Origin: Terriglobia bacterium
GTDB taxonomy: Bacteria; Acidobacteriota; Terriglobia; Terriglobales; Acidobacteriaceae
DNA: 64,000 nucleotides
Direction of reading: 5' to 3'
Assembly (NCBI GenBank): GCA_020073015.1
Contig: JAIQFZ010000004.1
Location: 1-64,000 of the forward strand
Shown here in pieces: positions 1 through 64,000 of the stretch. Both the position numbers and the translations under genes were made by a program. The notes beneath the pieces were generated by a model that did not search any database, was not told the origin of the DNA, and saw only the letters and a list, made by a program, of their open reading frames with translations. Position 1 is the first letter of the stretch; each line of letters opens with the position of its first letter.

Positions 1-352
1 CTGTCTTGATGAACTCCGTCACGGCACGATAGCCCCGCACCCATTCGTCTGCGTCCGTGCCCAGGAGGAGAATGTCGTCGTTCTCCGGAAACAGACGATA
101 CATGAAAGAATCCAACTCTCTGGGATCTCTTCTGATATACCCTTCCTGGAAAGCTCTTAATGCGGCTAGCACTTCCGCACGCACCGACGCCGGCGCATCG
201 CCTGTTTGAAGCAGATACTGATGGCGGAGGGCACTGGACGTAGTGCTCTTCAAATGCAGGCACGAGACAAAACCGAATGCGAAGCCGCCCACCAAAAGCA
301 GGGCGACCGCCAGCACCGACAAGATCCTCTTGCGAGTCAAACCAACTGTCAC
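1..352 (-). CDS. NTF2/SnoaL-like domain protein with N-terminal membrane anchor (3' end outside window)
   Basis: An open frame runs from a GTG at 352 to the left edge without a stop, so the C-terminus is missing. A GGGAGG ribosome site lies 5 bases upstream of the GTG; the nearby ATG is out of frame. The first 30 residues are basic, then hydrophobic (LSVLAVALLLVGGFAFGFV), which is a membrane anchor. The rest contains GTDADEWVRGYRAV, which resembles the helical start of SnoaL-like NTF2-fold proteins. Members of that fold are often small-ligand or signalling domains. The function here is not known. Confidence 0.6.
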   Translation of the reverse strand, partial: MTVGLTRKRILSVLAVALLLVGGFAFGFVSCLHLKSTTSSALRHQYLLQTGDAPASVRAEVLAALRAFQEGYIRRDPRELDSFMYRLFPENDDILLLGTDADEWVRGYRAVTEFIKT

Positions 353-566
353 CTTGGCCTCCCATAACACATCGCAAAACGACGATGTTACTCATTAAAC
401 GGAAAATAGTTGCGATCGGGCATAATTCTCTGAGCAGAAAATGCAGGTAAGTTCATCAGCGGCCTTCACAGTCCCCTGGTAGGAATGTCCCGCCGTGGAG
501 CGCTTCCGCTGCGTCCGTTCATTCGTCCCTAGGCTTCCGCGTTCAGCTCTGATTCATGACCCCGAG

Positions 567-2099
567 TCAGCTTAGCCGGTTCAGACCGTCCACGTAGGCT
601 TTTGCGCTGGCCTCGATGATGTCGGTGGACGCACCGCGACCCAGGACGCGGCGGTCGCCGATCTCCAGCTGTACTGTGACCTCTCCAATGGCTTCGGTGC
701 CTCCGGTTACGGCTCGAATGTCATAGCGCAAGAGTTTCGCGTGGGTGGCAGTAAGTCCCGCAATCGCCTTGTACACGGCATCGACCGGTCCGTCGCCGAT
801 CGAGGCTCCTTCCTTCGTCTTCCCGTTCACCAGCAGACGCACGGTCGCGGTCGGAATCGCTGTCGTACCGCTGTAACTGTGCAGGTACTCCAGCTTCAGG
901 TTCTGCTCAACCGGAGGGAATTCATCGTGCACCAGTGCGGCCAGGTCTTCGTCGAGCACTTCCTGTTTCTTATCCGCCACGGCCAGGAAGCGTTGGTACA
1001 TAGCGTCAAGCTCCTGCTTGGAGAGTTGGTAACCGAGTTTCTCCAGCCGCGACCGCAGCCCGGCCCGGCCCGTACGCGCCGTCAGGACAACCCGGCTCCC
1101 GGTAAATCCCACGTCGGCCGGGCGCATGATTTCGTAGGTCTCCCGGTCTTTCAGGAATCCATCCACGTGGATGCCGGAACTATGCGCAAACGCATTCGAG
1201 CCGACGACGGCTTTGTTGGCGGGGACCGGCATTCCGAGCATGTCAGCGACCATGCGGCTGGTGCGGAAGAACTCGCGCGGCTCGACTCCGGTGCTCACTC
1301 CGTAGTAGTCGGCACGGGTGCGGATGCCCATGACAATTTCTTCCAGCGCGGCGTTGCCGGCTCGTTCGCCGATTCCGTTGATCGTCCCTTCCACCTGGCG
1401 CGCACCATTGCGAATGCCGGCCAGGGAGTTGGCCACCGCCAGACCAAGGTCGTCGTGGCAGTGTACGCTGATAGTTGCGCGCGCAATGTTGGGAACGTTC
1501 TCGCGAATGCCGCGAATCAGCGCACCGTACTGCTCGGGAACGGTGTAGCCCGTGGTGTCGGGAATGTTGACGACCGTTGCGCCCGCATCGATGACGGCCT
1601 CCAACATCTCGAAGAGATATTCCGGCGCGGCGCGGCCGGCATCTTCGGCATAGAACTGAACGTCGCTGACGCAGTTGCGCGCGCGCTTTACGGAATCCAC
1701 GGCCAGGGCCACCAACTTCTCCTTCTTGCCTTCGAGCGTCTTGCCATACCGCTCGTCGCGGAACTTGCCCATGATGTGAATGTCGGAAACGCCGATGCCG
1801 GTGTGAATGCGGGGGCGCTTGGCCTTGGCGAGCGCCTTGCCGCAGGACTCGATGTCGGCGGCCACCGCGCGGGACAGCGCGCAGATGGTTGGCCCCTCGA
1901 TCTCCTGCGCGATCTTCCGGACGGCATCAAAATCTTCCGGAGACGACGCCGGGAAGCCAGCCTCGATAATATCCACCTTCAACCGGGCGAGCTGGCGCGC
2001 AAGCGTGATCTTGTCACGACTCCCAAGGCGGGTTCCCGCTGCCTGTTCGCCATCTCTTAGAGTCGTATCAAACACCGCGATCTTCGACGTAGCCTTCAT
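567..2099 (-). CDS. leuA: 2-isopropylmalate synthase
   Basis: This 510-residue protein catalyses the first committed step of leucine synthesis, condensing acetyl-CoA with 2-ketoisovalerate in the cytoplasm. The N-terminal TIM barrel begins with FDTTLRDGEQA and carries the metal-binding HCHDDLG motif near residue 216. The linker has the family segment NAFAHSSGIHVDGFLKDR. The last 130 residues form the LeuA regulatory dimer domain that binds leucine. The length matches the standard bacterial form. The gene stands alone, with no leuB, leuC or leuD in the window. The ATG at 2099 has a purine-rich GAGGATGCGGGA stretch just upstream. Confidence 0.95.
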   Translation of the reverse strand: MKATSKIAVFDTTLRDGEQAAGTRLGSRDKITLARQLARLKVDIIEAGFPASSPEDFDAVRKIAQEIEGPTICALSRAVAADIESCGKALAKAKRPRIHTGIGVSDIHIMGKFRDERYGKTLEGKKEKLVALAVDSVKRARNCVSDVQFYAEDAGRAAPEYLFEMLEAVIDAGATVVNIPDTTGYTVPEQYGALIRGIRENVPNIARATISVHCHDDLGLAVANSLAGIRNGARQVEGTINGIGERAGNAALEEIVMGIRTRADYYGVSTGVEPREFFRTSRMVADMLGMPVPANKAVVGSNAFAHSSGIHVDGFLKDRETYEIMRPADVGFTGSRVVLTARTGRAGLRSRLEKLGYQLSKQELDAMYQRFLAVADKKQEVLDEDLAALVHDEFPPVEQNLKLEYLHSYSGTTAIPTATVRLLVNGKTKEGASIGDGPVDAVYKAIAGLTATHAKLLRYDIRAVTGGTEAIGEVTVQLEIGDRRVLGRGASTDIIEASAKAYVDGLNRLS

Positions 2100-2332
2100 T
2101 CCCGCATCCTCGATGAGAGTTTTGGATCTGGCATCGGAGCAAAACAGCCGAACTAGTCAGCATACCGCAGCAGGGCTCTCGGAACTATAAGACAACGCGA
2201 GCAAACTGTGACCTGTTGGGGCGCCTGGATGGACATCGGCTCACCAACGTGCCGAGGCAAAACAGGTATAGAATCTTGCTGGTTTTCGAACTCAAAAAGC
2301 AAATCCCTGTTAAAACAAGTTGGACTCCTCTT

Positions 2333-3688
2333 ATGAGAAAAGATAAGGTTCTGTGCGCGGTCGTGCTCGGCCTCCTCCTACTCTTCTTCCTGGTGGTAGC
2401 AGCCTGTGATCGAGCGGCCCCGCCGGCGTCCAGCGAACCCGTGACCATCACCTTCATCGGTTGGGGCCCGACCGCATTCATCGAACTCGTCACGAGTCGA
2501 AAGATTTTGGAGCGATTTGCCCAGGAGACCGGGATCCGAGTGAAATTCATTCCCGGGCCGGAGTCTGCCACGCAACGACTCCAGCTCTACTCCGAAGCCC
2601 TGGCGAAGAAATCCAGTACGCCCGACGTCTACTACGTGGACTCGGTGTGGCCTGCGGTTCTGGGCGACCACCTGATTGATCTGAATCCCTACTTGGCAGA
2701 GGAGACCAAACAGCACCTCCCAGCACTCCTGCAGAATGAAACTGTCGACGGCGGGCTGGTGGGCATGCCGTTCAACATCGAGGCCGGACTGTTGTATTAC
2801 CGGACCGACCTGCTTCGAAAATATGGCTACACCCATCCCCCGGAAACCTGGACTGAACTGGACAAGATGGCGGCACGGATTCAAGCGGGTGAGCGTGCAG
2901 CCGGTAATCGAGATTTCTGGGGTTTCGTCTGGCAGGGTGCGCCCTACGAGGGACTGACCTGCAACGCGCTTGAATGGCAGGCCTCGTTTGGAGGTGGAAC
3001 CATTCTCGAATCCGATGGTAGCGTCTCTGTGAATAACCCTCAGGCAATCAGGGCGATGAAACAGGCCAGAAGCTGGGTGGGCACGATCTCGCCGTCGAGC
3101 GTAACCGTGTACAAGGAGGAGGACAGTCGAAATCTGTGGGCGTCCGGCAATGCGGCTTTCACCCGAGACTGGGTGTGGATAATTTTTGCTCTGGACAAGA
3201 AAGGGGACTCTCCCATCCGAGGCAAGGTCGCCGCCACCCGCCTCCCGAGTGGGGGAGCCGGTCAGGTATCTGTCGTGGGAGGCCAAGCCTTGGCAATATC
3301 CAAGTACTCTGCCCACCCGCGCGAGGCGGCTGAATTTGTGCGCTACCTTACCAGCCGCCGCATCCAACTTGAGCTGTGGAGCGAAAGCGCAATGTTGTCC
3401 ACGCGCTCAGAGTTCTACGAAGACCCACAATACCTCCATGCGAGGCCGGACCTCGAGCAATTGAAGGGAGTCTTCACGGGTGGAACAATCGCCCGGCCGT
3501 CGAGAATCGCGGGCAAACGATACGATCAGGTCTCGAAGGCTTATTTCTCTGCCGTTCATTCCATCCTCACCGGGGAGGTAACTGCCGAGAAGGCTCTGGC
3601 GGATCTGGAAGCGGAATTGGTGAGAATCACGGGATTGAAACCGCGCGGGGCGGGCGTCGCACATTCGCCAAGCCCCCAGACCGGGTGA
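2333..3688 (+). CDS. Extracellular solute-binding lipoprotein, sugar ABC type
   Basis: From the ATG at 2333 the protein has a lipoprotein signal peptide ending in VVAAC, then a family 1 solute-binding fold typical of trehalose, maltose or other sugar binding proteins (ITFIGWGP, PDVYYVDSVWPAVLG, GMPFNIEAGLLYYRTDLLRKYGY). An upstream ATG at 2216 would bury the signal peptide behind 39 residues and is unlikely. No ABC permease or ATPase for sugars lies nearby. The next gene, 46 bases downstream, encodes a membrane histidine kinase. The binding protein could therefore feed a ligand signal to that kinase, but it could also serve a transporter encoded elsewhere. Confidence 0.85.
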   Translation: MRKDKVLCAVVLGLLLLFFLVVAACDRAAPPASSEPVTITFIGWGPTAFIELVTSRKILERFAQETGIRVKFIPGPESATQRLQLYSEALAKKSSTPDVYYVDSVWPAVLGDHLIDLNPYLAEETKQHLPALLQNETVDGGLVGMPFNIEAGLLYYRTDLLRKYGYTHPPETWTELDKMAARIQAGERAAGNRDFWGFVWQGAPYEGLTCNALEWQASFGGGTILESDGSVSVNNPQAIRAMKQARSWVGTISPSSVTVYKEEDSRNLWASGNAAFTRDWVWIIFALDKKGDSPIRGKVAATRLPSGGAGQVSVVGGQALAISKYSAHPREAAEFVRYLTSRRIQLELWSESAMLSTRSEFYEDPQYLHARPDLEQLKGVFTGGTIARPSRIAGKRYDQVSKAYFSAVHSILTGEVTAEKALADLEAELVRITGLKPRGAGVAHSPSPQTG

Positions 3689-3734
3689 ACGTTTGGCCGG
3701 CCGAGGACTCTCGCTTCGAGAATACAGGTAGTGG

Positions 3735-4352
3735 ATGACCGACTCGTTATCAAAACGGCCTAGCATCAGTACGCTACTGCTGCTCTCGTTCGTCTCGGCC
3801 GCAACGCTCATGCTGCTTGGAGGCGCCGTTGCACTGTGGCAGTTGAGCTTAATGCGCATCCGATCCCAGAACCTCTACGGGGCGGACGAACCGGCCATCG
3901 CCGTGCTCCGCGTTCGCAGTGATTTCGTGAGCATTCAACAGGAACTGCAGCGCCTGTCCGAGTCGCGGGATGCCGTGCGCTTTGCCACGGAAAGCGACCG
4001 TCTCCGCAACCAGTTTGAAGTCGCGTGGAGCGCGCGCGGCAGGCGGTGCGTGGGTTGCCAGCAGCAACTCAGCGGGATGCGGAATTGGCCAGTCTGGATT
4101 CGGTTCGGACGATGTTCTCTGCCCAACTCGATTCCCTCGTCGCCCTCGGCAGAACCGGCGATTGGACAGCAGTGCAACTTCGCTCCCGGAGCCGAATACC
4201 TCTGGCGGATGTTCTCTCCGACGGCCTGGTCCGCGACATCGATGGACTCGTCGGAATCGAAAAGAAAGAAGTCCTGGAAAGCATTCGACGCGCGCAAGTC
4301 CAGGCGAGCTGGACCCTGGTGGGCACGGATTTGCTGGCGATTATCATCGTAG
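3735..4352 (+). pseudogene. N-terminal part of a hybrid histidine kinase, separated by a frameshift
   Basis: This frame encodes a cytoplasmic start, one membrane helix (about residues 12-36) and the beginning of a periplasmic helical sensor, as far as FEVAW at 4028. Beyond that point the frame gives low-complexity sequence and stops at 4352. The missing continuation (ERARQAVRGL) is in the frame of the next entry. Adding one G after the TGG at 4026-4028 would join the two into a single protein of about 898 residues with two membrane helices. A one-base deletion in a G run could be a real mutation or a sequencing error. Confidence 0.65.
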
Positions 4353-6430
4353 GGAGCCTGGGTTTGCTGGTCACGATGAACATTGCCGGGCGCCTGCAGC
4401 AGTTGGACGCAGGGGCTCGCGCGTTGGCTCGAGGGGAGTTTCAACACCAGGTGGTAGTCGCGGGAAACGATGAGATCGCCAGGCTCGCCCGCGTATTCAA
4501 CGAGATGGCCTCACACTTGTTTAGTCTCTACGAAACTCTGCAGGAGAGCGAGGCTCATTTTCGCTCCCTCATCGAAAATGCGAGGGATTTCATTCTCATC
4601 GTCGCCGACGACGGGACGCTGCAGTATGTCAGCCCGTCCGCGGAGCGAATGATGGGGAGCAAGTCATTGCTCCTCGGCAAGCACCTGGTCGATTTCATTG
4701 ATTCCGAAGACGCGCCGGCCTGGAGAGACTTTTGCGCGCGGGTAAGGCAGACGGCAACCGCGCACACGTCGGTCGAGTTCCGGGTTCGCTACGGAGACGG
4801 TTCCCTGCGCCGGTGGGAAGCCCTCGGCAATAACTTGCTTCAGGAACCGGCGGTCAGCGGAATTGTACTCAATGCGCGCGACATCACCGACCGGCGCCGC
4901 ATGGAAGAGGACCTTCGCGCCAGCGAGGAACGTTATCGGGTGCTCTACGAGGACACGCCTAGCATGTACTTCACGGTGAACCCGGAGGGAACGGTCCTGT
5001 CTGTAAACCAGTTTGGCGCAGCCCAGTTGGGATACTCTCCATCGGAACTCGTCGGAAGGTCCTTGCTCGACCTCTGCTGTGCAGAGGATAAGGCGGTCGC
5101 TCAGGCCCACCTCAACGACTGCGTGACGAACCCCGTGCGCATCTTCGAGTGGGAGCTCCGAAAGACGCGCAAGGACGGCACGGTGCGGTGGTCGAGAGAG
5201 ATTGCACGCGCCGCACAGAACACGGACGGGAGGCCAGTCGTACGGGTTGTCTGCGAGGACATCACGGAAGTTAAGCGTCTGGAAGAGCAGCTGCGTCAGA
5301 GCCAGAAGATGGAGGCGATCGGCACGCTGTCGGGAGGCATCGCACATGACTTCAACAACCTGCTCACGATCATTAAGGGTTATTCTCGCCTGGTTCTTGA
5401 AGGCGTCCAGGTAGAAAAATTGCGAAGACACGCGGAATGCATTGATGAGGCGGCAGACCGGGCGGCTGCGCTCACTAGTCAGCTATTAGCTTTCAGCCGC
5501 CGACAGGTGCTGCAACCGAAGAACATCAACCTCAATGCCCTGGTGACGAACCTCAGCAAAATGCTGCAGCGCCTGATCGGCGAGGACGTGGAGATGGTGA
5601 CCCGGAATGCGCCCGATCTGGGGGCAGTCAAAGCCGATCCCAGCCAGATTGAGCAAGTCATTATGAACCTGGTGGTAAATGCACGCGACGCTATGCCCAA
5701 GGGCGGGAAGCTATGCATCGAGACTGGCAACGTCGATCTGGACGAGGTAGAGGTGCGGGACCGCGTGGGTATGCTTCCAGGCCGTTATGTCGTGCTGACG
5801 ATCAGCGATACCGGCATGGGCATGAGTCAAGAGACACTGGCTCATGTGTTTGAGCCCTTTTTCACCACCAAAGAGATGGGCCGCGGAACCGGCCTCGGCC
5901 TCTCCATGGTGTACGGCATTGTGAAGCAAAGCGGAGGCTACATATGGGTGTACAGCGAGCTCGAACACGGGACGACGTTCAAGGTCTATCTGCCCAGGGT
6001 AGAGGAACCGGCCGAAACGTTACCCCTGAGGCGGCACGCAGAAGCCAGCACCAAGGGCACGGAGACAATCCTGCTCGTCGAGGATAACGAACAGCTTCGA
6101 GAGCTGGCCCAAATTGCCCTGGCCACCAACGGTTACCAGGTCCTAGCCGCGGAGCGTGCCGAGAGTGTGACCTCAGTGTGCGAACAGCACCCCGGCCCCA
6201 TCCACCTCCTCATAACCGACGTGGTCATGCCGGGAATCGGAGGATACGAACTCGCCGCCCTGGTAGTCGCGCGACGGCCCGGCATCAAGGTCTTGTACAT
6301 GTCCGGGTACAGCAACGACGCGATCGTGAACCACGGCGTCCTTGCGGCCGGCACATTCTTTCTGCAAAAGCCGTTCACGCTGGCTGCACTCGCCACCAAG
6401 GTCCGCGAAGTCCTGGACAGCAACCGGTGA
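4025..6430 (+). CDS. Hybrid sensor histidine kinase (HAMP-PAS-PAS-HisKA-HATPase-receiver)
   Basis: Residues 1-97 are the end of a helical periplasmic sensor. A membrane helix follows at about 98-121, then HAMP at 122-172. PAS domains span about 176-290 and 300-418. The HisKA box has the phospho-acceptor H441 in GGIAHDFNN. An HATPase domain carries the DTGMGM and GTGLGLSMV motifs, and a C-terminal receiver has D732 in LITDVVMPG. The GTG at 4025 is probably not the true start, because the first helix lies in the preceding frame. The PAS-rich form with the HDFNN box is common among phosphorelay kinases. No output regulator is adjacent. Confidence 0.85.
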   Translation: MERARQAVRGLPAATQRDAELASLDSVRTMFSAQLDSLVALGRTGDWTAVQLRSRSRIPLADVLSDGLVRDIDGLVGIEKKEVLESIRRAQVQASWTLVGTDLLAIIIVGSLGLLVTMNIAGRLQQLDAGARALARGEFQHQVVVAGNDEIARLARVFNEMASHLFSLYETLQESEAHFRSLIENARDFILIVADDGTLQYVSPSAERMMGSKSLLLGKHLVDFIDSEDAPAWRDFCARVRQTATAHTSVEFRVRYGDGSLRRWEALGNNLLQEPAVSGIVLNARDITDRRRMEEDLRASEERYRVLYEDTPSMYFTVNPEGTVLSVNQFGAAQLGYSPSELVGRSLLDLCCAEDKAVAQAHLNDCVTNPVRIFEWELRKTRKDGTVRWSREIARAAQNTDGRPVVRVVCEDITEVKRLEEQLRQSQKMEAIGTLSGGIAHDFNNLLTIIKGYSRLVLEGVQVEKLRRHAECIDEAADRAAALTSQLLAFSRRQVLQPKNINLNALVTNLSKMLQRLIGEDVEMVTRNAPDLGAVKADPSQIEQVIMNLVVNARDAMPKGGKLCIETGNVDLDEVEVRDRVGMLPGRYVVLTISDTGMGMSQETLAHVFEPFFTTKEMGRGTGLGLSMVYGIVKQSGGYIWVYSELEHGTTFKVYLPRVEEPAETLPLRRHAEASTKGTETILLVEDNEQLRELAQIALATNGYQVLAAERAESVTSVCEQHPGPIHLLITDVVMPGIGGYELAALVVARRPGIKVLYMSGYSNDAIVNHGVLAAGTFFLQKPFTLAALATKVREVLDSNR

Positions 6431-6515
6431 CACAGTGAACCTCGATTTCGTGCGCAATGTGGTTGGCAAATCGCGGATGGCCAGCAGCGGGATCATGCGT
6501 ATAGGGAAATAGATC

Positions 6516-6896
6516 GTGACCTCCGTGCGAATGGACAAGTGGCTTTGGGCCGCCAGATTCTTCAAGACGCGCGCACTGGCTGCACGAGCCTGTGAACTCA
6601 GCAGGATTCAATCCAACGGGCAGCCCGCCAAGGCTGCGCGCGAGGTCCGGATTGGAGACATGTTGCGAGTGACAAACGAGGGCGGCGACTTTCAGGTGGA
6701 AGTCCTGCTTCTCAGCGAGGTGCGCGGTCCGGCCTCGGTTGCACAAACGCTCTACCGCGAGACGGAGGCGAGCCGGGAGCTGCGCCTGAAGGTGGCAGCG
6801 GAGCGTAAGGCGATGAAGCAGTTCGAACAGTTACCCGCAGGCAGACCATCAAAACGCGATCGCCGGCAAATCATCCAGTTCCGGGGGAGAGCCTGA
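6516..6896 (+). CDS. hslR: S4-domain RNA-binding protein, Hsp15-like
   Basis: The 126-residue protein opens with VRMDKWLWAARFFKTRALAARAC, the characteristic start of the Hsp15/YlxL S4 domain, and ends in a basic tail rich in K and R. Hsp15 proteins bind 50S subunits carrying stalled nascent chains and help recycle them. The S4 fold covers about residues 5-65. The start is taken as the GTG at 6516; the ATG at 6531 (MDKWLW) is an almost equal alternative. It stands alone after the kinase and faces the convergent regulator gene. Confidence 0.85.
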   Translation: MTSVRMDKWLWAARFFKTRALAARACELSRIQSNGQPAKAAREVRIGDMLRVTNEGGDFQVEVLLLSEVRGPASVAQTLYRETEASRELRLKVAAERKAMKQFEQLPAGRPSKRDRRQIIQFRGRA

Positions 6897-6928
6897 CCGC
6901 CAGCGAATGAAGTCCAATCCGGAGGCGG

Positions 6929-7393
6929 TTAGCTCTTGGTCTTTTTCTTTCTCTTTTTGCAGAGGTCTTCCAGCACGTATTTTAAGGACGCGCACTCCTG
7001 GATGACTCCCTCGAGTTTAGGGATGGTCGCCTTCAACTCATTTTCCTCAACCACGCCGTCAGCCAAGGTTTCTGCAACGCTCTCCAGCGCTTCCCCGACC
7101 TCCTTGATAAGGTTGGAGATCGCAACTAATTCCTTTTCCAGCGTCACATGGGGATCAGGCAGCTTGAATGCTACCCGCCCTGCCTGGCTCTCAAGAAAGT
7201 CAAGGACTTCGCAATTGTTGAGGAGGACGCATATCCGCGGCAGCAGATGCGCGGGTAGCGGCCGCTCTCCTCGAAGCCAGTACATGAGGGAGCGATAGTT
7301 CGTCCCCAGTTGCTGGGCGAGCAATCGTGTGTCGTACTCAGTCTTGGTTTCGACAACTCGGCTCAAGATGGAGGATATGTCGTTGGTAGGCAC
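6929..7393 (-). CDS. Phage CII-like transcriptional regulator
   Basis: This 154-residue protein has a helix-turn-helix-like N-terminus (LAQQLGTNYRSLMYWLRGERPLPAHLLPRI) and a helical C-terminal half. That layout resembles the phage regulatory CII family (CP76 type). It ends in a very basic KKRKKKTKS tail. A GTG start at 7393 is preceded by GAGGAA. It is transcribed away from the PspA cluster, and the 300-base gap between them holds a palindrome close to its own start. It may therefore control itself and possibly the cluster. The family match is by architecture and local motif only. Confidence 0.6.
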   Translation of the reverse strand: MPTNDISSILSRVVETKTEYDTRLLAQQLGTNYRSLMYWLRGERPLPAHLLPRICVLLNNCEVLDFLESQAGRVAFKLPDPHVTLEKELVAISNLIKEVGEALESVAETLADGVVEENELKATIPKLEGVIQECASLKYVLEDLCKKRKKKTKS

Positions 7394-7420
7394 GGGAGTT
7401 CCTCGATGAAGGTTCTCTTA

Positions 7421-7446
7421 GTTCAAAAACGGAGTTCATTTTGAAC
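7421..7446. promoter_or_regulatory. Putative operator with GTTCA palindromes
   Basis: GTTCAAAA at 7421-7428 is mirrored by TTTTGAAC at 7439-7446, and a second nested palindrome GTTCATTTTGAAC covers 7434-7446. A further GTTCA lies at 7456. The site is 28-53 bases upstream of the CII-like regulator start, where an autoregulatory operator would sit. The rest of the 300-base gap (7394-7693) shows only the promoter listed separately. Confidence 0.5.
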
Positions 7447-7590
7447 GAGCAAAGTGTTCATTCTAGCTGAATTGCACAAATTCAAAGATCGCATTACATT
7501 TGCTCACGCAGCGGTAAGCGCCCCAGGGCGGACGGGATGTCAGCTTCGCCGGCGAGCTGGTTCAGTGTCCTTGGAACTCTATGACAACAA

Positions 7591-7619
7591 TTGACAAACA
7601 ACGCGCCGGGTCGTAGTTT
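7591..7619 (+). promoter_or_regulatory. Putative sigma-70-type promoter for the PspA cluster
   Basis: A perfect TTGACA lies at 7591-7596, and a weak TAGTTT follows at 7614-7619 after a 17-base spacer. The next gene starts at 7694, which gives a leader of about 70 bases. The -10 element is poor, so this call is tentative. Confidence 0.4.
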
Positions 7620-7693
7620 TCAAGGTCACCTTCTTCCTTCTATAGTTGTTGCGCTGAACATTGACACGCGAGGGTCGCGTCCCTGGAGGCAGA

Positions 7694-8380
7694 ATGTCCA
7701 AGAAGTGGTACAACTACATCGTTTCCGTTGACGAGACGGCCGGCGCTGAGCAAAGCTCGCCAAATGCGAGGAACGCTCCGGCCACTGCCAAGAGCGCAGC
7801 TCAAAGTGTGGCTGAGATCGCATCCAGCATAGCCGCTGAGCCGAAATTTACATCGCCAGTGTCCGATCCTACTTCGTTCGAGGAGATCTACAAAGCAGCG
7901 GAAATCCCGCCCGCACCGCAGGGCTATTCGATCCTCAAGATTTCGCAGATGCTGGAGAGCGAGCACATCCGCAATTTGCCTTCGGACGTGAAGCGGTCTT
8001 CGGTTTTGGTCGCGCTCGACGCTGCGGGCGTGGACGTCAAGGAGATCATCCAGGACGCGATTCGGCGCGACCGTGCCCTTGACACCTACGAACGCGTGCA
8101 GCAACGCGCCGCCGCAGAACTGGAAGCGCGCAAGACTAAGGAAAACAGTGAGATTCAGGCGCAGATTGATAGCTACGTGACCGAGCAGCGAGCGAAAATT
8201 CAGAGCAACAACGAAGAAGTTTCACGCGAGAAAGAACGTTTTACCGGCTGGCGGCTGAAGAAACAGCAGGAAGAAAAGAAGATCGCCGAGGCGGTCGGAT
8301 ACTTTGTCAGCGAAAACCCCATTACGACGGGCGATGTGAATGCGCCGCCGCCCACATCGAAGACAGCGCAGCGTTCCTGA
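7694..8380 (+). CDS. Hypothetical coiled-coil protein, first gene of the PspA cluster
   Basis: From the ATG at 7694 (GGAGG 4-9 bases upstream) the protein has 228 residues. An alanine-rich, probably disordered segment is followed by a compact region around YSILKISQMLESEHIRNLPSDVKRSS and then a long charged helix (about residues 135-205) rich in E, K, R and Q. It has no signal peptide or membrane helix, so it is probably cytoplasmic. I do not recognise the family. The pspA start is only 12 bases after its stop, so co-expression is very likely and a PspA partner or adaptor role is plausible. Confidence 0.7.
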   Translation: MSKKWYNYIVSVDETAGAEQSSPNARNAPATAKSAAQSVAEIASSIAAEPKFTSPVSDPTSFEEIYKAAEIPPAPQGYSILKISQMLESEHIRNLPSDVKRSSVLVALDAAGVDVKEIIQDAIRRDRALDTYERVQQRAAAELEARKTKENSEIQAQIDSYVTEQRAKIQSNNEEVSREKERFTGWRLKKQQEEKKIAEAVGYFVSENPITTGDVNAPPPTSKTAQRS

Positions 8381-8392
8381 ACAGGAGGAGTT

Positions 8393-9127
8393 ATGTGGCA
8401 ACGGTTGACGAGAGTGGTGCGGTCTTTCATCGGTTTCTTCATCTCGGTGGCGGAGGACCCCGAGCTTATTCTGCAGCAGAATATTCGTGACATGAATGAC
8501 CAGGTGCCTCGGATGAATGAGAGCATCGCCATGGTGAAGGCCAACGTAACGCTGCTGGAGAAGGAAGAAGCCAAGTACAAGAACGACATAGCCGGGCTGA
8601 CCGCCAAAGTGAAAGCCGCGATCCAGGCCAACCGCGACGATCTGGCTGCCGCCTTCGCTGCCCAACTGGAACAAACAAAAGGCGCTCTGGCCAGGACGCA
8701 GGGACAACTCACGACCGCGCGTGCCGCCTTTGAAAAGGCTATGACCGTGAAGCAGGCGTTCATGCAAGAGAAGGAGCGCAAGACGCAGGAGGCGCTCAAT
8801 GCGATCGCCGACTACCGTCGCGCGCAATGGCAGAAAAAGGTTGCCGATGCCATGGAACAGTTCGAAGTGGCGGGCATCAGCCAGACCCATGATGAGATGG
8901 TCCGCAAGATTGAAGAGATGACCGCGGTCAACGAGGCTCGTATGGATATGGCGATGAGCAATGTAGACCAGCAGAAGTTCAAGATCGAGGACGACGCCCA
9001 GAAACTCCAGGCCGCCGAGCTGGTGAAGCAATTCAAGATTGAGATGGGCCTCGCAGCACCACAAGCCGCAGCGCCAGCGAGTGCAGAAAAAACAATCGCT
9101 GCGAAGGAACCACAACGGACTTCTTAG
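8393..9127 (+). CDS. pspA: PspA/IM30 (Vipp1) family membrane-remodelling protein
   Basis: The 244-residue, almost wholly helical protein starts with an amphipathic helix (MWQRLTRVVRSFIGFFISVAED). This leads into the family segment EDPELILQQNIRDMNDQVPRM and then long charged coiled coils to about residue 215, with an Ala/Pro tail. PspA and Vipp1 belong to the ESCRT-III superfamily; they bind damaged membrane and form rods or rings. There is a strong AGGAG site before the ATG. In the classical stress operon PspA pairs with PspF, PspB and PspC. None is present here; its neighbours are an ABC module and an AAA+ ATPase. Confidence 0.92.
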   Translation: MWQRLTRVVRSFIGFFISVAEDPELILQQNIRDMNDQVPRMNESIAMVKANVTLLEKEEAKYKNDIAGLTAKVKAAIQANRDDLAAAFAAQLEQTKGALARTQGQLTTARAAFEKAMTVKQAFMQEKERKTQEALNAIADYRRAQWQKKVADAMEQFEVAGISQTHDEMVRKIEEMTAVNEARMDMAMSNVDQQKFKIEDDAQKLQAAELVKQFKIEMGLAAPQAAAPASAEKTIAAKEPQRTS

Positions 9128-9198
9128 AGGGCGATCGAAGCGCCTCGAATCCCAAAACAGATGCAACCGTTTGCGCAAGAGCCGGGGAGGAAAATGGT

Positions 9199-10767
9199 AT
9201 GGTGAAAATTGAGAGAGGTGGCTGGGTTCTTATTTTCCTGGTTGGCGTAGCCCTGGTTGGCTACAGCCTGAATCGATACGGGGTCATAGATTTCGGCAAG
9301 TGGACTGCCGGCAAGAGCGCCTCCGGCAGCGGGGAGACGGTAGATGCTTCCAAGCCTCTGTTGCTGCCCGCATCTTCGACCAGCAGCGACGCCGAGGTCC
9401 GGGTGCGCGTCAACGTGTGGGTCGGCTGTGTCGGCGGCTTGGTGGCGAATGGCGGACTCGACACGGTTTCCGACTCGATCTATGGCAAGAAAGGACTCAA
9501 GGTTTCGTTCAAGATCATCGACGATTGGACGGAGGGAGCGGCCGCCCTGGCAACCAATAACGTCGACGTCATGCTCACGACCGCAGATGTGTACGCCAAA
9601 GACTACGCCCAGTTTAAGGAAAGAGGATTCGGGTCGCATGCGTTCCTGATGGTGGACTGGTCCCGCGGCGCTGATGGCGTCATTGGCAAGCAGGGAATCA
9701 ACAGCATCGAGGACCTGGCCGGCAAGAAAGTGGCGTTTGCCCCTTACACTCCTTCGCACTTCTTGCTGTGGAATGGACTCAAAACTTCCGGGCTCGGCAC
9801 GGAGCAGCGCAACGAAATCTTCAACCAGGCCGTCCACACCAAGGATGGCATCGAGCCGGCAACTCTTTTCGCCCAGGAAAAAGTCGACGCGGCCGTGGCC
9901 TGGGACCCGGATATGAGCGACGCGGTTTCCAAGCGAGCCGGATCGAAGAAGATCTACGATACGAAAATTGCCAACCGCCTGATCGCCGACATTCTCGTCG
10001 TGAGTGACAGCTTCTCCGCCAAGCATCCGCAAACCTTGCTGAAGTTCGCCCAGGGCTGGCTGGAAGGCGTTGAGTTCATCAAGACACAACCAGAGCGGGC
10101 GTACAACCTGATCGGAACGGTCAAGGATTTCAATATTCCATCCGACCTGGCGAAGACGATGCTCGGTGGCGTGAAGCTTGCGGACTACGCTGACAACCGC
10201 TCGTTCATGGGCACCGCCGGGTCGAATTCCGACTACAACAACATCCTGGGCATGGCTCAGGACATGTATCGGGAGCTGCGGATCATTAAACACACGTTCA
10301 ATCCGGAAGAGAGCCTGGATCGCCGCTATGTCGAGAAATTGGCCGACAGCTTCTCCATGGCGTCCAGCGAGGCACCGATCGAATACAAAGAGCCCCCAAG
10401 GGGAGCAACTCCGATCGCGACGCAACATCGGTCGATCTACTTTGAGCCCAATTCTTCCCGCATGAGCCTGGATTCGCGTGCGGTGGTGGATGAACTCGCC
10501 GGCACGATGCGTGCTTATGAGAACACCGTCGTCGATATTGATGGCAACACCGACTCGACCGGTGCGCGTGCCTACAACGTTCAGCTTTCCCACGCGCGGG
10601 CGGATGAGGTCAAGAACTACTTGATGGAAAAGTACGGTTTTCCCGCCAAACGTCTTCGGACGGCTGGCAACGGTCCGGACAAACCGATTGACAGCAATGC
10701 GACGCCGGAAGGACGCGAGAAGAATCGGCGTACGGACATTAAGGTCTATGCCAACCCCTCGAGCTAA
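9199..10767 (+). CDS. NMT1/TauA-type substrate-binding protein fused to an OmpA peptidoglycan-binding domain
   Basis: The 522-residue protein has an uncleaved N-terminal membrane anchor (residues 9-26), a linker, and a type 2 periplasmic binding domain (about 70-370). The binding domain has typical segments EGAAALATNNVDVML and INSIEDLAGKKVAFAP. A C-terminal OmpA-like domain follows (about 412-517) and carries the peptidoglycan contact motif TDSTGARAYNVQLSHARA, with D452 and R467. The protein would thus be tied to both the inner membrane and the cell wall. The ABC permease and ATPase for such a domain follow downstream. The ligand cannot be told from the sequence. Confidence 0.85.
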   Translation: MVKIERGGWVLIFLVGVALVGYSLNRYGVIDFGKWTAGKSASGSGETVDASKPLLLPASSTSSDAEVRVRVNVWVGCVGGLVANGGLDTVSDSIYGKKGLKVSFKIIDDWTEGAAALATNNVDVMLTTADVYAKDYAQFKERGFGSHAFLMVDWSRGADGVIGKQGINSIEDLAGKKVAFAPYTPSHFLLWNGLKTSGLGTEQRNEIFNQAVHTKDGIEPATLFAQEKVDAAVAWDPDMSDAVSKRAGSKKIYDTKIANRLIADILVVSDSFSAKHPQTLLKFAQGWLEGVEFIKTQPERAYNLIGTVKDFNIPSDLAKTMLGGVKLADYADNRSFMGTAGSNSDYNNILGMAQDMYRELRIIKHTFNPEESLDRRYVEKLADSFSMASSEAPIEYKEPPRGATPIATQHRSIYFEPNSSRMSLDSRAVVDELAGTMRAYENTVVDIDGNTDSTGARAYNVQLSHARADEVKNYLMEKYGFPAKRLRTAGNGPDKPIDSNATPEGREKNRRTDIKVYANPSS

Positions 10768-10839
10768 GCGTGAGTCGTAAGGCGGTTTGGGTAGGGCACG
10801 GCATTACAAGCTGCCAAAGAATCGATCTGGCGCTTGATT

Positions 10840-11120
10840 TTGGGTGGCGCAGCGCTTCAGCGCTGCGGTAGCTGCAATGTTTTGAGCACGGCTTTAGCCG
10901 CTGAGGGCGCACTTTCTGCGCAGGAATTAGTTATTCCGCAATCTGTTCGGCCGTGCCGTTCAGGACAGAACGCGGGCTTTAGTGTGTGCGTGAGAACTGG
11001 AATGTGAATTCAGCGGTGGGATGGAAGCGTTGCGATTCCGCCCCGGCGGGGCGACCGAGCTTAGCCCAGCGCTTCAGCGCTGGAAACAGTGGTAAAGATG
11101 ACCCAAGTCCCGGAGGGACG
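10840..11120. repeat. Intergenic repeat cluster of short palindromes
   Basis: The 434-base gap at 10768-11201 has no convincing gene. It contains AGCGCTTCAGCGCT at 10851-10864 and the related CCAGCGCTTCAGCGCTGG at 11066-11083. There is also a CGCCCCGGCGGGGCG palindrome at 11039-11053 and GTCCCGGAGGGAC at 11107-11119. Repeated palindromes of this kind are typical of REP-like intergenic elements. It separates the binding-protein gene from its permease and could stabilise or end the upstream transcript. Confidence 0.65.
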
Positions 11121-11201
11121 ACCGAGTTCTCAATAGCCCCTTACGGGTGTGCCTTCCTAGCTGAAGGGCATTTATGAAACACTCTCTAACGATAGGTCAC
11201 A

Positions 11202-12059
11202 ATGAGTGATTGGTTCACCATTCGGAAAGAGGTTTCTCCGCGGGTCCGATGGGCCTTCGCGCTTATCAGTTGGGGCATCGTCGTGTTGCTCTGGATCGCC
11301 CTGACCCACTGGGAGATTCTGCCGCCCTTCTCGCTTCCCAAGCCGCTCGGGGTAGTTCGAGCTTTTGGCAAGCTGTGGACGGAATACGACCTGCTGGGAA
11401 ACGTCTTCAAGAGTTGGTGGCGAATTGCGCAGGCTTTCTTCTGGTGTGCCGTGGTGGCGATTCCGCTCGGGATCCTGATGGCTAGCTTTCGGTGGCTGTT
11501 CGAGCTGATCAATCCCGTAGCCGCACCTATGCGTGCCATGCCGCTGACTGCGTTCTTGCCCGCGTTCATCGCCCTGTTCGGCATGGACGAAACCATGAAG
11601 GTCGCGTTCCTGTGGTTCGGAATGTTCTTCTACCTGTTGGCGGTGGTCGTCGAAGAAGCCAATCGGGTCGACAACGCATTACTGGAAACCGCGTACACGC
11701 TCGGTGCCAAGCAGCGGCAAGCTTTGTGGCTGGTGTTTCGAGCGTCGTTCCCGGCCATTTTTTCGTCGTTCCGCATTCTCTATGACATCGGCTGGACGTA
11801 CGTGATCCTGGCGGAGATGGTGAACTCGCGCAAGGGTGTGGGCTACATGGTCGAAGCGGCCCGCAAAGTGCTCGACTTCGAGCGCGTGTATGCCGGCATT
11901 ATCGCGATCGGCATTGCCGCCTTCCTGTTCCGGTTTCTGCTGACGTTTCTGGAGGGACGCCTTTTCCCATGGCGCAAAGCGAGTGCCGCCCTTGCCGGAG
12001 GGGGAGCGGCTGTGCCCAGCGCCACGGCACACTTGAAGGCAGCCAAGCATGGAGCCTAA
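11202..12059 (+). CDS. ABC transporter permease, nitrate/sulfonate/taurine type
   Basis: This 285-residue protein has about six membrane helices. The cytoplasmic EAA loop is ALLETAYTLGAKQRQALWLV, which contacts the ATPase, and it is typical of SsuC/TauC-type importer permeases. The C-terminus is a low-complexity Ala/Gly tail. The gene lies after the repeat-filled gap and overlaps the ATPase gene by 11 bases. With the NMT1-type binding protein and the ATPase it makes a complete importer, although the wall-anchored binding protein suggests a sensing or mechanical role as well. Confidence 0.88.
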   Translation: MSDWFTIRKEVSPRVRWAFALISWGIVVLLWIALTHWEILPPFSLPKPLGVVRAFGKLWTEYDLLGNVFKSWWRIAQAFFWCAVVAIPLGILMASFRWLFELINPVAAPMRAMPLTAFLPAFIALFGMDETMKVAFLWFGMFFYLLAVVVEEANRVDNALLETAYTLGAKQRQALWLVFRASFPAIFSSFRILYDIGWTYVILAEMVNSRKGVGYMVEAARKVLDFERVYAGIIAIGIAAFLFRFLLTFLEGRLFPWRKASAALAGGGAAVPSATAHLKAAKHGA

Positions 12060-12876
12060 GAAATCGAAAATCTCGGTGCGCAACGTCAGCCGGTCGTTTG
12101 CTTCCGCGAACGGGGAGATTGTGAATGCCCTGCAAGGCATCAACCTCGAAATTGACGACGCGTATTCCAGGGAAGGGCGCGATGTCGGCGAGTTCCGCGT
12201 TCTGCTGGGTCCTTCCGGATGCGGCAAGTCAACTCTGCTGCGTTTGATCGCTGGCTTGGATCGCGCCGATACCGGCGAGGTCCTGGTGAATGAACAGCCG
12301 GTACACGCTCCGGGCAAGGACCGCGGCATGGTCTTTCAGAAGTACACTTCGTTCCCGTGGCTGACGGTCGCTGGTAACATAGCATACGGGTTGAAGATCA
12401 ACGGAGTCCCGGAGCAGCAGCGCAAAGATACAGTGGCGCAGTTGGTCCAGGCGGTGGGTCTCAGCGGCTTCGAGAACGCCTATCCGGAGACGCTTTCCGG
12501 AGGAATGCAGCAGCGGGTTGCGATTGCGCGCACGCTGGCGCTTCGTCCCGCGGTCATCCTCATGGATGAGCCGTTCGGCGCCCTGGATGCGCAGACCCGC
12601 AGCGAGATGCAGCAACTGCTGTTGAAAGTGTGGGACGAAACCGCCAGCACGATCTTGTTTGTCACGCACGACGTTGAGGAGGCGATTTACTTGGCGGATC
12701 GGATCTTTATCATGAGTGCGCATCCGGGGACGATTGTCGAAGACGTTCAGGTCCCCTTCGATCGCCCTCGTGATCTGAGCCTGAAACAACGAAATGAGTT
12801 TCACGAGCTGCAGAACTATGTTCTCGGCCGTTTGCGTCGCGCTCCCGGGAACGGACAGGTGCGGGTGAGTGTCTAA
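12049..12876 (+). CDS. ABC transporter ATP-binding protein, nitrate/sulfonate/taurine type
   Basis: The 275-residue nucleotide-binding subunit shows Walker A GPSGCGKST, Q-loop FQKYTSFPW, signature LSGGMQQR, Walker B VILMDEP and the H-loop VTHDVEEA. These features and the length match SsuB/TauB ATPases. An insertion (DDAYSREGRDVGEFRV) lies just before Walker A, where most relatives have a short loop. The start overlaps the permease end. The stop TAA directly touches the ATG of the next gene, so the downstream coiled-coil gene is translationally coupled to it. Confidence 0.92.
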   Translation: MEPKKSKISVRNVSRSFASANGEIVNALQGINLEIDDAYSREGRDVGEFRVLLGPSGCGKSTLLRLIAGLDRADTGEVLVNEQPVHAPGKDRGMVFQKYTSFPWLTVAGNIAYGLKINGVPEQQRKDTVAQLVQAVGLSGFENAYPETLSGGMQQRVAIARTLALRPAVILMDEPFGALDAQTRSEMQQLLLKVWDETASTILFVTHDVEEAIYLADRIFIMSAHPGTIVEDVQVPFDRPRDLSLKQRNEFHELQNYVLGRLRRAPGNGQVRVSV

Positions 12877-13776
12877 ATGGCTCCCGCCGACTTCCATGGC
12901 ATGCAAGAAGACGATCAGCCCGGTCCTCCCGTCCCGCAAGAAAACATCAACTACGTAAAAGAGGCGTTCCATCTGCAGTACAACTGGATCGCCATGCTGA
13001 GTGCGGGTGCGTTTGCGCTGGTCAGTGGCAGCTTCCTGCCGATTATCCTGGCTGGCGGCCTGGAGTTGATGTATCTGGCCATCGTTCCGCAGAATTGGCG
13101 CTTCCAGCGCCTGGTGCGGTCCTGGAAGTTCGCCGAACAGCAACAACAGCATCAGCAGAAGTTGAGCGAGATGCTAGGAAGCTTGCCGGCTGAGCTGCAG
13201 AGCCGGTATGTCCATGCGGCGCAGGTTTGCGGCTCGATTCGAAGCAACTTTGCTCAGTTTTCGTCGACCTCGCAGATCTTTTTGCAGCAAATCGACTCAC
13301 GACTACAAGGCTTGCTGAATGGTTACGCCCGGCTTTTGCTGGCTGTAGCCCAGCAGCAACAATACTTGAAGAGCACCGAGCAGGATGGCATCAAGCACGA
13401 GATTGCCTCCCTGCAAAGGACTCTGAGCAGCGACCCGCCGAAGGTCCAGGAAATCAACAAGAAACGCATCGAGATTCTCACCAAGCGTCTGGAAAAGTTC
13501 GATAAGATTTCTGAAAACCGGAAAGTCGTCGACGCCCAGTGTTCTGCGGTAGAAGACGTACTCATGCTGGTGCGCGATCAATCGGTCACCATGCGAGACC
13601 CGCAACAGGTCAGCGAGCGCCTCGACAGTCTTGTGCATGACGTCGAGCAGACCGAGCAGACTGTGCAGCAGGTGGAAGCGATTTTCAGCGGGATGTCGCC
13701 CGACCTGGACGGATTGATGTCCCTTGACGATACCTCAACCTCCTCGGGCCCCAACCGTGTGCGGATGTCGAACTAA
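12877..13776 (+). CDS. Membrane-anchored coiled-coil protein of the PspA cluster
   Basis: The 299-residue protein has a short acidic start, then a hydrophobic hairpin at about residues 36-70 (WIAMLSAGAFALVSGSFLPIILAGGLELMYLAIV). The remainder is a long soluble helical region with a Q-rich stretch and a heptad-like segment around residues 170-215 and 230-275. It has no recognised enzyme motif. The ATG directly follows the ATPase stop, and its own stop directly touches the AAA+ gene, so the three proteins are probably made in step. It could be a membrane docking subunit for the AAA+ protein or for PspA. The family is not recognised. Confidence 0.75.
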   Translation: MAPADFHGMQEDDQPGPPVPQENINYVKEAFHLQYNWIAMLSAGAFALVSGSFLPIILAGGLELMYLAIVPQNWRFQRLVRSWKFAEQQQQHQQKLSEMLGSLPAELQSRYVHAAQVCGSIRSNFAQFSSTSQIFLQQIDSRLQGLLNGYARLLLAVAQQQQYLKSTEQDGIKHEIASLQRTLSSDPPKVQEINKKRIEILTKRLEKFDKISENRKVVDAQCSAVEDVLMLVRDQSVTMRDPQQVSERLDSLVHDVEQTEQTVQQVEAIFSGMSPDLDGLMSLDDTSTSSGPNRVRMSN

Positions 13777-15531
13777 ATGCCATCGAATCCAACAGCGTTA
13801 GGGAAGTATCTGGATGCACTTCCCGCGTGGGCGCGGGAACTCTCCGAAAAGTACTACTCGCGGTCGTTCGCATTGTTCGTGCTCTATGGGAACGTGCGGG
13901 ACTTGGTACCGCTGCGAAGCCAAGAGACCACGAACTTTGTACCGCTCGATGAGTTTCTGTCCGGTGCGCTCTTCGGCCAACGCGACCTGGTTCTGCATTA
14001 TGACCGTGGTGGGTTGACCTTCGGCTCCGCCGACACTCAAGCCGACTTTCGCCGCGCACTCGAAGGATACGACAGTTTTCACGGCACCAGCTATTCGCAA
14101 GGCGGACTGCCGCGTAACCCCGATGCGGCCTTGAACCTGCTCGACAATTATCTGCGGTTGCGCATCGCCGACGGCAAGAAGATCGGGCTGGTCATTGATT
14201 TCGCCGAGACCATCGCCCCCGCGGGCGATATCTCCGGCATGTCGGCGGAAGATCGGAATGCCTTGGTCATTCTCAAGCGTTGGGCGCGCAATTCTGCTTT
14301 TCTGAACGCCGACGTGACTATCTGCCTCGTGTCGGAAAACCAGATCGAACTGAATCAGGGCATCGTCCAGCACCCAGGCGTCTCTTCGATCGGGATTCCG
14401 CTGCCGGACTATGCGGATCGGCTGGAATTTATCCGAACGCAATTGAAAAATCAGGAGCTGCCCGCTGGCTCCGAGGTTAACGATGAGTCCTTGGCCAAGC
14501 TGGGTGCTGGTTTGAAGCGCGTCCAGCTGCAGAGCCTGATCTCCCATGCGGTGCAGAACCGGCAACCACTCACGCTCAAGTTTCTCTCGGACCGGAAAAG
14601 GGACCTGATTGAAGCCGAATCCGGTGGTCTGCTGGAGTTTGTGCAGAGCCGGTTTGATTTGTCGTTTGTCGCCGGAAATGACCAGGCGAAGCGAAAGCTG
14701 CAGGATGCCGCGCAAGCAATCCGTGCCGGCAGCACCGATGTCCTGCCTATGGGCTACGTGATCTGTGGACCGGTGGGTACGGGAAAAACGTTCATCACCA
14801 CCTGCTTCGCCGGCGAAGTCGGGATTCCCGCGGTCACACTGAAGAACTTTCGCAGCATGTGGCAGGGAGTCACGGAAGGAAATTTGGAGAGGGTCTTGAC
14901 CCTGCTCAAAGCGATGAGCCCGATTGCAGTGATCGTAGATGAGGCGGACGCTCAACTGGGCGACCGCTCCAGCTCCGGCGATAGTGGCGTGGGCAATCGT
15001 GTATTTGCCCAGATCGCACAGTTCATGGGGAATACCGAACTGCGAGGCAAGGTGATCTGGTTTCTACTCACCTGCCGTCCTGATTTGTTACCCGTGGACC
15101 TGAAGCGGCAGGGCCGGGCAGAAGAACACATTGCCCTGTTTTATCCCGATACGCCGGAAGAGCGCCTCGCCCTTTTGCGCGCCATGCAACGGAAGGTCGG
15201 CATGAAGCCTTTCCCGGAAGACATTGAGAAGTTCTTTCTGGATCGCGCCGGAAGCCTGTCGGGAGCCGATATCGAGGCTGTCCTGGTGCGGAGTCACATG
15301 CGCAGCAGCCTGCAAAAGAAGGCCGCCGTCGATCAGGAAGACCTGAAAGCCGCGCTCGAGGATTTCATCCCGCCGTACTACCCGACCGAGATCGATCTGC
15401 AGAATCTGGTTGCGGTACTGGAATGCACCAGCAGGAGCCTGCTGCCGAAACAGTACCGGGATATCGAACGCAGTGAGCTGATCCGGCGGACCAACGAACT
15501 GCTTGCGTTGTCTCGACAGACGGCGGACTAG
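13777..15531 (+). CDS. AAA+ ATPase, Ycf46-like architecture
   Basis: The 584-residue protein has two halves. The N-terminal half (about 1-280) looks like a degenerate ATPase domain without a Walker A. The C-terminal half is an active AAA+ module with Walker A GPVGTGKT (331-338), Walker B VIVDEAD (385-391), a TCRPDLLP sensor region (432-439), and a helical lid ending in GSLSGADIEAVLVRS. A degenerate plus an active half is seen in Ycf46-type proteins. As the last gene of the PspA cluster it is a candidate motor for remodelling PspA polymers, by analogy with Vps4 and ESCRT-III. Confidence 0.82.
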   Translation: MPSNPTALGKYLDALPAWARELSEKYYSRSFALFVLYGNVRDLVPLRSQETTNFVPLDEFLSGALFGQRDLVLHYDRGGLTFGSADTQADFRRALEGYDSFHGTSYSQGGLPRNPDAALNLLDNYLRLRIADGKKIGLVIDFAETIAPAGDISGMSAEDRNALVILKRWARNSAFLNADVTICLVSENQIELNQGIVQHPGVSSIGIPLPDYADRLEFIRTQLKNQELPAGSEVNDESLAKLGAGLKRVQLQSLISHAVQNRQPLTLKFLSDRKRDLIEAESGGLLEFVQSRFDLSFVAGNDQAKRKLQDAAQAIRAGSTDVLPMGYVICGPVGTGKTFITTCFAGEVGIPAVTLKNFRSMWQGVTEGNLERVLTLLKAMSPIAVIVDEADAQLGDRSSSGDSGVGNRVFAQIAQFMGNTELRGKVIWFLLTCRPDLLPVDLKRQGRAEEHIALFYPDTPEERLALLRAMQRKVGMKPFPEDIEKFFLDRAGSLSGADIEAVLVRSHMRSSLQKKAAVDQEDLKAALEDFIPPYYPTEIDLQNLVAVLECTSRSLLPKQYRDIERSELIRRTNELLALSRQTAD

Positions 15532-15534
15532 GTG

Positions 15535-15596
15535 TGGAGGGACGGGCGTCTCGCCCGTCCAGGCGGGCGAGGACGGCCGGCTCTCCACAAGTAAGC
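15535..15596. repeat. GC-rich hairpin element after the PspA cluster
   Basis: GACGGGCG and CGCCCGTC form a stem at 15541-15559, and a second imperfect GGCGGGCGAGGACGGCCGG arm follows. It lies 9 bases after the AAA+ stop between convergent genes. It may act as a transcript end, but it lacks a T-run. Similar GGGCG-TCT-CGCCC hairpins are common intergenic repeats in this type of genome. Confidence 0.45.
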
Positions 15597-15700
15597 TTGG
15601 ATTCGCCCTGCCTCCAGCGCGTCCATTCAAATCACAATTCCATCCATGCGGAAAGCCCTGCGTGTCGGGGTAAAACAAGCCCTGGGCCGACAGGATTGGG

Positions 15701-16102
15701 TCACTCGCCGGCCTTTTGTCGATAAGGCCGAATCGCTCGCGCCATCAACCCGAGCCCGCCCACAAAAAGGATCACGATCACGAGTGTGTTGAACAAGCTT
15801 GTCGGCTGAAAATAGATGTGCATGTTGGCAATTACGCCCGCCAGGATAAAGAGCGCTCCGGCGGTCGCCAGGAGCCAGCCGACGATGTTGCGGCCGCTCC
15901 AGAATAGGATTCCGACGCCGATCAGCAGCGGCAGAAGTGTGATGCCGAATGTGTTCGCGCCGTAAAAACTCCAGTAGGAACCGACCACGGCGACTTGATT
16001 GCTCAGAAGGTATCCCCCAACGCAAGCCATCGCGAAACCGATCAGGAAATGGCCAAGGCCACCGGGCGTCCCGCCTGCGTCATTCAAAGAACGGTTTTCC
16101 AT
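15701..16102 (-). CDS. Hypothetical small integral membrane protein
   Basis: The 133-residue protein has about four hydrophobic helices (roughly 17-35, 48-66, 72-92 and 104-122) with short loops, and it ends in a charged RPYRQKAGE tail. There is no signal peptide or catalytic motif. It is a typical small multi-spanning membrane protein of unknown role. Codon use is normal for the window and the ATG start is clear. It is convergent with the PspA cluster and follows the methyltransferase gene. Confidence 0.7.
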   Translation of the reverse strand: MENRSLNDAGGTPGGLGHFLIGFAMACVGGYLLSNQVAVVGSYWSFYGANTFGITLLPLLIGVGILFWSGRNIVGWLLATAGALFILAGVIANMHIYFQPTSLFNTLVIVILFVGGLGLMARAIRPYRQKAGE

Positions 16103-16157
16103 GGGTGCGAGGATATCAAACCTTCGGCTTCCGGCGCTGCGACATTGCAGGCAGCTC

Positions 16158-16928
16158 TTAGCTTCGAGACTTGCGCGCCAGGTAAACTGTGCGGCAACCA
16201 GGACCGGTCAGCGGATTGTCCTTAAAGAAGGGGGCAGCATCCCAGGCACGCAGCTGGTCAAAGCCTGTCTGCTGGAAGATGCGACGGATCTCGTCCGAAT
16301 CCCAGCAGACCTCTTCGACGCGTTCGTGACGCCGTCGCCAGCAGCTTCCGTCCCGGATGAACCATTCGATATCGCTCCAGGCCCTGTCGGCCTGGCGGTT
16401 ATGGCCGTTGCGCATCACGACCGCCATGCTCGGCTTCTCGAGCCAAACGGTGCCTGACCAGCAGCGCTCAAATCCAAGGGAGTTGTTGACGTCGAAGAAG
16501 AAGTGGCCGCCGGGCCGCAGTGCTCGCGCCACGGCCTTTGCGACCACCCGCAGGTCTGCCCTTCGCGGAACATGATTGAGCGCATCGTATTCACACGTGA
16601 TCAGGTCCACCGCTTCCGGCAGCCGGAAACTCCGCATGTCGGCCCGAAGTACGCGTACAGGCAGGCGGGCACGAGCAGCCTTCGCACGGGCAAGCCGGCA
16701 CATTTGCGGGGATAGATCGACAGCGTACATATTGATTCCCTTGCGCGCCAGGGCTAGAGCAGTCGTTCCCGTGCCACACGCCAGATCGCAAGCGGTCTCA
16801 ACGTGGGGCAAGATCCGGCCGAGCACCCGCTCACGCGCCGCATCGATCGGGAATCGAAAAGGCGAAAAGAGCTCGTCGTAATACTGTGCAAGCCATCGAT
16901 AAGGTCTGACGTTTGGACTTCGAGGCAT
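16158..16928 (-). CDS. Class I SAM-dependent methyltransferase
   Basis: The 256-residue protein has the SAM-binding glycine motif CDLACGTGTTALALA followed by the acidic AVDLSP strand end. Post-motif segments LRADMRSFRLPEAVDLITCEYDALNH and ALRPGGHFFFDVNN fit a Methyltransf_25/11-type fold. The N-terminal YRWLAQYYDELF is typical of small-molecule methyltransferases. The substrate is unknown and the neighbours give no clue. The length is normal for a single-domain enzyme. Confidence 0.88.
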   Translation of the reverse strand: MPRSPNVRPYRWLAQYYDELFSPFRFPIDAARERVLGRILPHVETACDLACGTGTTALALARKGINMYAVDLSPQMCRLARAKAARARLPVRVLRADMRSFRLPEAVDLITCEYDALNHVPRRADLRVVAKAVARALRPGGHFFFDVNNSLGFERCWSGTVWLEKPSMAVVMRNGHNRQADRAWSDIEWFIRDGSCWRRRHERVEEVCWDSDEIRRIFQQTGFDQLRAWDAAPFFKDNPLTGPGCRTVYLARKSRS

Positions 16929-17068
16929 GTTCGTGCCGACAGTTTCGAGATTATAGACCGCCCGGCGACAACTGAGAATCTCCTGCGGAGCTACTGCACT
17001 AGGTGGGACAGAGTCCTACCTGCGTGGGCCAGTGCCCACATTCTCCAACTCTTCTGCAGTTTTCTGAC

Positions 17069-18364
17069 CTACGCTTCGGCGCGTTTCGACTTACGACTGG
17101 ACAACAGATTGTCCAGATAGCGTGACTTCATTTGCTGGCTCGCCATGACTTGTTTCAGCAGCGGCAGTTTGAGAATCACACCAAGGATGGCGGCCATCGC
17201 GCGATGGCTGGCAAGAGCCTGATTGTCGAAGATGAGGTCTTGGAGGTGGCCGCGCTCAATGGCCATGACAACCGTGCGATGAGCCGCATTCACGGGTGTG
17301 ATCACGCGCTGACCTCGTTGCGTCAGCCCGATGGCCTGTTTGTCGCAAACCCGAGCGCACACGCCGCAACCGAGACAGATCTCTTCGTTGACCTTAGCTT
17401 TCTTGCGTTTGTGGTGGCGCGGGTCTCCCGCGGAAACCATGCCGATCGCTTCGACCGGACAGACATCCGCACATTTCATGCAGCCGGAACATTTGTCTTC
17501 CGCGATTGCGGGCAGGAAGTTGGTGGTGCTGATGGGAGTGAGAACGGCAAACCGTTTGGCTGCCAACATAGCTTCGCAACAGCATCCACAGCAGTTGCAG
17601 ATAAAGGACACGCGCTCGCGCACGTTTTCGCCGAACTGTACCAGGTTGCGATCGCGGGCTTGCGCGAGCAGGTCGTGACATTCTGCTTTATCCACGCGGC
17701 GGGCGATGCCGTGTTTAATCAGCGAGCTCGCAGTGGAATTGAAGGTCATACAGATGTCCATCGGCGCTTCGCAATTGCGACCCAGATGCGACGCCTTGTG
17801 GCGGCAATAGCAGGTGCCGATACCGATGTGCGAGGCCGTCTCGACGACCTGCGAGGCTCGTTCGTAGTCGAGCACGTGGAGCGTGTTTTCCGCGGTCAAT
17901 ACGCGCTCGTTGACGAAGGCGCGTCCGATTTGTGTTTCGCCGGTGGCGAAGAGGGCTTTGACGAAGTCCTCCTCGACGTTGAGGTACTGGTAGAAAAGTT
18001 CGGCGAGGAGTTTCTGGTCGTAGTGGTCTCCGATGCGCATCATGGAGAATTCAAAGAAGCCGGCCATCGGTGGCGGCATTACGAACATCTGCCCATGGCG
18101 CGACTCGATGTCGAGCATCATGCCGCGCGAGGCGAGCGCTTCGAGGATGTTGCGGGCCTCAGTTTCGGACTTCTTCCAGAGGCGCGCTGCTGTTTCGGCC
18201 GTGAAGGACTTGATAGGAAGCAGCGCGACCAGTTCGGCCTCGGCCGGCGTGAACAGCACCTCGAGGATTTGGAACAAAAGCTCGGTTGGCGGGGCCCCTT
18301 GCGGGAAGCGGTTGATCCGCTCCGACAGTCTGCGATAGCTCTCCCTGGCGGTGTGGTGCGACAT
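17069..18364 (-). CDS. 4Fe-4S ferredoxin-type protein with N-terminal winged-helix-like region
   Basis: The 431-residue protein begins with a helical, winged-helix-like region (about 25-105). A middle part follows that holds scattered cysteines and the unusual cluster ICNCCGCCCEAML. Two ferredoxin motifs come after it: CSGCMKCADVCPVEAIGMV and CLGCGVCARVCDKQAIGL. Each ferredoxin motif can bind one 4Fe-4S cluster. Proteins of this layout are annotated as 4Fe-4S binding proteins and their electron partners are unknown. It is not next to an obvious dehydrogenase. The C-terminal 70 residues are basic and helical. Confidence 0.8.
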   Translation of the reverse strand: MSHHTARESYRRLSERINRFPQGAPPTELLFQILEVLFTPAEAELVALLPIKSFTAETAARLWKKSETEARNILEALASRGMMLDIESRHGQMFVMPPPMAGFFEFSMMRIGDHYDQKLLAELFYQYLNVEEDFVKALFATGETQIGRAFVNERVLTAENTLHVLDYERASQVVETASHIGIGTCYCRHKASHLGRNCEAPMDICMTFNSTASSLIKHGIARRVDKAECHDLLAQARDRNLVQFGENVRERVSFICNCCGCCCEAMLAAKRFAVLTPISTTNFLPAIAEDKCSGCMKCADVCPVEAIGMVSAGDPRHHKRKKAKVNEEICLGCGVCARVCDKQAIGLTQRGQRVITPVNAAHRTVVMAIERGHLQDLIFDNQALASHRAMAAILGVILKLPLLKQVMASQQMKSRYLDNLLSSRKSKRAEA

Positions 18365-18431
18365 GGAAATATCGTAGGACGAATCGGCCAGCGTGAAAGT
18401 GCAGGCATCACAGGTGCTTGTTCTTCCTTGC

Positions 18432-18656
18432 TTATGCCACCGGTTCCCGTCGTGCCGGGACTAGCAGCTTCTCCAACTCCGCGCAGGACTTCACTTTGTA
18501 CTTGGTGGTGATCAGGTTGGGATCCGCCTGGATCACGGGCCACGCGGACACGATCTTCGTGTTTGCGATGTCAGCGGAATCGTTTGATAATGACCTGATC
18601 GTCAGGCACCTAGCCAGTGAAGAAACCTCCGCGAAAGGCTCGCAGCCGTACGGCAA
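18432..18656 (-). CDS. Small ORF or remnant C-terminus, function unknown
   Basis: The last 45 codons of this 74-residue frame (ending LEKLLVPARREPVA) use G or C at most third positions, as real genes here do. The first part overlaps the start of the opposite-strand pseudouridine synthase gene and is less gene-like. It may be the truncated end of a gene whose 5' part was lost. No family is recognised. It lies just upstream of the Fe-S protein gene on the same strand. Confidence 0.3.
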   Translation of the reverse strand: MPYGCEPFAEVSSLARCLTIRSLSNDSADIANTKIVSAWPVIQADPNLITTKYKVKSCAELEKLLVPARREPVA

Positions 18657-19393
18657 AGCCGGATCAGGTTTCGGCCCACGAAGACCGGCGCCGGCCTCGT
18701 TTCTCCCGGGAGCTTTCCGTGCTTTACGAAGACGAGGCCGTGGTCGTTCTCGACAAACCAGCCGGACTTCTGGCTGTACCGGTTAGGGGTTCCGATTCTC
18801 CCTCCGCTTTGTCGCTGCTTGTCGCAAAACTCAAACTGAAGAAACAACGAGCGTTGGTTGTGCATCGCATCGATCGTTTTGCCTCTGGGGCTCTGCTGTT
18901 TGCGAAGACCGGTCCGGATCGAGATGCGCTGGTGCGACAGTTTCTCGCCCACACTCCCGTCAGGCGGTATCTCGCGGTACTGCGCGGCCGTCTCGGCGTT
19001 GAGGCAGGAACGCTCGTGCACTATTTTCGACGGAAAGGAATGTTTCAACAGTTGCGCACGGCAAGGGACCCGCAAGCGGCTCGTGCCGAACTTCGATATT
19101 CCGTCGAACGCCTTTTTCCGGATGCTTCGCTCGTCCGGGTTGAGCTGGTGACAGGATTGCAGAATCAGATCCGAGCGCAATTTTCGGCGATGGGCCACCC
19201 GGTCATCGGCGATAGAAAATACCACCGCGCGGAATCGTCGGAGCCGCTAATTGCTCGCGTTGCTCTCCATGCCGCGTATCTTCAGTTTGTCCATCCGCGC
19301 TCGGGAGAGAGCGTCTCGATTGACTGCAAACTGCCCCCGGATTTTCAGCATTTGGTTCGGGAATTGTCGCGTTCAAGTCGTGCGCGCCGGTAA
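18617..19393 (+). CDS. RluA-family pseudouridine synthase
   Basis: The 258-residue enzyme isomerises uridine to pseudouridine in rRNA or tRNA. The catalytic motif is HRIDRFASGALLFAKT with the conserved Asp, and the later RluA segment VELVTGLQNQIRAQFSAMGHPVIGDRKY is also present. The opening VLYEDEAVVVLDKPAGLLAVP is typical of the catalytic core. A basic N-terminal tail of about 30 residues takes the place of an S4 domain, so this is the short RluA/TruC-like form. Target uridines cannot be predicted. Confidence 0.9.
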   Translation: MKKPPRKARSRTAKPDQVSAHEDRRRPRFSRELSVLYEDEAVVVLDKPAGLLAVPVRGSDSPSALSLLVAKLKLKKQRALVVHRIDRFASGALLFAKTGPDRDALVRQFLAHTPVRRYLAVLRGRLGVEAGTLVHYFRRKGMFQQLRTARDPQAARAELRYSVERLFPDASLVRVELVTGLQNQIRAQFSAMGHPVIGDRKYHRAESSEPLIARVALHAAYLQFVHPRSGESVSIDCKLPPDFQHLVRELSRSSRARR

Positions 19394-19490
19394 GTCTGGG
19401 ATCCGTCTGGTGCGGACACTGGAGATGAGGAAGGGAAGCACCCGCTGAAAACCGACACCCTTCGCCGAGTTCGGGGCCGCGCACCTCTGA

Positions 19491-20852
19491 TCACGTCAGC
19501 AGGCCGTGCTCGCGCAGTTTCCGGTACAAATTGCGCTCGCTGATTCCGAGCATCCGGGCCGCGTTTCCGCGGTGACCCTTGCTGGCCTCGATCGCCAGTC
19601 GGATGTGAGCGAGTTCCGCTTCTTCGAGGGTCGGCAGCGAGGCATCCTGTGCGGAAGGAGTGGCCGGCGCTGCCGGCTTCGAATTTCGCAAGGAGGCAGG
19701 CAGGTGCTCCGGCAGAACTTCCGATCCCTCACAGAGCACCAGGGCTGCTTCGACCACGTGCAGGAGCTCGCGTACGTTCCCGGGCCAGCTGTGCCGTCGC
19801 AGCAGTTGCCGGGCCGCGTTGCTGATCTGTTTACTGGAGCCGAAGCGCTCATTCAGCACCGTCACGAAGTGTTGTGCCAGCAGATCCACGTCGGCCCCTC
19901 GGGCGCGCAGGGGTGGCACCTCCACCGTGATCGTGCTGAGGCGGTAAAACAGGTCTTCGCGGAAAAGGCCCTGCCGCACCATGGACTCCACATCGCGATT
20001 GGTCGCGGTCAGAATCCGGACATCCACTCGAATTTCCCGGGTGCCGCCGACATGGCGGAACGTGGAGGTGTCGAGCACGCGCAGCAACTTGGTCTGGGTC
20101 GCCGGGCTCACCTCCCCAATCTCGTCGAGGAAAATCGTTCCGCCGTTGGCAACTTCGAACAATCCGGGCTTGGCGCGCTCCGCTCCGGTAAATGCGCCAC
20201 GCTCGTGGCCAAACAGTTCACTCTGGAGCAAGCTTTCCTGCAGCGCGGCGCACTCGACCACCACGAACGGCCGCGACCGGCGGGAACTGCGCGCGTGAAT
20301 CAGCTTGGCGACCCTTTCCTTTCCCGCGCCCGTCTCGCCGGTGATGAGGACGGTTGCATCGCTGGGCGCCACGCGATCGATCAAGTTGAGCAGACGGCGG
20401 AATTCCGGGCTGTCGCCGATAAAGGAATTGCCGAGATCCGGCGGAGTCAGACCGCGCTCCAAAAGATTGGCTCGCTGGCGCAGAGCTCGCCGCTCGAGCG
20501 CCCTTTGAATGCGAATGTGGAGTTCATCCAGCGGGCAGGGCTTCACCACGTAATCGAAGGCCCCGATACGGATCGATTCGATTGCGGTATCGATCGAACC
20601 GTGTCCGGTCAACATGATGACCTCGGTGGCGGGCGTGGCGGATTGGATGGCCTTCAGCGTCTCGAGTCCACCCATTGCGGGCAAGTGCAAGTCGAGCAGG
20701 ACGACTTCCGGTTCTGTCGCTGCGACGCGCTGGATTGCTTCCTCGCCCGTGCCCACCGCGTCCACTTCGTAGCCAAGGCGACTCAACTCGCCCGCCATCA
20801 CCTGCCGGAATGTCGCATCGTCATCGACCAGAAGGAGGGTCGGGAGCTTCAT
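19491..20852 (-). CDS. NtrC-family sigma-54-dependent response regulator
   Basis: The 453-residue protein has a receiver domain (phospho-acceptor D54 in VVLLDLHLP), then a central AAA+ domain with Walker A GETGAGKE (172-179), the sigma-54 contact loop GAFTGA (219-224) and Walker B TIFLDEIGE. A Fis-type helix-turn-helix ends the protein (GNAARMLGISERNLYRKL). It activates sigma-54 promoters from upstream sites when phosphorylated. It overlaps the kinase gene by 4 bases (ATGA). A matching sigma-54 promoter and palindrome lie just beyond the kinase, before the cytochrome operon, which is its most likely target. Confidence 0.93.
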   Translation of the reverse strand: MKLPTLLLVDDDATFRQVMAGELSRLGYEVDAVGTGEEAIQRVAATEPEVVLLDLHLPAMGGLETLKAIQSATPATEVIMLTGHGSIDTAIESIRIGAFDYVVKPCPLDELHIRIQRALERRALRQRANLLERGLTPPDLGNSFIGDSPEFRRLLNLIDRVAPSDATVLITGETGAGKERVAKLIHARSSRRSRPFVVVECAALQESLLQSELFGHERGAFTGAERAKPGLFEVANGGTIFLDEIGEVSPATQTKLLRVLDTSTFRHVGGTREIRVDVRILTATNRDVESMVRQGLFREDLFYRLSTITVEVPPLRARGADVDLLAQHFVTVLNERFGSSKQISNAARQLLRRHSWPGNVRELLHVVEAALVLCEGSEVLPEHLPASLRNSKPAAPATPSAQDASLPTLEEAELAHIRLAIEASKGHRGNAARMLGISERNLYRKLREHGLLT

Positions 20853-22723
20853 TGTCCGTCCTTCGGTTGCGGATCGGGATGGATTGCCGGGATCACGACT
20901 TCGAATATAGACCCCTTTCCCGGCGTGCTCTCGACCACGATGTTGCCTCCCCAGCTTCGGACGGCGTTCAACGACAGGAACAGACCGAGCCCCGTTCCGC
21001 CCTGGCGGAGGCTGAAAAAGGGCTCAAAGATCTTTTGGCGATATTCCGGGGCTATTCCGCATCCTTCATCGGTAACGCGAATATGGACGGCATCGCCGCC
21101 TTGGGTGGCAACCACGACCTTGCCGCCCGGTTTCGATGCCTGAATCGCGTTGAGCAGAAGATTGACCAGCAGGTTTTGCAACTCGGCCTCGTCGGCCCGG
21201 ACGTGCAGGGTCGTTGCGAACGGCCGCACCGCGACGTCCACCGAGCCGGCGCGGGCCGTCGGATCGACCAGTCGCTGTGCGGCCGCGATAGCCGCAGCCA
21301 GGTCCACGATATCTCCGGCATGCCGCTGTCCGCGCGACAGGCGCAGGAAGTGCTGGGTGATGCCGCGGCAGCGCAGGATCTGGTCGCGCGCGATCGTCGC
21401 ATTCTCGCGGATTCTCGCCTGATCCCGTTGCCCGTCCTGCCCGGGGGGAGTCTCGCGGAGGATTCCCTCCACGCACATCAGGACGGTGGCCAGAGGCGTG
21501 TTCATCTCGTGCGAAAATCCGGAGGCTAGGACTCCGACCGACGCCAGGCGGTGGGACTCGGCCAGCTTCGCCTCGGCCGCTCGCCGCTCGGAGATGTCGC
21601 GCCAGACCTCCACTACCTGGGCCAGCCGCCCCGAGGCGTCCATGATCGGGGAAGCGTGGATTTCTTCCCAAGCCACCGTGTCGTTGCCTGTCTTGCGCTC
21701 GCAGATTCGGACTTGGCGTGCACCCGACCGCAGGCAGGCGAGGGTGGGGCAGTCGGACAGGTTGCACGGCCGCGGTCCGAGTTCGTAGCAGCAGCAGCCC
21801 AAAACCTGTTCGCGGGAGTTGCTGGCGCGCTGCAGAAAGGCGTCGTTGGCCGCAATAATCTTTCGTTCCGCGTCGAGGACGACGATCCCATCGTCAATAC
21901 TGTTGATCACCCTTTCCAGCCGCTCCCGCTCATTGCGGACTTCCCCAACCAGGCCTGACACCGAGTCGGCCATGGTATTGAACTCCTTTGCCAGCCACGC
22001 CACTGTGTCCGAACCTTCCGCGGGCACACGCCGTTCGAGATCGCCCTGGGAAATCAGGCGCGCGGTGGTTTCAAAACGCTGCAAGCGGCGCAAGACCGAG
22101 ACACGGATCACCAGGGCGATCGCCCCGACGATGACAAAGGTCAAGGCACCGGTGCCGGCGACCATCCAGCGCAAGTCCCGCGTCATAGCGGCACGGACCT
22201 CCCCGGCGTTGTAGTCCAGAATCAGGATGCCATTGATCTTCTGGCCGGGGTCGTGGCACCGGTAGCACTCCGCGCGGTTGCGAATCGGCACGACCGTTCT
22301 CAGAATCGCTCCACCCTGGGTCTCGATCACACGACTGGAGCCCCGGCGTTCCGGCGGGTCGCGATGGCAGGCCTGGCAGGTGGGAGACTCGATCCGGAAT
22401 TCATTCCCCGCGGTCCCCGGCTTACTCGAGTAGCGCTCCACACCCCGGCGATCCAGCAGGATGAGTTGTTCGACGCGCGCCTGTTTCCCGAAGCTCTCGA
22501 TCATTTGCGCGATCAGGGTGCGGTCATTTTCTAGCATCTGGTGCTCGAGCGCGGTGCGGATCAATTCCCCTTCGGCAAGCGCGCTGGTGCGCGCGGTTTC
22601 AAGCAGGCTCTGAAAGTGATGAACCGAATAGAAGTAGGAGGCGACCGTGCAGGCTACCACCACCGCCGCAGTGACGCCGAGTGCGAGGCCAACCGTCATG
22701 CTGGCAAAGCGCAGCTTCATCAT
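20849..22723 (-). CDS. Sensor histidine kinase with two c-type heme motifs in the periplasmic sensor
   Basis: The 624-residue kinase has membrane helices at about 9-31 and 187-208. Its periplasmic domain holds two heme c attachment motifs, CQACH (116-120) and CYRCH (153-157). HAMP follows at about 209-262, then a PAS domain (270-380) with an unusual cysteine cluster (C310-C312, C320, C325, C330). HisKA has H405 in GFSHEMNTPL, and HATPase has the GGTGLGLFLS motif. Heme-bearing sensors of this kind detect redox state or gases. Its partner regulator overlaps it, and the divergent operon encodes a cytochrome complex, so respiratory redox control is the likely job. Confidence 0.9.
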   Translation of the reverse strand: MMKLRFASMTVGLALGVTAAVVVACTVASYFYSVHHFQSLLETARTSALAEGELIRTALEHQMLENDRTLIAQMIESFGKQARVEQLILLDRRGVERYSSKPGTAGNEFRIESPTCQACHRDPPERRGSSRVIETQGGAILRTVVPIRNRAECYRCHDPGQKINGILILDYNAGEVRAAMTRDLRWMVAGTGALTFVIVGAIALVIRVSVLRRLQRFETTARLISQGDLERRVPAEGSDTVAWLAKEFNTMADSVSGLVGEVRNERERLERVINSIDDGIVVLDAERKIIAANDAFLQRASNSREQVLGCCCYELGPRPCNLSDCPTLACLRSGARQVRICERKTGNDTVAWEEIHASPIMDASGRLAQVVEVWRDISERRAAEAKLAESHRLASVGVLASGFSHEMNTPLATVLMCVEGILRETPPGQDGQRDQARIRENATIARDQILRCRGITQHFLRLSRGQRHAGDIVDLAAAIAAAQRLVDPTARAGSVDVAVRPFATTLHVRADEAELQNLLVNLLLNAIQASKPGGKVVVATQGGDAVHIRVTDEGCGIAPEYRQKIFEPFFSLRQGGTGLGLFLSLNAVRSWGGNIVVESTPGKGSIFEVVIPAIHPDPQPKDGQ

Positions 22724-22775
22724 GATGAAACAGAGATGGCGGGATCATGGCACACGGGCCGACCGCCGTCAACGA

Positions 22776-22803
22776 CTGACGGATTGTCAGGTTCGACCTG
22801 ACA
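22776..22803. promoter_or_regulatory. Putative enhancer site for the NtrC-type regulator
   Basis: TGTCAGGTTCGACCTGACA (22785-22803) is a palindrome with 8-bp arms. It overlaps a second inverted repeat CTGAC-N5-GTCAG at 22776-22790, so CTGAC/GTCAG half-sites recur three times at close spacing. It lies 71-98 bases upstream of the sigma-54 promoter and between the divergent regulator and cytochrome genes. That distance suits an activator binding site. Confidence 0.55.
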
Positions 22804-22873
22804 TTCTGGCAGTCTGCTTGTGTTAACGCCCCCCACCTCGTCTGAAGGAAAAGGAGTTAGGCTCCGCCCACGG

Positions 22874-22889
22874 TGGCATACCACGTGCG
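22874..22889 (+). promoter_or_regulatory. Sigma-54 (-24/-12) promoter of the cytochrome operon
   Basis: TGGCATACCACGTGCG has GG at 22875-22876 and GC at 22887-22888 with the exact 10-base spacing required between the -24 and -12 elements, and TGGCA matches the -24 consensus. Transcription would start near 22900, just ahead of a GAAGGAGGG ribosome site and the ATG at 22919. A sigma-54 activator is encoded next door, which supports the call. Confidence 0.65.
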
Positions 22890-22918
22890 TTAGGAAGCGC
22901 TGAAGGAGGGTTTCTGTC

Positions 22919-23245
22919 ATGGAAATGCTCTTGATGGGTTTGTGCATGAGCGTATTTGGGCTGGGAGTGGCGGCCCTCGCGTTTGGAGCGGCGACGCGTT
23001 CGGAGTCATCCGACTCCGCCGTGCAGCCCGAGCTTCCGTTGGTCAAGGCGGTTGCCCCGGCTCGCTTCTTCTCGGACCGTGTTCCGGTACCGCCCGCTGT
23101 CCTGCCCCGGCAGGTACCCATTGAGGTCCTGTTGCTGCAAATTGAAAACCACGTCCGCCTGGAGCAGGCTGCCGCGGAATCGTTCGTAGAATTTCCCACC
23201 CACGCCTTGTTGCACAGCAAAACGACTTCGCCGTTTGTGAACTGA
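22919..23245 (+). CDS. Hypothetical membrane-anchored protein, first gene of the cytochrome operon
   Basis: The 108-residue protein has one N-terminal membrane helix (about residues 4-25) and a soluble remainder with a proline-rich middle. There are no cysteines for heme or iron binding beyond one in the helix. A strong AGGAGGG site precedes the ATG. It is followed 11 bases later by the cyclic-nucleotide-domain gene. Its place at the head of the operon suggests an accessory or assembly role in the cytochrome complex. The family is not recognised. Confidence 0.65.
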   Translation: MEMLLMGLCMSVFGLGVAALAFGAATRSESSDSAVQPELPLVKAVAPARFFSDRVPVPPAVLPRQVPIEVLLLQIENHVRLEQAAAESFVEFPTHALLHSKTTSPFVN

Positions 23246-23256
23246 GAGAGTGGCTC

Positions 23257-23718
23257 ATGACGCATGAATTGCTCAACGGCCTTTCGTCCGCCGAAGTGGA
23301 AGGGGTTCTGGCACTCGGTACCAGGCTGATAGTCCCCGCCGGAACCTCGCTGTTCCGGCTGGGAAGCCCAGCCGATCGCCTGTTCCTGACCGAACGCGGC
23401 CGGATCCGCCTCACCTTGCCGATGCAGGTCCGAGGTCATGAAGAGGACATTCTCGTCGAAGAAAGGTCTCCCGGCCAGACCGTGGGTTGGTCGGCCCTGA
23501 TCCCGCCCTACAGGTTCACTCTCACCGCCACCGCACCGCTGGAAACGGAAGTGATCGCCCTGCCGCGGGAGTCGTTGCGTGAACATTTTGCCGCCCATCC
23601 AGCGGTTGGGTATAAGATCGCTCTGAATCTGGCTGTCGTCATTGGACATCGCCTGCAATTATTCCAGACGATGTGGGTGCGCGAGATGCAGCGTGCCGTG
23701 GAAGTACGTTCTGCTTAA
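23257..23718 (+). CDS. Cyclic nucleotide-binding (Crp-like) domain protein without a DNA-binding domain
   Basis: The 153-residue protein is a single cNMP-type beta-barrel: PAGTSLFRLGSPADRLFLTERGRIRLTL, then ERSPGQTVGWSALIPPYRFTLTATAPLETEVIALPRESL. It ends after the dimer helix and has no helix-turn-helix, unlike Crp and Fnr. It is therefore unlikely to bind DNA itself. It could sense a ligand or redox state and act on the complex, or it could carry a cofactor. Co-transcription with the Rieske and cytochrome genes is implied by short gaps. Confidence 0.8.
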   Translation: MTHELLNGLSSAEVEGVLALGTRLIVPAGTSLFRLGSPADRLFLTERGRIRLTLPMQVRGHEEDILVEERSPGQTVGWSALIPPYRFTLTATAPLETEVIALPRESLREHFAAHPAVGYKIALNLAVVIGHRLQLFQTMWVREMQRAVEVRSA

Positions 23719-23734
23719 CCCGAGGAGTCGCTCC

Positions 23735-23797
23735 ATGAAAATCGTGGTGCTCGCGATCCGGATCTTGAGTGGTTCCTGCGGCAGGGGGGCGCAGTGA
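23735..23797 (+). CDS. Candidate 20-residue small protein in the cytochrome operon
   Basis: An ATG at 23735 with GAGGAG about 8 bases upstream opens a 20-codon frame (MKIVVLAIRILSGSCGRGAQ) that ends at the TGA at 23795-23797, directly before the Rieske ATG. Such leader-like frames can couple translation to the next gene or encode small subunits. The evidence is only position, ribosome site and a hydrophobic N-terminus. Confidence 0.3.
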   Translation: MKIVVLAIRILSGSCGRGAQ

Positions 23798-24259
23798 ATG
23801 ACCGCTGACCAACTTACCCAACCCGAACCCACGCGCCGCCGGGTGATTGAGATCTTCCTCGGTGGTGGCCTGCTCGCTTCTTTTGCTTCTTTCCTTTATC
23901 CCGTGCTGCGCTATCTTGTCCCTCCGGCAGTGGCCGACCTCGGCGGGGACGAGGTCGTCGCCGCCAAGCTCGCGGAACTGAAGCCGAATTCCTCCAAGAT
24001 TTTTCGTTTCGGCAGCCGTCCTGGCCTGTTGATCATGAACAGCGACGGCACGTATCGCGCGCTCTCCGCCACTTGTACCCACCTCGGGTGCACGGTGCAG
24101 TATCGCAACGATCTGCGCCAGGTCTGGTGCGCCTGCCACAACGGAATCTACGATCTCGGTGGCCGTAACGTTTCGGGTCCGCCGCCACGGCCGCTCGATG
24201 TGTTTGATGTCCACCTGCGTGGCGATGAGATTGTCGTCAGCCGGAAACGGGAGGCCTGA
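23798..24259 (+). CDS. Rieske 2Fe-2S iron-sulfur protein
   Basis: The 153-residue subunit has one N-terminal membrane helix (about 17-40) preceded by RRR, as in Tat-type anchors, and a soluble Rieske domain. Box 1 is CTHLGC (C93, H95 ligands, C98 disulfide) and box 2 is CACHNG (C111, C113, H114). It passes electrons from quinol to cytochrome c in bc-type complexes on the outer face of the membrane. The cytochrome b gene begins 2 bases after its stop, and the multiheme cytochrome follows that. Confidence 0.93.
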
Positions 24260-24261
24260 CT

Positions 24262-25341
24262 TTGTTCGCCACCCTCCGCCACTGGCTGGATGAACGCCTG
24301 GATTGGGACGACCTCACCGCCCCGCTCCGCCACAAAACCGTCCCCAATCATCGGTTGTCCTACTGGTATTTCCTCGGGGGCATCACGCTTTTTCTGTTCG
24401 TGGTCCAGGTACTGACCGGAATTTTGCTGCTCCTCTATTACCGCGCGGGTGCCAACGAGGCCTTCGAAAGCGTCCAGTACATCATGACGCAGGTGCGGTT
24501 TGGCTGGCTGATTCGTTCCATCCACTCCTGGTCGGCCAACTTAATGATCTTTACCGCCTTTGCGCACATGTTCAGCGTGCTGTTCCTGAAGGCCTACCGC
24601 AAACCGCGCGAGCTCACATGGGTCAGCGGAGTACTTCTTCTCTTTCTTGTGATGGGGTTTGGGTTCAGCGGATATCTGCTGCCCTGGAACACGCTGGCTT
24701 TCTTCGCCACCAAGGTCGGCACCGAGATTACTGGACAGGTTCCGATCGTCGGCAAGCCCATGATGATTTTTCTCCGCGGCGGTGAAGATGTGACGGGAGC
24801 CACGCTGACCCGGTTCTTTGGATTCCATGTTGCCGTTCTGCCCGGAGTAGCCACCTTGATGATCCTGCTGCACCTGTTGCTCGTGCAACGTCTGGGCATG
24901 AGCATTCCCCCGAAACTGGAAGTGCAGTGGACCGCAAATCCGTCTGCCAAGCGGGAAATGAAATTCTTTCCCAACTTCTTGCTGCGGGAATTGATGGCCT
25001 GGTACGTGGGTTTGGGAGTGCTAGGCGCGTTGGCTGCAATCTTCCCGTGGAACCTCGGTGTCAAAGCAGATCCTTTTGTGCCTGCCCCCGCGGGCATCAA
25101 GCCCGAGTGGTACTTCCTGTTCATGTTCCAGACACTCAAGCTCATTCCGTCCAAAGTGTGGTTCGTCGACGGGGAGGTTCTGGGGGTACTTGCGTTCGGC
25201 CTAGTCGGCTTGTTGTGGATCCTGCTGCCTTTTTTTGAGAGTGATCAACCCTCACGCACGAAAGGGTGGATCACTGGGCTTGCCGTCTTTGCTCTTGTGT
25301 ACATAGCAGGTATGAGTGTTTATGGCCATCTTGCGAAATAA
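24262..25341 (+). CDS. Cytochrome b (b6-like) subunit of a quinol:cytochrome oxidoreductase
   Basis: The 359-residue protein has about eight membrane helices and joins the N-terminal heme domain and the C-terminal domain in one chain. The heme-ligand histidines are in [17 protein letters not shown] and [17 protein letters not shown], separated by 13 and 14 intervening residues. That is the b6-like pattern rather than the mitochondrial one. The quinol-site motif is PEWYF. No cysteine for a heme ci is visible near the N-terminus. A TTG at 24262 is used as start. Its end overlaps the cytochrome c gene by 26 bases. Confidence 0.93.
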
Positions 25342-26590
25342 GCTCCGACCGTTCAGCGCAGCCCGCTATGTCGGGCTGGTCGGCTCCGTCGTGCTCGCAG
25401 CGTGCCTGGGTTACGGGCAAACCAAGAACTCCTGCCTGGATTGTCACTCCGCCCTGCCTGATCCCCTGGGAGTGAGCCAGGAGAAGTTCAGCCAGGACGT
25501 ACACGCACAAAAGGGTCTGACTTGCGCCAGTTGCCACGGCGGCGACCCAACCAGCGACGATCCCGACAAAGCCATGAGCCGAAAGGCGGGCTGGAAAGGC
25601 AAGATCGATCGCAAGCAGATCCCGCAGTTGTGCGGAAGTTGCCATTCCGATCCGGCCTACATTCGGCAGTTCAACCCCAGCTTGCGCACGGACCAGTTAG
25701 GCCAGTACCGCACCAGTGTGCACGGCAAGCGGTTCGCGGCTGGAGACACGAAGGTTGCCGTGTGCACCGATTGTCATAGCGTCCACGATCTCCGGGCGCC
25801 CAGCGATCCCCGTTCCACCGTGAACCCGGTCAACGTGGCGAGCACGTGCGCTCGCTGCCATGCTGACGCGAATTACATGAAGGGATATTCCATTCCCACG
25901 GATCAGTTCGCAAAGTACAGCACGAGCGTGCACCACGACGCCCTGGCGGTGCGAGGCGATCTGAGTGCGCCAACCTGTTCAACGTGTCATGGAAACCATG
26001 GCGCGGCGCCGCCCGGAGTAGATAAGGTTCAGAATGTGTGCTCGAACTGTCACACGTTCCAAGACCAGATGTACGAAAAAAGCTCGCACAAAGTGGCCTT
26101 TCAAGCGGCATCTCTTCCAGGATGCGTCGTGTGTCACAGCAATCACGGCATCAGCCATCCCACGGACGCGAAGCTTGGCACTGGTCCGGACGCCGTCTGC
26201 ATGCAGTGTCATTCCCCAGGGGACTCGTGTGATCAAGCCAGGGCAGGATTACTGAGTAGCTTGAGTCAATTGGATGAAGCCATCAAAGGCGCGGACCATA
26301 TTCTCGGGGTCGCCGAGTCTTCGGGCATGGAGGTAAGCGAGGCTCGGCTGGGACAGGATCAGGCACGGGATTCGCTCACCAAGGCTCGCGTCACGATCCA
26401 TAGCTTCCGGAAGGAGTTGGTGGATCAGGATATTCAAGCCGGCCTGAAAATCGCTGCCAAGAACCTGCAATCTGGGAAGGAAGCCATGGTTGAGCGCAAC
26501 CATCGCCGTGTCGGACTCGGAATATCCCTGATCGCGATCGGGATAGTGTTGGCCGGGCTTCGGCTGTACATCAAGAAAATAGAAAGCTAA
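25316..26590 (+). CDS. Nine-heme c-type cytochrome, membrane-anchored
   Basis: The 424-residue protein has an N-terminal signal or anchor and nine CXXCH heme c motifs (CLDCH, CASCH, CGSCH, CTDCH, CARCH, CSTCH, CSNCH, CVVCH, CMQCH). A helical region of about 110 residues follows, and a C-terminal membrane helix ([18 protein letters not shown]). It would take electrons from the Rieske/cytochrome b pair and pass them on in the periplasm in place of cytochrome c1. The GTG at 25316 or the ATG at 25322 is the start. A GGGGAG/CTCCCC stem at 26630-26652 follows the gene. Confidence 0.92.
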
Positions 26591-26790
26591 ACCCTCGGAT
26601 GGTGCCAGACGCACACCGAAAACTGATGCGGGGAGCAGGGAAGCACCTCCCCGAGACGCTGTTGGCGGACGTGTCGCCAGCCAAGGAACAGCCCTGTAAT
26701 TCCCCCAACAAACTGACGCCACCTATGTCTGAACCGGACCATGCTCCTTTCCGGCTCCGTGGGTCTACAATTTAGGCAGAGGTGAGCTTC

Positions 26791-26967
26791 ATGCAAACGG
26801 AAGACGAATCCCGGCGTGAGCAAGCTGCCGAACATCTGACGGGGGCTCATACTCTGCTGAAGGCTCTGCAGGAACAAGTCGGGGAACACCCCGAATTGAG
26901 GCAAGCCATCAACAAGCTGGAGATGGCCTTGGCCATCCTGGGCGTGCAAACGGGCGGCATGCTTTGA
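26791..26967 (+). CDS. Hypothetical small helical protein
   Basis: From the ATG at 26791 the frame encodes 58 residues with charged helices (HLTGAHTLLKALQEQVGEHPELRQAINKLEMALAILGV) and no membrane segment. A purine-rich GCAGAGGTGAG site precedes it. It lies 200 bases after the nine-heme cytochrome and may be its own unit. No family is recognised. Coding quality is reasonable for such a short frame. Confidence 0.5.
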   Translation: MQTEDESRREQAAEHLTGAHTLLKALQEQVGEHPELRQAINKLEMALAILGVQTGGML

Positions 26968-27033
26968 GAGGCCGCCGTCCGCTGAACCTGCCCGCTGGCG
27001 ATTGAAGATCCCCTGCCAGCAAGGCCCGCAGGT

Positions 27034-27141
27034 GTGGAACTCAGCGACGCCGGTATCTTTCTTACAGTGGCTTTTTGCGTGGGCATTCCCCTTCTCTTTG
27101 CGGCAAGTCTGTTTTACCCCTCCGCCGACCGTGGTGGCTGA
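27034..27141 (+). CDS. Candidate 35-residue single-span membrane peptide
   Basis: A GTG at 27034 opens a frame reading VELSDAGIFLTVAFCVGIP and then a further hydrophobic stretch ending FYPSADRGG and TGA at 27139-27141. It would make one membrane helix with short charged ends, like small subunits of respiratory complexes. The ribosome site is weak. The remaining gap (26968-27399, 432 bases) shows nothing else I can support. Confidence 0.3.
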   Translation: MELSDAGIFLTVAFCVGIPLLFAASLFYPSADRGG

Positions 27142-27399
27142 GAACCATGATCGCAACGCCGCGGGCCGCAGTTCCGCTTGCAATCCAGGCCCGCGCCGCA
27201 GGAAGATTAGGCGCAGCAAGGACGTGCCCCACAACGCTGAGCCAGCGATCGCCTGGTAATGTCTTACTGCACGCCGGCATGTGAGCCGGGTCACATAGCC
27301 TTGACAATGATCGGTCCAGAATCATTGGAGCGCCCGGCAGGAGTGATGAGAAACTGTCCCTGCTCCTCCACTCGAGTCGGACCTGATTGGGGTTTGATT

Positions 27400-28617
27400 G
27401 TGATTGTGCAATGTGTCAGCGGAACTCGCAGAGCATTGTCCCACCGGGTGGGCCAGAAACTGGCGGTGTGGACCGCGCTGGCGGCTTGCGCCTGTTTCTC
27501 CGGGTGTTCACGAGAAAAGGCCGCTCCGCCGGTTGTGCCTGCGGTCCCGGTGTTGGCGGCCGCCGTCGAGCAGAAGGATATGCCGGTGGATGTGCAGGCC
27601 ATCGGAGCCGTCGAAGCCCTGTCCACTGTATCCGTGAAGACGCAGATCACCGGAGAACTCACCGGCGTCTTCTTCAAGGAAGGACAGGACGTCAAAAAGG
27701 GAGACCTGATCTTCACGCTCGACAAGCGTCCCTTCGAGGCGGAGATCAAGCGGCAGGAAGCCAACCTCCAACGTGACACTGCTCAGGCCCACCTCGCCCA
27801 TCTGGACGCCGATCGTTATGCCGGCCTGTTTAAGGAAGGCGTAGTTTCAAAGCAACAGTACGACCAGGCGCAGGCCAACGCCCAGGCGCTCGATGCCGCA
27901 GTCCAGGCGGATAACGCTGCGTTGGAAACCGCGCGCGTGCAGTTGATCTACTGCTCCATCTACTCGCCCATCAATGGCCGCACGGGAACGCTGATGATCC
28001 ACCAGGGCAACATGATCAAGGCGAACGATACCCCCTTCCTGGTGAGCATTAATCAGATCGAGCCGATCTATGTCACCTTCCCCGTGCCGGAACAGTACCT
28101 GGCAGACATCAAACGATTCGCCGCTGCGGGTACCTTGCCGGTGAAAGCTACCATCCAGGGGGACAACCGGCCAGTCCTGGGGAAACTCAGTTTCATCGAC
28201 AACACCGTGGACCAAACCACCGGGACGATCAAGTTGAAGGGGCAGTTCGTGAATGCCGATCGTCGCCTGTGGCCGGGACAGTTTGTGAATGTCACCCTCA
28301 CCCTGCACGCGCAGCCCAGTGCGATCGTGGTACCCTCGCAGGCCGTCCAGAACGGGCAGCAGGGGCAATTCGTTTTCGTGATCCATCCCGATCTGACGGT
28401 GGAAGCTCGTCCGGTAAGCGTGAATCGCACCAGCAACGGGCAGTCTGTCATCGACAAGGGACTGGCGGCCGGCGAGCGCGTGGTCACCGACGGCCAACTT
28501 CGCCTCGTGCCCGGATCGAAGGTCGACATTCGGCCAGCCGTCGCTCCTCAACCCACGTCGGAGAGGAACCAGATCCGCGAGCCGCGCCCAGTTCTCCGCA
28601 AGGAAGTGCGCTCGTGA
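27400..28617 (+). CDS. RND efflux periplasmic adaptor (membrane fusion lipoprotein)
   Basis: The protein (about 405 residues from the GTG at 27400) has a lipoprotein-type signal ending in CFSGC. The MexA/MdtA adaptor fold follows: a barrel-sandwich domain (VSVKTQITGELTGVFFKEGQDVKKGDLIFTLD), an alpha hairpin, and beta-barrel and membrane-proximal domains (GQFVNVTL, AIVVPSQAVQNGQQGQFVFVI). It links the RND pump to an outer-membrane channel. An ATG at 27259 would add about 47 residues before the signal and is rejected. The start codon is uncertain (TTG 27394, GTG 27406 and GTG 27448 are options). The pump gene overlaps its stop. Confidence 0.85.
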   Translation: MIVQCVSGTRRALSHRVGQKLAVWTALAACACFSGCSREKAAPPVVPAVPVLAAAVEQKDMPVDVQAIGAVEALSTVSVKTQITGELTGVFFKEGQDVKKGDLIFTLDKRPFEAEIKRQEANLQRDTAQAHLAHLDADRYAGLFKEGVVSKQQYDQAQANAQALDAAVQADNAALETARVQLIYCSIYSPINGRTGTLMIHQGNMIKANDTPFLVSINQIEPIYVTFPVPEQYLADIKRFAAAGTLPVKATIQGDNRPVLGKLSFIDNTVDQTTGTIKLKGQFVNADRRLWPGQFVNVTLTLHAQPSAIVVPSQAVQNGQQGQFVFVIHPDLTVEARPVSVNRTSNGQSVIDKGLAAGERVVTDGQLRLVPGSKVDIRPAVAPQPTSERNQIREPRPVLRKEVRS

Positions 28618-31600
28618 ACATCGCGGAACTCTTCATCAAGCGCCCGGTCGCGACTACGCTCGTCATGACGGCCATTTTGCTTTTCGGCGTGATGGGCTAC
28701 CGCCTGCTGCCGGTCAGCGATCTGCCCAACGTGGATTTTCCCACCATTCTGGTTTCCGCGAGCTTGCCGGGCGCTAACCCGGACACCATGGCGTCGGCAG
28801 TCGCCATGCCGCTGGAGAAGCAATTCTCCACCATCGCGGGTCTGGACTCGATGACTTCGACCAGCAACCAGGGATCCACGCAGATCACGTTGCAGTTCAG
28901 CTTGAGCCGCAGTCTGGACGCGGCGGCGCAAGACGTGCAGTCCATGATCGCCAAAGCGGGGCGCGATCTGCCGCAGAACATGCCGTATCCGCCGTCCTAT
29001 CAGAAAGTGAACCCGGCGGATTCACCCATTCTGTACCTGTCGCTCAGCTCACCCACCCTGCGCCTCTCCGACGTGGACGAGTACGCCGAAACCCTGATTG
29101 CCCAGCGGGTGTCGATGATCAATGGCGTGGCGCAGGTGAGCGTATACGGTTCGCAAAAATATGCCGTGCACGTGAAGCTGGACCCCAAGGCGCTGGCCAG
29201 TCGGCAAGTCGGCATGGACGATGTGGCCAACGCCATTGCCAACGGCAACGTCAACCAGCCCACTGGCGTTCTGTATGGCAAGCATCAGGCCTTCGCGGTC
29301 CAAGCCAGCGGGCAACTGCGGAGGGCCGCTGATTACGCACCATTGATCGTCGCCTATCGCAATGGTGCCCCCGTTCGACTGCAGGATCTGGGGCAGGTTG
29401 TCGACGGCGTCGAGGTCGACAAGACCGCCAGCTGGTATTTCGACCGGCAGAAGGGATTGCGCCGCGCCATCGTGCTGGCCATCCAGCGCCAGCCCGGCAC
29501 CAACACGGTGGAGGTGGTGGACTCCATCCGCAAACTGCTGCCCAGTTTTCGCGCGCAGATGCCGCCCGCCGTCGACCTGCAGATTCTGTTTGACCGCTCG
29601 GTATCCATTCGCGATTCGGTCAACGACGTTCGCTCCACCCTGTTTCTCGCTCTCTGCCTGGTGATCCTGGTCATTTTCCTGTTCTTGCGGAATCTCTCCG
29701 CCACGGTGATCCCGAGCCTGGCGCTTCCCATGTCGATCGTGGGCACATTTGCCGTGATGTATTTGCAGGGATTCTCGCTCGATAACCTCTCGATGATGGC
29801 CTTGACCCTTTCGGTGGGTTTCGTAGTGGACGACGCCATTGTCATGCTCGAGAACATCGTGCGCCACATGGAGATGGGCGAGCCGCCAATGGAGGCCGCG
29901 TTCCGCGGTGCCAAAGAAATCGGCTTCACCATCCTCTCCATGACCTTGTCGCTGGCCGCCGTATTCATCCCGGTGCTGTTCATGAGCGGGATCCTGGGCC
30001 GCTTGTTGCACGAGTTCGCCGTTACCATCACCGCGGCCATCCTGGTTTCCGGTTTCGTCTCCCTCAGCCTGACGCCCATGCTGTGCAGTCGGTTCCTGCA
30101 CTCCGGACGGGAAGTGCATCACGGCCGCCTGTATAACGCTTCCGAACGTTTCTTCACCGCCCTTCTGCGCCTCTACGAGCGCACCCTGCGGATTACGCTG
30201 AAGCATCGCGCTACCACGATGCTGGTCTCGGCAGCGGTTCTGGTCGCCACCATTTACCTGTTCCTGATCACGCCCAAAGGTTTTCTCCCCGACGAGGATA
30301 CGGGGCAGATCTTCGTCTTCACCGAGGGCGCCCAGGGAATCTCCTTCGATGGGATGGTCCAACACCAGCAAGCCCTGAACCAGATCGTGGTCAAACAGCC
30401 TTGGGTGGATTCGTTTATGTCTACGGCCGCGGGCGGGAACGCGGGACGCATGTTCATCCGCCTGACGCCTCGCAAGACGCGCAGGTCGGCCATGGAACTG
30501 GTCCAGCAAGTGCGCCCGGTGCTGTCGCAGGTGCCCGGCATCAGCGCCTATCCCCAGGTATTGCCCCCAATCCGAATCGGCGGCACGCTGACCAAGAGCC
30601 AGTACCAATTTACGCTGCAGAGCCCCGACACCAGCGAACTCTACGAACACGCGCCCAAGCTGGAAAGCAAGCTACGCACCGATCCGGCGTTTCGCAACTT
30701 GATACAGGATGTCGCCACCGACCTGCAGATCAAGAATCCGCAGGTGAATGTGGATATCGACCGCGACAAGGCTTCCTCCCTGGGCATCACCGCCAACCAG
30801 ATCGAGGACGCTCTCAATACGGCGTACAGCCAGCGCCAGGTTTCCACCATTTACGCGCCCAATAATTCTTATCGCGTGATCACCGAGACGGAAGACCAGT
30901 ATCAGCAGGATCCTTCGCTGCTTTCGTTGCTCTACGTGCGCTCTACGACCGGGCAACTGGTGCCCCTGAATACGGTGGCTCGACTGAGGTACGACGTGGG
31001 CCCGTTGAGCATTAATCACCTCGGGCAATTGCCGGCGGTAACGATTTCCTTCAACCTGCGTCCGGGAGTCTCTCTGGGCGACGCTGTCTCAGCCGTGAAT
31101 GACGTGGCGCAGCAGATGTTGCCGGCGACCATCAGCACCAGCTTCCAGGGCACCGCGCAAGCCTTCCGCTCCTCCGTCACCGGTCTCGGAGTGCTGCTGC
31201 TCATGGCCATTCTGGTGATTTACATCGTGCTGGGAATGCTGTATGAGAGCTTCATTCACCCCCTCACGATTCTTTCTGGATTGCCGTCCGCAGGCTTCGG
31301 CGCCCTGCTCACACTCCGGCTGTTCCACGTCGATCTCAATCTGTATGCCTTTGTCGGCATCATCATGCTGGTGGGCATCGTGAAGAAAAACGCCATCATG
31401 ATGATTGATGTCGCCCTGGAGAAACAGCGCACGTCCGGCGAAAGCTCCCACCAGGCCATCTACCAAGGGGCGCTGCTGCGGTTCCGCCCCATCATGATGA
31501 CGACCATGGCGGCCCTGATGGGGACTCTGCCCATCGCGCTCGGGTTGGGCGCCGGCGCAGAATCACGGCGCCCGCTGGGCTTGGCGGTGGTCGGAGGCTT

Positions 31601-31778
31601 GGTCTTCTCGCAACTGCTGACCTTGTACATCACTCCTGTTTTCTACACCTACATGGACTCGTTTCAGAGTTGGTTGTACACGCTGCGAAAGAGAAAAAGA
31701 GGATTTGTCGCCCGGCCAGTGGAACAGCATGCGCCGGCGGGCGGGGAAGATGAGTTTGAGACCGTCCACAAACACTGA
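28614..31778 (+). CDS. RND multidrug efflux pump inner-membrane subunit
   Basis: From the GTG at 28614, which overlaps the adaptor TGA, this is a 1054-residue AcrB/MdtB-type pump. It starts VNIAELFIKRPVATTLVM, has two repeats of six membrane helices with large periplasmic loops, and keeps the proton-relay pair in GFVVDDAIVMLENI. The C-terminal half has VGIVKKNAIMMID. An open frame extends upstream into the adaptor gene but is not the start. No outer-membrane factor gene follows, so a TolC-like partner must lie elsewhere. The substrate is unknown. Confidence 0.93.
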   Translation: MNIAELFIKRPVATTLVMTAILLFGVMGYRLLPVSDLPNVDFPTILVSASLPGANPDTMASAVAMPLEKQFSTIAGLDSMTSTSNQGSTQITLQFSLSRSLDAAAQDVQSMIAKAGRDLPQNMPYPPSYQKVNPADSPILYLSLSSPTLRLSDVDEYAETLIAQRVSMINGVAQVSVYGSQKYAVHVKLDPKALASRQVGMDDVANAIANGNVNQPTGVLYGKHQAFAVQASGQLRRAADYAPLIVAYRNGAPVRLQDLGQVVDGVEVDKTASWYFDRQKGLRRAIVLAIQRQPGTNTVEVVDSIRKLLPSFRAQMPPAVDLQILFDRSVSIRDSVNDVRSTLFLALCLVILVIFLFLRNLSATVIPSLALPMSIVGTFAVMYLQGFSLDNLSMMALTLSVGFVVDDAIVMLENIVRHMEMGEPPMEAAFRGAKEIGFTILSMTLSLAAVFIPVLFMSGILGRLLHEFAVTITAAILVSGFVSLSLTPMLCSRFLHSGREVHHGRLYNASERFFTALLRLYERTLRITLKHRATTMLVSAAVLVATIYLFLITPKGFLPDEDTGQIFVFTEGAQGISFDGMVQHQQALNQIVVKQPWVDSFMSTAAGGNAGRMFIRLTPRKTRRSAMELVQQVRPVLSQVPGISAYPQVLPPIRIGGTLTKSQYQFTLQSPDTSELYEHAPKLESKLRTDPAFRNLIQDVATDLQIKNPQVNVDIDRDKASSLGITANQIEDALNTAYSQRQVSTIYAPNNSYRVITETEDQYQQDPSLLSLLYVRSTTGQLVPLNTVARLRYDVGPLSINHLGQLPAVTISFNLRPGVSLGDAVSAVNDVAQQMLPATISTSFQGTAQAFRSSVTGLGVLLLMAILVIYIVLGMLYESFIHPLTILSGLPSAGFGALLTLRLFHVDLNLYAFVGIIMLVGIVKKNAIMMIDVALEKQRTSGESSHQAIYQGALLRFRPIMMTTMAALMGTLPIALGLGAGAESRRPLGLAVVGGLVFSQLLTLYITPVFYTYMDSFQSWLYTLRKRKRGFVARPVEQHAPAGGEDEFETVHKH

Positions 31779-31820
31779 TCCTCAAAACAACCTAATCGGG
31801 TACAGGCGAGGCACCGAACT

Positions 31821-33704
31821 GTGAAATGGCTCAGTACTGTCGTTCTTCTCACGACGCTTATTCCGCGCTGCTTTGCAGCTGACAAGAACGCGCCGCCGAA
31901 ACCGGCCCAGTCGATTCCGGAGCTGCGCCAACAGCTGGAAAAGGTTCTCAAGGATACGCATACCCCGGGTACGTCCGTCGCGATTGTGCGCCGTGACGGA
32001 CCCGAATGGGTTGCGGGTCTTGGCAAAGCCGACGTGGCCAGTGATCGCGCGGTGACGCCGGAGACTTTGTTTCGCATCGGGTCAACGTCGAAGGCATTTG
32101 CTTCGCTGGCCATCCTGATGCTGGCCGATCAGGGCAAACTTTCCCTCGATGATCCTGTGCACAAGCTGGCACCCGAAGTGTGGTTTGAAAATCGCTGGGA
32201 AGCCAGTGATCCGGTCCGAGTCGTCCATCTTCTGGAGCACACCACGGGCTGGGACGACATGCACCTGCGCGAATATGCCAAGGATGCGCCGCCTGCCATG
32301 GGTCTGCGCGAGGCGTTGAATTACGACCACCACTCCCGTGTTTCCCGCTGGCGCCCCGGTTCGCGGATGGCCTATTGCAATTCTGGACCGCCGGTCGCGG
32401 CCTACATTGTCGAGAAACTGACGAACCAGCGCTTCGAAGATTTCGTGGAGCAGAATCTATTCCGCCCGATCGGGATGACAACCGCGACTTATTTCCCGCC
32501 GTCCCCGGGAGCCGCGACCACTCTTTATCACGGCGATGGTAAAACTCCTTACCGCTACTGGAACATTCTTCTTCGCCCTGCGGGCTCCATCAACGCCTCG
32601 GCTCAAGACATGGCCGCTTATGTCCAGTTCTATCTCAATCGCGGCATGGTGCACGGTGCCCAAGTCATCCCGGCCGCCAACATGGATCGCTTGGAGATTC
32701 CCGCCAGCACTTGGGCCGCAAAAGAAGGCCTGAGGAGTGGCTACGGCTTAAGCAATTACTGGAGTTTTCATGATGGTTTTGTCTATCACGGGCACAACGG
32801 AGGTGTCGAAGGCGGACTCACCGAGATGGCGTACATGCCCGATTACGGCGTGGGCTATTTCTTCAGTATCAACGCCGCGCAGGGAGACGCCTTTGACCGG
32901 ATTGGCAAGGCGATTCGAGCCTACATCACATCCAAATTGCAGAAACCGCCTTTGCCACCCGCCGCACCGCTCCCGCCAAACGCCGCCGATTATGCGGGTT
33001 GGTATGAGCCGGATTCACCACGCGTCGAACTGAGTCATTTCATAGAGCGTTTGGCCGGCCTCAGCCTCGTTCGCTTCAAGGATGACAGGCTCTTAATCTC
33101 GAATTTGGGGGGATGGAATGAGACATTCCTTCCCGTTGCCGGTATGCAGTTCCGGTACATTCCCAAGAAGGAACCCGCCGAACCGGTGGCCACCCTCGCG
33201 CTGCTCACGCCGAACGAAGACGGCCGGTTTATCCAGGCAGGGACGATGACCACTATGAAACGCATCCCGGCAGGGCTGGCAATCCTTGAGATTGCGCTCA
33301 CCGCGTTCGTTGTGCTTTCCATCGTGTCAATTCTGATTTACGCGCCATTCTGGATTCTTGGCGGACTCAGCAAGAAGCGTCGCCGCCCAGCAGAACGCGC
33401 GATGCGGATCTGGCCTCTCTTGGCGGTGCTGAGCCTGATCGCCATAGTCGGCATATTCATTCTGTCTGCCGACGACGTGATCTCGCGCCTGGGGAATCTC
33501 ACAGCGTGGTCAGCTGCTTTCTTCTTGGCGACTATTGCCTTTGCGGTCACAGCCTGCGCGAGCGCCATCGCCTTGAGGCGAGCGCCGATCGAGACAGTCC
33601 GCCGAGGCGTGCGCCGATATTCCACCCTGGTCACCGCAGCCCTGTTGGTGGCCACGGCATACCTCGCGTACTGGGGCATCATCGGACTACGCACGTGGGC
33701 CTAA
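31821..33704 (+). CDS. Membrane-bound serine hydrolase, class C beta-lactamase/penicillin-binding fold
   Basis: The 627-residue protein has a signal peptide ending CFAA and a beta-lactamase family domain (about 35-370). The catalytic motifs are S88-T-S-K91, Y185-C-N187 and HGHNGG. A C-terminal region has about four membrane helices (from residue 475). The family hydrolyses esters, peptides or D-amino-acid bonds outside the cytoplasm; true beta-lactam resistance is not implied. The ATG-like GTG start has a GAGGCAC stretch upstream. It is 42 bases after the RND pump. Confidence 0.88.
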   Translation: MKWLSTVVLLTTLIPRCFAADKNAPPKPAQSIPELRQQLEKVLKDTHTPGTSVAIVRRDGPEWVAGLGKADVASDRAVTPETLFRIGSTSKAFASLAILMLADQGKLSLDDPVHKLAPEVWFENRWEASDPVRVVHLLEHTTGWDDMHLREYAKDAPPAMGLREALNYDHHSRVSRWRPGSRMAYCNSGPPVAAYIVEKLTNQRFEDFVEQNLFRPIGMTTATYFPPSPGAATTLYHGDGKTPYRYWNILLRPAGSINASAQDMAAYVQFYLNRGMVHGAQVIPAANMDRLEIPASTWAAKEGLRSGYGLSNYWSFHDGFVYHGHNGGVEGGLTEMAYMPDYGVGYFFSINAAQGDAFDRIGKAIRAYITSKLQKPPLPPAAPLPPNAADYAGWYEPDSPRVELSHFIERLAGLSLVRFKDDRLLISNLGGWNETFLPVAGMQFRYIPKKEPAEPVATLALLTPNEDGRFIQAGTMTTMKRIPAGLAILEIALTAFVVLSIVSILIYAPFWILGGLSKKRRRPAERAMRIWPLLAVLSLIAIVGIFILSADDVISRLGNLTAWSAAFFLATIAFAVTACASAIALRRAPIETVRRGVRRYSTLVTAALLVATAYLAYWGIIGLRTWA

Positions 33705-33748
33705 CCGATAGGGCGTGAGCGGCAGCGAGGACTGCGCGGAATCTAATC

Positions 33749-34369
33749 TCAGGTTCTCTTCTGTTCCCGATAGAATCGTCGGGCCTTCGCGCGATTGCCG
33801 CATACCTTCATGTCGCACCAGCGCCGGGTGTGATTCTTGCTGCGGTCGATAAAAAACCAGCGGCAGGTTTCCGCGTCACATTGGCGGATCAACTGGGAAT
33901 CCCCGGAGGTCAGCAACCCACTGGCTGAACGGGCGATGGACCACAGGATGAGTTCAAGCCGGAGATGGTCGTCGGTCCACTGCAGGCGATAGCCTCCGGG
34001 TACGGACCGAAGCTGCAGGTAGGAGAGGGCTTCGCCCAGGTACCCACTGAAGGTGCGGAGATCAGCGTCAGCCGCCCGGCGCCTTTCCAAAGAATCTTGC
34101 ACCAGCCGGTACAGGCACTCGCGGAGATGCACGGCGTTTCGAAGAGCGATCCGCGCCGCCTGGGGGCGGTCTTCCGCCAGGCGCAAGAGGGAAGTGCGCT
34201 GGGTAGCGCGGATCGCACCGGCATGGGTCGCCCAGTCCGCCAGATCTTCGTACGAGTTCAGCAATTCCTGCTGCCGCGCGGGGTCAGGGCGATGGTCAAG
34301 CGTATTGATAAAATCGAGGCAAATATCGCCGGCAATAATTTGAAACTTCATGCCGCGTCCCTCATCCAC
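33749..34369 (-). CDS. CGNR zinc-finger (ABATE domain) regulator
   Basis: The 206-residue protein has an N-terminal ABATE stress-type domain (FQIIAGDICLDFINTLDHR) and a C-terminal CGNR zinc finger. The finger has cysteines in RQCDAETCRWFFIDRSKNHTRRWCDMKVCGNRAKARRFY. Such proteins are putative transcriptional regulators. The start is an ATG at 34369 or at 34351 (MKFQII). It is divergent from an EamA-type exporter, and an inverted repeat lies between the two, so it probably represses itself and the exporter. Confidence 0.88.
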   Translation of the reverse strand: MDEGRGMKFQIIAGDICLDFINTLDHRPDPARQQELLNSYEDLADWATHAGAIRATQRTSLLRLAEDRPQAARIALRNAVHLRECLYRLVQDSLERRRAADADLRTFSGYLGEALSYLQLRSVPGGYRLQWTDDHLRLELILWSIARSASGLLTSGDSQLIRQCDAETCRWFFIDRSKNHTRRWCDMKVCGNRAKARRFYREQKRT

Positions 34370-34378
34370 ATTCTATTA

Positions 34379-34407
34379 TAACCTGTAACAAATATGTTTA
34401 CAGGTTA
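34379..34407. promoter_or_regulatory. Putative operator shared by the CGNR regulator and the EamA exporter
   Basis: TAACCTGTAA at 34379-34388 is mirrored exactly by TTACAGGTTA at 34398-34407 across a 9-base AT-rich spacer. The site lies 10 bases upstream of the regulator start and about 35 upstream of the exporter start. This is the right place for a repressor to block both promoters. Confidence 0.6.
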
Positions 34408-34441
34408 GGTGCCAAGAGGTAATGTATAACCACTGAAAGGC

Positions 34442-35413
34442 GTGTTAGAGGTTATGTCAACTCTGGAAGCAACCGTGGTCACCTCGCGCGAGCGCGCCGC
34501 TCCTTCTCGTCTATGGATGGCGGTCGCCTTTTTCGTGATCTATGTCGTGTGGGGCACGACCTACCTGGCGATTCGCTATGCGGTGGAGACGATCCCCCCG
34601 CTGGTCACGGCAGCCGTGCGGCACACGACGGCCGGGGCGATCTTGATGGGGATTGCCTGGTCCCGAGGTTTTCGTCCGCGCCGGGAACACTGGATCGCCG
34701 GGAGCGTGCTAGGAGCCCTGTTCTTTCTGATCGGGCACGGGAGTTTGCACTGGGCCGAGAAGTTTGTCTCGTCGGGACTGGCGGCCTTGCTGGTCGCCAG
34801 TGAACCTCTATGGATTCTGCTCATCGGCGCCGCCATGCGCCAGCAGAAAATCAACTGGCTCAACGGACTAGGGCTGCTGCTCGGACTCTCCGGCGTAGCC
34901 ATTCTGACGCTCCCTGAGCTGACGTCTTCGTGGACTTCTCTGACCTGGGCGGTGGTGGCGGTATTGGCGGGGGCGGCGTCATGGGCCATCGGAGTTTGCA
35001 TCTCGCCGCGGTTGCGCCTGCCCGCAGATGCCATGGGACGGGCGGCGGTGCCCGTGGTCAGTGGAGGTGCAATGTTGCTCCTCGCCGCCGGAGTTTCGGG
35101 AGAGTTCTCGGCGGTCCATTGGAGTGTTGTGTCCGTCAAGTCGCTCCTCGGCCTTGCCTACTTGATCGTGTTCGGCTCGGTGGTGGCCTTCACGGCGTAC
35201 ACGTGGTTGTTGCAGCATTGCTCGCCGACGCTGGTGGCGACGCACACCTTTGTGAATCCGCTGGTGGCGGTGCTGGTGGGTTGGCTTTGGGCGGCGGAAC
35301 CGCTGAGTGCGCGCATCGTGATTGCGACGGCAGTGATCCTGGGCGCAATCGTGCTCGTGCAACGTGGAGACCGGCATGCAGAAATGCAGGCCGAGGCGGT
35401 GCAGTCGGACTGA
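34442..35413 (+). CDS. EamA-family (drug/metabolite) transporter
   Basis: The 323-residue protein has about ten membrane helices in two EamA repeats, for example VVWGTTYLAIRYAVETIPP in the first half and a matching C-terminal GSVVAFTAYTWLLQ. DMT transporters export or import small metabolites such as amino acids. The start may be the GTG at 34442 or the ATG at 34454 (MSTLEA). It is divergent from the CGNR regulator with a shared operator. The substrate is unknown. Confidence 0.88.
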   Translation: MLEVMSTLEATVVTSRERAAPSRLWMAVAFFVIYVVWGTTYLAIRYAVETIPPLVTAAVRHTTAGAILMGIAWSRGFRPRREHWIAGSVLGALFFLIGHGSLHWAEKFVSSGLAALLVASEPLWILLIGAAMRQQKINWLNGLGLLLGLSGVAILTLPELTSSWTSLTWAVVAVLAGAASWAIGVCISPRLRLPADAMGRAAVPVVSGGAMLLLAAGVSGEFSAVHWSVVSVKSLLGLAYLIVFGSVVAFTAYTWLLQHCSPTLVATHTFVNPLVAVLVGWLWAAEPLSARIVIATAVILGAIVLVQRGDRHAEMQAEAVQSD

Positions 35414-35430
35414 AGCCAGCAGGTTCCATG

Positions 35431-35449
35431 TCTCGCAAAGAACGCGAGA
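35431..35449. terminator. Short hairpin between convergent genes
   Basis: TCTCGC (35431-35436) pairs with GCGAGA (35444-35449) around the loop AAAGAAC, between the ends of the EamA gene and glmU. There is no T-run, so termination is only possible. The stem is similar to the hairpin at 49258-49285, which points to a shared repeat family. Confidence 0.35.
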
Positions 35450-35461
35450 TGTGGGTACCAG

Positions 35462-36904
35462 TTACGTGTCCGTCGGTTTCTTCTGGGCTCGTTCGCGGGC
35501 CCAACCTTCTTTCACAGTTTGGCGAGCCCGACCGAGCGCAAGCGAGTCGGCGGGGACATCGTCGGTGATGCAGGAGGCGGCGGCAACGTAGGAACCGCGG
35601 CCGATCTTGACCGGCGCTACCAGCGTGGAGTCGCTGCCGATGAAGGCGCCGTCTTCAATGACCGTCTTGTGCTTGTGTACGCCGTCGTAATTACAGGTGA
35701 TGGTGCCCGCCCCGACGTTGACTCCTTCGCCGATCTCCGCGTCTCCCAGATACGTTAGGTGGTTGGCTTTCGAGCCCTTGCCCAACTTGATCTTCTTGGT
35801 CTCCACAAAATTTCCAACATGGGCGCCTTCGCCGATATCACTGCCGGGGCGCAGGCGCGAGTACGGCCCGATGATGGCGCTCGCGGCAACTCGGCTGTCG
35901 TCCATGATCGTGCCCGGGTTGATGGTCACGTTGTCACCAATTTCAGAATTCTTGATCACGCTGTAGGAGCGGATACGGCAATCGCTGCCAATCTTGGTCT
36001 TGCCGAGCAACTGAACGAAAGGTTCGACGACGGTGTCGGTGCCGATTTCTACATCGCTGTCGATGACACACGTCTGCGGATAAAAAATCGTCACGCCCTC
36101 CGACAACAATTGCCGGCATTTTGCCAGGCGGAGCAGGGCATCGAGATCCATCATCTCGGCGCGGGTGTTGCTACCGAGGACTTCTCCGGCGTCCGAGGTC
36201 TTGATCGCAACCACCTTCTTGCGGGCGCGGTGAAAGACTGCGGCCATGTCGGTGAGGTAGTACTCCTGATGCGCGTTGTCGGTAGACAGACTGCCGATGT
36301 GTTCGTAGAGCGTGGGTACTGAGAACGCGTAAAAGCCGGAGTTGATCTCGTGGATTTTCTTCTGCTGCGCGGTCGCCGCTTTTTGTTCCACGATGGCGCG
36401 GACCTCTGGACTTTGGGCGCTCTTGCGCAGCACGCGGCCGTATCCGAAGGGATTGGCCAGATCGGCGGTGAGCAGGGTCATGGTGGCTTTCTGGGCCGCG
36501 TGGAAGTCGCTGAGCCTTTGAATGGTTTCGGGCGTGATCAGCGGGGCGTCGCCGGAGAGAACGATGACTTGATCATATGGTGAGAGCGCCTCGCCGGCGA
36601 CCATGAGTGCGTGTCCGGTGCCGCGCTGTTCGGCTTGCAGGACGAAATTGACGCCCGTGTATGCCAGGGCCGCGCGCACGCGGTTAGCCTCGTGGCCGAT
36701 GATGACGAAGATGTCCGGCGGCGGCACAACTTTGGACGCAGTGGCGATGACATAGGCGAGGATCGGCTTGCCGCCAATTTCGTGAAGAACCTTGGGATGC
36801 TTGGATTTGAGCCGTGTTCCTTTGCCGGCGGCCATGATCGCAATGGCCACGCGGGCCGGATGACTACTGGATGATTTCGGGCTGCTATGAGATGGTTTTG
36901 CCAT
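35462..36904 (-). CDS. glmU: Bifunctional GlmU: UDP-GlcNAc pyrophosphorylase and glucosamine-1-phosphate acetyltransferase
   Basis: The 480-residue enzyme makes UDP-N-acetylglucosamine for peptidoglycan. The N-terminal uridyltransferase has IMAAGKGTRLKSKHPKVLHEIGG, the QRGTGHAL loop and VIVLSGDAPL. The C-terminal acetyltransferase is a left-handed hexapeptide helix (INPGTIMDDSRV, EIGEGVNVGAGTITCNYDG). A serine-rich tail of about 17 residues precedes the catalytic start. The gene shares strand and close spacing with yvcK and a TPR gene. Confidence 0.95.
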   Translation of the reverse strand: MAKPSHSSPKSSSSHPARVAIAIMAAGKGTRLKSKHPKVLHEIGGKPILAYVIATASKVVPPPDIFVIIGHEANRVRAALAYTGVNFVLQAEQRGTGHALMVAGEALSPYDQVIVLSGDAPLITPETIQRLSDFHAAQKATMTLLTADLANPFGYGRVLRKSAQSPEVRAIVEQKAATAQQKKIHEINSGFYAFSVPTLYEHIGSLSTDNAHQEYYLTDMAAVFHRARKKVVAIKTSDAGEVLGSNTRAEMMDLDALLRLAKCRQLLSEGVTIFYPQTCVIDSDVEIGTDTVVEPFVQLLGKTKIGSDCRIRSYSVIKNSEIGDNVTINPGTIMDDSRVAASAIIGPYSRLRPGSDIGEGAHVGNFVETKKIKLGKGSKANHLTYLGDAEIGEGVNVGAGTITCNYDGVHKHKTVIEDGAFIGSDSTLVAPVKIGRGSYVAAASCITDDVPADSLALGRARQTVKEGWARERAQKKPTDT

Positions 36905-36972
36905 TCTCAGCCAATATATCGCGAGGAAAGGCTCGGAGTCGCGGACAGAAAGAAACCGGTAACCAGTCGAGG

Positions 36973-38028
36973 CTAAGATTTCGACGCAGTCTGGCGGTCG
37001 GGTGCCTGGGCCATCAGGGCCATCAGGTCGTGGGCGACCCGCTCAGTGGCGTGGCGGGCTACCGCGCCTTCGTCGAGGTAGTCGCCGAGCACGGGGCAAA
37101 CGCCGAGCGCTTCAATGGCGTCGAGGTCGACCACGATCTGCGAGGCGCCTTCCAGAGCATACTGGGCCTTCATCTCCGAGGATGCCGCCTTGCGGTTGAT
37201 GAGGGCATAGTCGAATAGTTGAGCTCCAGCGTGCGTGGTGAGGGCGCGGATGTGTTCCGCTGCCGTTAAACCGAGACTTTCATTTGCTTGCGTCATCAGG
37301 TTACAAACAAATACCTTAATAGCATTGGATTCGGTGATGCACCGGGCGATTCCGCGGACCAGCAGGTTGGGAATGAGGCTGGTGAATAGCGACCCGGGCC
37401 CGATGGTGATCAGGTCGGCGTTGGCGATGGCCTCGAGTGTTTGGGGAAGGGGTTCGGCGTCCGGGGGGATCAGAGAAAGCTCGCGAATCTTGCCCTTGCT
37501 GGCGGTGATGCGGGTTTCGCCCCGGACGCGGGTCCCGTCTTCCATCAGGGCTTCGAGTTCGACGTTGGAGGTAGTGGCGGGATAGATGTGCCCGCGCGTG
37601 AGCAGGATTTCCGAGGAGAGGCGGACGGCCTCGGCAAAATCTCCCGTGATCGAAGTGAGCGCGGCGAGAAAAAGGTTGCCGAAGCTGTGGCCTTCCAGTC
37701 CGGAACCCTTTTGAAAGCGATGCTGAAAGAGCTTCGAAAGGAGGGCCTCGTCTTCGGAGAGGGCAACGATGCAATTACGCACGTCGCCGGGTGGCAGCAT
37801 GTTGAACTCTTTGCGCAGGCGGCCGCTGGAGCCGCCGTCGTCGGTGACCGTGACCACGCCGCACAACTCGCGGATGGCGAGCTTGCCAGAGGCTGCCAGC
37901 GCCGGAGTCAGCACGTAGCCCTTCAGGCCCTTCAACAGGGTGGAGAGCCCGGTGCCACCGCCAATGGCCACGACGCTGAGATCAGGAGCGAGTTTGTCGG
38001 ACGAATTCGTGCGCTGCTGGAGGACCAT
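36973..38028 (-). CDS. yvcK: Gluconeogenesis factor YvcK/CofD-like protein
   Basis: From the ATG at 38028 (GAGGTG upstream) the protein has 351 residues. The nucleotide-binding start is VVAIGGGTGLSTLLKGL, and the family motifs TDDGGSSGRLRKEF and PPGDVRNCIVAL follow. YvcK binds UDP-sugars and is linked to cell-wall and central carbon control in several bacteria. The position beside glmU, which makes UDP-GlcNAc, fits that link. An upstream TTG at 38040 would add four residues and is less likely. Confidence 0.92.
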   Translation of the reverse strand: MVLQQRTNSSDKLAPDLSVVAIGGGTGLSTLLKGLKGYVLTPALAASGKLAIRELCGVVTVTDDGGSSGRLRKEFNMLPPGDVRNCIVALSEDEALLSKLFQHRFQKGSGLEGHSFGNLFLAALTSITGDFAEAVRLSSEILLTRGHIYPATTSNVELEALMEDGTRVRGETRITASKGKIRELSLIPPDAEPLPQTLEAIANADLITIGPGSLFTSLIPNLLVRGIARCITESNAIKVFVCNLMTQANESLGLTAAEHIRALTTHAGAQLFDYALINRKAASSEMKAQYALEGASQIVVDLDAIEALGVCPVLGDYLDEGAVARHATERVAHDLMALMAQAPDRQTASKS

Positions 38029-38058
38029 GCAGCACCTCAAGGGGCGATCGCCAGCCGG

Positions 38059-38619
38059 TTAGTATGTGTTTACTTCTTCCTGCGAGTCCGAGTCTTCGGC
38101 TCCCGGATCCGGGTAGAGCAATTCAGTGAAGCGCGGATCTTCGGCAAGGTTCTGGAAATCGGAATCGTTGCGAGCCTGGAAGCGCAAGGCGGGGTTCGCA
38201 TGGATGGCCTCGTCGAGCGTCTTGAGGGCTTCTTCGACGTGCCCGGTCAGGCAACTGAGCGCGGCCAGTCCGTAAAGAACATAGTCAGACTTGGATTGCT
38301 TGAGCAGCTTCTCCATGTGTTCGCGCGCCGCGACGTAGTCGCCGGTGTTCATGAGCGAAACTGCGAAGTCAAAATGTTCTTCGGATGTTTTGAACTGGAG
38401 AGCCGGTTTTTCCAGGTGCTGGTCGCAGGCGTGCATGTGGACCATCGCCCGGTCGGAAAGAGACTTGTTGGGCCCGCTGAGGACCTTCTGCAGATGTCCC
38501 TTGGCCTTGTCAAACTTGCGCTCCTGCAGGGCGCGCAGCCCCTGTTCGTAGCTTTGGACCGCCTGGGTGTGACGTGGATCTTCCGCTACTTGCTTCTTTG
38601 GAGTTCCCTTTTGTGCCAT
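38059..38619 (-). CDS. Tetratricopeptide repeat protein
   Basis: The 186-residue protein has a short basic start and about three TPR-like helical pairs (HTQAVQSYEQGLRALQERKFDKAKGHL, FDFAVSLMNTGDYVAAREHMEKLL, YGLAALSCLTGHVEEALKTLDEAI). It ends in a C-terminal acidic tail. It has no signal peptide and is likely a cytoplasmic scaffold. Its stop is 30 bases before the yvcK start, so the two are probably co-transcribed. The partner is unknown. Confidence 0.82.
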   Translation of the reverse strand: MAQKGTPKKQVAEDPRHTQAVQSYEQGLRALQERKFDKAKGHLQKVLSGPNKSLSDRAMVHMHACDQHLEKPALQFKTSEEHFDFAVSLMNTGDYVAAREHMEKLLKQSKSDYVLYGLAALSCLTGHVEEALKTLDEAIHANPALRFQARNDSDFQNLAEDPRFTELLYPDPGAEDSDSQEEVNTY

Positions 38620-38676
38620 TCAACCGCCTCGCGTCAAAATATGGAAATAGGAAAACTAAAATTCTGCGAACTTCTG

Positions 38677-39135
38677 TCACTCGATACTGGCTGCCGTCGC
38701 AAGATCGAACTGCTTCCACTCGCCCTTGATGATCCCGGCCCGGATCTGCCGCGCTGTCTTGCCTTGCTTGTGCATCGTATACGCGTAGTAAAGCTCTTTG
38801 AGGCAGGTTCCGCACTGCGCGCCGTGCGTGCCCGAGAAGCAACTGTGCAGGCTGTTGTGCCCCATGCCGCGATCACAGTAGCAGTAACAGGGCTGCTGAT
38901 AAATCACGTTCGGAATCTTCGCCGCTAGTTCGTAGGCGTGGGTCTGGTATGGATACTGCGCGTTCTCGCCCCAGAGCTGATCTTTGGTGAGGATCGGTTC
39001 CAGTTTCGCGCCCTTCGCCGGGGGAGCGGCGTTGAAATGTGGAACCCCCTGATCGCTTTCGGATTGCAGCCATGGGGCCGACACCATCGTGACCAGCAAA
39101 AACAGCAGAGATAGAGCCAAGACACGCTTCCGCAT
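38677..39135 (-). CDS. CYCXC-family secreted protein
   Basis: From the ATG at 39135 (GAGGAG upstream) the 152-residue protein has a signal peptide (LALSLLFLLVTMVSA). A cysteine-rich core carries PCYCYC (C83, C85, C87), then C99, C108 and C111 in SCFSGTHGAQCGTCLKE. This matches the CYCXC (PCYCGC) family, some of whose members are selenoproteins; here all positions are cysteine. The role may be in metal or redox handling outside the cytoplasm, which is inference. The C-terminal helix includes ARQIRAGIIKGEW. Confidence 0.8.
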   Translation of the reverse strand: MRKRVLALSLLFLLVTMVSAPWLQSESDQGVPHFNAAPPAKGAKLEPILTKDQLWGENAQYPYQTHAYELAAKIPNVIYQQPCYCYCDRGMGHNSLHSCFSGTHGAQCGTCLKELYYAYTMHKQGKTARQIRAGIIKGEWKQFDLATAASIE

Positions 39136-39217
39136 ACGGAATCTCCTCGGAAGACTTATTTTACCTGAAGGCACGGAATTGGCCGAGTACCGGCGGGGTA
39201 CGGGGTCAGCCAGGAGA

Positions 39218-39679
39218 TTAGTGTGTCGGGTTGGGAGCGGTTGGCGGAACCAGGTCTTCGGCAGCCACGATTTGCCACTTCCCGCCTCGCCGGATCCAGG
39301 TATCGGTCCAGACGTATCTTCCGGTTGTGCCGTCCTTCTTCTTCCACTCCTCGCTGCCTTGCGCCACGGCAGCATCCCCGAAGAAACGAATCTCAACCTC
39401 GATCAAATGGTTGGACAGGTATTGGGAGGGTTGCGTGGGAGTCTCGTTGATCTCGTCCGCCTTGGAGTATCGCTTCCCGTCGTGGGACACACCGACGAAA
39501 TCATCCGCGAGAATGCGCTCCAGCAGGGCGACATCTCTCTTGACGGAGGATTCAGCCCAGTCCGACTCCGCCTGACGTATGTACGCTCGGTCTTGGGCGT
39601 GGTCATCGATCGCCTGGGCTTGGGCGAGGGACGCGCTGAGGAACATGACAACCGGAAAGAGGAGCACTCTAGGTTTCAT
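39218..39679 (-). CDS. Secreted NTF2-like (DUF4440) protein
   Basis: The 153-residue protein has a signal peptide (cut after SLAQA) and an NTF2-like domain: IRQAESDWAESSVKRDVALLERILADDFVGVSHDGKRYSKADEI and TDTWIRRGGKWQIVAAEDL. This is the DUF4440 group of small periplasmic proteins whose ligands are mostly unknown. It lies between the CYCXC protein and the M20 peptidase on the same strand. It may be distant kin of the partial NTF2-like gene at the left edge of the window. Confidence 0.85.
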   Translation of the reverse strand: MKPRVLLFPVVMFLSASLAQAQAIDDHAQDRAYIRQAESDWAESSVKRDVALLERILADDFVGVSHDGKRYSKADEINETPTQPSQYLSNHLIEVEIRFFGDAAVAQGSEEWKKKDGTTGRYVWTDTWIRRGGKWQIVAAEDLVPPTAPNPTH

Positions 39680-39802
39680 AAGAAGTGCCGAATCTTAGCA
39701 CGAAAATTTTGGAGGGCATGACCATAGGGGACGCCAGGATTTCCAGCGCCTGTTTGTCCGTGCCCGTAATCCTCTGCGTCCCCTGTGGTGGTTCTTTTGC
39801 TT

Positions 39803-41176
39803 CTATCCGCCGAGCTTTTCAAAGAACAGGCAGATCGTCTCAATCCCGCGATGGAAGTTCGGGATATGGAACTTCTCATTGGGGGCGTGGAGGTTGTCGT
39901 CGGGGAGGCCAAAGCCCATCATGACCGATGGAATCTTCAGGACATCCTGAAAGTCGGTGACGATGGGAATCGAACCGCCGGAGCGGATGAACACGGTGTC
40001 TTTCTTGAAGGTGTCGTGCAACGCTTCGGTGGCAGCCCGGATGAAATGGTTGTCGGTGCCGACCACGCAGGCCGGGCCTTTACTCCAGACTTTGATTTTC
40101 GTCTCAATCCCCTTGGGCGTCAGCTTCTTGACGAAGGCGGTGTAGCGCTTGAGGATGTCGTCGGGATCCTGGTTCGGCACCATCCGCATGGAAACTTTGG
40201 CGGAGGCCTTTGCCGGAATCACGGTCTTGGCGCCGGGTGCGGTGAAGCCGCCGGGCATGCCGTGGACTTCGAGCGTCGGACGCGCCCAGGTGCGGTAAAG
40301 GACGGAGTAGCCGGGTTCGCCAGTCAGAACCTTGGAGCCGACCTCAGTCTTGCGGTAGTGCTCTTCGTTGAAGGGCAGACGCTTCCACGCTTTGAGTTCG
40401 TCCTTCGTCGGGGTCTTCACGTTCTTGTAAAAGCCCGGGATCAAGACTTTGCCTTTGGAGTCCTTCAGCTTGCTGATGATCTCGATCAGTGCGAAGAATG
40501 GGTTGGGCGCCGCTCCGCCGTACATGCCGGAATGCAGGTCGGTCTTGGCGCCGAAGGCTTCGATCTCCGTGTAGACCAGGCCGCGCAGGCCAACGCAGAG
40601 AGTCGGAAGATTGGGCGCGAACAATTCCGTGTCGCAGACCAGCGCGAAATCGGCTTTCAGCTTGGCTTTCTGCTTGCGGACGTATTCGGCGATCGACTCG
40701 CCGCCCACTTCTTCTTCGCCTTCGAAGATGATCTTGACGTTGATCGGCAATTTCCCGCCGTACGCCTGCATCAGCGATTCCAGGGCTTTCACTTCCATCC
40801 AAAGCTGGCCTTTGTCGTCGACGGCGCCGCGGGCATAGATATTGTCATTGCGCTCGGTGGGCTCAAACGGCGGCGTGTGCCACTCGTCCACCGGATCGGG
40901 CGGTTGCACGTCGTAGTGCGCGTACATCAGCACAGTGGGCTTGCCGGGGGCGTTGAGCCAGTCGGCGTAGAGCAGGGGATGACCCTTGGTAGGAATGATC
41001 TCGATATTGTTCATCCCGATGCGCCGCAGTTCGTTAGCAACAAATTCGGCGGCTTTTTGCACGTCGCCTTTGTGCTCGTCGAGCGTGCTGATGCTGGGGA
41101 TGCGGAGCAGATCTTTGAGCTCGTTCAGGAAACGGGGCTGATTATTGCGTGCAAAATCGACTGCTGGGGAAGCCAT
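39803..41176 (-). CDS. M20 family metallopeptidase (dipeptidase)
   Basis: The 457-residue cytoplasmic enzyme shows the M20 zinc ligands in order: YAHYDVQPP, GAVDDKGQLWM, FEGEEEVGGES and VCDTELFAP, with a late HIPNFHRG. The insertion between residues 205 and 310 is the dimerisation domain (SGMYGGAAPNPF, RMVPNQDP). The family hydrolyses dipeptides, often ending in non-standard or glycine residues. The length is normal. It is a single gene. Confidence 0.93.
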   Translation of the reverse strand: MASPAVDFARNNQPRFLNELKDLLRIPSISTLDEHKGDVQKAAEFVANELRRIGMNNIEIIPTKGHPLLYADWLNAPGKPTVLMYAHYDVQPPDPVDEWHTPPFEPTERNDNIYARGAVDDKGQLWMEVKALESLMQAYGGKLPINVKIIFEGEEEVGGESIAEYVRKQKAKLKADFALVCDTELFAPNLPTLCVGLRGLVYTEIEAFGAKTDLHSGMYGGAAPNPFFALIEIISKLKDSKGKVLIPGFYKNVKTPTKDELKAWKRLPFNEEHYRKTEVGSKVLTGEPGYSVLYRTWARPTLEVHGMPGGFTAPGAKTVIPAKASAKVSMRMVPNQDPDDILKRYTAFVKKLTPKGIETKIKVWSKGPACVVGTDNHFIRAATEALHDTFKKDTVFIRSGGSIPIVTDFQDVLKIPSVMMGFGLPDDNLHAPNEKFHIPNFHRGIETICLFFEKLGG

Positions 41177-41334
41177 AGTGTTCTGCCTTTCTGGCGCTGG
41201 TACGCGCGAACAGGAATGCCGGAAACCGTTCAGTATACCTGAAGAGTGTGGAGAACTCTTGGACGGGGGAGGGGTGCGGAGGGTCGCTGGTGCAATCGGG
41301 ATTTATCAACAATCAGGCCGAACCTTGACGCGAC

Positions 41335-41784
41335 TCAAACCACGGAGATGTCCGGTTCCATAATAATTTCGGATTTCACGGAGTTCGCGACGAGGCTGTA
41401 CTTCTGAGCAGCTTCGAGCGCTCGCAGAGTTCTTGCTTGCACAGCTTCTTTGCTTTCGTTTCCGCGTGCGATCCGGATAACCGGCCTGAAATGCAAGCGG
41501 GTGAAGATCTCCGTCCGGTCCAGTTCAATCAGTTTCGTGCCTTCGGCCCGGCATTCAAACGACAGGAGATTGAGACGGAAGCGCTCGGTCGCCCAGAGGA
41601 ACATCATCATTACGCAACTGTTCGCGGCCGCAACGAATGCATCTTCGGGGGTGAGGACACCGGCATGCCCTTGGGCATCGGGAGGAGCTGAGAACGTCAT
41701 TTCAGCGCCGTTCCCCATCTCGACGTGCCCCCAGTGTTCGCCGGTCCATCTAACCGTGGCGTGATACGTGGCGGTGCGGCTCAT
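41335..41784 (-). CDS. OsmC-family protein
   Basis: The 149-residue protein has the OsmC fold with TPEDAFVAAANSCVMMMFLW, where a reactive cysteine sits in the conserved helix, and a C-terminal IVANSVKSEI-like segment. OsmC relatives reduce organic hydroperoxides or take part in thiol and sulfur transfer. Its ATG overlaps the stop of the DGC gene by 4 bases, and it ends a four-gene operon with a GcvH-like protein. A second resolving cysteine is not clear, so peroxidase activity is not certain. Confidence 0.88.
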   Translation of the reverse strand: MSRTATYHATVRWTGEHWGHVEMGNGAEMTFSAPPDAQGHAGVLTPEDAFVAAANSCVMMMFLWATERFRLNLLSFECRAEGTKLIELDRTEIFTRLHFRPVIRIARGNESKEAVQARTLRALEAAQKYSLVANSVKSEIIMEPDISVV

Positions 41785-42248
41785 CTTGCTCCTTTCACAG
41801 GCACCGGGGTAATCGAAATAAGAGATTCAGCTGACGGCTTGGTGGCGAGGATCTGATCAACCAGATTCGTCAGGCGCTCCGTCGTAAGCTCCACTGCTTT
41901 CTGTCCAGCCTCGTTTAGTCTTCGCCGCCCGTCGATGTGCTCGAGACTGTTTTTAGCCGCGAGTTCGCTGACCACGACGCTCGCGGTGGGTTTCCCCGAA
42001 TACATCTCGGTGCCTCGCGCGGCGCAGCGTAGTTCACAACCGTCAACCGTGATGGTCGGGTGGAAACGGGCAAATGCTCGATCTCCCTCGCCTCCGGCAA
42101 GAAATAGCGGCAAGCAAATGGTCACAGTCTTACCGGGGCGCACCTCATGCAACACCTTCAAAGCAGCGAGACGGGTGACAGTTCCAACAGCCAGTTCCTC
42201 CCCGCTGCACGCGATAATGCCGACTTTGCGTTCAGGCAGATCAGGCAT
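41781..42248 (-). CDS. DGC-domain zinc-binding protein (copy A)
   Basis: From the ATG at 42248 (GGGAGGACAGC upstream) the 155-residue protein has the DGC metal-binding family layout: an early IIACSGEE cysteine (C14), then ITVDGCELRCAARG with D69, G70, C71 and C75. A helical C-terminal half (LTTERLTNLVDQIL) follows. The family is known only as a putative zinc-binding domain (COG4273). It overlaps the next copy by 8 bases and the OsmC gene by 4. The second copy next to it suggests a heterodimer or paired enzymes. Confidence 0.85.
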   Translation of the reverse strand: MPDLPERKVGIIACSGEELAVGTVTRLAALKVLHEVRPGKTVTICLPLFLAGGEGDRAFARFHPTITVDGCELRCAARGTEMYSGKPTASVVVSELAAKNSLEHIDGRRRLNEAGQKAVELTTERLTNLVDQILATKPSAESLISITPVPVKGAR

Positions 42249-42666
42249 GCTGTCCTCCCGCAGTCTCCGCGAGGATCTCGTCAAGGCCGCCGGAAATTTC
42301 AGCGGCTATGGCTCGCGCGAGTTCCTTGCCCGGGTCGTTGAGTTCGGCGATGCCTTCCGGTTTGAGATCCTTGTGTCGGCGAAAGACATCGAGGACCGAA
42401 ACCTCGCGGGCGACCGTCGCGCCGCTATGCTTCACGAGCTTCGATGCGCACATTAGCTTGCATCCGTCGATGGTGACGGCTGGGTTCGTTCGGACTCGTG
42501 ATTGTGCGTCTTGGTCGCCAACAACGAGCTTCGAAAGTGCAACAAGGGTGGTGTCGGCCGGACGGAGGTTCTCGCAGAGTTCGTAGGCGGCTTCGCGACT
42601 CACCGTGCCGAACGCTTTGCCGATCCCGCTGCACGGAATCACGGAGACAATGCGACGTTCGCTCAT
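42241..42666 (-). CDS. DGC-domain zinc-binding protein (copy B)
   Basis: The 141-residue protein is a paralogue of copy A: VIPCSGIG with C12 near the start, VTIDGCKLMCASK with D67, G68, C69 and C73, and a helical end (LARAIAAEISGGLDEIL). The two copies share motif spacing but are otherwise quite different, so the duplication is old. It overlaps the GcvH-like gene by 4 bases (ATGA). The conserved cysteines are the expected metal or sulfur ligands. Confidence 0.85.
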   Translation of the reverse strand: MSERRIVSVIPCSGIGKAFGTVSREAAYELCENLRPADTTLVALSKLVVGDQDAQSRVRTNPAVTIDGCKLMCASKLVKHSGATVAREVSVLDVFRRHKDLKPEGIAELNDPGKELARAIAAEISGGLDEILAETAGGQHA

Positions 42667-43127
42667 GGCGTATCCTTCAGTTCCTGGTCAATCTGAGTTC
42701 GCATGAACTGGAAGTAAGCATTTGCGTCGAGCAAGGCAGCGCTGGCACCTTCCCAGTCGGCCGCCTTAATTGCCACAAGCCAGCCCTTCCCGTATGGGTC
42801 CTGATTGACAAATTCGGGATTCAACTCCAGGCCTTTGTTCGTTTCAATGATGGATCCTGCAATTGGCGAGGGCAGGCCGACGTTCACCTTGACCGTTTCG
42901 ATTTCGGCAAACTCGTCGCCCGCCTTTAGGGCTGTCCCCGTCTGCTTGACGTTCACGAATGCCGCATCTCCGCTGTGTTGTTGAAGGTAATCCGTGAGGC
43001 CCATGCGAACCGTAACGCCAGCCGGAGAGATGGACGGCAGTAACCAAACCCCGTCCCGGGTATAAAAGCGGTTGCGCGCAACCTTAAACGTAAACTTGTC
43101 AATCGTGGCTTCCAGATGCCCCGGCAT
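42663..43127 (-). CDS. GcvH-like lipoyl carrier protein
   Basis: The 154-residue protein has the H-protein fold: RMGLTDYLQQHSGDAAFVNV, then the lipoyl hairpin IETVKVNVGLPSPIAGSI with K80 as the expected lipoyl-lysine, and NPYGKGW-like NQDPYGKGWLVAI. The true glycine cleavage H protein works with GcvT and GcvP, which are absent here. It heads a four-gene operon with two DGC proteins and an OsmC protein. A lipoate-bound sulfur or thiol carrier role, as in the sulfur-oxidising LbpA proteins, is possible but inferred. Confidence 0.88.
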   Translation of the reverse strand: MPGHLEATIDKFTFKVARNRFYTRDGVWLLPSISPAGVTVRMGLTDYLQQHSGDAAFVNVKQTGTALKAGDEFAEIETVKVNVGLPSPIAGSIIETNKGLELNPEFVNQDPYGKGWLVAIKAADWEGASAALLDANAYFQFMRTQIDQELKDTP

Positions 43128-43248
43128 GTAGCCTCCGTCGACAGAGACGAATTAACTCACGGCCGCCGCGCGGCGTGACCGCTCGGTAGCACGGAAAAGG
43201 CGCAAACATCCCCTCTCCGCCATTGAAGCGCATCGTGCTTTCGGCTGC

Positions 43249-43262
43249 TGTGATACGTCACA
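43249..43262. promoter_or_regulatory. Putative Crp/Fnr-family site upstream of the GcvH-like operon
   Basis: TGTGATACGTCACA is a palindrome of TGTGA and TCACA halves separated by four bases. That spacing is the one used by Fnr-type regulators. A second GTCAC-N10-GTGAC inverted repeat overlaps it (43257-43276). The site lies about 120 bases upstream of the GcvH-like ATG. The rest of the 307-base gap (43128-43434) shows nothing else I can support. Confidence 0.4.
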
Positions 43263-43434
43263 CCGAGTAGCGTGACACTGCTGTGTGAGGCCGATACTGG
43301 CGCGCTGATGAGTGCTCACTACGTCCGGAATCCGACACGCACCCGCTTAACTGTTGATAACAGGACTTTTCACCAAAGTACGCTGATAGACCGTCTTGCA
43401 AACGAGAGAGAGGACCTTATAGGGCCGCCGATCC

Positions 43435-44373
43435 CTATTCAAATGTGATGACGACCTTCGCCCGGGCGTGTCCCTCTTCTGCGTAGGCCATGGCGTCGGC
43501 CGTCCCGCTCAGCGGGTACCGTCGATCGATCACCGGGGTCACTTTTCCAGCCGTGATCAGTTCTCCAAACGTCGTCAGGTCGTCTCGATTGATATTCGCA
43601 ATGAGAAATTTGAAGTTCTGTCGTAACAACAATGAACGTGCGAATATTTTGAGCAACCAGGTAAACACTGCCGACATTTTCTTTGGCGCTCCGGCGATCA
43701 CACACTTACCATTCGGACGCAGGACACACTTCATCGCCGACAATTTGCGGTTTCCCACGTTATCGAGAAGCAGGTCGTAGCGTTCGCCGTCTTCAGTGAA
43801 ATCCTCGCATGTGTAGTCGATGACACGATCCGCCCCGAGCGAGCGCACCAATTCGACATTCTTCGTGCTGCAAACGCCGGTGACATGAGCGCCGAACGAC
43901 TTCGCGATCTGCACGGCAAATGTGCCGATCCCTCCGGCTGCGCCGTTAATCAACACCTTCTGCCCCGCCTGAAGGTGTGCTGCATCCCGAAGCGCCTGCA
44001 AGGCGGTCATCCCCGCGATCGGCACAGCCGCCGCTTGCTCGAAGCTCACGCCTTCGGGTTTTGGAGCCAATTTGGATTCGCGAGCACAAGCGTATTCAGC
44101 AAACGCGCCTTTGCCACCGCCGAACACGGCATCTCCGGGCTTGAACTGCGTCACGTTCTTGCCCACTGCTATGATCTCGCCGGCGACGTCCACGCCGGGC
44201 CGTTCGGTCTTCATGCGCCAGTCCAGCGGATTCACCGAAGCCGCGCGAACCCGCAGGAGCGCTTCATTGTCCTTCGGAAGCGGTTGATCGAGGTCCCTGA
44301 TTTCGAGGACCTTTCCCGCTTCAGCCTTGCTATAGACGGCGGCTTTCATGTGGGCTGAAATGTTAGCCTCCAT
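43435..44373 (-). CDS. Zinc-independent NAD(P)-dependent alcohol dehydrogenase/quinone oxidoreductase
   Basis: The 312-residue protein has the MDR fold: a GroES-like start, ALLRVRAASVNPLDWRMK, and the nucleotide-binding KVLINGAAGGIGTFAVQIAKSFGAHVTGVCS. It lacks zinc-ligand cysteines, as do quinone oxidoreductases. Between DWRMKTERPG and VDVAGEI about 20 residues usual in the family seem to be missing, so the loop is shortened. The ATG at 44349 (MKAAVYSKAE) is the more typical start. It is unlinked to neighbours. Confidence 0.85.
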   Translation of the reverse strand: MEANISAHMKAAVYSKAEAGKVLEIRDLDQPLPKDNEALLRVRAASVNPLDWRMKTERPGVDVAGEIIAVGKNVTQFKPGDAVFGGGKGAFAEYACARESKLAPKPEGVSFEQAAAVPIAGMTALQALRDAAHLQAGQKVLINGAAGGIGTFAVQIAKSFGAHVTGVCSTKNVELVRSLGADRVIDYTCEDFTEDGERYDLLLDNVGNRKLSAMKCVLRPNGKCVIAGAPKKMSAVFTWLLKIFARSLLLRQNFKFLIANINRDDLTTFGELITAGKVTPVIDRRYPLSGTADAMAYAEEGHARAKVVITFE

Positions 44374-44490
44374 CGGGGCGACCTGATGTGACGAAGATCA
44401 CAGAATGGAAGGTTGAGTATTCTCGCCTTCAGAGTGTCGTGACCAGGCGATGGCACTCACCATCACGAAAGGCGAGCCGCTCGATAGCGT

Positions 44491-45549
44491 CTAGGTTCGG
44501 AACCTCTCCGCCGCAAAAGCGTTCAAATCAAACTCCGGCTGCTGTCCCGTAATCACCTGCCTCATGATTCTTCCGGTGATGGGTGCCAGCAGAATGCCGT
44601 CGCGGAAATGGCCGGTGGCAACGAAATATCCGGGCGTCGCCGTTTCTCCAAGAATAGGCAGCTTATCGGGCGTGCCCGGACGCAGGCCGGCCCAAGCCTC
44701 CAGAATCCGCGCATCGGCCAGCTTGGGAATGAGGTCCAGCGCCGCTTTTCTAAGCTTCTGAAGCGTTTCCGGCACGGTCTGTTTGTCGAAGCCGGCCTCT
44801 TCCTGAGTAGCGCCGATCACCAGGCGTCCGTCGCTCCGCGGAATCAGGTAGACATCGGAACTGCGGACAACGTGGCTTACCAGGTCCTTTTCGGGCATTG
44901 CGACGCACAGCATCTGGCCCTTGACGGGCCGGGTTGGAAAGGCGTGCGGCCTGATCTGTCCAGCCCATGCTCCGGCGCAGTTGACCACGATGGCGGCGGC
45001 AAACTGAGTCCTGTCGGTGCGTACTACGGCAGCCTTCCCATCCCTAATCTCAATCGCCCGCGCCGGGTCTCCAGAAGAGAAATCGATCCCGCGATGGCGC
45101 GCGGCGGCGATAGCAGCGGCCGTCAGGTGGCGCGGATCGACACAGCGTTCTTGCACGTAGAGCGGCAGACGGTCGGAGGCCCGAAAAGCTGGTTCGAGTT
45201 TCGCGAGCGACGCGGGCAGAGGGTGAGATTCCTGCAGGGCGTGGTCCTGTTTGGAGTCAGGGAAAAACAGCGTTCCCTCGGATCGCAGATCGATCTTCAG
45301 GCCGGATTCATCTTCCAGTTCATGCACGAACTCGGGGTACATGCGGGCGCTTGCCCTGGCCAGTGCTTGAAGTGGGGCAGGGATCTCAAGGCCGAAATCA
45401 GCCAACATGCCACCGGCCGCCCAGGAGGCCTCGCGGCCCGGTTCGCCTTTTTCTATGACCAGGACCGACATGCCGGCCTTCCGCAACTCGATCGCCAGAG
45501 AAAGGCCGATGATCCCCGCGCCGATGATGATCGTGTCCCAGGACTTCAC
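44491..45549 (-). CDS. thiO: Glycine oxidase ThiO-type FAD-dependent oxidoreductase
   Basis: The 352-residue protein has an N-terminal FAD motif TIIIGAGIIGLSLAIELRKAGMSVLVIEKG, a DAO fold with GREASWAAGGMLA, and the C-terminal FVATGHFRDGILLAPITG near the substrate. This is the ThiO type that oxidises glycine to iminoglycine for thiazole synthesis. No other thiamine genes are adjacent, so a general D-amino-acid or glycine oxidase role is also possible. Length and start (ATG at 45549) are normal. Confidence 0.88.
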   Translation of the reverse strand: MKSWDTIIIGAGIIGLSLAIELRKAGMSVLVIEKGEPGREASWAAGGMLADFGLEIPAPLQALARASARMYPEFVHELEDESGLKIDLRSEGTLFFPDSKQDHALQESHPLPASLAKLEPAFRASDRLPLYVQERCVDPRHLTAAAIAAARHRGIDFSSGDPARAIEIRDGKAAVVRTDRTQFAAAIVVNCAGAWAGQIRPHAFPTRPVKGQMLCVAMPEKDLVSHVVRSSDVYLIPRSDGRLVIGATQEEAGFDKQTVPETLQKLRKAALDLIPKLADARILEAWAGLRPGTPDKLPILGETATPGYFVATGHFRDGILLAPITGRIMRQVITGQQPEFDLNAFAAERFRT

Positions 45550-45665
45550 CGTCTCATTTTAGCGGTTGGTTACGTCTGGCCAAGTACCTGAAACACAATT
45601 GACAGGGCTGGCATCTGTGCCGAAGAATACCTACGGTTCCCACTCTCAATCGGAGACATACGCTT

Positions 45666-46505
45666 ATGCCGGAGCAAGGCGAGCAGCCCGCTGTATATCA
45701 CTCAGAGACCCACAGCAACACAGGAAAATGGATTCTCATCGCAGTAGCCATCGCGTACGTCGCAGCGTCGGCGTACTTCATTTTCGACCAGCACGGAAAG
45801 CTGGATAAGGTAACGCAGGAACAAGCCGCCAGCCAGAAACAGATTGCGGATCTGACGAAACGAATGCAATCGGCGGAAGCAGATTCAGAAACGCTGGCCC
45901 AGCAACAGGGCATGACCAAGAAAGAACTGGCGGCGCGGACCGCCGAGTTGCAGCGTCAGCAGCAAGCCGCGTCGGCGCGCAGCGCGGCGCAGGCGGAAGA
46001 GTTGAAAAAAGATGTGGGCGCCGTGGCCGGCGAAGTCGGCAATGTGAAGACCGACGTCGGCGGCGTGAAGACGGACGTGGCCGCCACCAAGGCCTCGCTC
46101 GAGGCGACCATCGCGAAACTGCAGAGCACGGTCGGCGATCTCAACGTGCAGAGCGGACTGATCGCCAACACGCGCAGCGATCTGGAAGCCCTCAAGCACA
46201 GAGGAGATCGCGGCTACTACGAGTTCACGCTGCTGAAAGGGGCGAAGCCGCAAGCCATTTCCACGGTAGCCCTCCAGCTCAAAAAGACGGACCCCAAGCG
46301 AGGCAAGTACACGCTCAACGTGACCGCCGACGACAAGACCATCGAGAAGAAAGACAGGAACCAGAGCGAGCCGGTGCAGTTTTATACCGGACGTGAGCAC
46401 ATGCTGTACGAACTGGTCGTCTGGACGGTGGACAAGAACAAGATCACCGGCTACCTGAGCACGCCGAAGAACGCGCCCGTGCCCGTGACGGCCACGCCCC
46501 AGTAG
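45666..46505 (+). CDS. Membrane-anchored coiled-coil protein of unknown function
   Basis: The 279-residue protein has one N-terminal membrane helix (about 21-41) and a long periplasmic coiled coil. Within it is a heptad-like stretch with repeated VGNVKTDVGGVKTDVAATK (about 115-140). A C-terminal globular domain follows (about 180-265) with KRGKYTLNVTADDKTIEKKDR. The role is unknown; it may be structural. A TTGACA lies at 45599-45604, 62 bases upstream of the ATG, but no good -10 follows at 17 bases. The DUF421 gene follows 2 bases after its stop. Confidence 0.75.
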   Translation: MPEQGEQPAVYHSETHSNTGKWILIAVAIAYVAASAYFIFDQHGKLDKVTQEQAASQKQIADLTKRMQSAEADSETLAQQQGMTKKELAARTAELQRQQQAASARSAAQAEELKKDVGAVAGEVGNVKTDVGGVKTDVAATKASLEATIAKLQSTVGDLNVQSGLIANTRSDLEALKHRGDRGYYEFTLLKGAKPQAISTVALQLKKTDPKRGKYTLNVTADDKTIEKKDRNQSEPVQFYTGREHMLYELVVWTVDKNKITGYLSTPKNAPVPVTATPQ

Positions 46506-46507
46506 CG

Positions 46508-47032
46508 ATGCTGCCTGCGAACGCGCATACGCTGCTGGAAATCGCACTCCGGACGGGAGTCATCTACCTGCTCGTGCTGATCGGAATTCGGCTCAGCGGC
46601 AAGAGGGAAGTAGGGCAGATGACCCCGTTCGATCTGGTGCTTCTCTTGCTGCTGTCCAATTCCGTGCAGAACGCCATGACCGGGCCCGATACCTCGTTGT
46701 CGGGAGGCGCCGTGGCGGCCGCCACGCTGCTCCTCCTGAACTATCTGGTGGCCGAGGTTTCCGGAGGAAATCGCCGCTTCCGGAAATATATTCAGGGAGA
46801 GCCAAGTCTGCTCGTGCACGACGGCGAGGTCAACCAAGCGCACATGGCCAAAGAGCACGTCAGCATGGACGAACTGCAGCGCGCCCTGCGCGAGCACGGC
46901 GTGGGTTCCTACAAAGAAGCTGCGTTGGCCGTGCTCGAAGTAGATGGTTCGATCAGCGTCTTGAAGTACGACGACATCCAGCCGACGGCCACCACCCACC
47001 TGAATCGCCGCCGCTTCCTGAAGAAGAACTGA
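46508..47032 (+). CDS. DUF421 (YetF-like) membrane protein
   Basis: The 174-residue protein has about three N-terminal membrane helices with GIRLSGKREVGQMTPFDLVLLLLLSN, the typical DUF421 segment, and a cytoplasmic domain with MAKEHVSMDELQRALREHGV and a VLEVDGSISVL strand. Related proteins are inner-membrane proteins of unknown role, some linked to stress. The ATG follows the previous stop after 2 bases. It is convergent with fumC. Confidence 0.9.
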   Translation: MLPANAHTLLEIALRTGVIYLLVLIGIRLSGKREVGQMTPFDLVLLLLLSNSVQNAMTGPDTSLSGGAVAAATLLLLNYLVAEVSGGNRRFRKYIQGEPSLLVHDGEVNQAHMAKEHVSMDELQRALREHGVGSYKEAALAVLEVDGSISVLKYDDIQPTATTHLNRRRFLKKN

Positions 47033-47097
47033 AGGAGCGCCGCCGTCCCGCCGGCCTGCACGTGATTCAATTCCGCCGACAACTGACTACTGACTAC

Positions 47098-48534
47098 TTA
47101 AGGATGCGTCATCTTCTCCGGCTTAACCAGCTGATCAAACTCCTCGCCCGTAAGATATCCCAGCTTCAACGCCGCCTCGCGCAGGCTCGAGTGCTCGACG
47201 TGTGCCGTGTGCGCAATCTGCGCCGCCTTGTCGTATCCCACTTTCGGAGCGAGCGCCGTGACCAGCATGAGCGAATTCTTCACATACCAGTCCACCTTGG
47301 CGCGATCGACTTGAATGCCATTCACCATGTACTCCACGTAGCCGTGGCAGGCGTCGGTGATCAGTGTGACCGAGTGCAGGAAGTTGTAGATGATCACCGG
47401 CTTGAACACGTTGAGCTCAAAGTTGCCCTGCGACCCGGCGAATCCCACCGCGGCCGTCGCCCCGTGCACCTGCGCGCAGACCATCGTCATCGCTTCGCAT
47501 TGCGTGGGATTGACCTTGCCCGGCATGATGGACGATCCCGGCTCGTTTTCCGGAATGGAGAGCTCGCCCAGCCCGCACCGCGGACCAGAAGCCAGCCAGC
47601 GAATATCGTTTGAGATCTTCATGAAAGACGCGGCCAGCGTTTGCATCGCGCCTTGCGCAAACACGATCTCATCGTGGGCGGAAAGTGCGGCGAACTTGTT
47701 GGGATGCGAGCGGAAGGGAAGTCCCGTCAGTTCGGCGATCTTCTTCGCGGCGCGCTCGGCAAATTCCGGATGCGCGTTCAGCCCCGTGCCCACCGCCGTC
47801 CCGCCAATCGCCAGATCGTAAAGCCCGTCCAGCACCTGCTCCAGCCGCTTCGTGTCGCGGTCTAAAAGACTGGCCCAGCCGCCAAATTCCTGTCCGATGG
47901 TCAAAGGCACGGCATCCTGCAGATGGGTGCGGCCAATCTTCACGATGCCTTCAAATTCCTTCGCCTTGGCCGCGATCGCATCGCGCACGGTCTTGATCGC
48001 CGGAATCAGCGCGTTCTTCACCCGCTCCGCCGCCGCAATGTGCATCGCCGCCGGAAACGTGTCGTTCGACGACTGCGACATGTTGACGTGATCGTTCGGA
48101 TGCACCGGCTTCTTCGACCCCATCATTTCTCGTCCATTCGGGCCGCCCGCAATTTCAATGGCGCGATTCGAGATGACCTCATTCACGTTCATGTTGGTCT
48201 GCGTGCCGCTGCCGGTCTGCCAGATGCGCAGCGGGAACTGGTCATTCAGCTTGCCGGCGATGACTTCGTCGGCGGCTTCGACGATGAGCTTCGCTTTGTC
48301 GGCGGGCAGCTTGCCCAGGTCCTGATTCACCAGCGCGCAGGCCTTCTTGAGCGTCCCAAAAGCGCGAATCAGCTCCGGAGGCATGGTGTCGCGGCCAATC
48401 GCGAAATGCAGCAGTGAGCGTTGCGTCTGCGCCCCCCAGTAAACGTTCGCCGGGACTTCGATCTTCCCCATGCTGTCGGATTCGGTGCGGGTCTTTAGTT
48501 GGGTCGGGGCGGCGGGTTCGGTAAGAGTAGCCAT
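47098..48534 (-). CDS. fumC: Class II fumarate hydratase
   Basis: From the ATG at 48534 (AGGAGAT upstream) the 478-residue enzyme interconverts fumarate and malate in the citric acid cycle. The signature [11 protein letters not shown], the [16 protein letters not shown] motif, and the [16 protein letters not shown] segment place it in class II FumC. An upstream start at 48555 is less likely. It is an iron-independent fumarase, as expected in an aerobe. No TCA genes are adjacent. Confidence 0.93.
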
Positions 48535-48740
48535 GAAGATCTCCTGTGCGTACAACCGAAGACCGGAGCGGGAGCGGTCGGGCCCTTCGGCGCTATGAGG
48601 AACCGAACATTATACGGCGGCGTGAACGGTGAAGCTCACGGTGCGATCCGTCTGCCACCCATCGAGTCCGAGTCCCATTGGAGGTTTCGTTGAAGGGGTT
48701 TTGTGTTTCCTCCTGGCCGTAACTAAGAGTTTAATAACCA

Positions 48741-48844
48741 GTTAGTAGGGTGGGGACCCCCCCCCGGTCTTTTGGAATCATGGAGTTAGGTGGTCAAAAC
48801 GGTCCAAAATCTAGATTCGAAATGAGTTGCAGGCAAAATCTAGA
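48741..48844. repeat. Poly-C/G tract and 11-bp direct repeats upstream of the accessory region
   Basis: The 799-base gap at 48535-49333 has no convincing gene. It holds a nine-base C run (48757-48765) that follows GGGTGGGGA, and two copies of CAAAATCTAGA at 48805-48815 and 48834-48844. The GC content is lower than in its neighbours. Two hairpin elements at the right side are listed separately. Confidence 0.45.
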
Positions 48845-49129
48845 CAACAAAGGACTTACACCGCGCACCCAGACTGCCGATCCTTTAGAATCAATCAGTT
48901 AACTTTTGCCATCGTGGCAAGATCCAGATTTCAAAGAGCTTAACGCCCGAAATTCGCGGGCGAAGGGCCTAATTTGCCCCTGTTTCCTCGGACGATGTCT
49001 GAGCTTCGGGTCGAGGGTGCGGTTTTCGAACCGCGATTCAGCTATAGATATTGTTGGTTACATTAGCTCTGGGATGGAGGGACGTCAAGGACCTGCGTCA
49101 CAACTTGGCAATGTTTTCGAGGAGACCTC

Positions 49130-49200
49130 GGCGGAAGCCACCCTTCGGCTATCGCTCAGGGCAGGCTTTCTCGAAAAGCGCGAGAAGTGGCGCACCCCCA
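49130..49200. repeat. REP-like element, reverse copy
   Basis: Read on the minus strand this stretch matches 56818-56884: GCGCCACTTCTCGCGCTTTTC, then TTGCCCTGAGCGATAGCCGAA-like sequence with one mismatch. The shared core GCCACTTCTCG is part of the REP family listed below. It is an intergenic repeat copy. Confidence 0.6.
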
Positions 49201-49257
49201 AATTTATGTGCCCCACCCGCCTCAGAGGGAATCGAATTCCTGTGGACTGCAGATAAT

Positions 49258-49285
49258 CCCACGTCTCGAAAGCGCGAGACGTGGG
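49258..49285. repeat. Perfect 11-bp-arm hairpin upstream of phzF
   Basis: CCCACGTCTCG (49258-49268) pairs with CGAGACGTGGG (49275-49285) around an AAAGCG loop. It shares the CCCAC/GTGGG ends and the TCTCG/CGAGA core with REP copies elsewhere in this region. It lies 49 bases before the phzF ATG. Confidence 0.6.
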
Positions 49286-49333
49286 CCTCTCGCCGCATTT
49301 CTTAGAGGGTCCAGTCGTTTCGAGGAGCACGAC

Positions 49334-50122
49334 ATGGCAATTCCGTATTATCACGTTGATGTATTCACGGGTGAGCTGTTTGCGGGCAACCCGGCGGGGG
49401 TGTGCATCCTTCCCGCTTTTCTCGCGGATAGCATCATGCAGAACATTGCGGCTGAGAACAGGCACAGCGAGACCGCTTTTGTTGTTCCTCGGGCGGATGG
49501 TGATTTCGACTTGCGCTGGTTTACACCCAAAATCGAGGACGACCTATGCGGGCACGCAACCATGGCATCCGCCTATGTGCTTGCGCTGCGGGAGCACAAC
49601 GTGTGGCCGGTTCGCTTCCACACCCGCAGCGGAATGTTGACCGTCGCTCCGAACCAGGACGGCTTTGAAATGGACTTTCCCGCCCGGCCACCCCAACCCT
49701 GTGAGACGCCCGCCGGCCTCTTGCCGGCCCTCGGTTTGAAAACGGCGCTGGTCATGAAATCGCGCGATTACCTGGTGGTGGTGGATCAGGCTGAGCAAGT
49801 GCGAGCGCTCTCGCCCAATATTGCCGCTCTTGCCAGACTGGACATGGTGAATAGCGGTACGATTGTGACCGCTCCCGGCGAGGGTGACGTGGATTACGTG
49901 TGCCGGCTGTTTTCACCGGCGGAGGGCATCGATGAGGACCCCGCAACCGGCTCGATCCACTGCACCCTGGCGCCGTATTGGGCGGGACGGCTGGGTAAGG
50001 ACACGTTCCGCGCGCAACAACTCAGCGCCCGCGGCGGATCCATGCAGTGCACACTCGGCGGCGATCGCGTGAAGATCGCCGGCCGGGCACGCCTGTATCT
50101 TCACGGCACGCTCGAACTCTAA
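49334..50122 (+). CDS. PhzF-family isomerase
   Basis: From the ATG at 49334 (GAGGAG about 7 bases upstream) the 262-residue protein has the PhzF diaminopimelate-epimerase-like fold: DVFTGELFAGNPAGVCIL, AENRHSETAFVVPR with the catalytic Glu, DDLCGHATMASAYVLA, and DPATGSIHCTLAPYW. PhzF relatives isomerise small metabolites; phenazine synthesis itself is not implied, since no other phz genes are present. An upstream frame from 49187 is not the start. The gene opens the accessory region. Confidence 0.88.
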   Translation: MAIPYYHVDVFTGELFAGNPAGVCILPAFLADSIMQNIAAENRHSETAFVVPRADGDFDLRWFTPKIEDDLCGHATMASAYVLALREHNVWPVRFHTRSGMLTVAPNQDGFEMDFPARPPQPCETPAGLLPALGLKTALVMKSRDYLVVVDQAEQVRALSPNIAALARLDMVNSGTIVTAPGEGDVDYVCRLFSPAEGIDEDPATGSIHCTLAPYWAGRLGKDTFRAQQLSARGGSMQCTLGGDRVKIAGRARLYLHGTLEL

Positions 50123-50208
50123 AGCGTCTGCCTCCAGAGCGAGAACCTGACACGCACTCTTGTCAACGAATTCGTGGCAAGTTGCCTTTAAGAGAACTCG
50201 GGGACCCA

Positions 50209-50248
50209 CGGGACGGTTTGTGTTGCTTCCCCAAAAGGAAACGTCCCG
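50209..50248. repeat. Hairpin after the phzF gene
   Basis: CGGGACGGTTT (50209-50219) pairs with AAACGTCCCG (50239-50248) with one bulge and a 19-base loop. It lies about 87 bases after the phzF stop. It could act as a transcript end or be an intergenic repeat. It has no T-run. Confidence 0.4.
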
Positions 50249-50313
50249 TCTGTCCCGACGATTCCCACCCCGGAACGGGTGTACAGCCTGCGCCCCAGGC
50301 GTAAAATCGCCAT

Positions 50314-50538
50314 ATGAATAGTACAAGTGATACTGCGTGCACGATTACGATTCGGTGCCCGTATCCAGAGTGCGCAGGCCGCGCCCCGCAATCGGCTACT
50401 CTTAACAAGGCACGCCTGAAGGAAATGCTGGACGCGGGTGAAGTGCGTGTGGGCGGTATAGTGTGCGGCCATTTTTGGAACTTATCGAAGCAAGAGATCG
50501 ATAACGCGCAGAAGATGCTGGATAAAGGCTTGCTCTAG
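50314..50538 (+). CDS. Hypothetical small protein with possible zinc-binding cysteines
   Basis: The 74-residue frame encodes TITIRCPYPECAGRAPQ and later GGIVCGHFWNL. The cysteines at C9, C15, C20 and C51, with H53, could bind zinc. The C-terminal part is helical. It begins with an ATG at 50314 but the ribosome site is weak. It is framed by REP hairpins. No family is recognised. Confidence 0.45.
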   Translation: MNSTSDTACTITIRCPYPECAGRAPQSATLNKARLKEMLDAGEVRVGGIVCGHFWNLSKQEIDNAQKMLDKGLL

Positions 50539-50545
50539 TTACTGC

Positions 50546-50676
50546 GGGTGCCCCACTCGTCGCGCATTTCGCCATGAGTAGGCTTTGCGCATGGGATTCA
50601 GCCCGCAACCGTCGCGGCCCTCACCCCACACTTTCGCAGAAGACAAAAAGACGCGAATGTGTGGGGCAGGCACCCC
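50546..50676. repeat. Pair of degenerate REP hairpins
   Basis: The first copy (about 50549-50582) starts GTGCCCCACTCGTCGCGCA and pairs imperfectly with CATGAGTAGG. The second (50623-50666) has CCCCACACTTTCGC pairing with GCGAATGTGTGGGG. They face each other around about 40 bases, like the BIME arrangement seen with REP sequences. Confidence 0.6.
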
Positions 50677-50803
50677 CAGTTCGTCACCGTGCATTGTGCC
50701 GACGATCACGGTGGAGGCCAACCGTGAGAGCTTATCCTTGTACTTTGCACTGGCAGTAGAACTCGCCTTCCCTCGACAACTCACGCAAGCTTGGAGGTCC
50801 GTC

Positions 50804-51484
50804 ATGCGCGCTTGCTCAGTTTGTATTTGGGTGTGCTTTATGGTATTCGTAGCGGCCTGCGCGGGTCAGGCAGCCAGCGGCGCAAAGAAACTCACCCGTA
50901 AGACACCGCAGTCTGCGCCTTCACTTGTTGCCTGTCCAGAACCGGAAACCCAGAAAGCCTGCAAGTCCTATGAAGAATTAGTCAGGGCGAAGGACACGGG
51001 ATTGCCGGGTCACGCCTATGTTTGTTTTCGGAAGGATAGCGATGAGTTTTTTGTAATCTCGTTTACAGAGCCCTATTTTCTAAAGCACTGGGACAGGGAA
51101 CTGAAAGAAGTAGTGATCGACACCGAGCAAACGCGTCCTGGCGGTGGGTTTGCTCGGACCTACAGAAATGGCGTCGAAGACTCTAGCGTGCCGCCTTCCT
51201 TGTTTTACCGAGGCCGATGGAGTCCCTATGGAGAATCCGGACTGTTCGCCTCAGAAAAGATCAACTTCAAGAAACAAGATGAAAACGATCCCGAGGTGGG
51301 GGTCTCTATTGACGAAAACCAGTTGAACGTTGGATATAAATATCAGAACAGGTTCGAGAAAACCATTACGTACAGCTTGACGATCCAGCGGTCAACCGGG
51401 AGATTCGCCGAGAGCTTCAGGAGCGAGTCGGACAAAGTGCCGTTTTCTGACAGCGCTGGTCGCTGCGTATTTCGAAAAGATTAG
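50804..51484 (+). CDS. Hypothetical lipoprotein
   Basis: From the ATG at 50804 (GGAGG upstream) the 226-residue protein has a lipoprotein signal peptide ending FVAAC, then a secreted domain with two cysteines in ACPEPETQKACKSYEEL-like sequence and several beta-strand-like segments (HAYVCFRKDSDEFFVISF, FEKTITYSLTIQRSTGRF). No family is recognised. An earlier start at 50585 lies within the repeat and is rejected. REP hairpins flank it on both sides. Confidence 0.6.
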   Translation: MRACSVCIWVCFMVFVAACAGQAASGAKKLTRKTPQSAPSLVACPEPETQKACKSYEELVRAKDTGLPGHAYVCFRKDSDEFFVISFTEPYFLKHWDRELKEVVIDTEQTRPGGGFARTYRNGVEDSSVPPSLFYRGRWSPYGESGLFASEKINFKKQDENDPEVGVSIDENQLNVGYKYQNRFEKTITYSLTIQRSTGRFAESFRSESDKVPFSDSAGRCVFRKD

Positions 51485-51510
51485 GTTCTGCCGGTATTCC
51501 AGGTCTCGGG

Positions 51511-51640
51511 CGGGTGCCCCACTCATCGTGCACTTTGCGATGAGTGGGCTTTACGCATAACATCGATCTTTAGGCCGTAAACGTAGCGTGGCCCTCACCC
51601 ACACATTCGCACAAAACGCGAATGTGTGGGGCACCCGGCG
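51511..51640. repeat. Two perfect REP hairpins after the lipoprotein gene
   Basis: CCCACTCATCG (51518-51528) pairs with CGATGAGTGGG (51538-51548), and CCCACACATTCGC (51598-51610) pairs with GCGAATGTGTGGG (51618-51630). Both have perfect arms of 11 and 13 bases. They point in opposite directions across about 50 bases, as a REP pair does. Confidence 0.75.
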
Positions 51641-51722
51641 CTCTGAGCGTGCCTGGGATGGGTAGGCGCTACGCTCTCTGGATGGTTCGAGGGGCCGTTC
51701 GCTCGGGACACAAGCCCAGGGT

Positions 51723-52820
51723 TCACTTAGGCTCGTCCTTCTTTTCGTCCGTTGCTTTTTGGGTTTGGGGCTTTTCGGTCGCTGCCGTAGGCTTCTCGCT
51801 GTACTTTTTCAAAGCTTCCCAGTCCACCTGAGACAGAGTTTTCCAGTTTGCCTGAGCGTTGTTCAGAGCTTCCCAGTCCACCTGAGACAATCGAGCGCTC
51901 CAGTTTGCCTGAGCTTTGTTCAGAGCTTCCCAGTCTATCCGATCGACGAGGGAGTTAATAAAGCCCTGGGAGAATGCGCGGTTGGCGTAGGGCACTTTGC
52001 CATAAACATTCGGGTCTAAAGTCTCACCGTAGATAGCGGCCATGCTTGGAACTGTGGGGACGGAGAGCAGCTCCTTCTCTGCTTCCTCTTCCTTTTCTGA
52101 GACCGGGACGTCGAAAGATTTCAGAGCGTTTGCGAGACTCGGATACAGCGCGAGCGTGCGCTTTCGGCTCACTCGGTCGCTGAATTCATGGCGCAGGTGG
52201 TCGTTGACATAGGCCTTGTCTTCGATCGTGACTCCATAGTCTGAATCCCGGGACACGATCACGAGACCCATCTTTTTCTCCCGTGCACAGTGCACCATCC
52301 ATTCCCAGTTGAACGCGTCTCCGTAGGAGGTATCCCCTCTTTTCCCCGGCGGGCAACCGTGCAGCAGTCTTCGGTATGCGGCACGTCGAATACGTCGTCG
52401 CAGCGGGTTGTCGCGCGTGAGAGTCAGATCGTCGGTCTTCTGAAAGAGACGCTGACAGACTTGATAGACTGGGTCGTGCTGCGCGGGGTTGTCCAAGGCC
52501 TTGATGAGGCGAGCGCGCAGGTGTTTCACCCGCTTCTCCGCTTCTTTTAGGTTGCGGGCCATGACGAGAGCCGCTTTGGCGTCGGCGAAGATGCCTGGCC
52601 GGGAGATTGTTGTCGGCCCTTTCAACTCGCGCCAGCTCTCATAGATCACGGTCTGCCGGTTCTTCTTGAACTCGCTCTCAAGTTGGTACGTGATGATGAT
52701 CTGCTCCGAAACTTTTTCGGCGCGCTTGAGCAGTTGCAACCCGATGTCGTTTCGAGCCCTGTAGCAGTCGAGCCAGATGTTCGTGTCGATGAACAACAGA
52801 TTAGGAAGCGCCATGTGCAA
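51723..52820 (-). CDS. PIN-like (DUF4935) domain protein with C-terminal tandem repeats
   Basis: The 365-residue protein (the ATG at 52814 is a good alternative start) has an N-terminal PIN-like domain. It starts LLFIDTNIWLDCYRARND and carries late acidic residues in VSRDSDYG, typical of a DUF4935-type nuclease domain. The C-terminus has three copies of a (I/V)DWEALxxAQANW motif with a period of 18-19 residues (about 295-345), then a charged tail. PIN proteins cleave RNA. No antitoxin gene is visible next to it. It is flanked by REP hairpins. Confidence 0.78.
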   Translation of the reverse strand: MHMALPNLLFIDTNIWLDCYRARNDIGLQLLKRAEKVSEQIIITYQLESEFKKNRQTVIYESWRELKGPTTISRPGIFADAKAALVMARNLKEAEKRVKHLRARLIKALDNPAQHDPVYQVCQRLFQKTDDLTLTRDNPLRRRIRRAAYRRLLHGCPPGKRGDTSYGDAFNWEWMVHCAREKKMGLVIVSRDSDYGVTIEDKAYVNDHLRHEFSDRVSRKRTLALYPSLANALKSFDVPVSEKEEEAEKELLSVPTVPSMAAIYGETLDPNVYGKVPYANRAFSQGFINSLVDRIDWEALNKAQANWSARLSQVDWEALNNAQANWKTLSQVDWEALKKYSEKPTAATEKPQTQKATDEKKDEPK

Positions 52821-52938
52821 TAGATTCTAGTACCCGCAAGCAGGTTTGACCAAAATGCTGTAGTAGTTCGCTGCAGTTCTCTGCTCTATCTCGCTGTCCG
52901 TTGGCATTTCATAGTACTGTCGGGAGTTGTCCGAGCCG

Positions 52939-52976
52939 GGTGCCCCACTCATCGCGCACTTTGCGATGAGTGGGTT
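52939..52976. repeat. REP hairpin upstream of the RAYT gene
   Basis: CCCACTCATCGC (52944-52955) pairs perfectly with GCGATGAGTGGG (52963-52974), preceded by GGTGC. It lies 65 bases before the start of the transposase gene and is one half of a pair that brackets it. Confidence 0.75.
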
Positions 52977-53040
52977 TCGTCACAACCCGACTGTATCGGG
53001 ATCACCGTAACTCTCCAACCCTTGTGACTATTCTGACTGA

Positions 53041-53637
53041 GTGACCAAGCGTCTCCATCGTTATTATGGCACGCACGATCTACACTTCATCACCGGCAGT
53101 TGTTACCACCGGCAACCGGAATTGGGTTCGGCCTGGCGACGCGACCTGTTTTTGAAAATCCTGGAAGAGGCGCGCCGCAAGTACCGCTTCGTCGTTCATG
53201 GATATGTGGTCCTGCCTGAGCACTTTCATCTGCTCATCACCGAGCCCGAGGTGGGCGACCCGTCGGTGGTGATGAAGGTGATCAAGGAGCGCTTCTCGCG
53301 GGAGGTGAACCGGACAAGTAAGCAAGCTGCGGTCGAGCCGGGCGTCCTCTGGCAGAAGATGCGGGAACCGATTTGGCAGAAGCGTTTCTATGATTTCAAC
53401 GTGTGGAGCGCGCGCAAGCAGATCGAGAAGCTGCGGTATATGCACCGGAACCCGGTGAAGCGGGGATTGGTGGAGCGACCTGAGCAGTGGCAGTGGAGCA
53501 GTTTCCGGGCCTACTTCTATGGGGAGACGGGACCGGTGCGCGTGAAGTCCCAGGAGTGGGCACTGGAAATCAAGCGTCGTCCGGTTGAGAGTTTTGCCGA
53601 AGTCGAGAACCCACTCATTCGCAAAGTGCGCGAATGA
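53041..53637 (+). CDS. RAYT (REP-associated tyrosine transposase)
   Basis: The 198-residue protein has the Y1/HUH transposase fold: HFITGSCYHRQP near the start, the HUH motif PEHFHLLI (H61, H63), and the catalytic tyrosine Y133 in RYMHRNPVKRGLV, then SSFRAYFYGE. RAYTs are single-copy relatives of IS200/IS605 transposases that act on REP sequences. A GTG at 53041 is the start. The coding end lies inside a REP hairpin (53610-53642), so the gene and its substrate share DNA. Confidence 0.9.
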   Translation: MTKRLHRYYGTHDLHFITGSCYHRQPELGSAWRRDLFLKILEEARRKYRFVVHGYVVLPEHFHLLITEPEVGDPSVVMKVIKERFSREVNRTSKQAAVEPGVLWQKMREPIWQKRFYDFNVWSARKQIEKLRYMHRNPVKRGLVERPEQWQWSSFRAYFYGETGPVRVKSQEWALEIKRRPVESFAEVENPLIRKVRE

Positions 53638-53650
53638 GTGGGGCACCCGG
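53610..53650. repeat. REP hairpin overlapping the 3' end of the RAYT gene
   Basis: CCCACTCATTCGC (53610-53622) pairs with GCGAATGAGTGGG (53630-53642), followed by GCACCC. The stop codon of the transposase gene (53635-53637) lies in the right arm. Together with 52939-52976 it frames the gene, in the opposite orientation. Confidence 0.75.
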
Positions 53651-53698
53651 CCCTGCCTCGCCCCGGAAGAGCACGCGGAAGTACGGCACCTGACCCTC

Positions 53699-53727
53699 TT
53701 GACAGACGAACGGCTCTGGTTCAAAAT
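53699..53727 (+). promoter_or_regulatory. Putative promoter for the secreted protein gene
   Basis: TTGACA at 53699-53704 is followed after 17 bases by CAAAAT at 53722-53727. The gene starts at 53944, so the leader would be long (about 210 bases). The rest of the 306-base gap (53638-53943) shows no gene. Confidence 0.4.
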
Positions 53728-53943
53728 CGCCCACAATTCTTTGAGCCCTGATCGGTTGACAACAACCGCCGAACTCCCCCTGGGCCTTGAATCTGCTGAC
53801 AAGCAAGTGAAGTTGAGGTGCGTCGGCTCTGAGTCCGAAGCCGTCGCCCCGCAGAATCGCAACGGTACGAAGAGACTCGATCGTCCCCGCGCAGGCGAGT
53901 CTCAAGCCAGCAACCCAGCGCCACCAAATCTTGGGAGACAACC

Positions 53944-54744
53944 ATGATGCTAAACAGATCCACCCTTCTCTTAGCGGTACTCGCGTTTTCGATGCTGGCG
54001 TTCGGCCAGCAAGCCAGCCAGCCCCAGGCCGGAACGGGTACGCCGGCCTCCACGGCGTGCTCGCTCACTTACAGCTCCGGACCGCTGGCCACCTTCACTC
54101 GATACTGCCTGAGCGGCAATGGCAATATTGTGCAGTTGGACAGCCCCTCGGGTTTCGAGTACATCAGCAACGGAGGTCCCATGGAGGGCTATGGCATTTG
54201 TGACATAACCCCCAACGTGGCTTATTACGACTACGCCTCCATCGATAGCGCCAACTGGGGAGCAACTACGGTGACCACCCCGACCGCCACCACCGCGAAG
54301 TTCGTCCGCACTACCGGCGATGGCATTTGGCAATTAACCCAGACCGTCGTTCAGATCAAGGCAGGTGCGGCCGGTCCCGGATCGGTGAAGGTCACCATGG
54401 CGCTCAAGAATCTCAGCACCATTAGCCGGAATGCAGTCCTGTTACGGATTGCCAACGTGAATGCGGGTCCGGTGGCAATCAACGACGAGTTTGTCTCGAG
54501 CTTCAATTCCGCGTTTGGAGAGGAGCCCGGCGCCAGCTGGGGTCTGGGACTCACCACGAACACGTTCACCTTTGCCCACAATGGTATGGTCCTGAGCGTC
54601 CCCACCGGTCCGGATCCCTGCCACTACGTGACGTTTATCAGCAACGCTGCTTTTGTCGGAGACGGCTCGATCGGACACGTCTATGCGATCACAGTGCCAA
54701 AGGGAGCCACCAAGACGGTCACAATGACGTATAAGCCGATTTAA
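53944..54744 (+). CDS. Secreted protein of unknown function
   Basis: The 266-residue protein has a signal peptide (STLLLAVLAFSMLAFGQQA) and a mature part rich in T, S, G and N with beta-strand-like segments, among them a paired-cysteine stretch (C in RYCLSG, C in YGICDI). No transmembrane helix follows. It looks like a surface or extracellular beta-rich protein. No family is recognised. A GGGAG site precedes the ATG at 53944. Confidence 0.65.
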   Translation: MMLNRSTLLLAVLAFSMLAFGQQASQPQAGTGTPASTACSLTYSSGPLATFTRYCLSGNGNIVQLDSPSGFEYISNGGPMEGYGICDITPNVAYYDYASIDSANWGATTVTTPTATTAKFVRTTGDGIWQLTQTVVQIKAGAAGPGSVKVTMALKNLSTISRNAVLLRIANVNAGPVAINDEFVSSFNSAFGEEPGASWGLGLTTNTFTFAHNGMVLSVPTGPDPCHYVTFISNAAFVGDGSIGHVYAITVPKGATKTVTMTYKPI

Positions 54745-54850
54745 GGCGGGTGGGCCCCTTTAACGGGGAGAACTCCGCCCGACCCCCCGCGCTTCGGAGT
54801 TGGCTCTGGGACCGCATTTCAGATTCTCGTACAGAGCTCATATCAAGGTC

Positions 54851-54960
54851 CGGTGGGCCACTCTATCGGGGAAGCATAACGCGGGTTCGTCTTGCAACAT
54901 TGACCAAAATAACTGGGGTGCGCCACTTCTCGCGCTTTTCGAGAAGTGGCCTGCCGAACC
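54851..54960. repeat. Long repeat with REP hairpin, copy A
   Basis: This about 100-base stretch contains the hairpin GCCACTTCTCG (54922-54932) / CGAGAAGTGGC (54940-54950) and, before it, GTGGGCCAC and GCATAACGCGGGTT-type sequence. The same order recurs with differences at 56752-56892, so it is a repeated unit. The 350-base gap (54745-55094) holds this, the next hairpin and nothing else. Confidence 0.65.
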
Positions 54961-55039
54961 GCTGACACCGTTCGACTCCGCTTTACGCAGCCGGGTGGCC
55001 ACAGCGTTGACATCCGCGGCGCCAACCGTGGTGAGACCT

Positions 55040-55079
55040 CGCCCACTCATTCGCAATAGGCGCAAGTGGGTGGGCACCC
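55040..55079. repeat. Degenerate REP hairpin after the Kelch gene
   Basis: GCCCACTCATTCGC pairs imperfectly with GCGCAAGTGGGTGGG at 55041-55075, followed by GCACCC. It lies 16 bases beyond the stop of the Kelch lipoprotein gene and may help to end that transcript. Confidence 0.55.
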
Positions 55080-55094
55080 GCTACTCGCGTACCA

Positions 55095-56726
55095 TCAGGG
55101 CTCGAACTTCCACACGTCGTTGAGAGATCCCAGCGTGGCGGCCGAAAAGCCATACCCACTGAACAACCAAAAATTCCCGTCCGCATCGGTCCAACCGACA
55201 CTAGAGTAGCGCGATCCGGGGACATTGCCGGGGGCAGGGACCCCGAGGTTCCCGTATGTCCCGAGTTGATTGATTACGTTCGAGCCGCCCATCCACGTCC
55301 ACTGGCCCGCGCTGTATTTCCACAAATCGTTGAGCGCTTGCGCTGCTGCCCCGGTGGAGTCATAGCCAAAGCCACCAAAGAGCCAGACATTCCCGGTCGC
55401 ATCGGTCAAGATGACAGACTTGCTTCGGGCCCCGGGAACATTGCCGGGGGCAGGGACACCCTGAGTGCCGTACGTTCCTTTTTGATTGGCGACGTTCGAC
55501 TCGCCCATCCACGTCCATTCGCCCGCACTGTACTTCCACAAGTCGTTGAGAAATCCGCCTCCTGCCGTGCCGGTCGAGTCATAGCCCAAACCGCCGAAGA
55601 GCCAGATATTTCCTGACGCATCGGTCCAGGCGATAGCCCCGTCTCGTGCCCCCGGCACGTTACCCGGGGCGGGCGTACCCTGAGTGCCGTACGTTCCCGC
55701 CTGGTTCTCCACGTTCGCCCCGCTCATCCACGTCCATTCGCCCGCGCTGTACTTCCACAGATCGTTGAGATCACTGCAGTTCCCGACCGAGTCACAGCCT
55801 GCACCGCCGAAAAGCCAGAAATTTCCAGACGCATCGGCCCACCCCGCAGCAAACGCTCGTGCCCCAGGAATGTTGCCAGGGGCAGGCGTACCCTGAGTGC
55901 CGTACGTCCCTTTTTGCATCCCCACGTTCGCTCCGCCCATCCACGCCCATTGACCTGCGCTGTACGTCCACAAGTCGTCGAGCTCTCCGTACGTCCCGGT
56001 CGAGTCAATGCCCACCCCACCGAAGAGCCAGACATTCCCAGACGCATCGGTCCAAATGACAGGTCCGCTTCGTGCCCCGGGAACATTGCCGGGGGCAGGC
56101 GTTCCAAGGGTTCCGTACGTCCCCGCCTGATTGACTACATTCGCTCCGCCCATCCACGTCCATTCCCCTGCGCTGTACTTCCACAGGTCGTTGAGCGCTC
56201 CCGCCACTAGTCCGGTGGAGTCATAGCCTGCCCCGCCGAAAAGCCAGAGACTCCCGGAGGTATCGGTCCAAATGGCAGATCCGCTTCGTGCCCCGGGAAC
56301 ATTGCCCGGGGCAGGCGTCCCAAGGGTTCCGTACGTCCCCGCCTGGTTGACCGCGTTCGCCCCACCCTCCCAAGTCCATTCGTTGTGCCCGCAATCGACA
56401 CCGATGTTTGTGACGTTGGCGGTTACTGTTCCACTGCCAAGCGTCACTCCACAGGTCTGCGCCGGAGAGGAGGGCTGCACGGCGACCGTCACTTTGTAAG
56501 TGCTTCCGCTGGGAAGGGCGGTCCGAAAGGTGAAGGTTCCGTCGGCGGAGACCGGCAGGTTGTCGCCACCATTGTCCTGCAAGACCAGCCCCGAACCGGA
56601 GAGAGCTGAAACGGAGCCGCCAATTGTATAAGTGATTGGAGGCGGTGTTGTCGAACTCCCGCCGCCGCCGCACGCTGAAAAACCGAGCAACAGCATGACG
56701 ATTAACAGCAACATGCGCGGATTCAT
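55095..56726 (-). CDS. Kelch-repeat lipoprotein
   Basis: From the ATG at 56726 the 543-residue protein has a lipoprotein signal ending in GFSAC, a glycine and threonine/proline linker, and then a domain of about 90 residues. Six near-identical Kelch repeats of about 71 residues follow, each with GTYGTxGxPAPGN(V/I)PGAR, (W/F)LFxGxG, LNDLWKYSAGxWTWM and NV segments. Six repeats fit a six-bladed propeller on the cell surface. The repeats are also similar at the DNA level, which allows unequal recombination. The binding partner is unknown. Confidence 0.85.
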   Translation of the reverse strand: MNPRMLLLIVMLLLGFSACGGGGSSTTPPPITYTIGGSVSALSGSGLVLQDNGGDNLPVSADGTFTFRTALPSGSTYKVTVAVQPSSPAQTCGVTLGSGTVTANVTNIGVDCGHNEWTWEGGANAVNQAGTYGTLGTPAPGNVPGARSGSAIWTDTSGSLWLFGGAGYDSTGLVAGALNDLWKYSAGEWTWMGGANVVNQAGTYGTLGTPAPGNVPGARSGPVIWTDASGNVWLFGGVGIDSTGTYGELDDLWTYSAGQWAWMGGANVGMQKGTYGTQGTPAPGNIPGARAFAAGWADASGNFWLFGGAGCDSVGNCSDLNDLWKYSAGEWTWMSGANVENQAGTYGTQGTPAPGNVPGARDGAIAWTDASGNIWLFGGLGYDSTGTAGGGFLNDLWKYSAGEWTWMGESNVANQKGTYGTQGVPAPGNVPGARSKSVILTDATGNVWLFGGFGYDSTGAAAQALNDLWKYSAGQWTWMGGSNVINQLGTYGNLGVPAPGNVPGSRYSSVGWTDADGNFWLFSGYGFSAATLGSLNDVWKFEP

Positions 56727-56751
56727 GTTGTCTCTCAAAGGTTCCTCCTCG

Positions 56752-56892
56752 GCGGGTGGGCCACTTAAACGGGGGAAGTATAACGCGGGTTTGTCGTTTA
56801 ACATGGGCCGAACTAACTAGGGGTGCGCCACTTCTCGCGCTTTTCGAGAAAGCTTGCCCTGAGCGATAGCCGAAGGGTGGCCTGCCAAACCC
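56752..56892. repeat. Long repeat with REP hairpin, copy B, carrying an extra segment
   Basis: It matches 54851-54960 in order: GTGGGCCAC, then GTATAACGCGGGTTT, then GGGGTGCGCCACTTCTCGCG. After CGAGAA it contains a segment AGCTTGCCCTGAGCGATAGC and more before GGCCTGCC, and this segment is absent from copy A. The extra part resembles the 49130-49200 element. It lies upstream of the Kelch gene. Confidence 0.6.
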
Positions 56893-56934
56893 CATTCCCG
56901 CAACCTGTGAAGCCGTGCCCTTCCACAATCCTCG

Positions 56935-57696
56935 TCAGATCGACTTCACCGGAATCGCGAGCAAGTCATCGACGAGCCCCATTTCCTTCTGCACAAACGG
57001 TTCGGCATAGGTGACGCCTGCCTGCATACCGTAGAAGCGCGCCATCGACTCGACTCGGGCGCGAATTTCGGCCTGCGCCGGGAAGATGCCGCTGCCTGCT
57101 TGCTGGTCGGTGAATTGGGACTTGTAGGCCATCATAGACTCGAAGCGCGATTCGAACTGCTCGGTAATATCAACGACGAACGTAGGCCGCACGTCGCGGT
57201 AGAGGCTGGCGTAGATGATCTTAAACGGCCGGTGAGGCAAGGTAGCGCCGGCGCTCTCGCCGGCAACGGTCGCATCGGATAACTGACGACCGACGGCTAA
57301 CTTCGCCAGTCCCGCGAGGAACGCCGCTTCATATCCCAGTACCGACGCCGTGTAGTGATCCGGATGGCGGCCTTCCCAGTAGGGAAGAATGAGCACGCGG
57401 GGCCGCTGCTCTCGCAGGACGCGAGCCACTTTGAGCCTGTTCTCCCAAGTGTTCTCGACGCGGCCGTCCGGAATATCAAGCGCCAGCCGCCATGAGACCT
57501 TCAGAATGCGCGCCGCTTCGGCCGCTTCGCGAGCGCGGTCTTCGGCGGTGCCGCGCGTTCCCATCTCACCCTGCGTGAGGTCGAGAATGCCGGTGCGGTA
57601 GCCGCGCTCAGCCATCTTGAGCAAAGTGCCGCCGCAGGTTTGCTCGACGTCGTCACGATGCGCGGCAAGGGCGAGAATGTCGAGGTTGGCTGCCAT
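56935..57696 (-). CDS. bshB1: PIG-L deacetylase, bacillithiol biosynthesis BshB1 type
   Basis: From the ATG at 57696 the 253-residue protein shows the LmbE/PIG-L zinc hydrolase motif AAHRDDVEQTCGGTLLK (the usual AHPDD has Arg for Pro). It also has TGILDLTQGEMGTRGTAEDRAREAAEAARIL and the HPDH motif in EGRHPDHYTAS. This pattern is that of BshB1, which deacetylates GlcNAc-malate on the way to bacillithiol, the main low-molecular-weight thiol of some bacteria. It ends an operon with an ABC-2 exporter. Confidence 0.9.
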   Translation of the reverse strand: MAANLDILALAAHRDDVEQTCGGTLLKMAERGYRTGILDLTQGEMGTRGTAEDRAREAAEAARILKVSWRLALDIPDGRVENTWENRLKVARVLREQRPRVLILPYWEGRHPDHYTASVLGYEAAFLAGLAKLAVGRQLSDATVAGESAGATLPHRPFKIIYASLYRDVRPTFVVDITEQFESRFESMMAYKSQFTDQQAGSGIFPAQAEIRARVESMARFYGMQAGVTYAEPFVQKEMGLVDDLLAIPVKSI

Positions 57697-57724
57697 ATAT
57701 GCTGTTGGACGCCCGCTAACTGCA

Positions 57725-57775
57725 GATCCCTCTCCTTCGGCTTCGCTCAGGGTCGGGATGACAAAACAAAGGAAT
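57725..57775. repeat. Short intergenic repeat
   Basis: CCTTCGGCTTCGCTCAGGGT and the following GGGATGACAAA lie in the gap between bshB1 and the ABC-2 permease. CTTCGGCT-TCGCTCAGG is similar to CCTTCGGCTATCGCTCAGGG at 49142, so both belong to a dispersed repeat. Confidence 0.4.
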
Positions 57776-57781
57776 ACTTTT

Positions 57782-58618
57782 CTACGCTGCCGGCTTCGTC
57801 GTGCGCCGGTTAGCGAGCACAAACGCCAGCCCGAACATGAACAGCGCAAACAGCACCAGGGTCAGGATCGATGCGGTCAGCGAAAATTCGAACGAGAATG
57901 AACTGGGCGCTTCGGGATACATCAGCGTGCGCAGGGCTTCAACGCCGTAGGTCAGCGGGTTGGCGTACATGATCCAGCGAATCCACTGCGAAGCCTTGGA
58001 AAGAGGGAAGAGCGCTCCCGAAAGCAGCCACAGCGGAATCAGAAACAAATTGATGATGGCATGAAAGGCCTGCGTCGAATCCATGGGCCACGCAATGGCG
58101 AATCCCAGAGCGGTCAGGGCGAATGAGACGAGGAACACCGTGAGGACGATCAGCCCAAAGGAGGCGAGCGTCATGTGGATGCCGACGAACGGCGAGAAAA
58201 CCAGAAAAATCAAGCCCTGGATAGCGGCCAGGGTCGTGCCGCCCAATACCTTTCCCAGAACAATCGCGGTGCGCGGCACCGGCGCCACCAGCACGGAAAG
58301 CAGGAAACCTTCATTGCGGTCCTCGATCACCGACATCATGGTGAAAATTGCGGTGAAGAGCACAATCATGACCAGCGCGCCGGGATAGAAATAATCCAGG
58401 TAGTTTTGCTGTCCGGCGGCTTGCCCCGAGCGGAACGAAGTTCCGAAGCCTGAGCCAATGACGATCCAAAACAGAAGCGGAGAAAGAATGACTCCGACCA
58501 CCCGTGCCCGCTGCCGGTAGAAGCGCACCACCTCGCGCCACCACAGTGTGAATGCGGGCAGCAGGACTCCGACAGAAGCGGGGACGGCAGCTGGAAGAGT
58601 TGCGGTTTGAGTCGCCAT
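57782..58618 (-). CDS. ABC-2 type transporter permease
   Basis: The 278-residue protein has about six membrane helices, the usual size for ABC-2 exporters of drugs, antibiotics or polysaccharide units. The segment LNGFLLSVLVAPV-like EGFLLSVLVAPVPR is typical of DrrB-type permeases. The ATPase gene lies just upstream on the same strand, with an AT-rich hairpin between. The substrate is unknown. Confidence 0.9.
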   Translation of the reverse strand: MATQTATLPAAVPASVGVLLPAFTLWWREVVRFYRQRARVVGVILSPLLFWIVIGSGFGTSFRSGQAAGQQNYLDYFYPGALVMIVLFTAIFTMMSVIEDRNEGFLLSVLVAPVPRTAIVLGKVLGGTTLAAIQGLIFLVFSPFVGIHMTLASFGLIVLTVFLVSFALTALGFAIAWPMDSTQAFHAIINLFLIPLWLLSGALFPLSKASQWIRWIMYANPLTYGVEALRTLMYPEAPSSFSFEFSLTASILTLVLFALFMFGLAFVLANRRTTKPAA

Positions 58619-58635
58619 AAAATTTGTAATTGAGT

Positions 58636-58688
58636 AATTTGTAATTGGTAATTGAAATCCGGCGCTTCAAAATTACCAATTACAAATT
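58636..58688. repeat. AT-rich perfect inverted repeat between the ABC genes
   Basis: AATTTGTAATTGGTAATT (58636-58653) is mirrored exactly by AATTACCAATTACAAATT (58671-58688), with a 17-base loop. A third partial copy CCAATTACAAAT follows at 58690-58701. The AT content is striking in this GC-rich window. Confidence 0.7.
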
Positions 58689-58704
58689 GCCAATTACAAA
58701 TCGC

Positions 58705-59739
58705 TCAGCGTTTCTTTGCCTTCTTCTTTTGTCCTGTCTCCGCTGCGGCCTCACCCTCTTCGTTCCAGAATCGATGTCCCGTTCGATGAATGAAGACATC
58801 TTCCAGTGTCGGCTTGCTCACGCTGAGAGACTGGATTTCGCCCGGGAAGGCCTCGACTACGTCGGGCACAAAGCGATGCCCGCTCTCGATCTCCAGGCGC
58901 ACGTGAGTGTCCATCACGCTGGCGTCGACGTGAAACTTGCTGCGAATGCGGTCAGCGAGGCTCTGTGGATCGCGCGCTTCCAGCAGGATTACGTCGCCTC
59001 CGATTTCACGCGTGAGTTCCTCCGGCGTGCCCAGTGCCACCAGGTTGCCTTCGTTCAGGATGGCCAGCCGGTCGCAGCGTTCCGCTTCTTCCATCAGGTG
59101 CGTAGTGACGATAACGGAGACGTGCTCCTCGTCGCGCAGGACCTGCAGGTATTGCCAGAGATCGCGCCGTGCGCCGGGATCAAGGCCGGTGGTCGGTTCA
59201 TCGAGCAGTAAAACCTCGGGATGATGCAAGAGGCCTTTGGCAAGTTCAATGCGCCGCTGCATTCCACCGGAGAAGGTTTCAACCCGGTCGCCCGCGCGGT
59301 CGAGCAATCCGACGCGGGTCAGAATCTCTTCAATCCGCTTCTTCAATTCCGGTCCGCGGAGACCATAGAGGTGTCCCTGATGCCAAAGGTTCTCGTAGGC
59401 GGTCAGTTTCAGATCGACGCTCTGTGCCTGGAAGACGACGCCGATATGACGCCGGAGCGCGCCCGGCTGGCGAACTGCATCCAGACCGACGATGGTAGCG
59501 GCGCCAGAACTCGGCACCATAAGAGTAGAAAGAATCCGGAAAAGAGTCGTCTTACCACTGCCGTTTGGGCCGAGTAGCCCGAATAACTCCGCGGGACGAA
59601 CGTCAAAGGAAACGCCGTTGAGCGCCGTTCGGTCCTGATAGCGGTGTACCAAGCCCCGGACCGCAATGACAGCCGAGTTGGCCTGCGTAGCTGGAGCTTC
59701 CGGAGGAGCGAGGGCAATGGCACTCGGATTTGAGGTCAC
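58705..59739 (-). CDS. ABC-2 type transporter ATP-binding protein
   Basis: The 344-residue nucleotide-binding protein has Walker A GLLGPNGSGKTTLF, signature ETFSGGMQRRIEL, Walker B VLLLDEPTTGLDPGAR and the H-loop VTTHLMEEAE. It is of the DrrA/CcmA type, with an extra C-terminal domain of about 100 residues and a lysine-rich tail. With the ABC-2 permease it forms an exporter. The two lie upstream of bshB1. Confidence 0.93.
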   Translation of the reverse strand: MTSNPSAIALAPPEAPATQANSAVIAVRGLVHRYQDRTALNGVSFDVRPAELFGLLGPNGSGKTTLFRILSTLMVPSSGAATIVGLDAVRQPGALRRHIGVVFQAQSVDLKLTAYENLWHQGHLYGLRGPELKKRIEEILTRVGLLDRAGDRVETFSGGMQRRIELAKGLLHHPEVLLLDEPTTGLDPGARRDLWQYLQVLRDEEHVSVIVTTHLMEEAERCDRLAILNEGNLVALGTPEELTREIGGDVILLEARDPQSLADRIRSKFHVDASVMDTHVRLEIESGHRFVPDVVEAFPGEIQSLSVSKPTLEDVFIHRTGHRFWNEEGEAAAETGQKKKAKKR

Positions 59740-59801
59740 AGGCTATTTTACGACGTTCGATTGCAGAACATCATCATTCGGATAAACATTGTGTGTTGTC
59801 T

Positions 59802-60755
59802 TCATACTGCGACGGCTTTCTGCTCCCGGCCGGGAACGCGCTCCTCAAAGGAAACCGGCACGTGGCGCCAGACCTGTATGGCGAGAACGACGGTGGTGGC
59901 CAGAAGCAGGGCTCCCACAGCCACGTGCACTACGGTTGAGATCACCATCGGGAGTTCTGGCTGCGCCGCGTCCTTTCCCCACATGACGCGCGTGATAAAA
60001 GCCAGAAATCCAAGGCAGAGTTGTCCCACCATGAGGCCGAGCATGGTGATCGCCGGCCGCTTCACGGCTTCGACCTGAGGATAGACGGAGATCGCGCGAA
60101 CCGCAGTCCAGGAGAGCACAATCGCCACCACCGCGGCGTGGACTACGTGTGGCCACCAGCTGAGTCCTTTGTGGCGGAACATGGCGCCCAGAATCAGTTG
60201 CACGTACAACACGAAAATCGAAAGCAGGGTCAGCGTGAACAGCGTCGGACGGCGCACGTCGAGTTCGACGCGCGGTTGTTCCTCGACCCAACGGCGTCCG
60301 GTGAATACGGCGATCGAAACGGCGATGCAGAAGAACGTCTGCGCGACCGCGGCGTGCGCGCTTGAAATCGGCGCAGGCAGGAAGAACAGGACCGTGAGTC
60401 CTCCGAGGACCCCCTGGGTGATGACCGTGCCCAGAGCAGCGAGCCCCAGCAGTCGCAGCCAGCGGCGCTTCTCAACGCGCCACGTCCAAACGGCCAGCAC
60501 GATCGTGAGCAGGCCGACGAACTCTGCCACCATGCGGTGACCGTGCTCATATTTCACGCCGCCGACCATGTGCGGCATCTTGTAGAAGGACCCAAATGTT
60601 GTTGGCCAATCCGGAACCGAAAGGCCGGCGTCATTGCTGGTAACCAGGGCGCCGGCCACGATCAGCACGAGGGTGACGCAGGCGGTGAAGATGGCAAAGC
60701 GGTGCAACCCGTGATGGTACGGAATTTCGATGCCCTTCAGAATGGCCCCCAACAA
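59802..60755 (-). CDS. ctaA: Heme A synthase (COX15/CtaA family)
   Basis: The 317-residue membrane enzyme oxidises heme O to heme A for aa3-type oxidases. It has about eight helices and heme-binding histidines in KYEHGHRMVAE, SSAHAAVAQTFF, WPHVVHAAVV and VVHVAVGA. The segment VTSNDAGLSVPDWPTTFG is typical of the family. The start is a TTG at 60755, the first start after a stop in this frame. It follows the cupredoxin-like lipoprotein on the same strand. Confidence 0.9.
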   Translation of the reverse strand: MLGAILKGIEIPYHHGLHRFAIFTACVTLVLIVAGALVTSNDAGLSVPDWPTTFGSFYKMPHMVGGVKYEHGHRMVAEFVGLLTIVLAVWTWRVEKRRWLRLLGLAALGTVITQGVLGGLTVLFFLPAPISSAHAAVAQTFFCIAVSIAVFTGRRWVEEQPRVELDVRRPTLFTLTLLSIFVLYVQLILGAMFRHKGLSWWPHVVHAAVVAIVLSWTAVRAISVYPQVEAVKRPAITMLGLMVGQLCLGFLAFITRVMWGKDAAQPELPMVISTVVHVAVGALLLATTVVLAIQVWRHVPVSFEERVPGREQKAVAV

Positions 60756-60830
60756 ACCTGGTTCTGCAGCGTCCAGCGCGCCCGGCGCTGGACTCCCAAA
60801 CCCGCCATTTTAGCAGATGTGCGGCTGCGC

Positions 60831-61574
60831 TTATCGCACAAAGCTCACGTCGATTACCTTCCGCTCTCTCGGCCCGACCGTAATCGAATGCCTTTGTGGA
60901 CCAAGGGTTTCGTGGACAAAGACCAGATCGTAGGTGCCCGGCGGAAGTCCGTTGATGTCGAAGTGCCCTCGCGCGTCCGTCACCGCAAAGAACGGGGAAT
61001 CGGAAACGTTGATGTACATCTTCATCCAGGGATGCTGATTGCATTTCACGGGAATCATGGTTTCGGCGTGCTGGAACGTGCGCGTCATGGGAGGCGCCTG
61101 TGCCGGTTGCGAAGCATTCCAGGCATCGTTCGCCTGGGGCATGCCGTGGATGTTGTGATTGGTCGGATCTGTATTCCGAAACTCGATGGGCTGCGACACG
61201 GCAACCGCCAGGACGTGGGGCACGTATTGGCAGCCGCGCTGCTCCACGACTAGCGGGTTGCGCGGCGGGACAAACGTGAAGTTGCCCTTGACGTATACGA
61301 AGACGTTTTGCAGCTTGCCGTCGTGTACGACCAGCGATTCGGACTGGATGCTACCTCGACAACCAGGATCCGCGCTCATGTCGATTGCGGGGGGTCTTGG
61401 CGGGTCGCCTTTGAAGTACACGGTGCCGCTGATCTGCGCTGCCGCGGACGCATCACCGGCAGGAGATAGTTTGGGGGACGAAGGCGGCTGGCCCGTCCCC
61501 GGACTCGTCGGCTGTTTCTGACACGCTACTAGAGATGCCGCAAGGCACAACGACAAGAGGACCCGGTTGCTCAT
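60831..61574 (-). CDS. Cupredoxin-like lipoprotein
   Basis: The 247-residue protein has a lipoprotein signal ending in LVAC and a beta-rich domain. The copper-type ligands are a His in NTDPTNHNIHGMP and a Cys-His cluster in IPVKCNQHPWMKMYI. A C-terminal carboxypeptidase-regulatory-like fold follows (GHFDINGLPPGTYDLVFVHE). It may carry a mononuclear copper and act in periplasmic electron transfer. The heme A synthase gene follows, so a link to oxidase assembly is possible. Confidence 0.82.
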   Translation of the reverse strand: MSNRVLLSLCLAASLVACQKQPTSPGTGQPPSSPKLSPAGDASAAAQISGTVYFKGDPPRPPAIDMSADPGCRGSIQSESLVVHDGKLQNVFVYVKGNFTFVPPRNPLVVEQRGCQYVPHVLAVAVSQPIEFRNTDPTNHNIHGMPQANDAWNASQPAQAPPMTRTFQHAETMIPVKCNQHPWMKMYINVSDSPFFAVTDARGHFDINGLPPGTYDLVFVHETLGPQRHSITVGPRERKVIDVSFVR

Positions 61575-61579
61575 GTTCC

Positions 61580-62611
61580 TTAGACTTCTTGCGCTTCCGC
61601 TGGGTGGGCCGACTCCATCGCCTGAATGATTGAGTCGGCGAACTCCGACGTGCCCGCGCTGCCCCCAACATCCCTGGTCAGCTTGCTCCGGTCGCGATAG
61701 ACCTGATCAATGGCGTTGCGGATCTTCCAGGCCGCATCCACCTCCCCGATGTGACGGAGCATGAGCAGAGCCGAACGCAGCACCGCGGTTGGGTTGGCAA
61801 TGTTCTTTCCCGCGATGTCGGGCGCAGAGCCATGTACAGCTTCGAAGATGGCGCATTCGTGCCCGAAGTTTGCGCCGGGCACCAGTCCCAAGCCGCCGAC
61901 CAGGCCGGCGCACAGATCGGAAACGATGTCGCCATACAGATTCTCAAGCAGAAGCATGTCGTACTGGTACGGGTTCATGACCAACTGCATGCAGGTGTTG
62001 TCGACGATGTGCTCGCCGTAGGTGATTTCCGGATACTCCTTGGAGACCTGGCGCGAGCAGCGCAGAAACAAGCCGTCCGACATCTTCATGATGTTGGCTT
62101 TGTGGATACAGTGAATCTTTTTCCGTTTGTTCTGGCGGGCATATTCGAAAGCGAAACGCGAGACGCGGGTGGACGCCTTCTCGGTAATGATCTTCAGGCT
62201 TTCCACGACGCCGGGCACTACTTCGTGCTCGATTCCCGAGTACAGGCCCTCGGTGTTTTCGCGCACAATGATCAGGTCAACATCGGGATACCGCGTTGGA
62301 ATGTGAGGCAAATTCCGGATGGGGCGGAAGTTGGCAAAAAGTTCGAAGCGCTTGCGCAATTCTACGTTGATGCTCGAAAAGCCGCCGCCAATAGGCGTTG
62401 TCACCGGGCCCTTGAGTCCGACCCGTGTGCGCTCGATCGACTCCGTCAGCTCTTTTGGGATGTACTCCTTGTATTTTTCGAAGGCTTCGGCGCCGGCAGC
62501 GAAGGTCTCCCACTCGAACTTCACGCCGGTCGCTTCCAGGATGCGAACGGTGGCCTTCGTGACTTCCGGGCCAATGCCGTCGCCAGGGATGAGAGTAATT
62601 CTATGTGTCAT
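61580..62611 (-). CDS. NAD-type isocitrate dehydrogenase
   Basis: The 343-residue enzyme belongs to the isocitrate/isopropylmalate dehydrogenase family and starts HRITLIPGDGIGPEVTKATV. It has the substrate-binding segment KGPVTTPIGGGFSSINVELRKRFELFANFRP, the VRENTEGLYSGIEH loop and the cofactor region GSAPDIAGKNIANPTA. The short length, the NTEGLYSG loop and the HGSAPDIAG region fit the NAD-dependent, short form. Homoisocitrate or tartrate dehydrogenase are the nearest alternatives. Its end is 5 bases before the lipoprotein gene. Confidence 0.9.
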   Translation of the reverse strand: MTHRITLIPGDGIGPEVTKATVRILEATGVKFEWETFAAGAEAFEKYKEYIPKELTESIERTRVGLKGPVTTPIGGGFSSINVELRKRFELFANFRPIRNLPHIPTRYPDVDLIIVRENTEGLYSGIEHEVVPGVVESLKIITEKASTRVSRFAFEYARQNKRKKIHCIHKANIMKMSDGLFLRCSRQVSKEYPEITYGEHIVDNTCMQLVMNPYQYDMLLLENLYGDIVSDLCAGLVGGLGLVPGANFGHECAIFEAVHGSAPDIAGKNIANPTAVLRSALLMLRHIGEVDAAWKIRNAIDQVYRDRSKLTRDVGGSAGTSEFADSIIQAMESAHPAEAQEV

Positions 62612-62625
62612 AAATGATTACGTGG

Positions 62626-62646
62626 GGACAGCCGCCCCGGCTGTCC
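62626..62646. terminator. GC-rich hairpin after nrdR
   Basis: GGACAGCC (62626-62633) pairs with GGCTGTCC (62639-62646) around GCCCC. It lies between the ends and starts of nrdR and the dehydrogenase gene. It may be a transcript end or a repeat; there is no T-run on the minus strand. Confidence 0.45.
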
Positions 62647-62712
62647 GGCGGAGCGGACCTCCGCAGGAAGTCCTCTTGCGCTGCTACGCGGCTATGATCA
62701 GCAGTTCCGAAA

Positions 62713-63204
62713 CTACCTCGTTCCGCCTTTACCCTTCGCTTCCGGAGAGTCCTTCGCCTTAAGCAGTTCCTTCAATTCCGCCATGAACTCCTGCACGTCT
62801 TTGAAGTCCAGATAGACGGAAGCAAATCTCACGTAGGCAACCTTGTCGTAGCGGCGCAGGCGATTCATGATTAGTTCACCCAGTTCGCTGGTCTTGCGCT
62901 CACGTTCCGGAGACTCGATGACGAAGGTCTCCGCTTCGTTCACGATCTGCTCCAGTCTGCTAATCGGCACGGGCCGCTTCTCGCAAGCGCGCATCAGGCC
63001 GTTCAGTATTTTCTGGCGGTCAAAACGCTCGCGGCGGCCGTCTTTTTTCACCACCATGTAGGGGATTTCGTCGATGCGCTCGTAGGTCGTGAAGCGTTTT
63101 TCACACTTCAGGCATTCGCGGCGGCGGCGGATCGAGTCCGCTTCCTTGCTCTCGCGCGAGTCGACCACTTTGTCATTTTCAAATCCGCAGAAGGGACACT
63201 TCAT
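62713..63204 (-). CDS. nrdR: Transcriptional repressor NrdR
   Basis: The 163-residue protein has the zinc ribbon MKCPFCGFENDKVVDSRESKE with C3, C6, C31 and C34, and an ATP-cone domain (PYMVVKKDGRRERFDRQKILNGLMRACEKRPV and VAYVRFASVYLDF). NrdR senses dNTP levels and represses ribonucleotide reductase genes. It is standard in length apart from a longer, lysine-rich tail. No nrd genes are in the window. Confidence 0.95.
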   Translation of the reverse strand: MKCPFCGFENDKVVDSRESKEADSIRRRRECLKCEKRFTTYERIDEIPYMVVKKDGRRERFDRQKILNGLMRACEKRPVPISRLEQIVNEAETFVIESPERERKTSELGELIMNRLRRYDKVAYVRFASVYLDFKDVQEFMAELKELLKAKDSPEAKGKGGTR

Positions 63205-63276
63205 GGCGCTCAGTTCAGCTTTGGAGTAACGATGATTGTAGCAGGCGATATGACAAGGCCGCGGGCGGGAAGGGTT

Positions 63277-64000
63277 TCAAGGCACATTCTCCGCTGGCAC
63301 GACGTCCTCTGCCTTCGCACTTTCCGCGGAAAGCTTCCTTAACGAGAGCCGCTCCCAATGCGCCAGTAGCAGACCCAGCGGCACAACTGCCACGAACGTG
63401 ACCAACCAGAGCATGATTCCGCAGCTAACCGCGAGTTCCTTGGGGACAATATCGAAGACGTGGTCAAGCGCGCTGATAGTCGCCAGTTGCGAGCCGCCGC
63501 CGACACCTGGCAGTTGCACCATAGAGCCAACCATGCTGGAACCCATGAGAAGAAGAACCTTGGTGGTGCTCATGGCAGCCATGGGTGCGCCGTAGGCGTA
63601 GGTCACTTCTTTGTAAGCCACCGCGATAACCCACCACATCAACACCGACACGGCTGACAGTTGGAGAAATGCGAACGGACCGTGAATGGTGTTGAGCCCA
63701 ACCGTAAACTCACGAATTTTTTGAGCGATGCGATGGCCCAGATTCTCGGCCAGATGGGAAAAGCGGTCTTCGACCCACTGGGCGATCCGCTTTCCCCGGT
63801 AGGACATCAGCACAGCGGCGGCAAGAAGCCCAAGCACGAGCGCGATCAGACCGTAGCCTGTGAGATGAATCCAGTGCCTGACTTCGGGCGGGGCAGATTC
63901 CGCAAACGTACGCAGCTTCGAGGGCAGAAAAATAGCGGCCACCAGCAGAACCGTGAAACCGGCAATGTCAAAAATGCGTTCTACGGCCCAGACCGCCACT
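63277..64000 (-). CDS. Flippase-like membrane protein of the lysylphosphatidylglycerol synthase family (5' end outside window)
   Basis: The visible 240 residues have about six membrane helices with the family segments VERIFDIAGFTVLL and LPGVGGGSQLATISALDHVF, which are typical of LPG_synthase_TM proteins. The frame is open through the right edge at 64000, so the N-terminus is missing. Many of these proteins move lipids across membranes. The C-terminal tail is charged. Confidence 0.85.
   Translation of the reverse strand, partial: VAVWAVERIFDIAGFTVLLVAAIFLPSKLRTFAESAPPEVRHWIHLTGYGLIALVLGLLAAAVLMSYRGKRIAQWVEDRFSHLAENLGHRIAQKIREFTVGLNTIHGPFAFLQLSAVSVLMWWVIAVAYKEVTYAYGAPMAAMSTTKVLLLMGSSMVGSMVQLPGVGGGSQLATISALDHVFDIVPKELAVSCGIMLWLVTFVAVVPLGLLLAHWERLSLRKLSAESAKAEDVVPAENVP

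Follow-up and report, generated by a model that had tools for sequence, protein, structure and literature searches.

A conserved C-terminal tag on PspA and its link to a double AAA+ ATPase: a possible bacterial counterpart of the ESCRT-III/Vps4 pair

It is accepted that PspA and Vipp1 are related to the ESCRT-III proteins, which shape membranes in our own cells, and we know of no experiment in which a Vps4-type motor was found to act on either of them. In Escherichia coli, PspA serves as an adaptor and inhibitor of an AAA+ protein, PspF, whose activity it restrains. The closest system to the one considered here was described by Ravi et al. (2024, mSystems, PMC11237479), who reported the association of PspA with a double AAA+ protein bearing an inactive N-terminal copy, encoded in long operons with ABC transporter and PBPB-OmpA genes, and predicted that this ATPase plays a part like that of Vps4. 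According to the passages of that paper which concern the system, the idea of a Vps4-like function for a PspA-linked AAA+ protein has already appeared as a published prediction, and the regulation of PspA assembly where an AAA ATPase is missing was left open. A PspA structure paper of 2024, in its passages bearing on this point, proposes that chaperones or PspF might assist. The section of Ravi et al. (PMC11237479) on the double AAA+ system mentions no C-terminal tag on PspA, and the single use of 'C-terminal tail' in the text consulted is in the title of a reference on Vipp1; among the titles and passages covered by a search of the open-access literature, likewise none links a motif in the PspA tail to an AAA+ protein. 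The conserved tail tag of PspA and its statistical association with the ATPase, both derived from sequence comparison, are the new element added here.

The window analysed in this work is a stretch of 64,000 nucleotides from a Terriglobia bacterium (Acidobacteriota; contig JAIQFZ010000004.1). Its double AAA+ protein fits the type of Ravi et al., as far as the section on that system describes it: two AAA+ domains, of which the N-terminal one is inactive, PspA, and an operon with ABC transporter and PBPB-OmpA genes. The relevant features are as follows.

7661..8380, + strand: helical protein of 239 aa, upstream of PspA
8393..9127, + strand: PspA/IM30 family protein, 244 aa (PF04012, 71.7 bits, cut-off 33.9; alignment)
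9086..9124, + strand: C-terminal PspA tag, residues 232-244 (EKTIAAKEPQRTS), after a variable linker (alignment, tail comparison)
9199..10767, + strand: substrate-binding protein (SBP; NMT1/SsuA-like) fused to an OmpA peptidoglycan-binding domain (Pfam/NCBIfam), part of a replaceable ABC cassette
11202..12059, + strand: ABC transporter permease (PF00528)
12049..12876, + strand: ABC transporter ATPase (PF00005)
12877..13776, + strand: TMcc, 299 aa, an N-terminal hydrophobic hairpin followed by a long helical bundle (alignment, AlphaFold2 pLDDT 80)
13777..15531, + strand: double AAA+ ATPase, 584 aa (ORF, Pfam, AlphaFold2, residue counts)
13822..14646, + strand: D1, degenerate AAA+ domain, approximately residues 16-290, P-loop absent (AlphaFold2, VIA-align to FtsH 1iy2 and PAN 3whk, residue counts)
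14659..15366, + strand: D2, active-type AAA+ domain, approximately residues 295-530 (Pfam, sequence matches, residue counts)
14767..14790, + strand: Walker A of D2, GPVGTGKT, residues 331-338 (sequence, homologue counts)

The genes thus follow one another on the + strand in the order 239-aa protein, PspA, SBP-OmpA fusion, permease, ABC ATPase, TMcc and AAA+. A preliminary description of this DNA had the ATPase encoded with PspA, which holds in so far as both genes lie on the same strand in one gene run, with PspA upstream; they are not adjacent, being separated by the SBP-OmpA, permease, ABC ATPase and TMcc genes. Scans for promoters and terminators over positions 7300-16200 gave results at the level of chance. 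The 239-aa protein (7661-8380) had no match in Pfam or NCBIfam; in the set of 74 related loci introduced below, it stands immediately 5' of PspA in most Acidobacteriota loci that extend that far. A stretch resembling ENPITT near its C-terminus is kept in most of the tails compared. The SBP-OmpA and permease genes are separated by a spacer of 434 bases (10768-11201), in which palindromes of the GCGCTTCAGCGC type were seen by eye. A second PspA of the same genome, located on another contig, bears no tag.

The C-terminal half of the ATPase had been described as an active AAA+ module with Walker A at residues 331-338, and GPVGTGKT is found exactly there. The Pfam AAA family (PF00004) matches residues 328-453 with 69.5 bits, against a cut-off of 21.2, and the combination of this module with intact Walker A and B motifs places the protein among the classical AAA+ ATPases. 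Residues were counted in 108 homologues scoring above 365 bits, out of 115 collected. Lys337 of Walker A, Asp388-Glu389 of Walker B and both arginine-finger positions, Arg444 and Arg447, are kept in 108/108, and the pore-loop Trp362 in 106/108. The sensor-1 position differs from that of classical AAA+ proteins of the Cdc48/FtsH side in that the asparagine is absent: the window has Cys, and of the 108 homologues 102 have Cys, Ser or Ala and 6 have Asn. Such a replacement may weaken ATP hydrolysis. Sensor-1 was considered as a means of recognising the PspA-linked subfamily and was dropped, because the six proteins retaining Asn include those of G028, G039 and G087, with PspA nearby, and also because one of the seven low-scoring relatives (L309, genome G468) is adjoined by both PspA and TMcc.

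The N-terminal half, previously called degenerate, indeed has no Walker A in its sequence, and its predicted structure is that of an AAA+ domain with a lid. The AlphaFold2 model, built from a 25-sequence alignment, has a mean pLDDT of 77, rising to about 90 over residues 11-280; D2 was modelled less well than D1, and parts of it are of low confidence. When the model was compared with solved structures by VIA-align, D1 matched, within model residues 11-276, the ATPase domain of FtsH (1iy2; model residues 11-275, Z 13.5, rmsd 3.2, 202 residues aligned) and PAN (3whk; Z 13.6, rmsd 4.0, 201 residues). The best fold matches of the whole model were double-ring AAA+ proteins, namely Rix7 (Z 17.8, 368 residues, rmsd 4.6), Cdc48/p97 and NSF, and sequence matches also point to Cdc48/VCP, Rix7/NVL and NSF. 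Libraries of defence systems returned weak matches only, to IetA and TRIP13.

How far does this protein resemble Vps4? It shares with Vps4 and CdvC a classical AAA+ module, an aromatic pore loop and two arginine-finger positions, features also common to other classical AAA+ proteins, as well as a partner from the ESCRT-III superfamily. Unlike them, it has a second, degenerate AAA+ domain. No Pfam match to MIT was obtained at E <= 1, and the modelled AAA+ domain with its lid occupies the N-terminal half, where Vps4 has MIT; neither was Vps4_C matched in Pfam, parts of the D2 model being of low confidence. The NCBIfam scores were 73.9 bits for FtsH, 65.1 for CDC48 and 37.8 for CdvC. Assignment to the Vps4 family was rejected on domain make-up, because MIT was not found, two AAA+ cassettes are present and the active one is nearer to Cdc48/FtsH. 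The two cassettes are shared with Cdc48/VCP, Rix7/NVL and NSF, which also give the top sequence and fold matches; unlike in those proteins, D1 is dead and no separate adaptor N-domain was seen. The pairing of PspA with an AAA+ partner recalls PspF-PspA of E. coli, but PspF is a sigma54 activator of the NtrC-type clade, and neither Sigma54_activat nor HTH is among the Pfam and NCBIfam matches of the present protein. Of the earlier suggestion of a Vps4-like motor for PspA, then, the partnership is upheld by gene neighbourhood and co-occurrence, and the Vps4 label is retained as an analogy only, since by score the active module stands closer to Cdc48/VCP and FtsH than it does to CdvC. The reading that we favour, and to which we give about an even chance, is that the AAA+ protein would be a dedicated classical motor for PspA, built as a Cdc48-like double ring whose D1 is dead and whose D2 is active, and would grip the C-terminal tag.

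A search for loci related to the AAA+ gene yielded 74, all from Acidobacteriota except five from Bacteroidota/Balneolia (L062-L066) and one doubtful Fermentibacteria fragment. The latter (L076) was rejected as evidence for a third phylum, as it comprises 39 residues only, at a contig end, and is probably contamination; a search of 42 Fermentibacteria genomes, run without a positive control, found the AAA+ in none (0/42). Neighbourhoods were counted in the 43 of the 74 loci which had at least 6.5 kb of upstream sequence and a good AAA+ ORF. Within 10 kb of AAA+, TMcc was present in 42/43, PspA in 39/43 and both in 39/43; one locus (L049) has neither, and three (L036, L038 and L074) have no PspA in the available sequence.

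The ABC cassette of the window could be taken to mean that the AAA+ protein serves the assembly of an envelope ABC transporter and its OmpA component, with PspA as a stress accessory of the transporter. Similar SBP-OmpA fusions in two further loci (L114 and L121) would agree with this, and a link to solute transport is suggested in the relevant passages of Ravi et al. (PMC11237479). On the other hand, the cassette is missing between PspA and TMcc in L059, is merely 22-36% identical in seven loci (L039, L043, L044, L046, L047, L054 and L073), and does not occur in the minimal PspA-TMcc-AAA+ runs (L294, L299-L301); we therefore consider a transporter role quite improbable. The rearranged locus L053, which also tells against such a role, has its ABC/SBP-OmpA cassette downstream in inverted orientation, on the opposite strand, with PspA, TMcc and AAA+ still together. 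As judged from these neighbourhoods, the recurrent core is PspA, TMcc and AAA+, and the ABC cassette is replaceable.

The occurrence of AAA+ and PspA was also compared in genome samples. In 119 genomes of the window's phylum, AAA+ was found in 21 (E <= 1e-60); PspA lies on the same strand at a distance of about 7 kb or closer in 12/21 and is not nearby in the other 9. In G056 and G103 it is downstream of AAA+ instead of upstream. TMcc was present in the fetched region of all PspA-linked AAA+ genomes besides the window (11/11). The wider Acidobacteriota sample used below for the tag, of 396 genomes, overlaps with the 119 genomes and also contains the window; the two sets are therefore not independent. 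In the phylum of L063, sampled with 148 genomes, all 37 AAA+ genomes carry a PspA above the Pfam cut-off, and AAA+ is missing, at the same threshold, from all 23 other genomes in which such a PspA occurs. The two genes are linked within 10 kb in 22 of the 37 genomes, lie on different contigs in 10, and are far apart on one contig in 5 (G128, G133, G155, G198 and G272). Gene neighbourhood and co-occurrence thus give good support to a specific partnership of PspA and AAA+ in some bacteria of soil and water, which is also hinted at by the common tail tag described below. One genome from the family to which the window belongs (G525, locus L289) has PspA adjacent to a weak TMcc match, and AAA+ is absent from it at E <= 1e-60.

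The third member of the core, TMcc, was found near PspA in 20/20 fetched PspA regions of the 148-genome set, even where AAA+ is elsewhere, and a small protein separates PspA and TMcc in most of these 20 regions. No TMcc was found near AAA+ in L112, L113, L119, L120 and L195-L199. The 'Snf7 homologs with a TM segment' mentioned in the section of Ravi et al. on the system may correspond to TMcc; TMcc itself has no PspA match, and the 25 Pfam families listed for it, out of 56, do not include Snf7 (28 members, with scattered weak matches). Alignment of TMcc with PspA by hhalign gave a probability of 1.4%. Against solved structures, the TMcc profile had its best match (E 0.0011) in a protein named H12. 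Many of the VIA matches of TMcc have BAR-type folds, at Z of about 9-12, and no BAR claim is made because these values are under the level trusted for helical bundles. No Vipp1, PspA or other ESCRT-III chain was among the best 50 fold matches listed. The possibility that TMcc is a second ESCRT-III protein was set aside on these grounds: the hhalign value, weak scattered matches among the Pfam families listed and no significant fold match. We propose that TMcc may be a membrane anchor or adaptor of the core.

In the aligned loci, the PspA tails vary along a linker and are conserved at their end, which is EKTIG-like in Acidobacteriota and KTxGR-like in Bacteroidota. A strict tag, K[TS][ILV][GA] in the last 25 residues, was derived from the discovery loci themselves, where it is found in 54/54 PspAs, 1.5% being expected from shuffled tails. 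An earlier, relaxed pattern gave one false match, within a helix (L139). In the Bacteroidota-side sample the strict tag occurs in 33/37 PspAs of AAA+ genomes vs 0/24 PspAs from 23 genomes without AAA+; one of the genomes (G121) is identical with L063 and stands in both the discovery and the test sets. The wider Acidobacteriota sample comprises 63 AAA+ genomes, of which the 41 whose PspA was found by the PspA profile were counted, and the strict tag was present in 17/41 with AAA+ vs 0/31 without. The other Acidobacteriota AAA+ genomes mostly have variants such as RTLGP, KELGP and KDMGP. A looser tag, [KR]x[ILMV]G[PRNGAKS], was devised after the Acidobacteriota tails had been viewed and is descriptive only; in the last 25 residues it gave 35/41 vs 1/31, or 36/41 vs 1/31 when the strict pattern was added. 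The single exception in which no AAA+ was found (G029) is a 90% complete genome from the genus of two AAA+ genomes, G040 and G061, and G484 belongs to the 35 solely through a KQIGA of the type seen in family f19, described below. Two PspAs missed by the profile (L149 and L151) had their tails read separately, and the PspA of G025 (L107, L190) and a partial match in G020, neither with a readable tail, were left out of the tag counts.

On the Bacteroidota side, the small protein beside PspA also has the tag. The PspA profile matches 20/24 of these small PspA-neighbour proteins, and K[TS][ILV]G lies within the last 60 residues of 23/24, where 0.7% would be expected from shuffled sequences, and within the last 25 of 19/24; the small proteins of L062-L066 were found by tag search and those of L205, L211 and L217 were flagged partly by tag, so that this count is not free of selection. 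In 6/24, two copies with Lys are present. A small protein of the tagged type was looked for in the 20 fetched regions, and none was seen in two of them, L203 and L204. Where PspA itself is tagless (G138, G159, G221 and G256), the small protein is tagged in 4/4 cases and has a second copy of the tag, with Arg instead of Lys in 3/4.

The correspondence between tag and ATPase has exceptions. PspA adjoins AAA+ in G551, G563 and G493 and its tail is without the tag; in G450 and G514 the KTLG part is lost and the final residues are kept; the PspAs of G028, G087 and G039 end in QKTM, which is outside the strict pattern, and that of G059 is without the tag. The tag also tracks PspA clades closely. On a tree of 99 PspA proteins, built with the tails excluded, AAA+ presence requires 6 changes and the strict tag 5, and well-supported independent pairs differing in AAA+ presence number 3, with which a sign test cannot be significant, and it is not.

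An alternative explanation is that the AAA+ protein would be a general unfoldase, its link with PspA an inherited neighbourhood, and the tag a clade trait with another reader. Four AAA+ relatives (L123-L126) could be cited in favour of this explanation, together with the non-significant tree test of tag against AAA+: the large gene upstream of AAA+ encodes a PQQ-type (PQQ/BamB-like) beta-propeller protein in 4/4 scanned, and PspA and TMcc were looked for in these regions and neither is present, therefore the link with PspA belongs to a part of the AAA+ family. However, these four proteins and L310 have a pore Tyr and a sensor-1 Asn, unlike the PspA-type AAA+ with its almost constant pore Trp. 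Co-occurrence without linkage in the five genomes named above, the exclusive pairing in the 148-genome sample and the fact that the small protein next to PspA is tagged as well also speak against mere inheritance of a neighbourhood, and we regard this explanation as improbable. In L126, a TPR protein is encoded beside the related double AAA+.

A separate problem is which protein might read the tag. Family f19 comprises 29 genomes with PspA and without AAA+, plus G484 with a distant AAA+; in 6 of these genomes AAA+ was absent even from a search with a lax threshold, and TMcc stands beside PspA in 6/6 loci examined. The strict tag is found in 0/29 of the f19 tails. A related KQIx stretch is present in 25/30 tails read, followed by G in just 6, and since KQIx is kept and the glycine is not conserved, the tail looks eroded rather than absent. 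Because f19 keeps TMcc and PspA while it has neither AAA+ nor the strict tag, we infer from this one lineage that AAA+ is the better candidate for the tag reader than TMcc.

It is conceivable that the tagged PspA is not a substrate but a regulator which switches the ATPase on or off, the clients being TMcc or other membrane proteins. The restraint of PspF by E. coli PspA would be a precedent, TMcc is found within 10 kb of AAA+ slightly more often than PspA (42/43 vs 39/43 loci), and in G484 and G564 TMcc adjoins AAA+ with PspA on another contig. We consider such a regulatory role rather unlikely. The AAA+ protein has no sigma54-activator match, f19 keeps TMcc in the absence of AAA+, and in Bacteroidota with unlinked genes TMcc accompanies PspA and not AAA+. 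Moreover, a tail in which the linker varies and the end is conserved resembles a handle, and some of the small proteins have this end twice.

If PspA is instead the substrate of a dedicated motor, the following sequence of events may be envisaged. Under stress, PspA would polymerise on the inner membrane, where TMcc might anchor the machine. The ATPase would recognise the short C-terminal tag of PspA and, in Bacteroidota, also that on the small, mostly PspA-like neighbour; the tail would then be drawn into the D2 pore past Trp362, and PspA subunits would thereby be extracted or remodelled. A broader and more tentative proposal, which we hold with somewhat less than even confidence, is that of a bacterial counterpart of ESCRT-III and Vps4, in which a double-ring AAA+ motor would recognise PspA-family polymers by a transferable tag at the C-terminus (K[TS][ILV]G and its variants), carried by PspA, by the small PspA-like neighbour or by both. 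Such a handle would be MIM-like in its logic, the PspA tail motif being comparable in this respect to the MIM motifs of Vps4 partners, with no need for MIT, and would be read probably by the dead D1 ring or by the D2 pore. Should the tail tag be the handle of a dedicated AAA+ protein, a bacterial ESCRT-III/Vps4 cycle would become directly testable, and the tag would provide an easy sequence mark for PspAs under motor control.

Two further observations concern PspA genes in other genomes. One genome without AAA+ at E <= 1e-60 has three tandem PspA genes (G100:C200:16124-18307). In another, from the window's phylum, the partial PspA_IM30 match left out of the tag counts (G020:C120:143999-144277) lies in an open frame reported as 24,127 aa, possibly encoding a giant protein.
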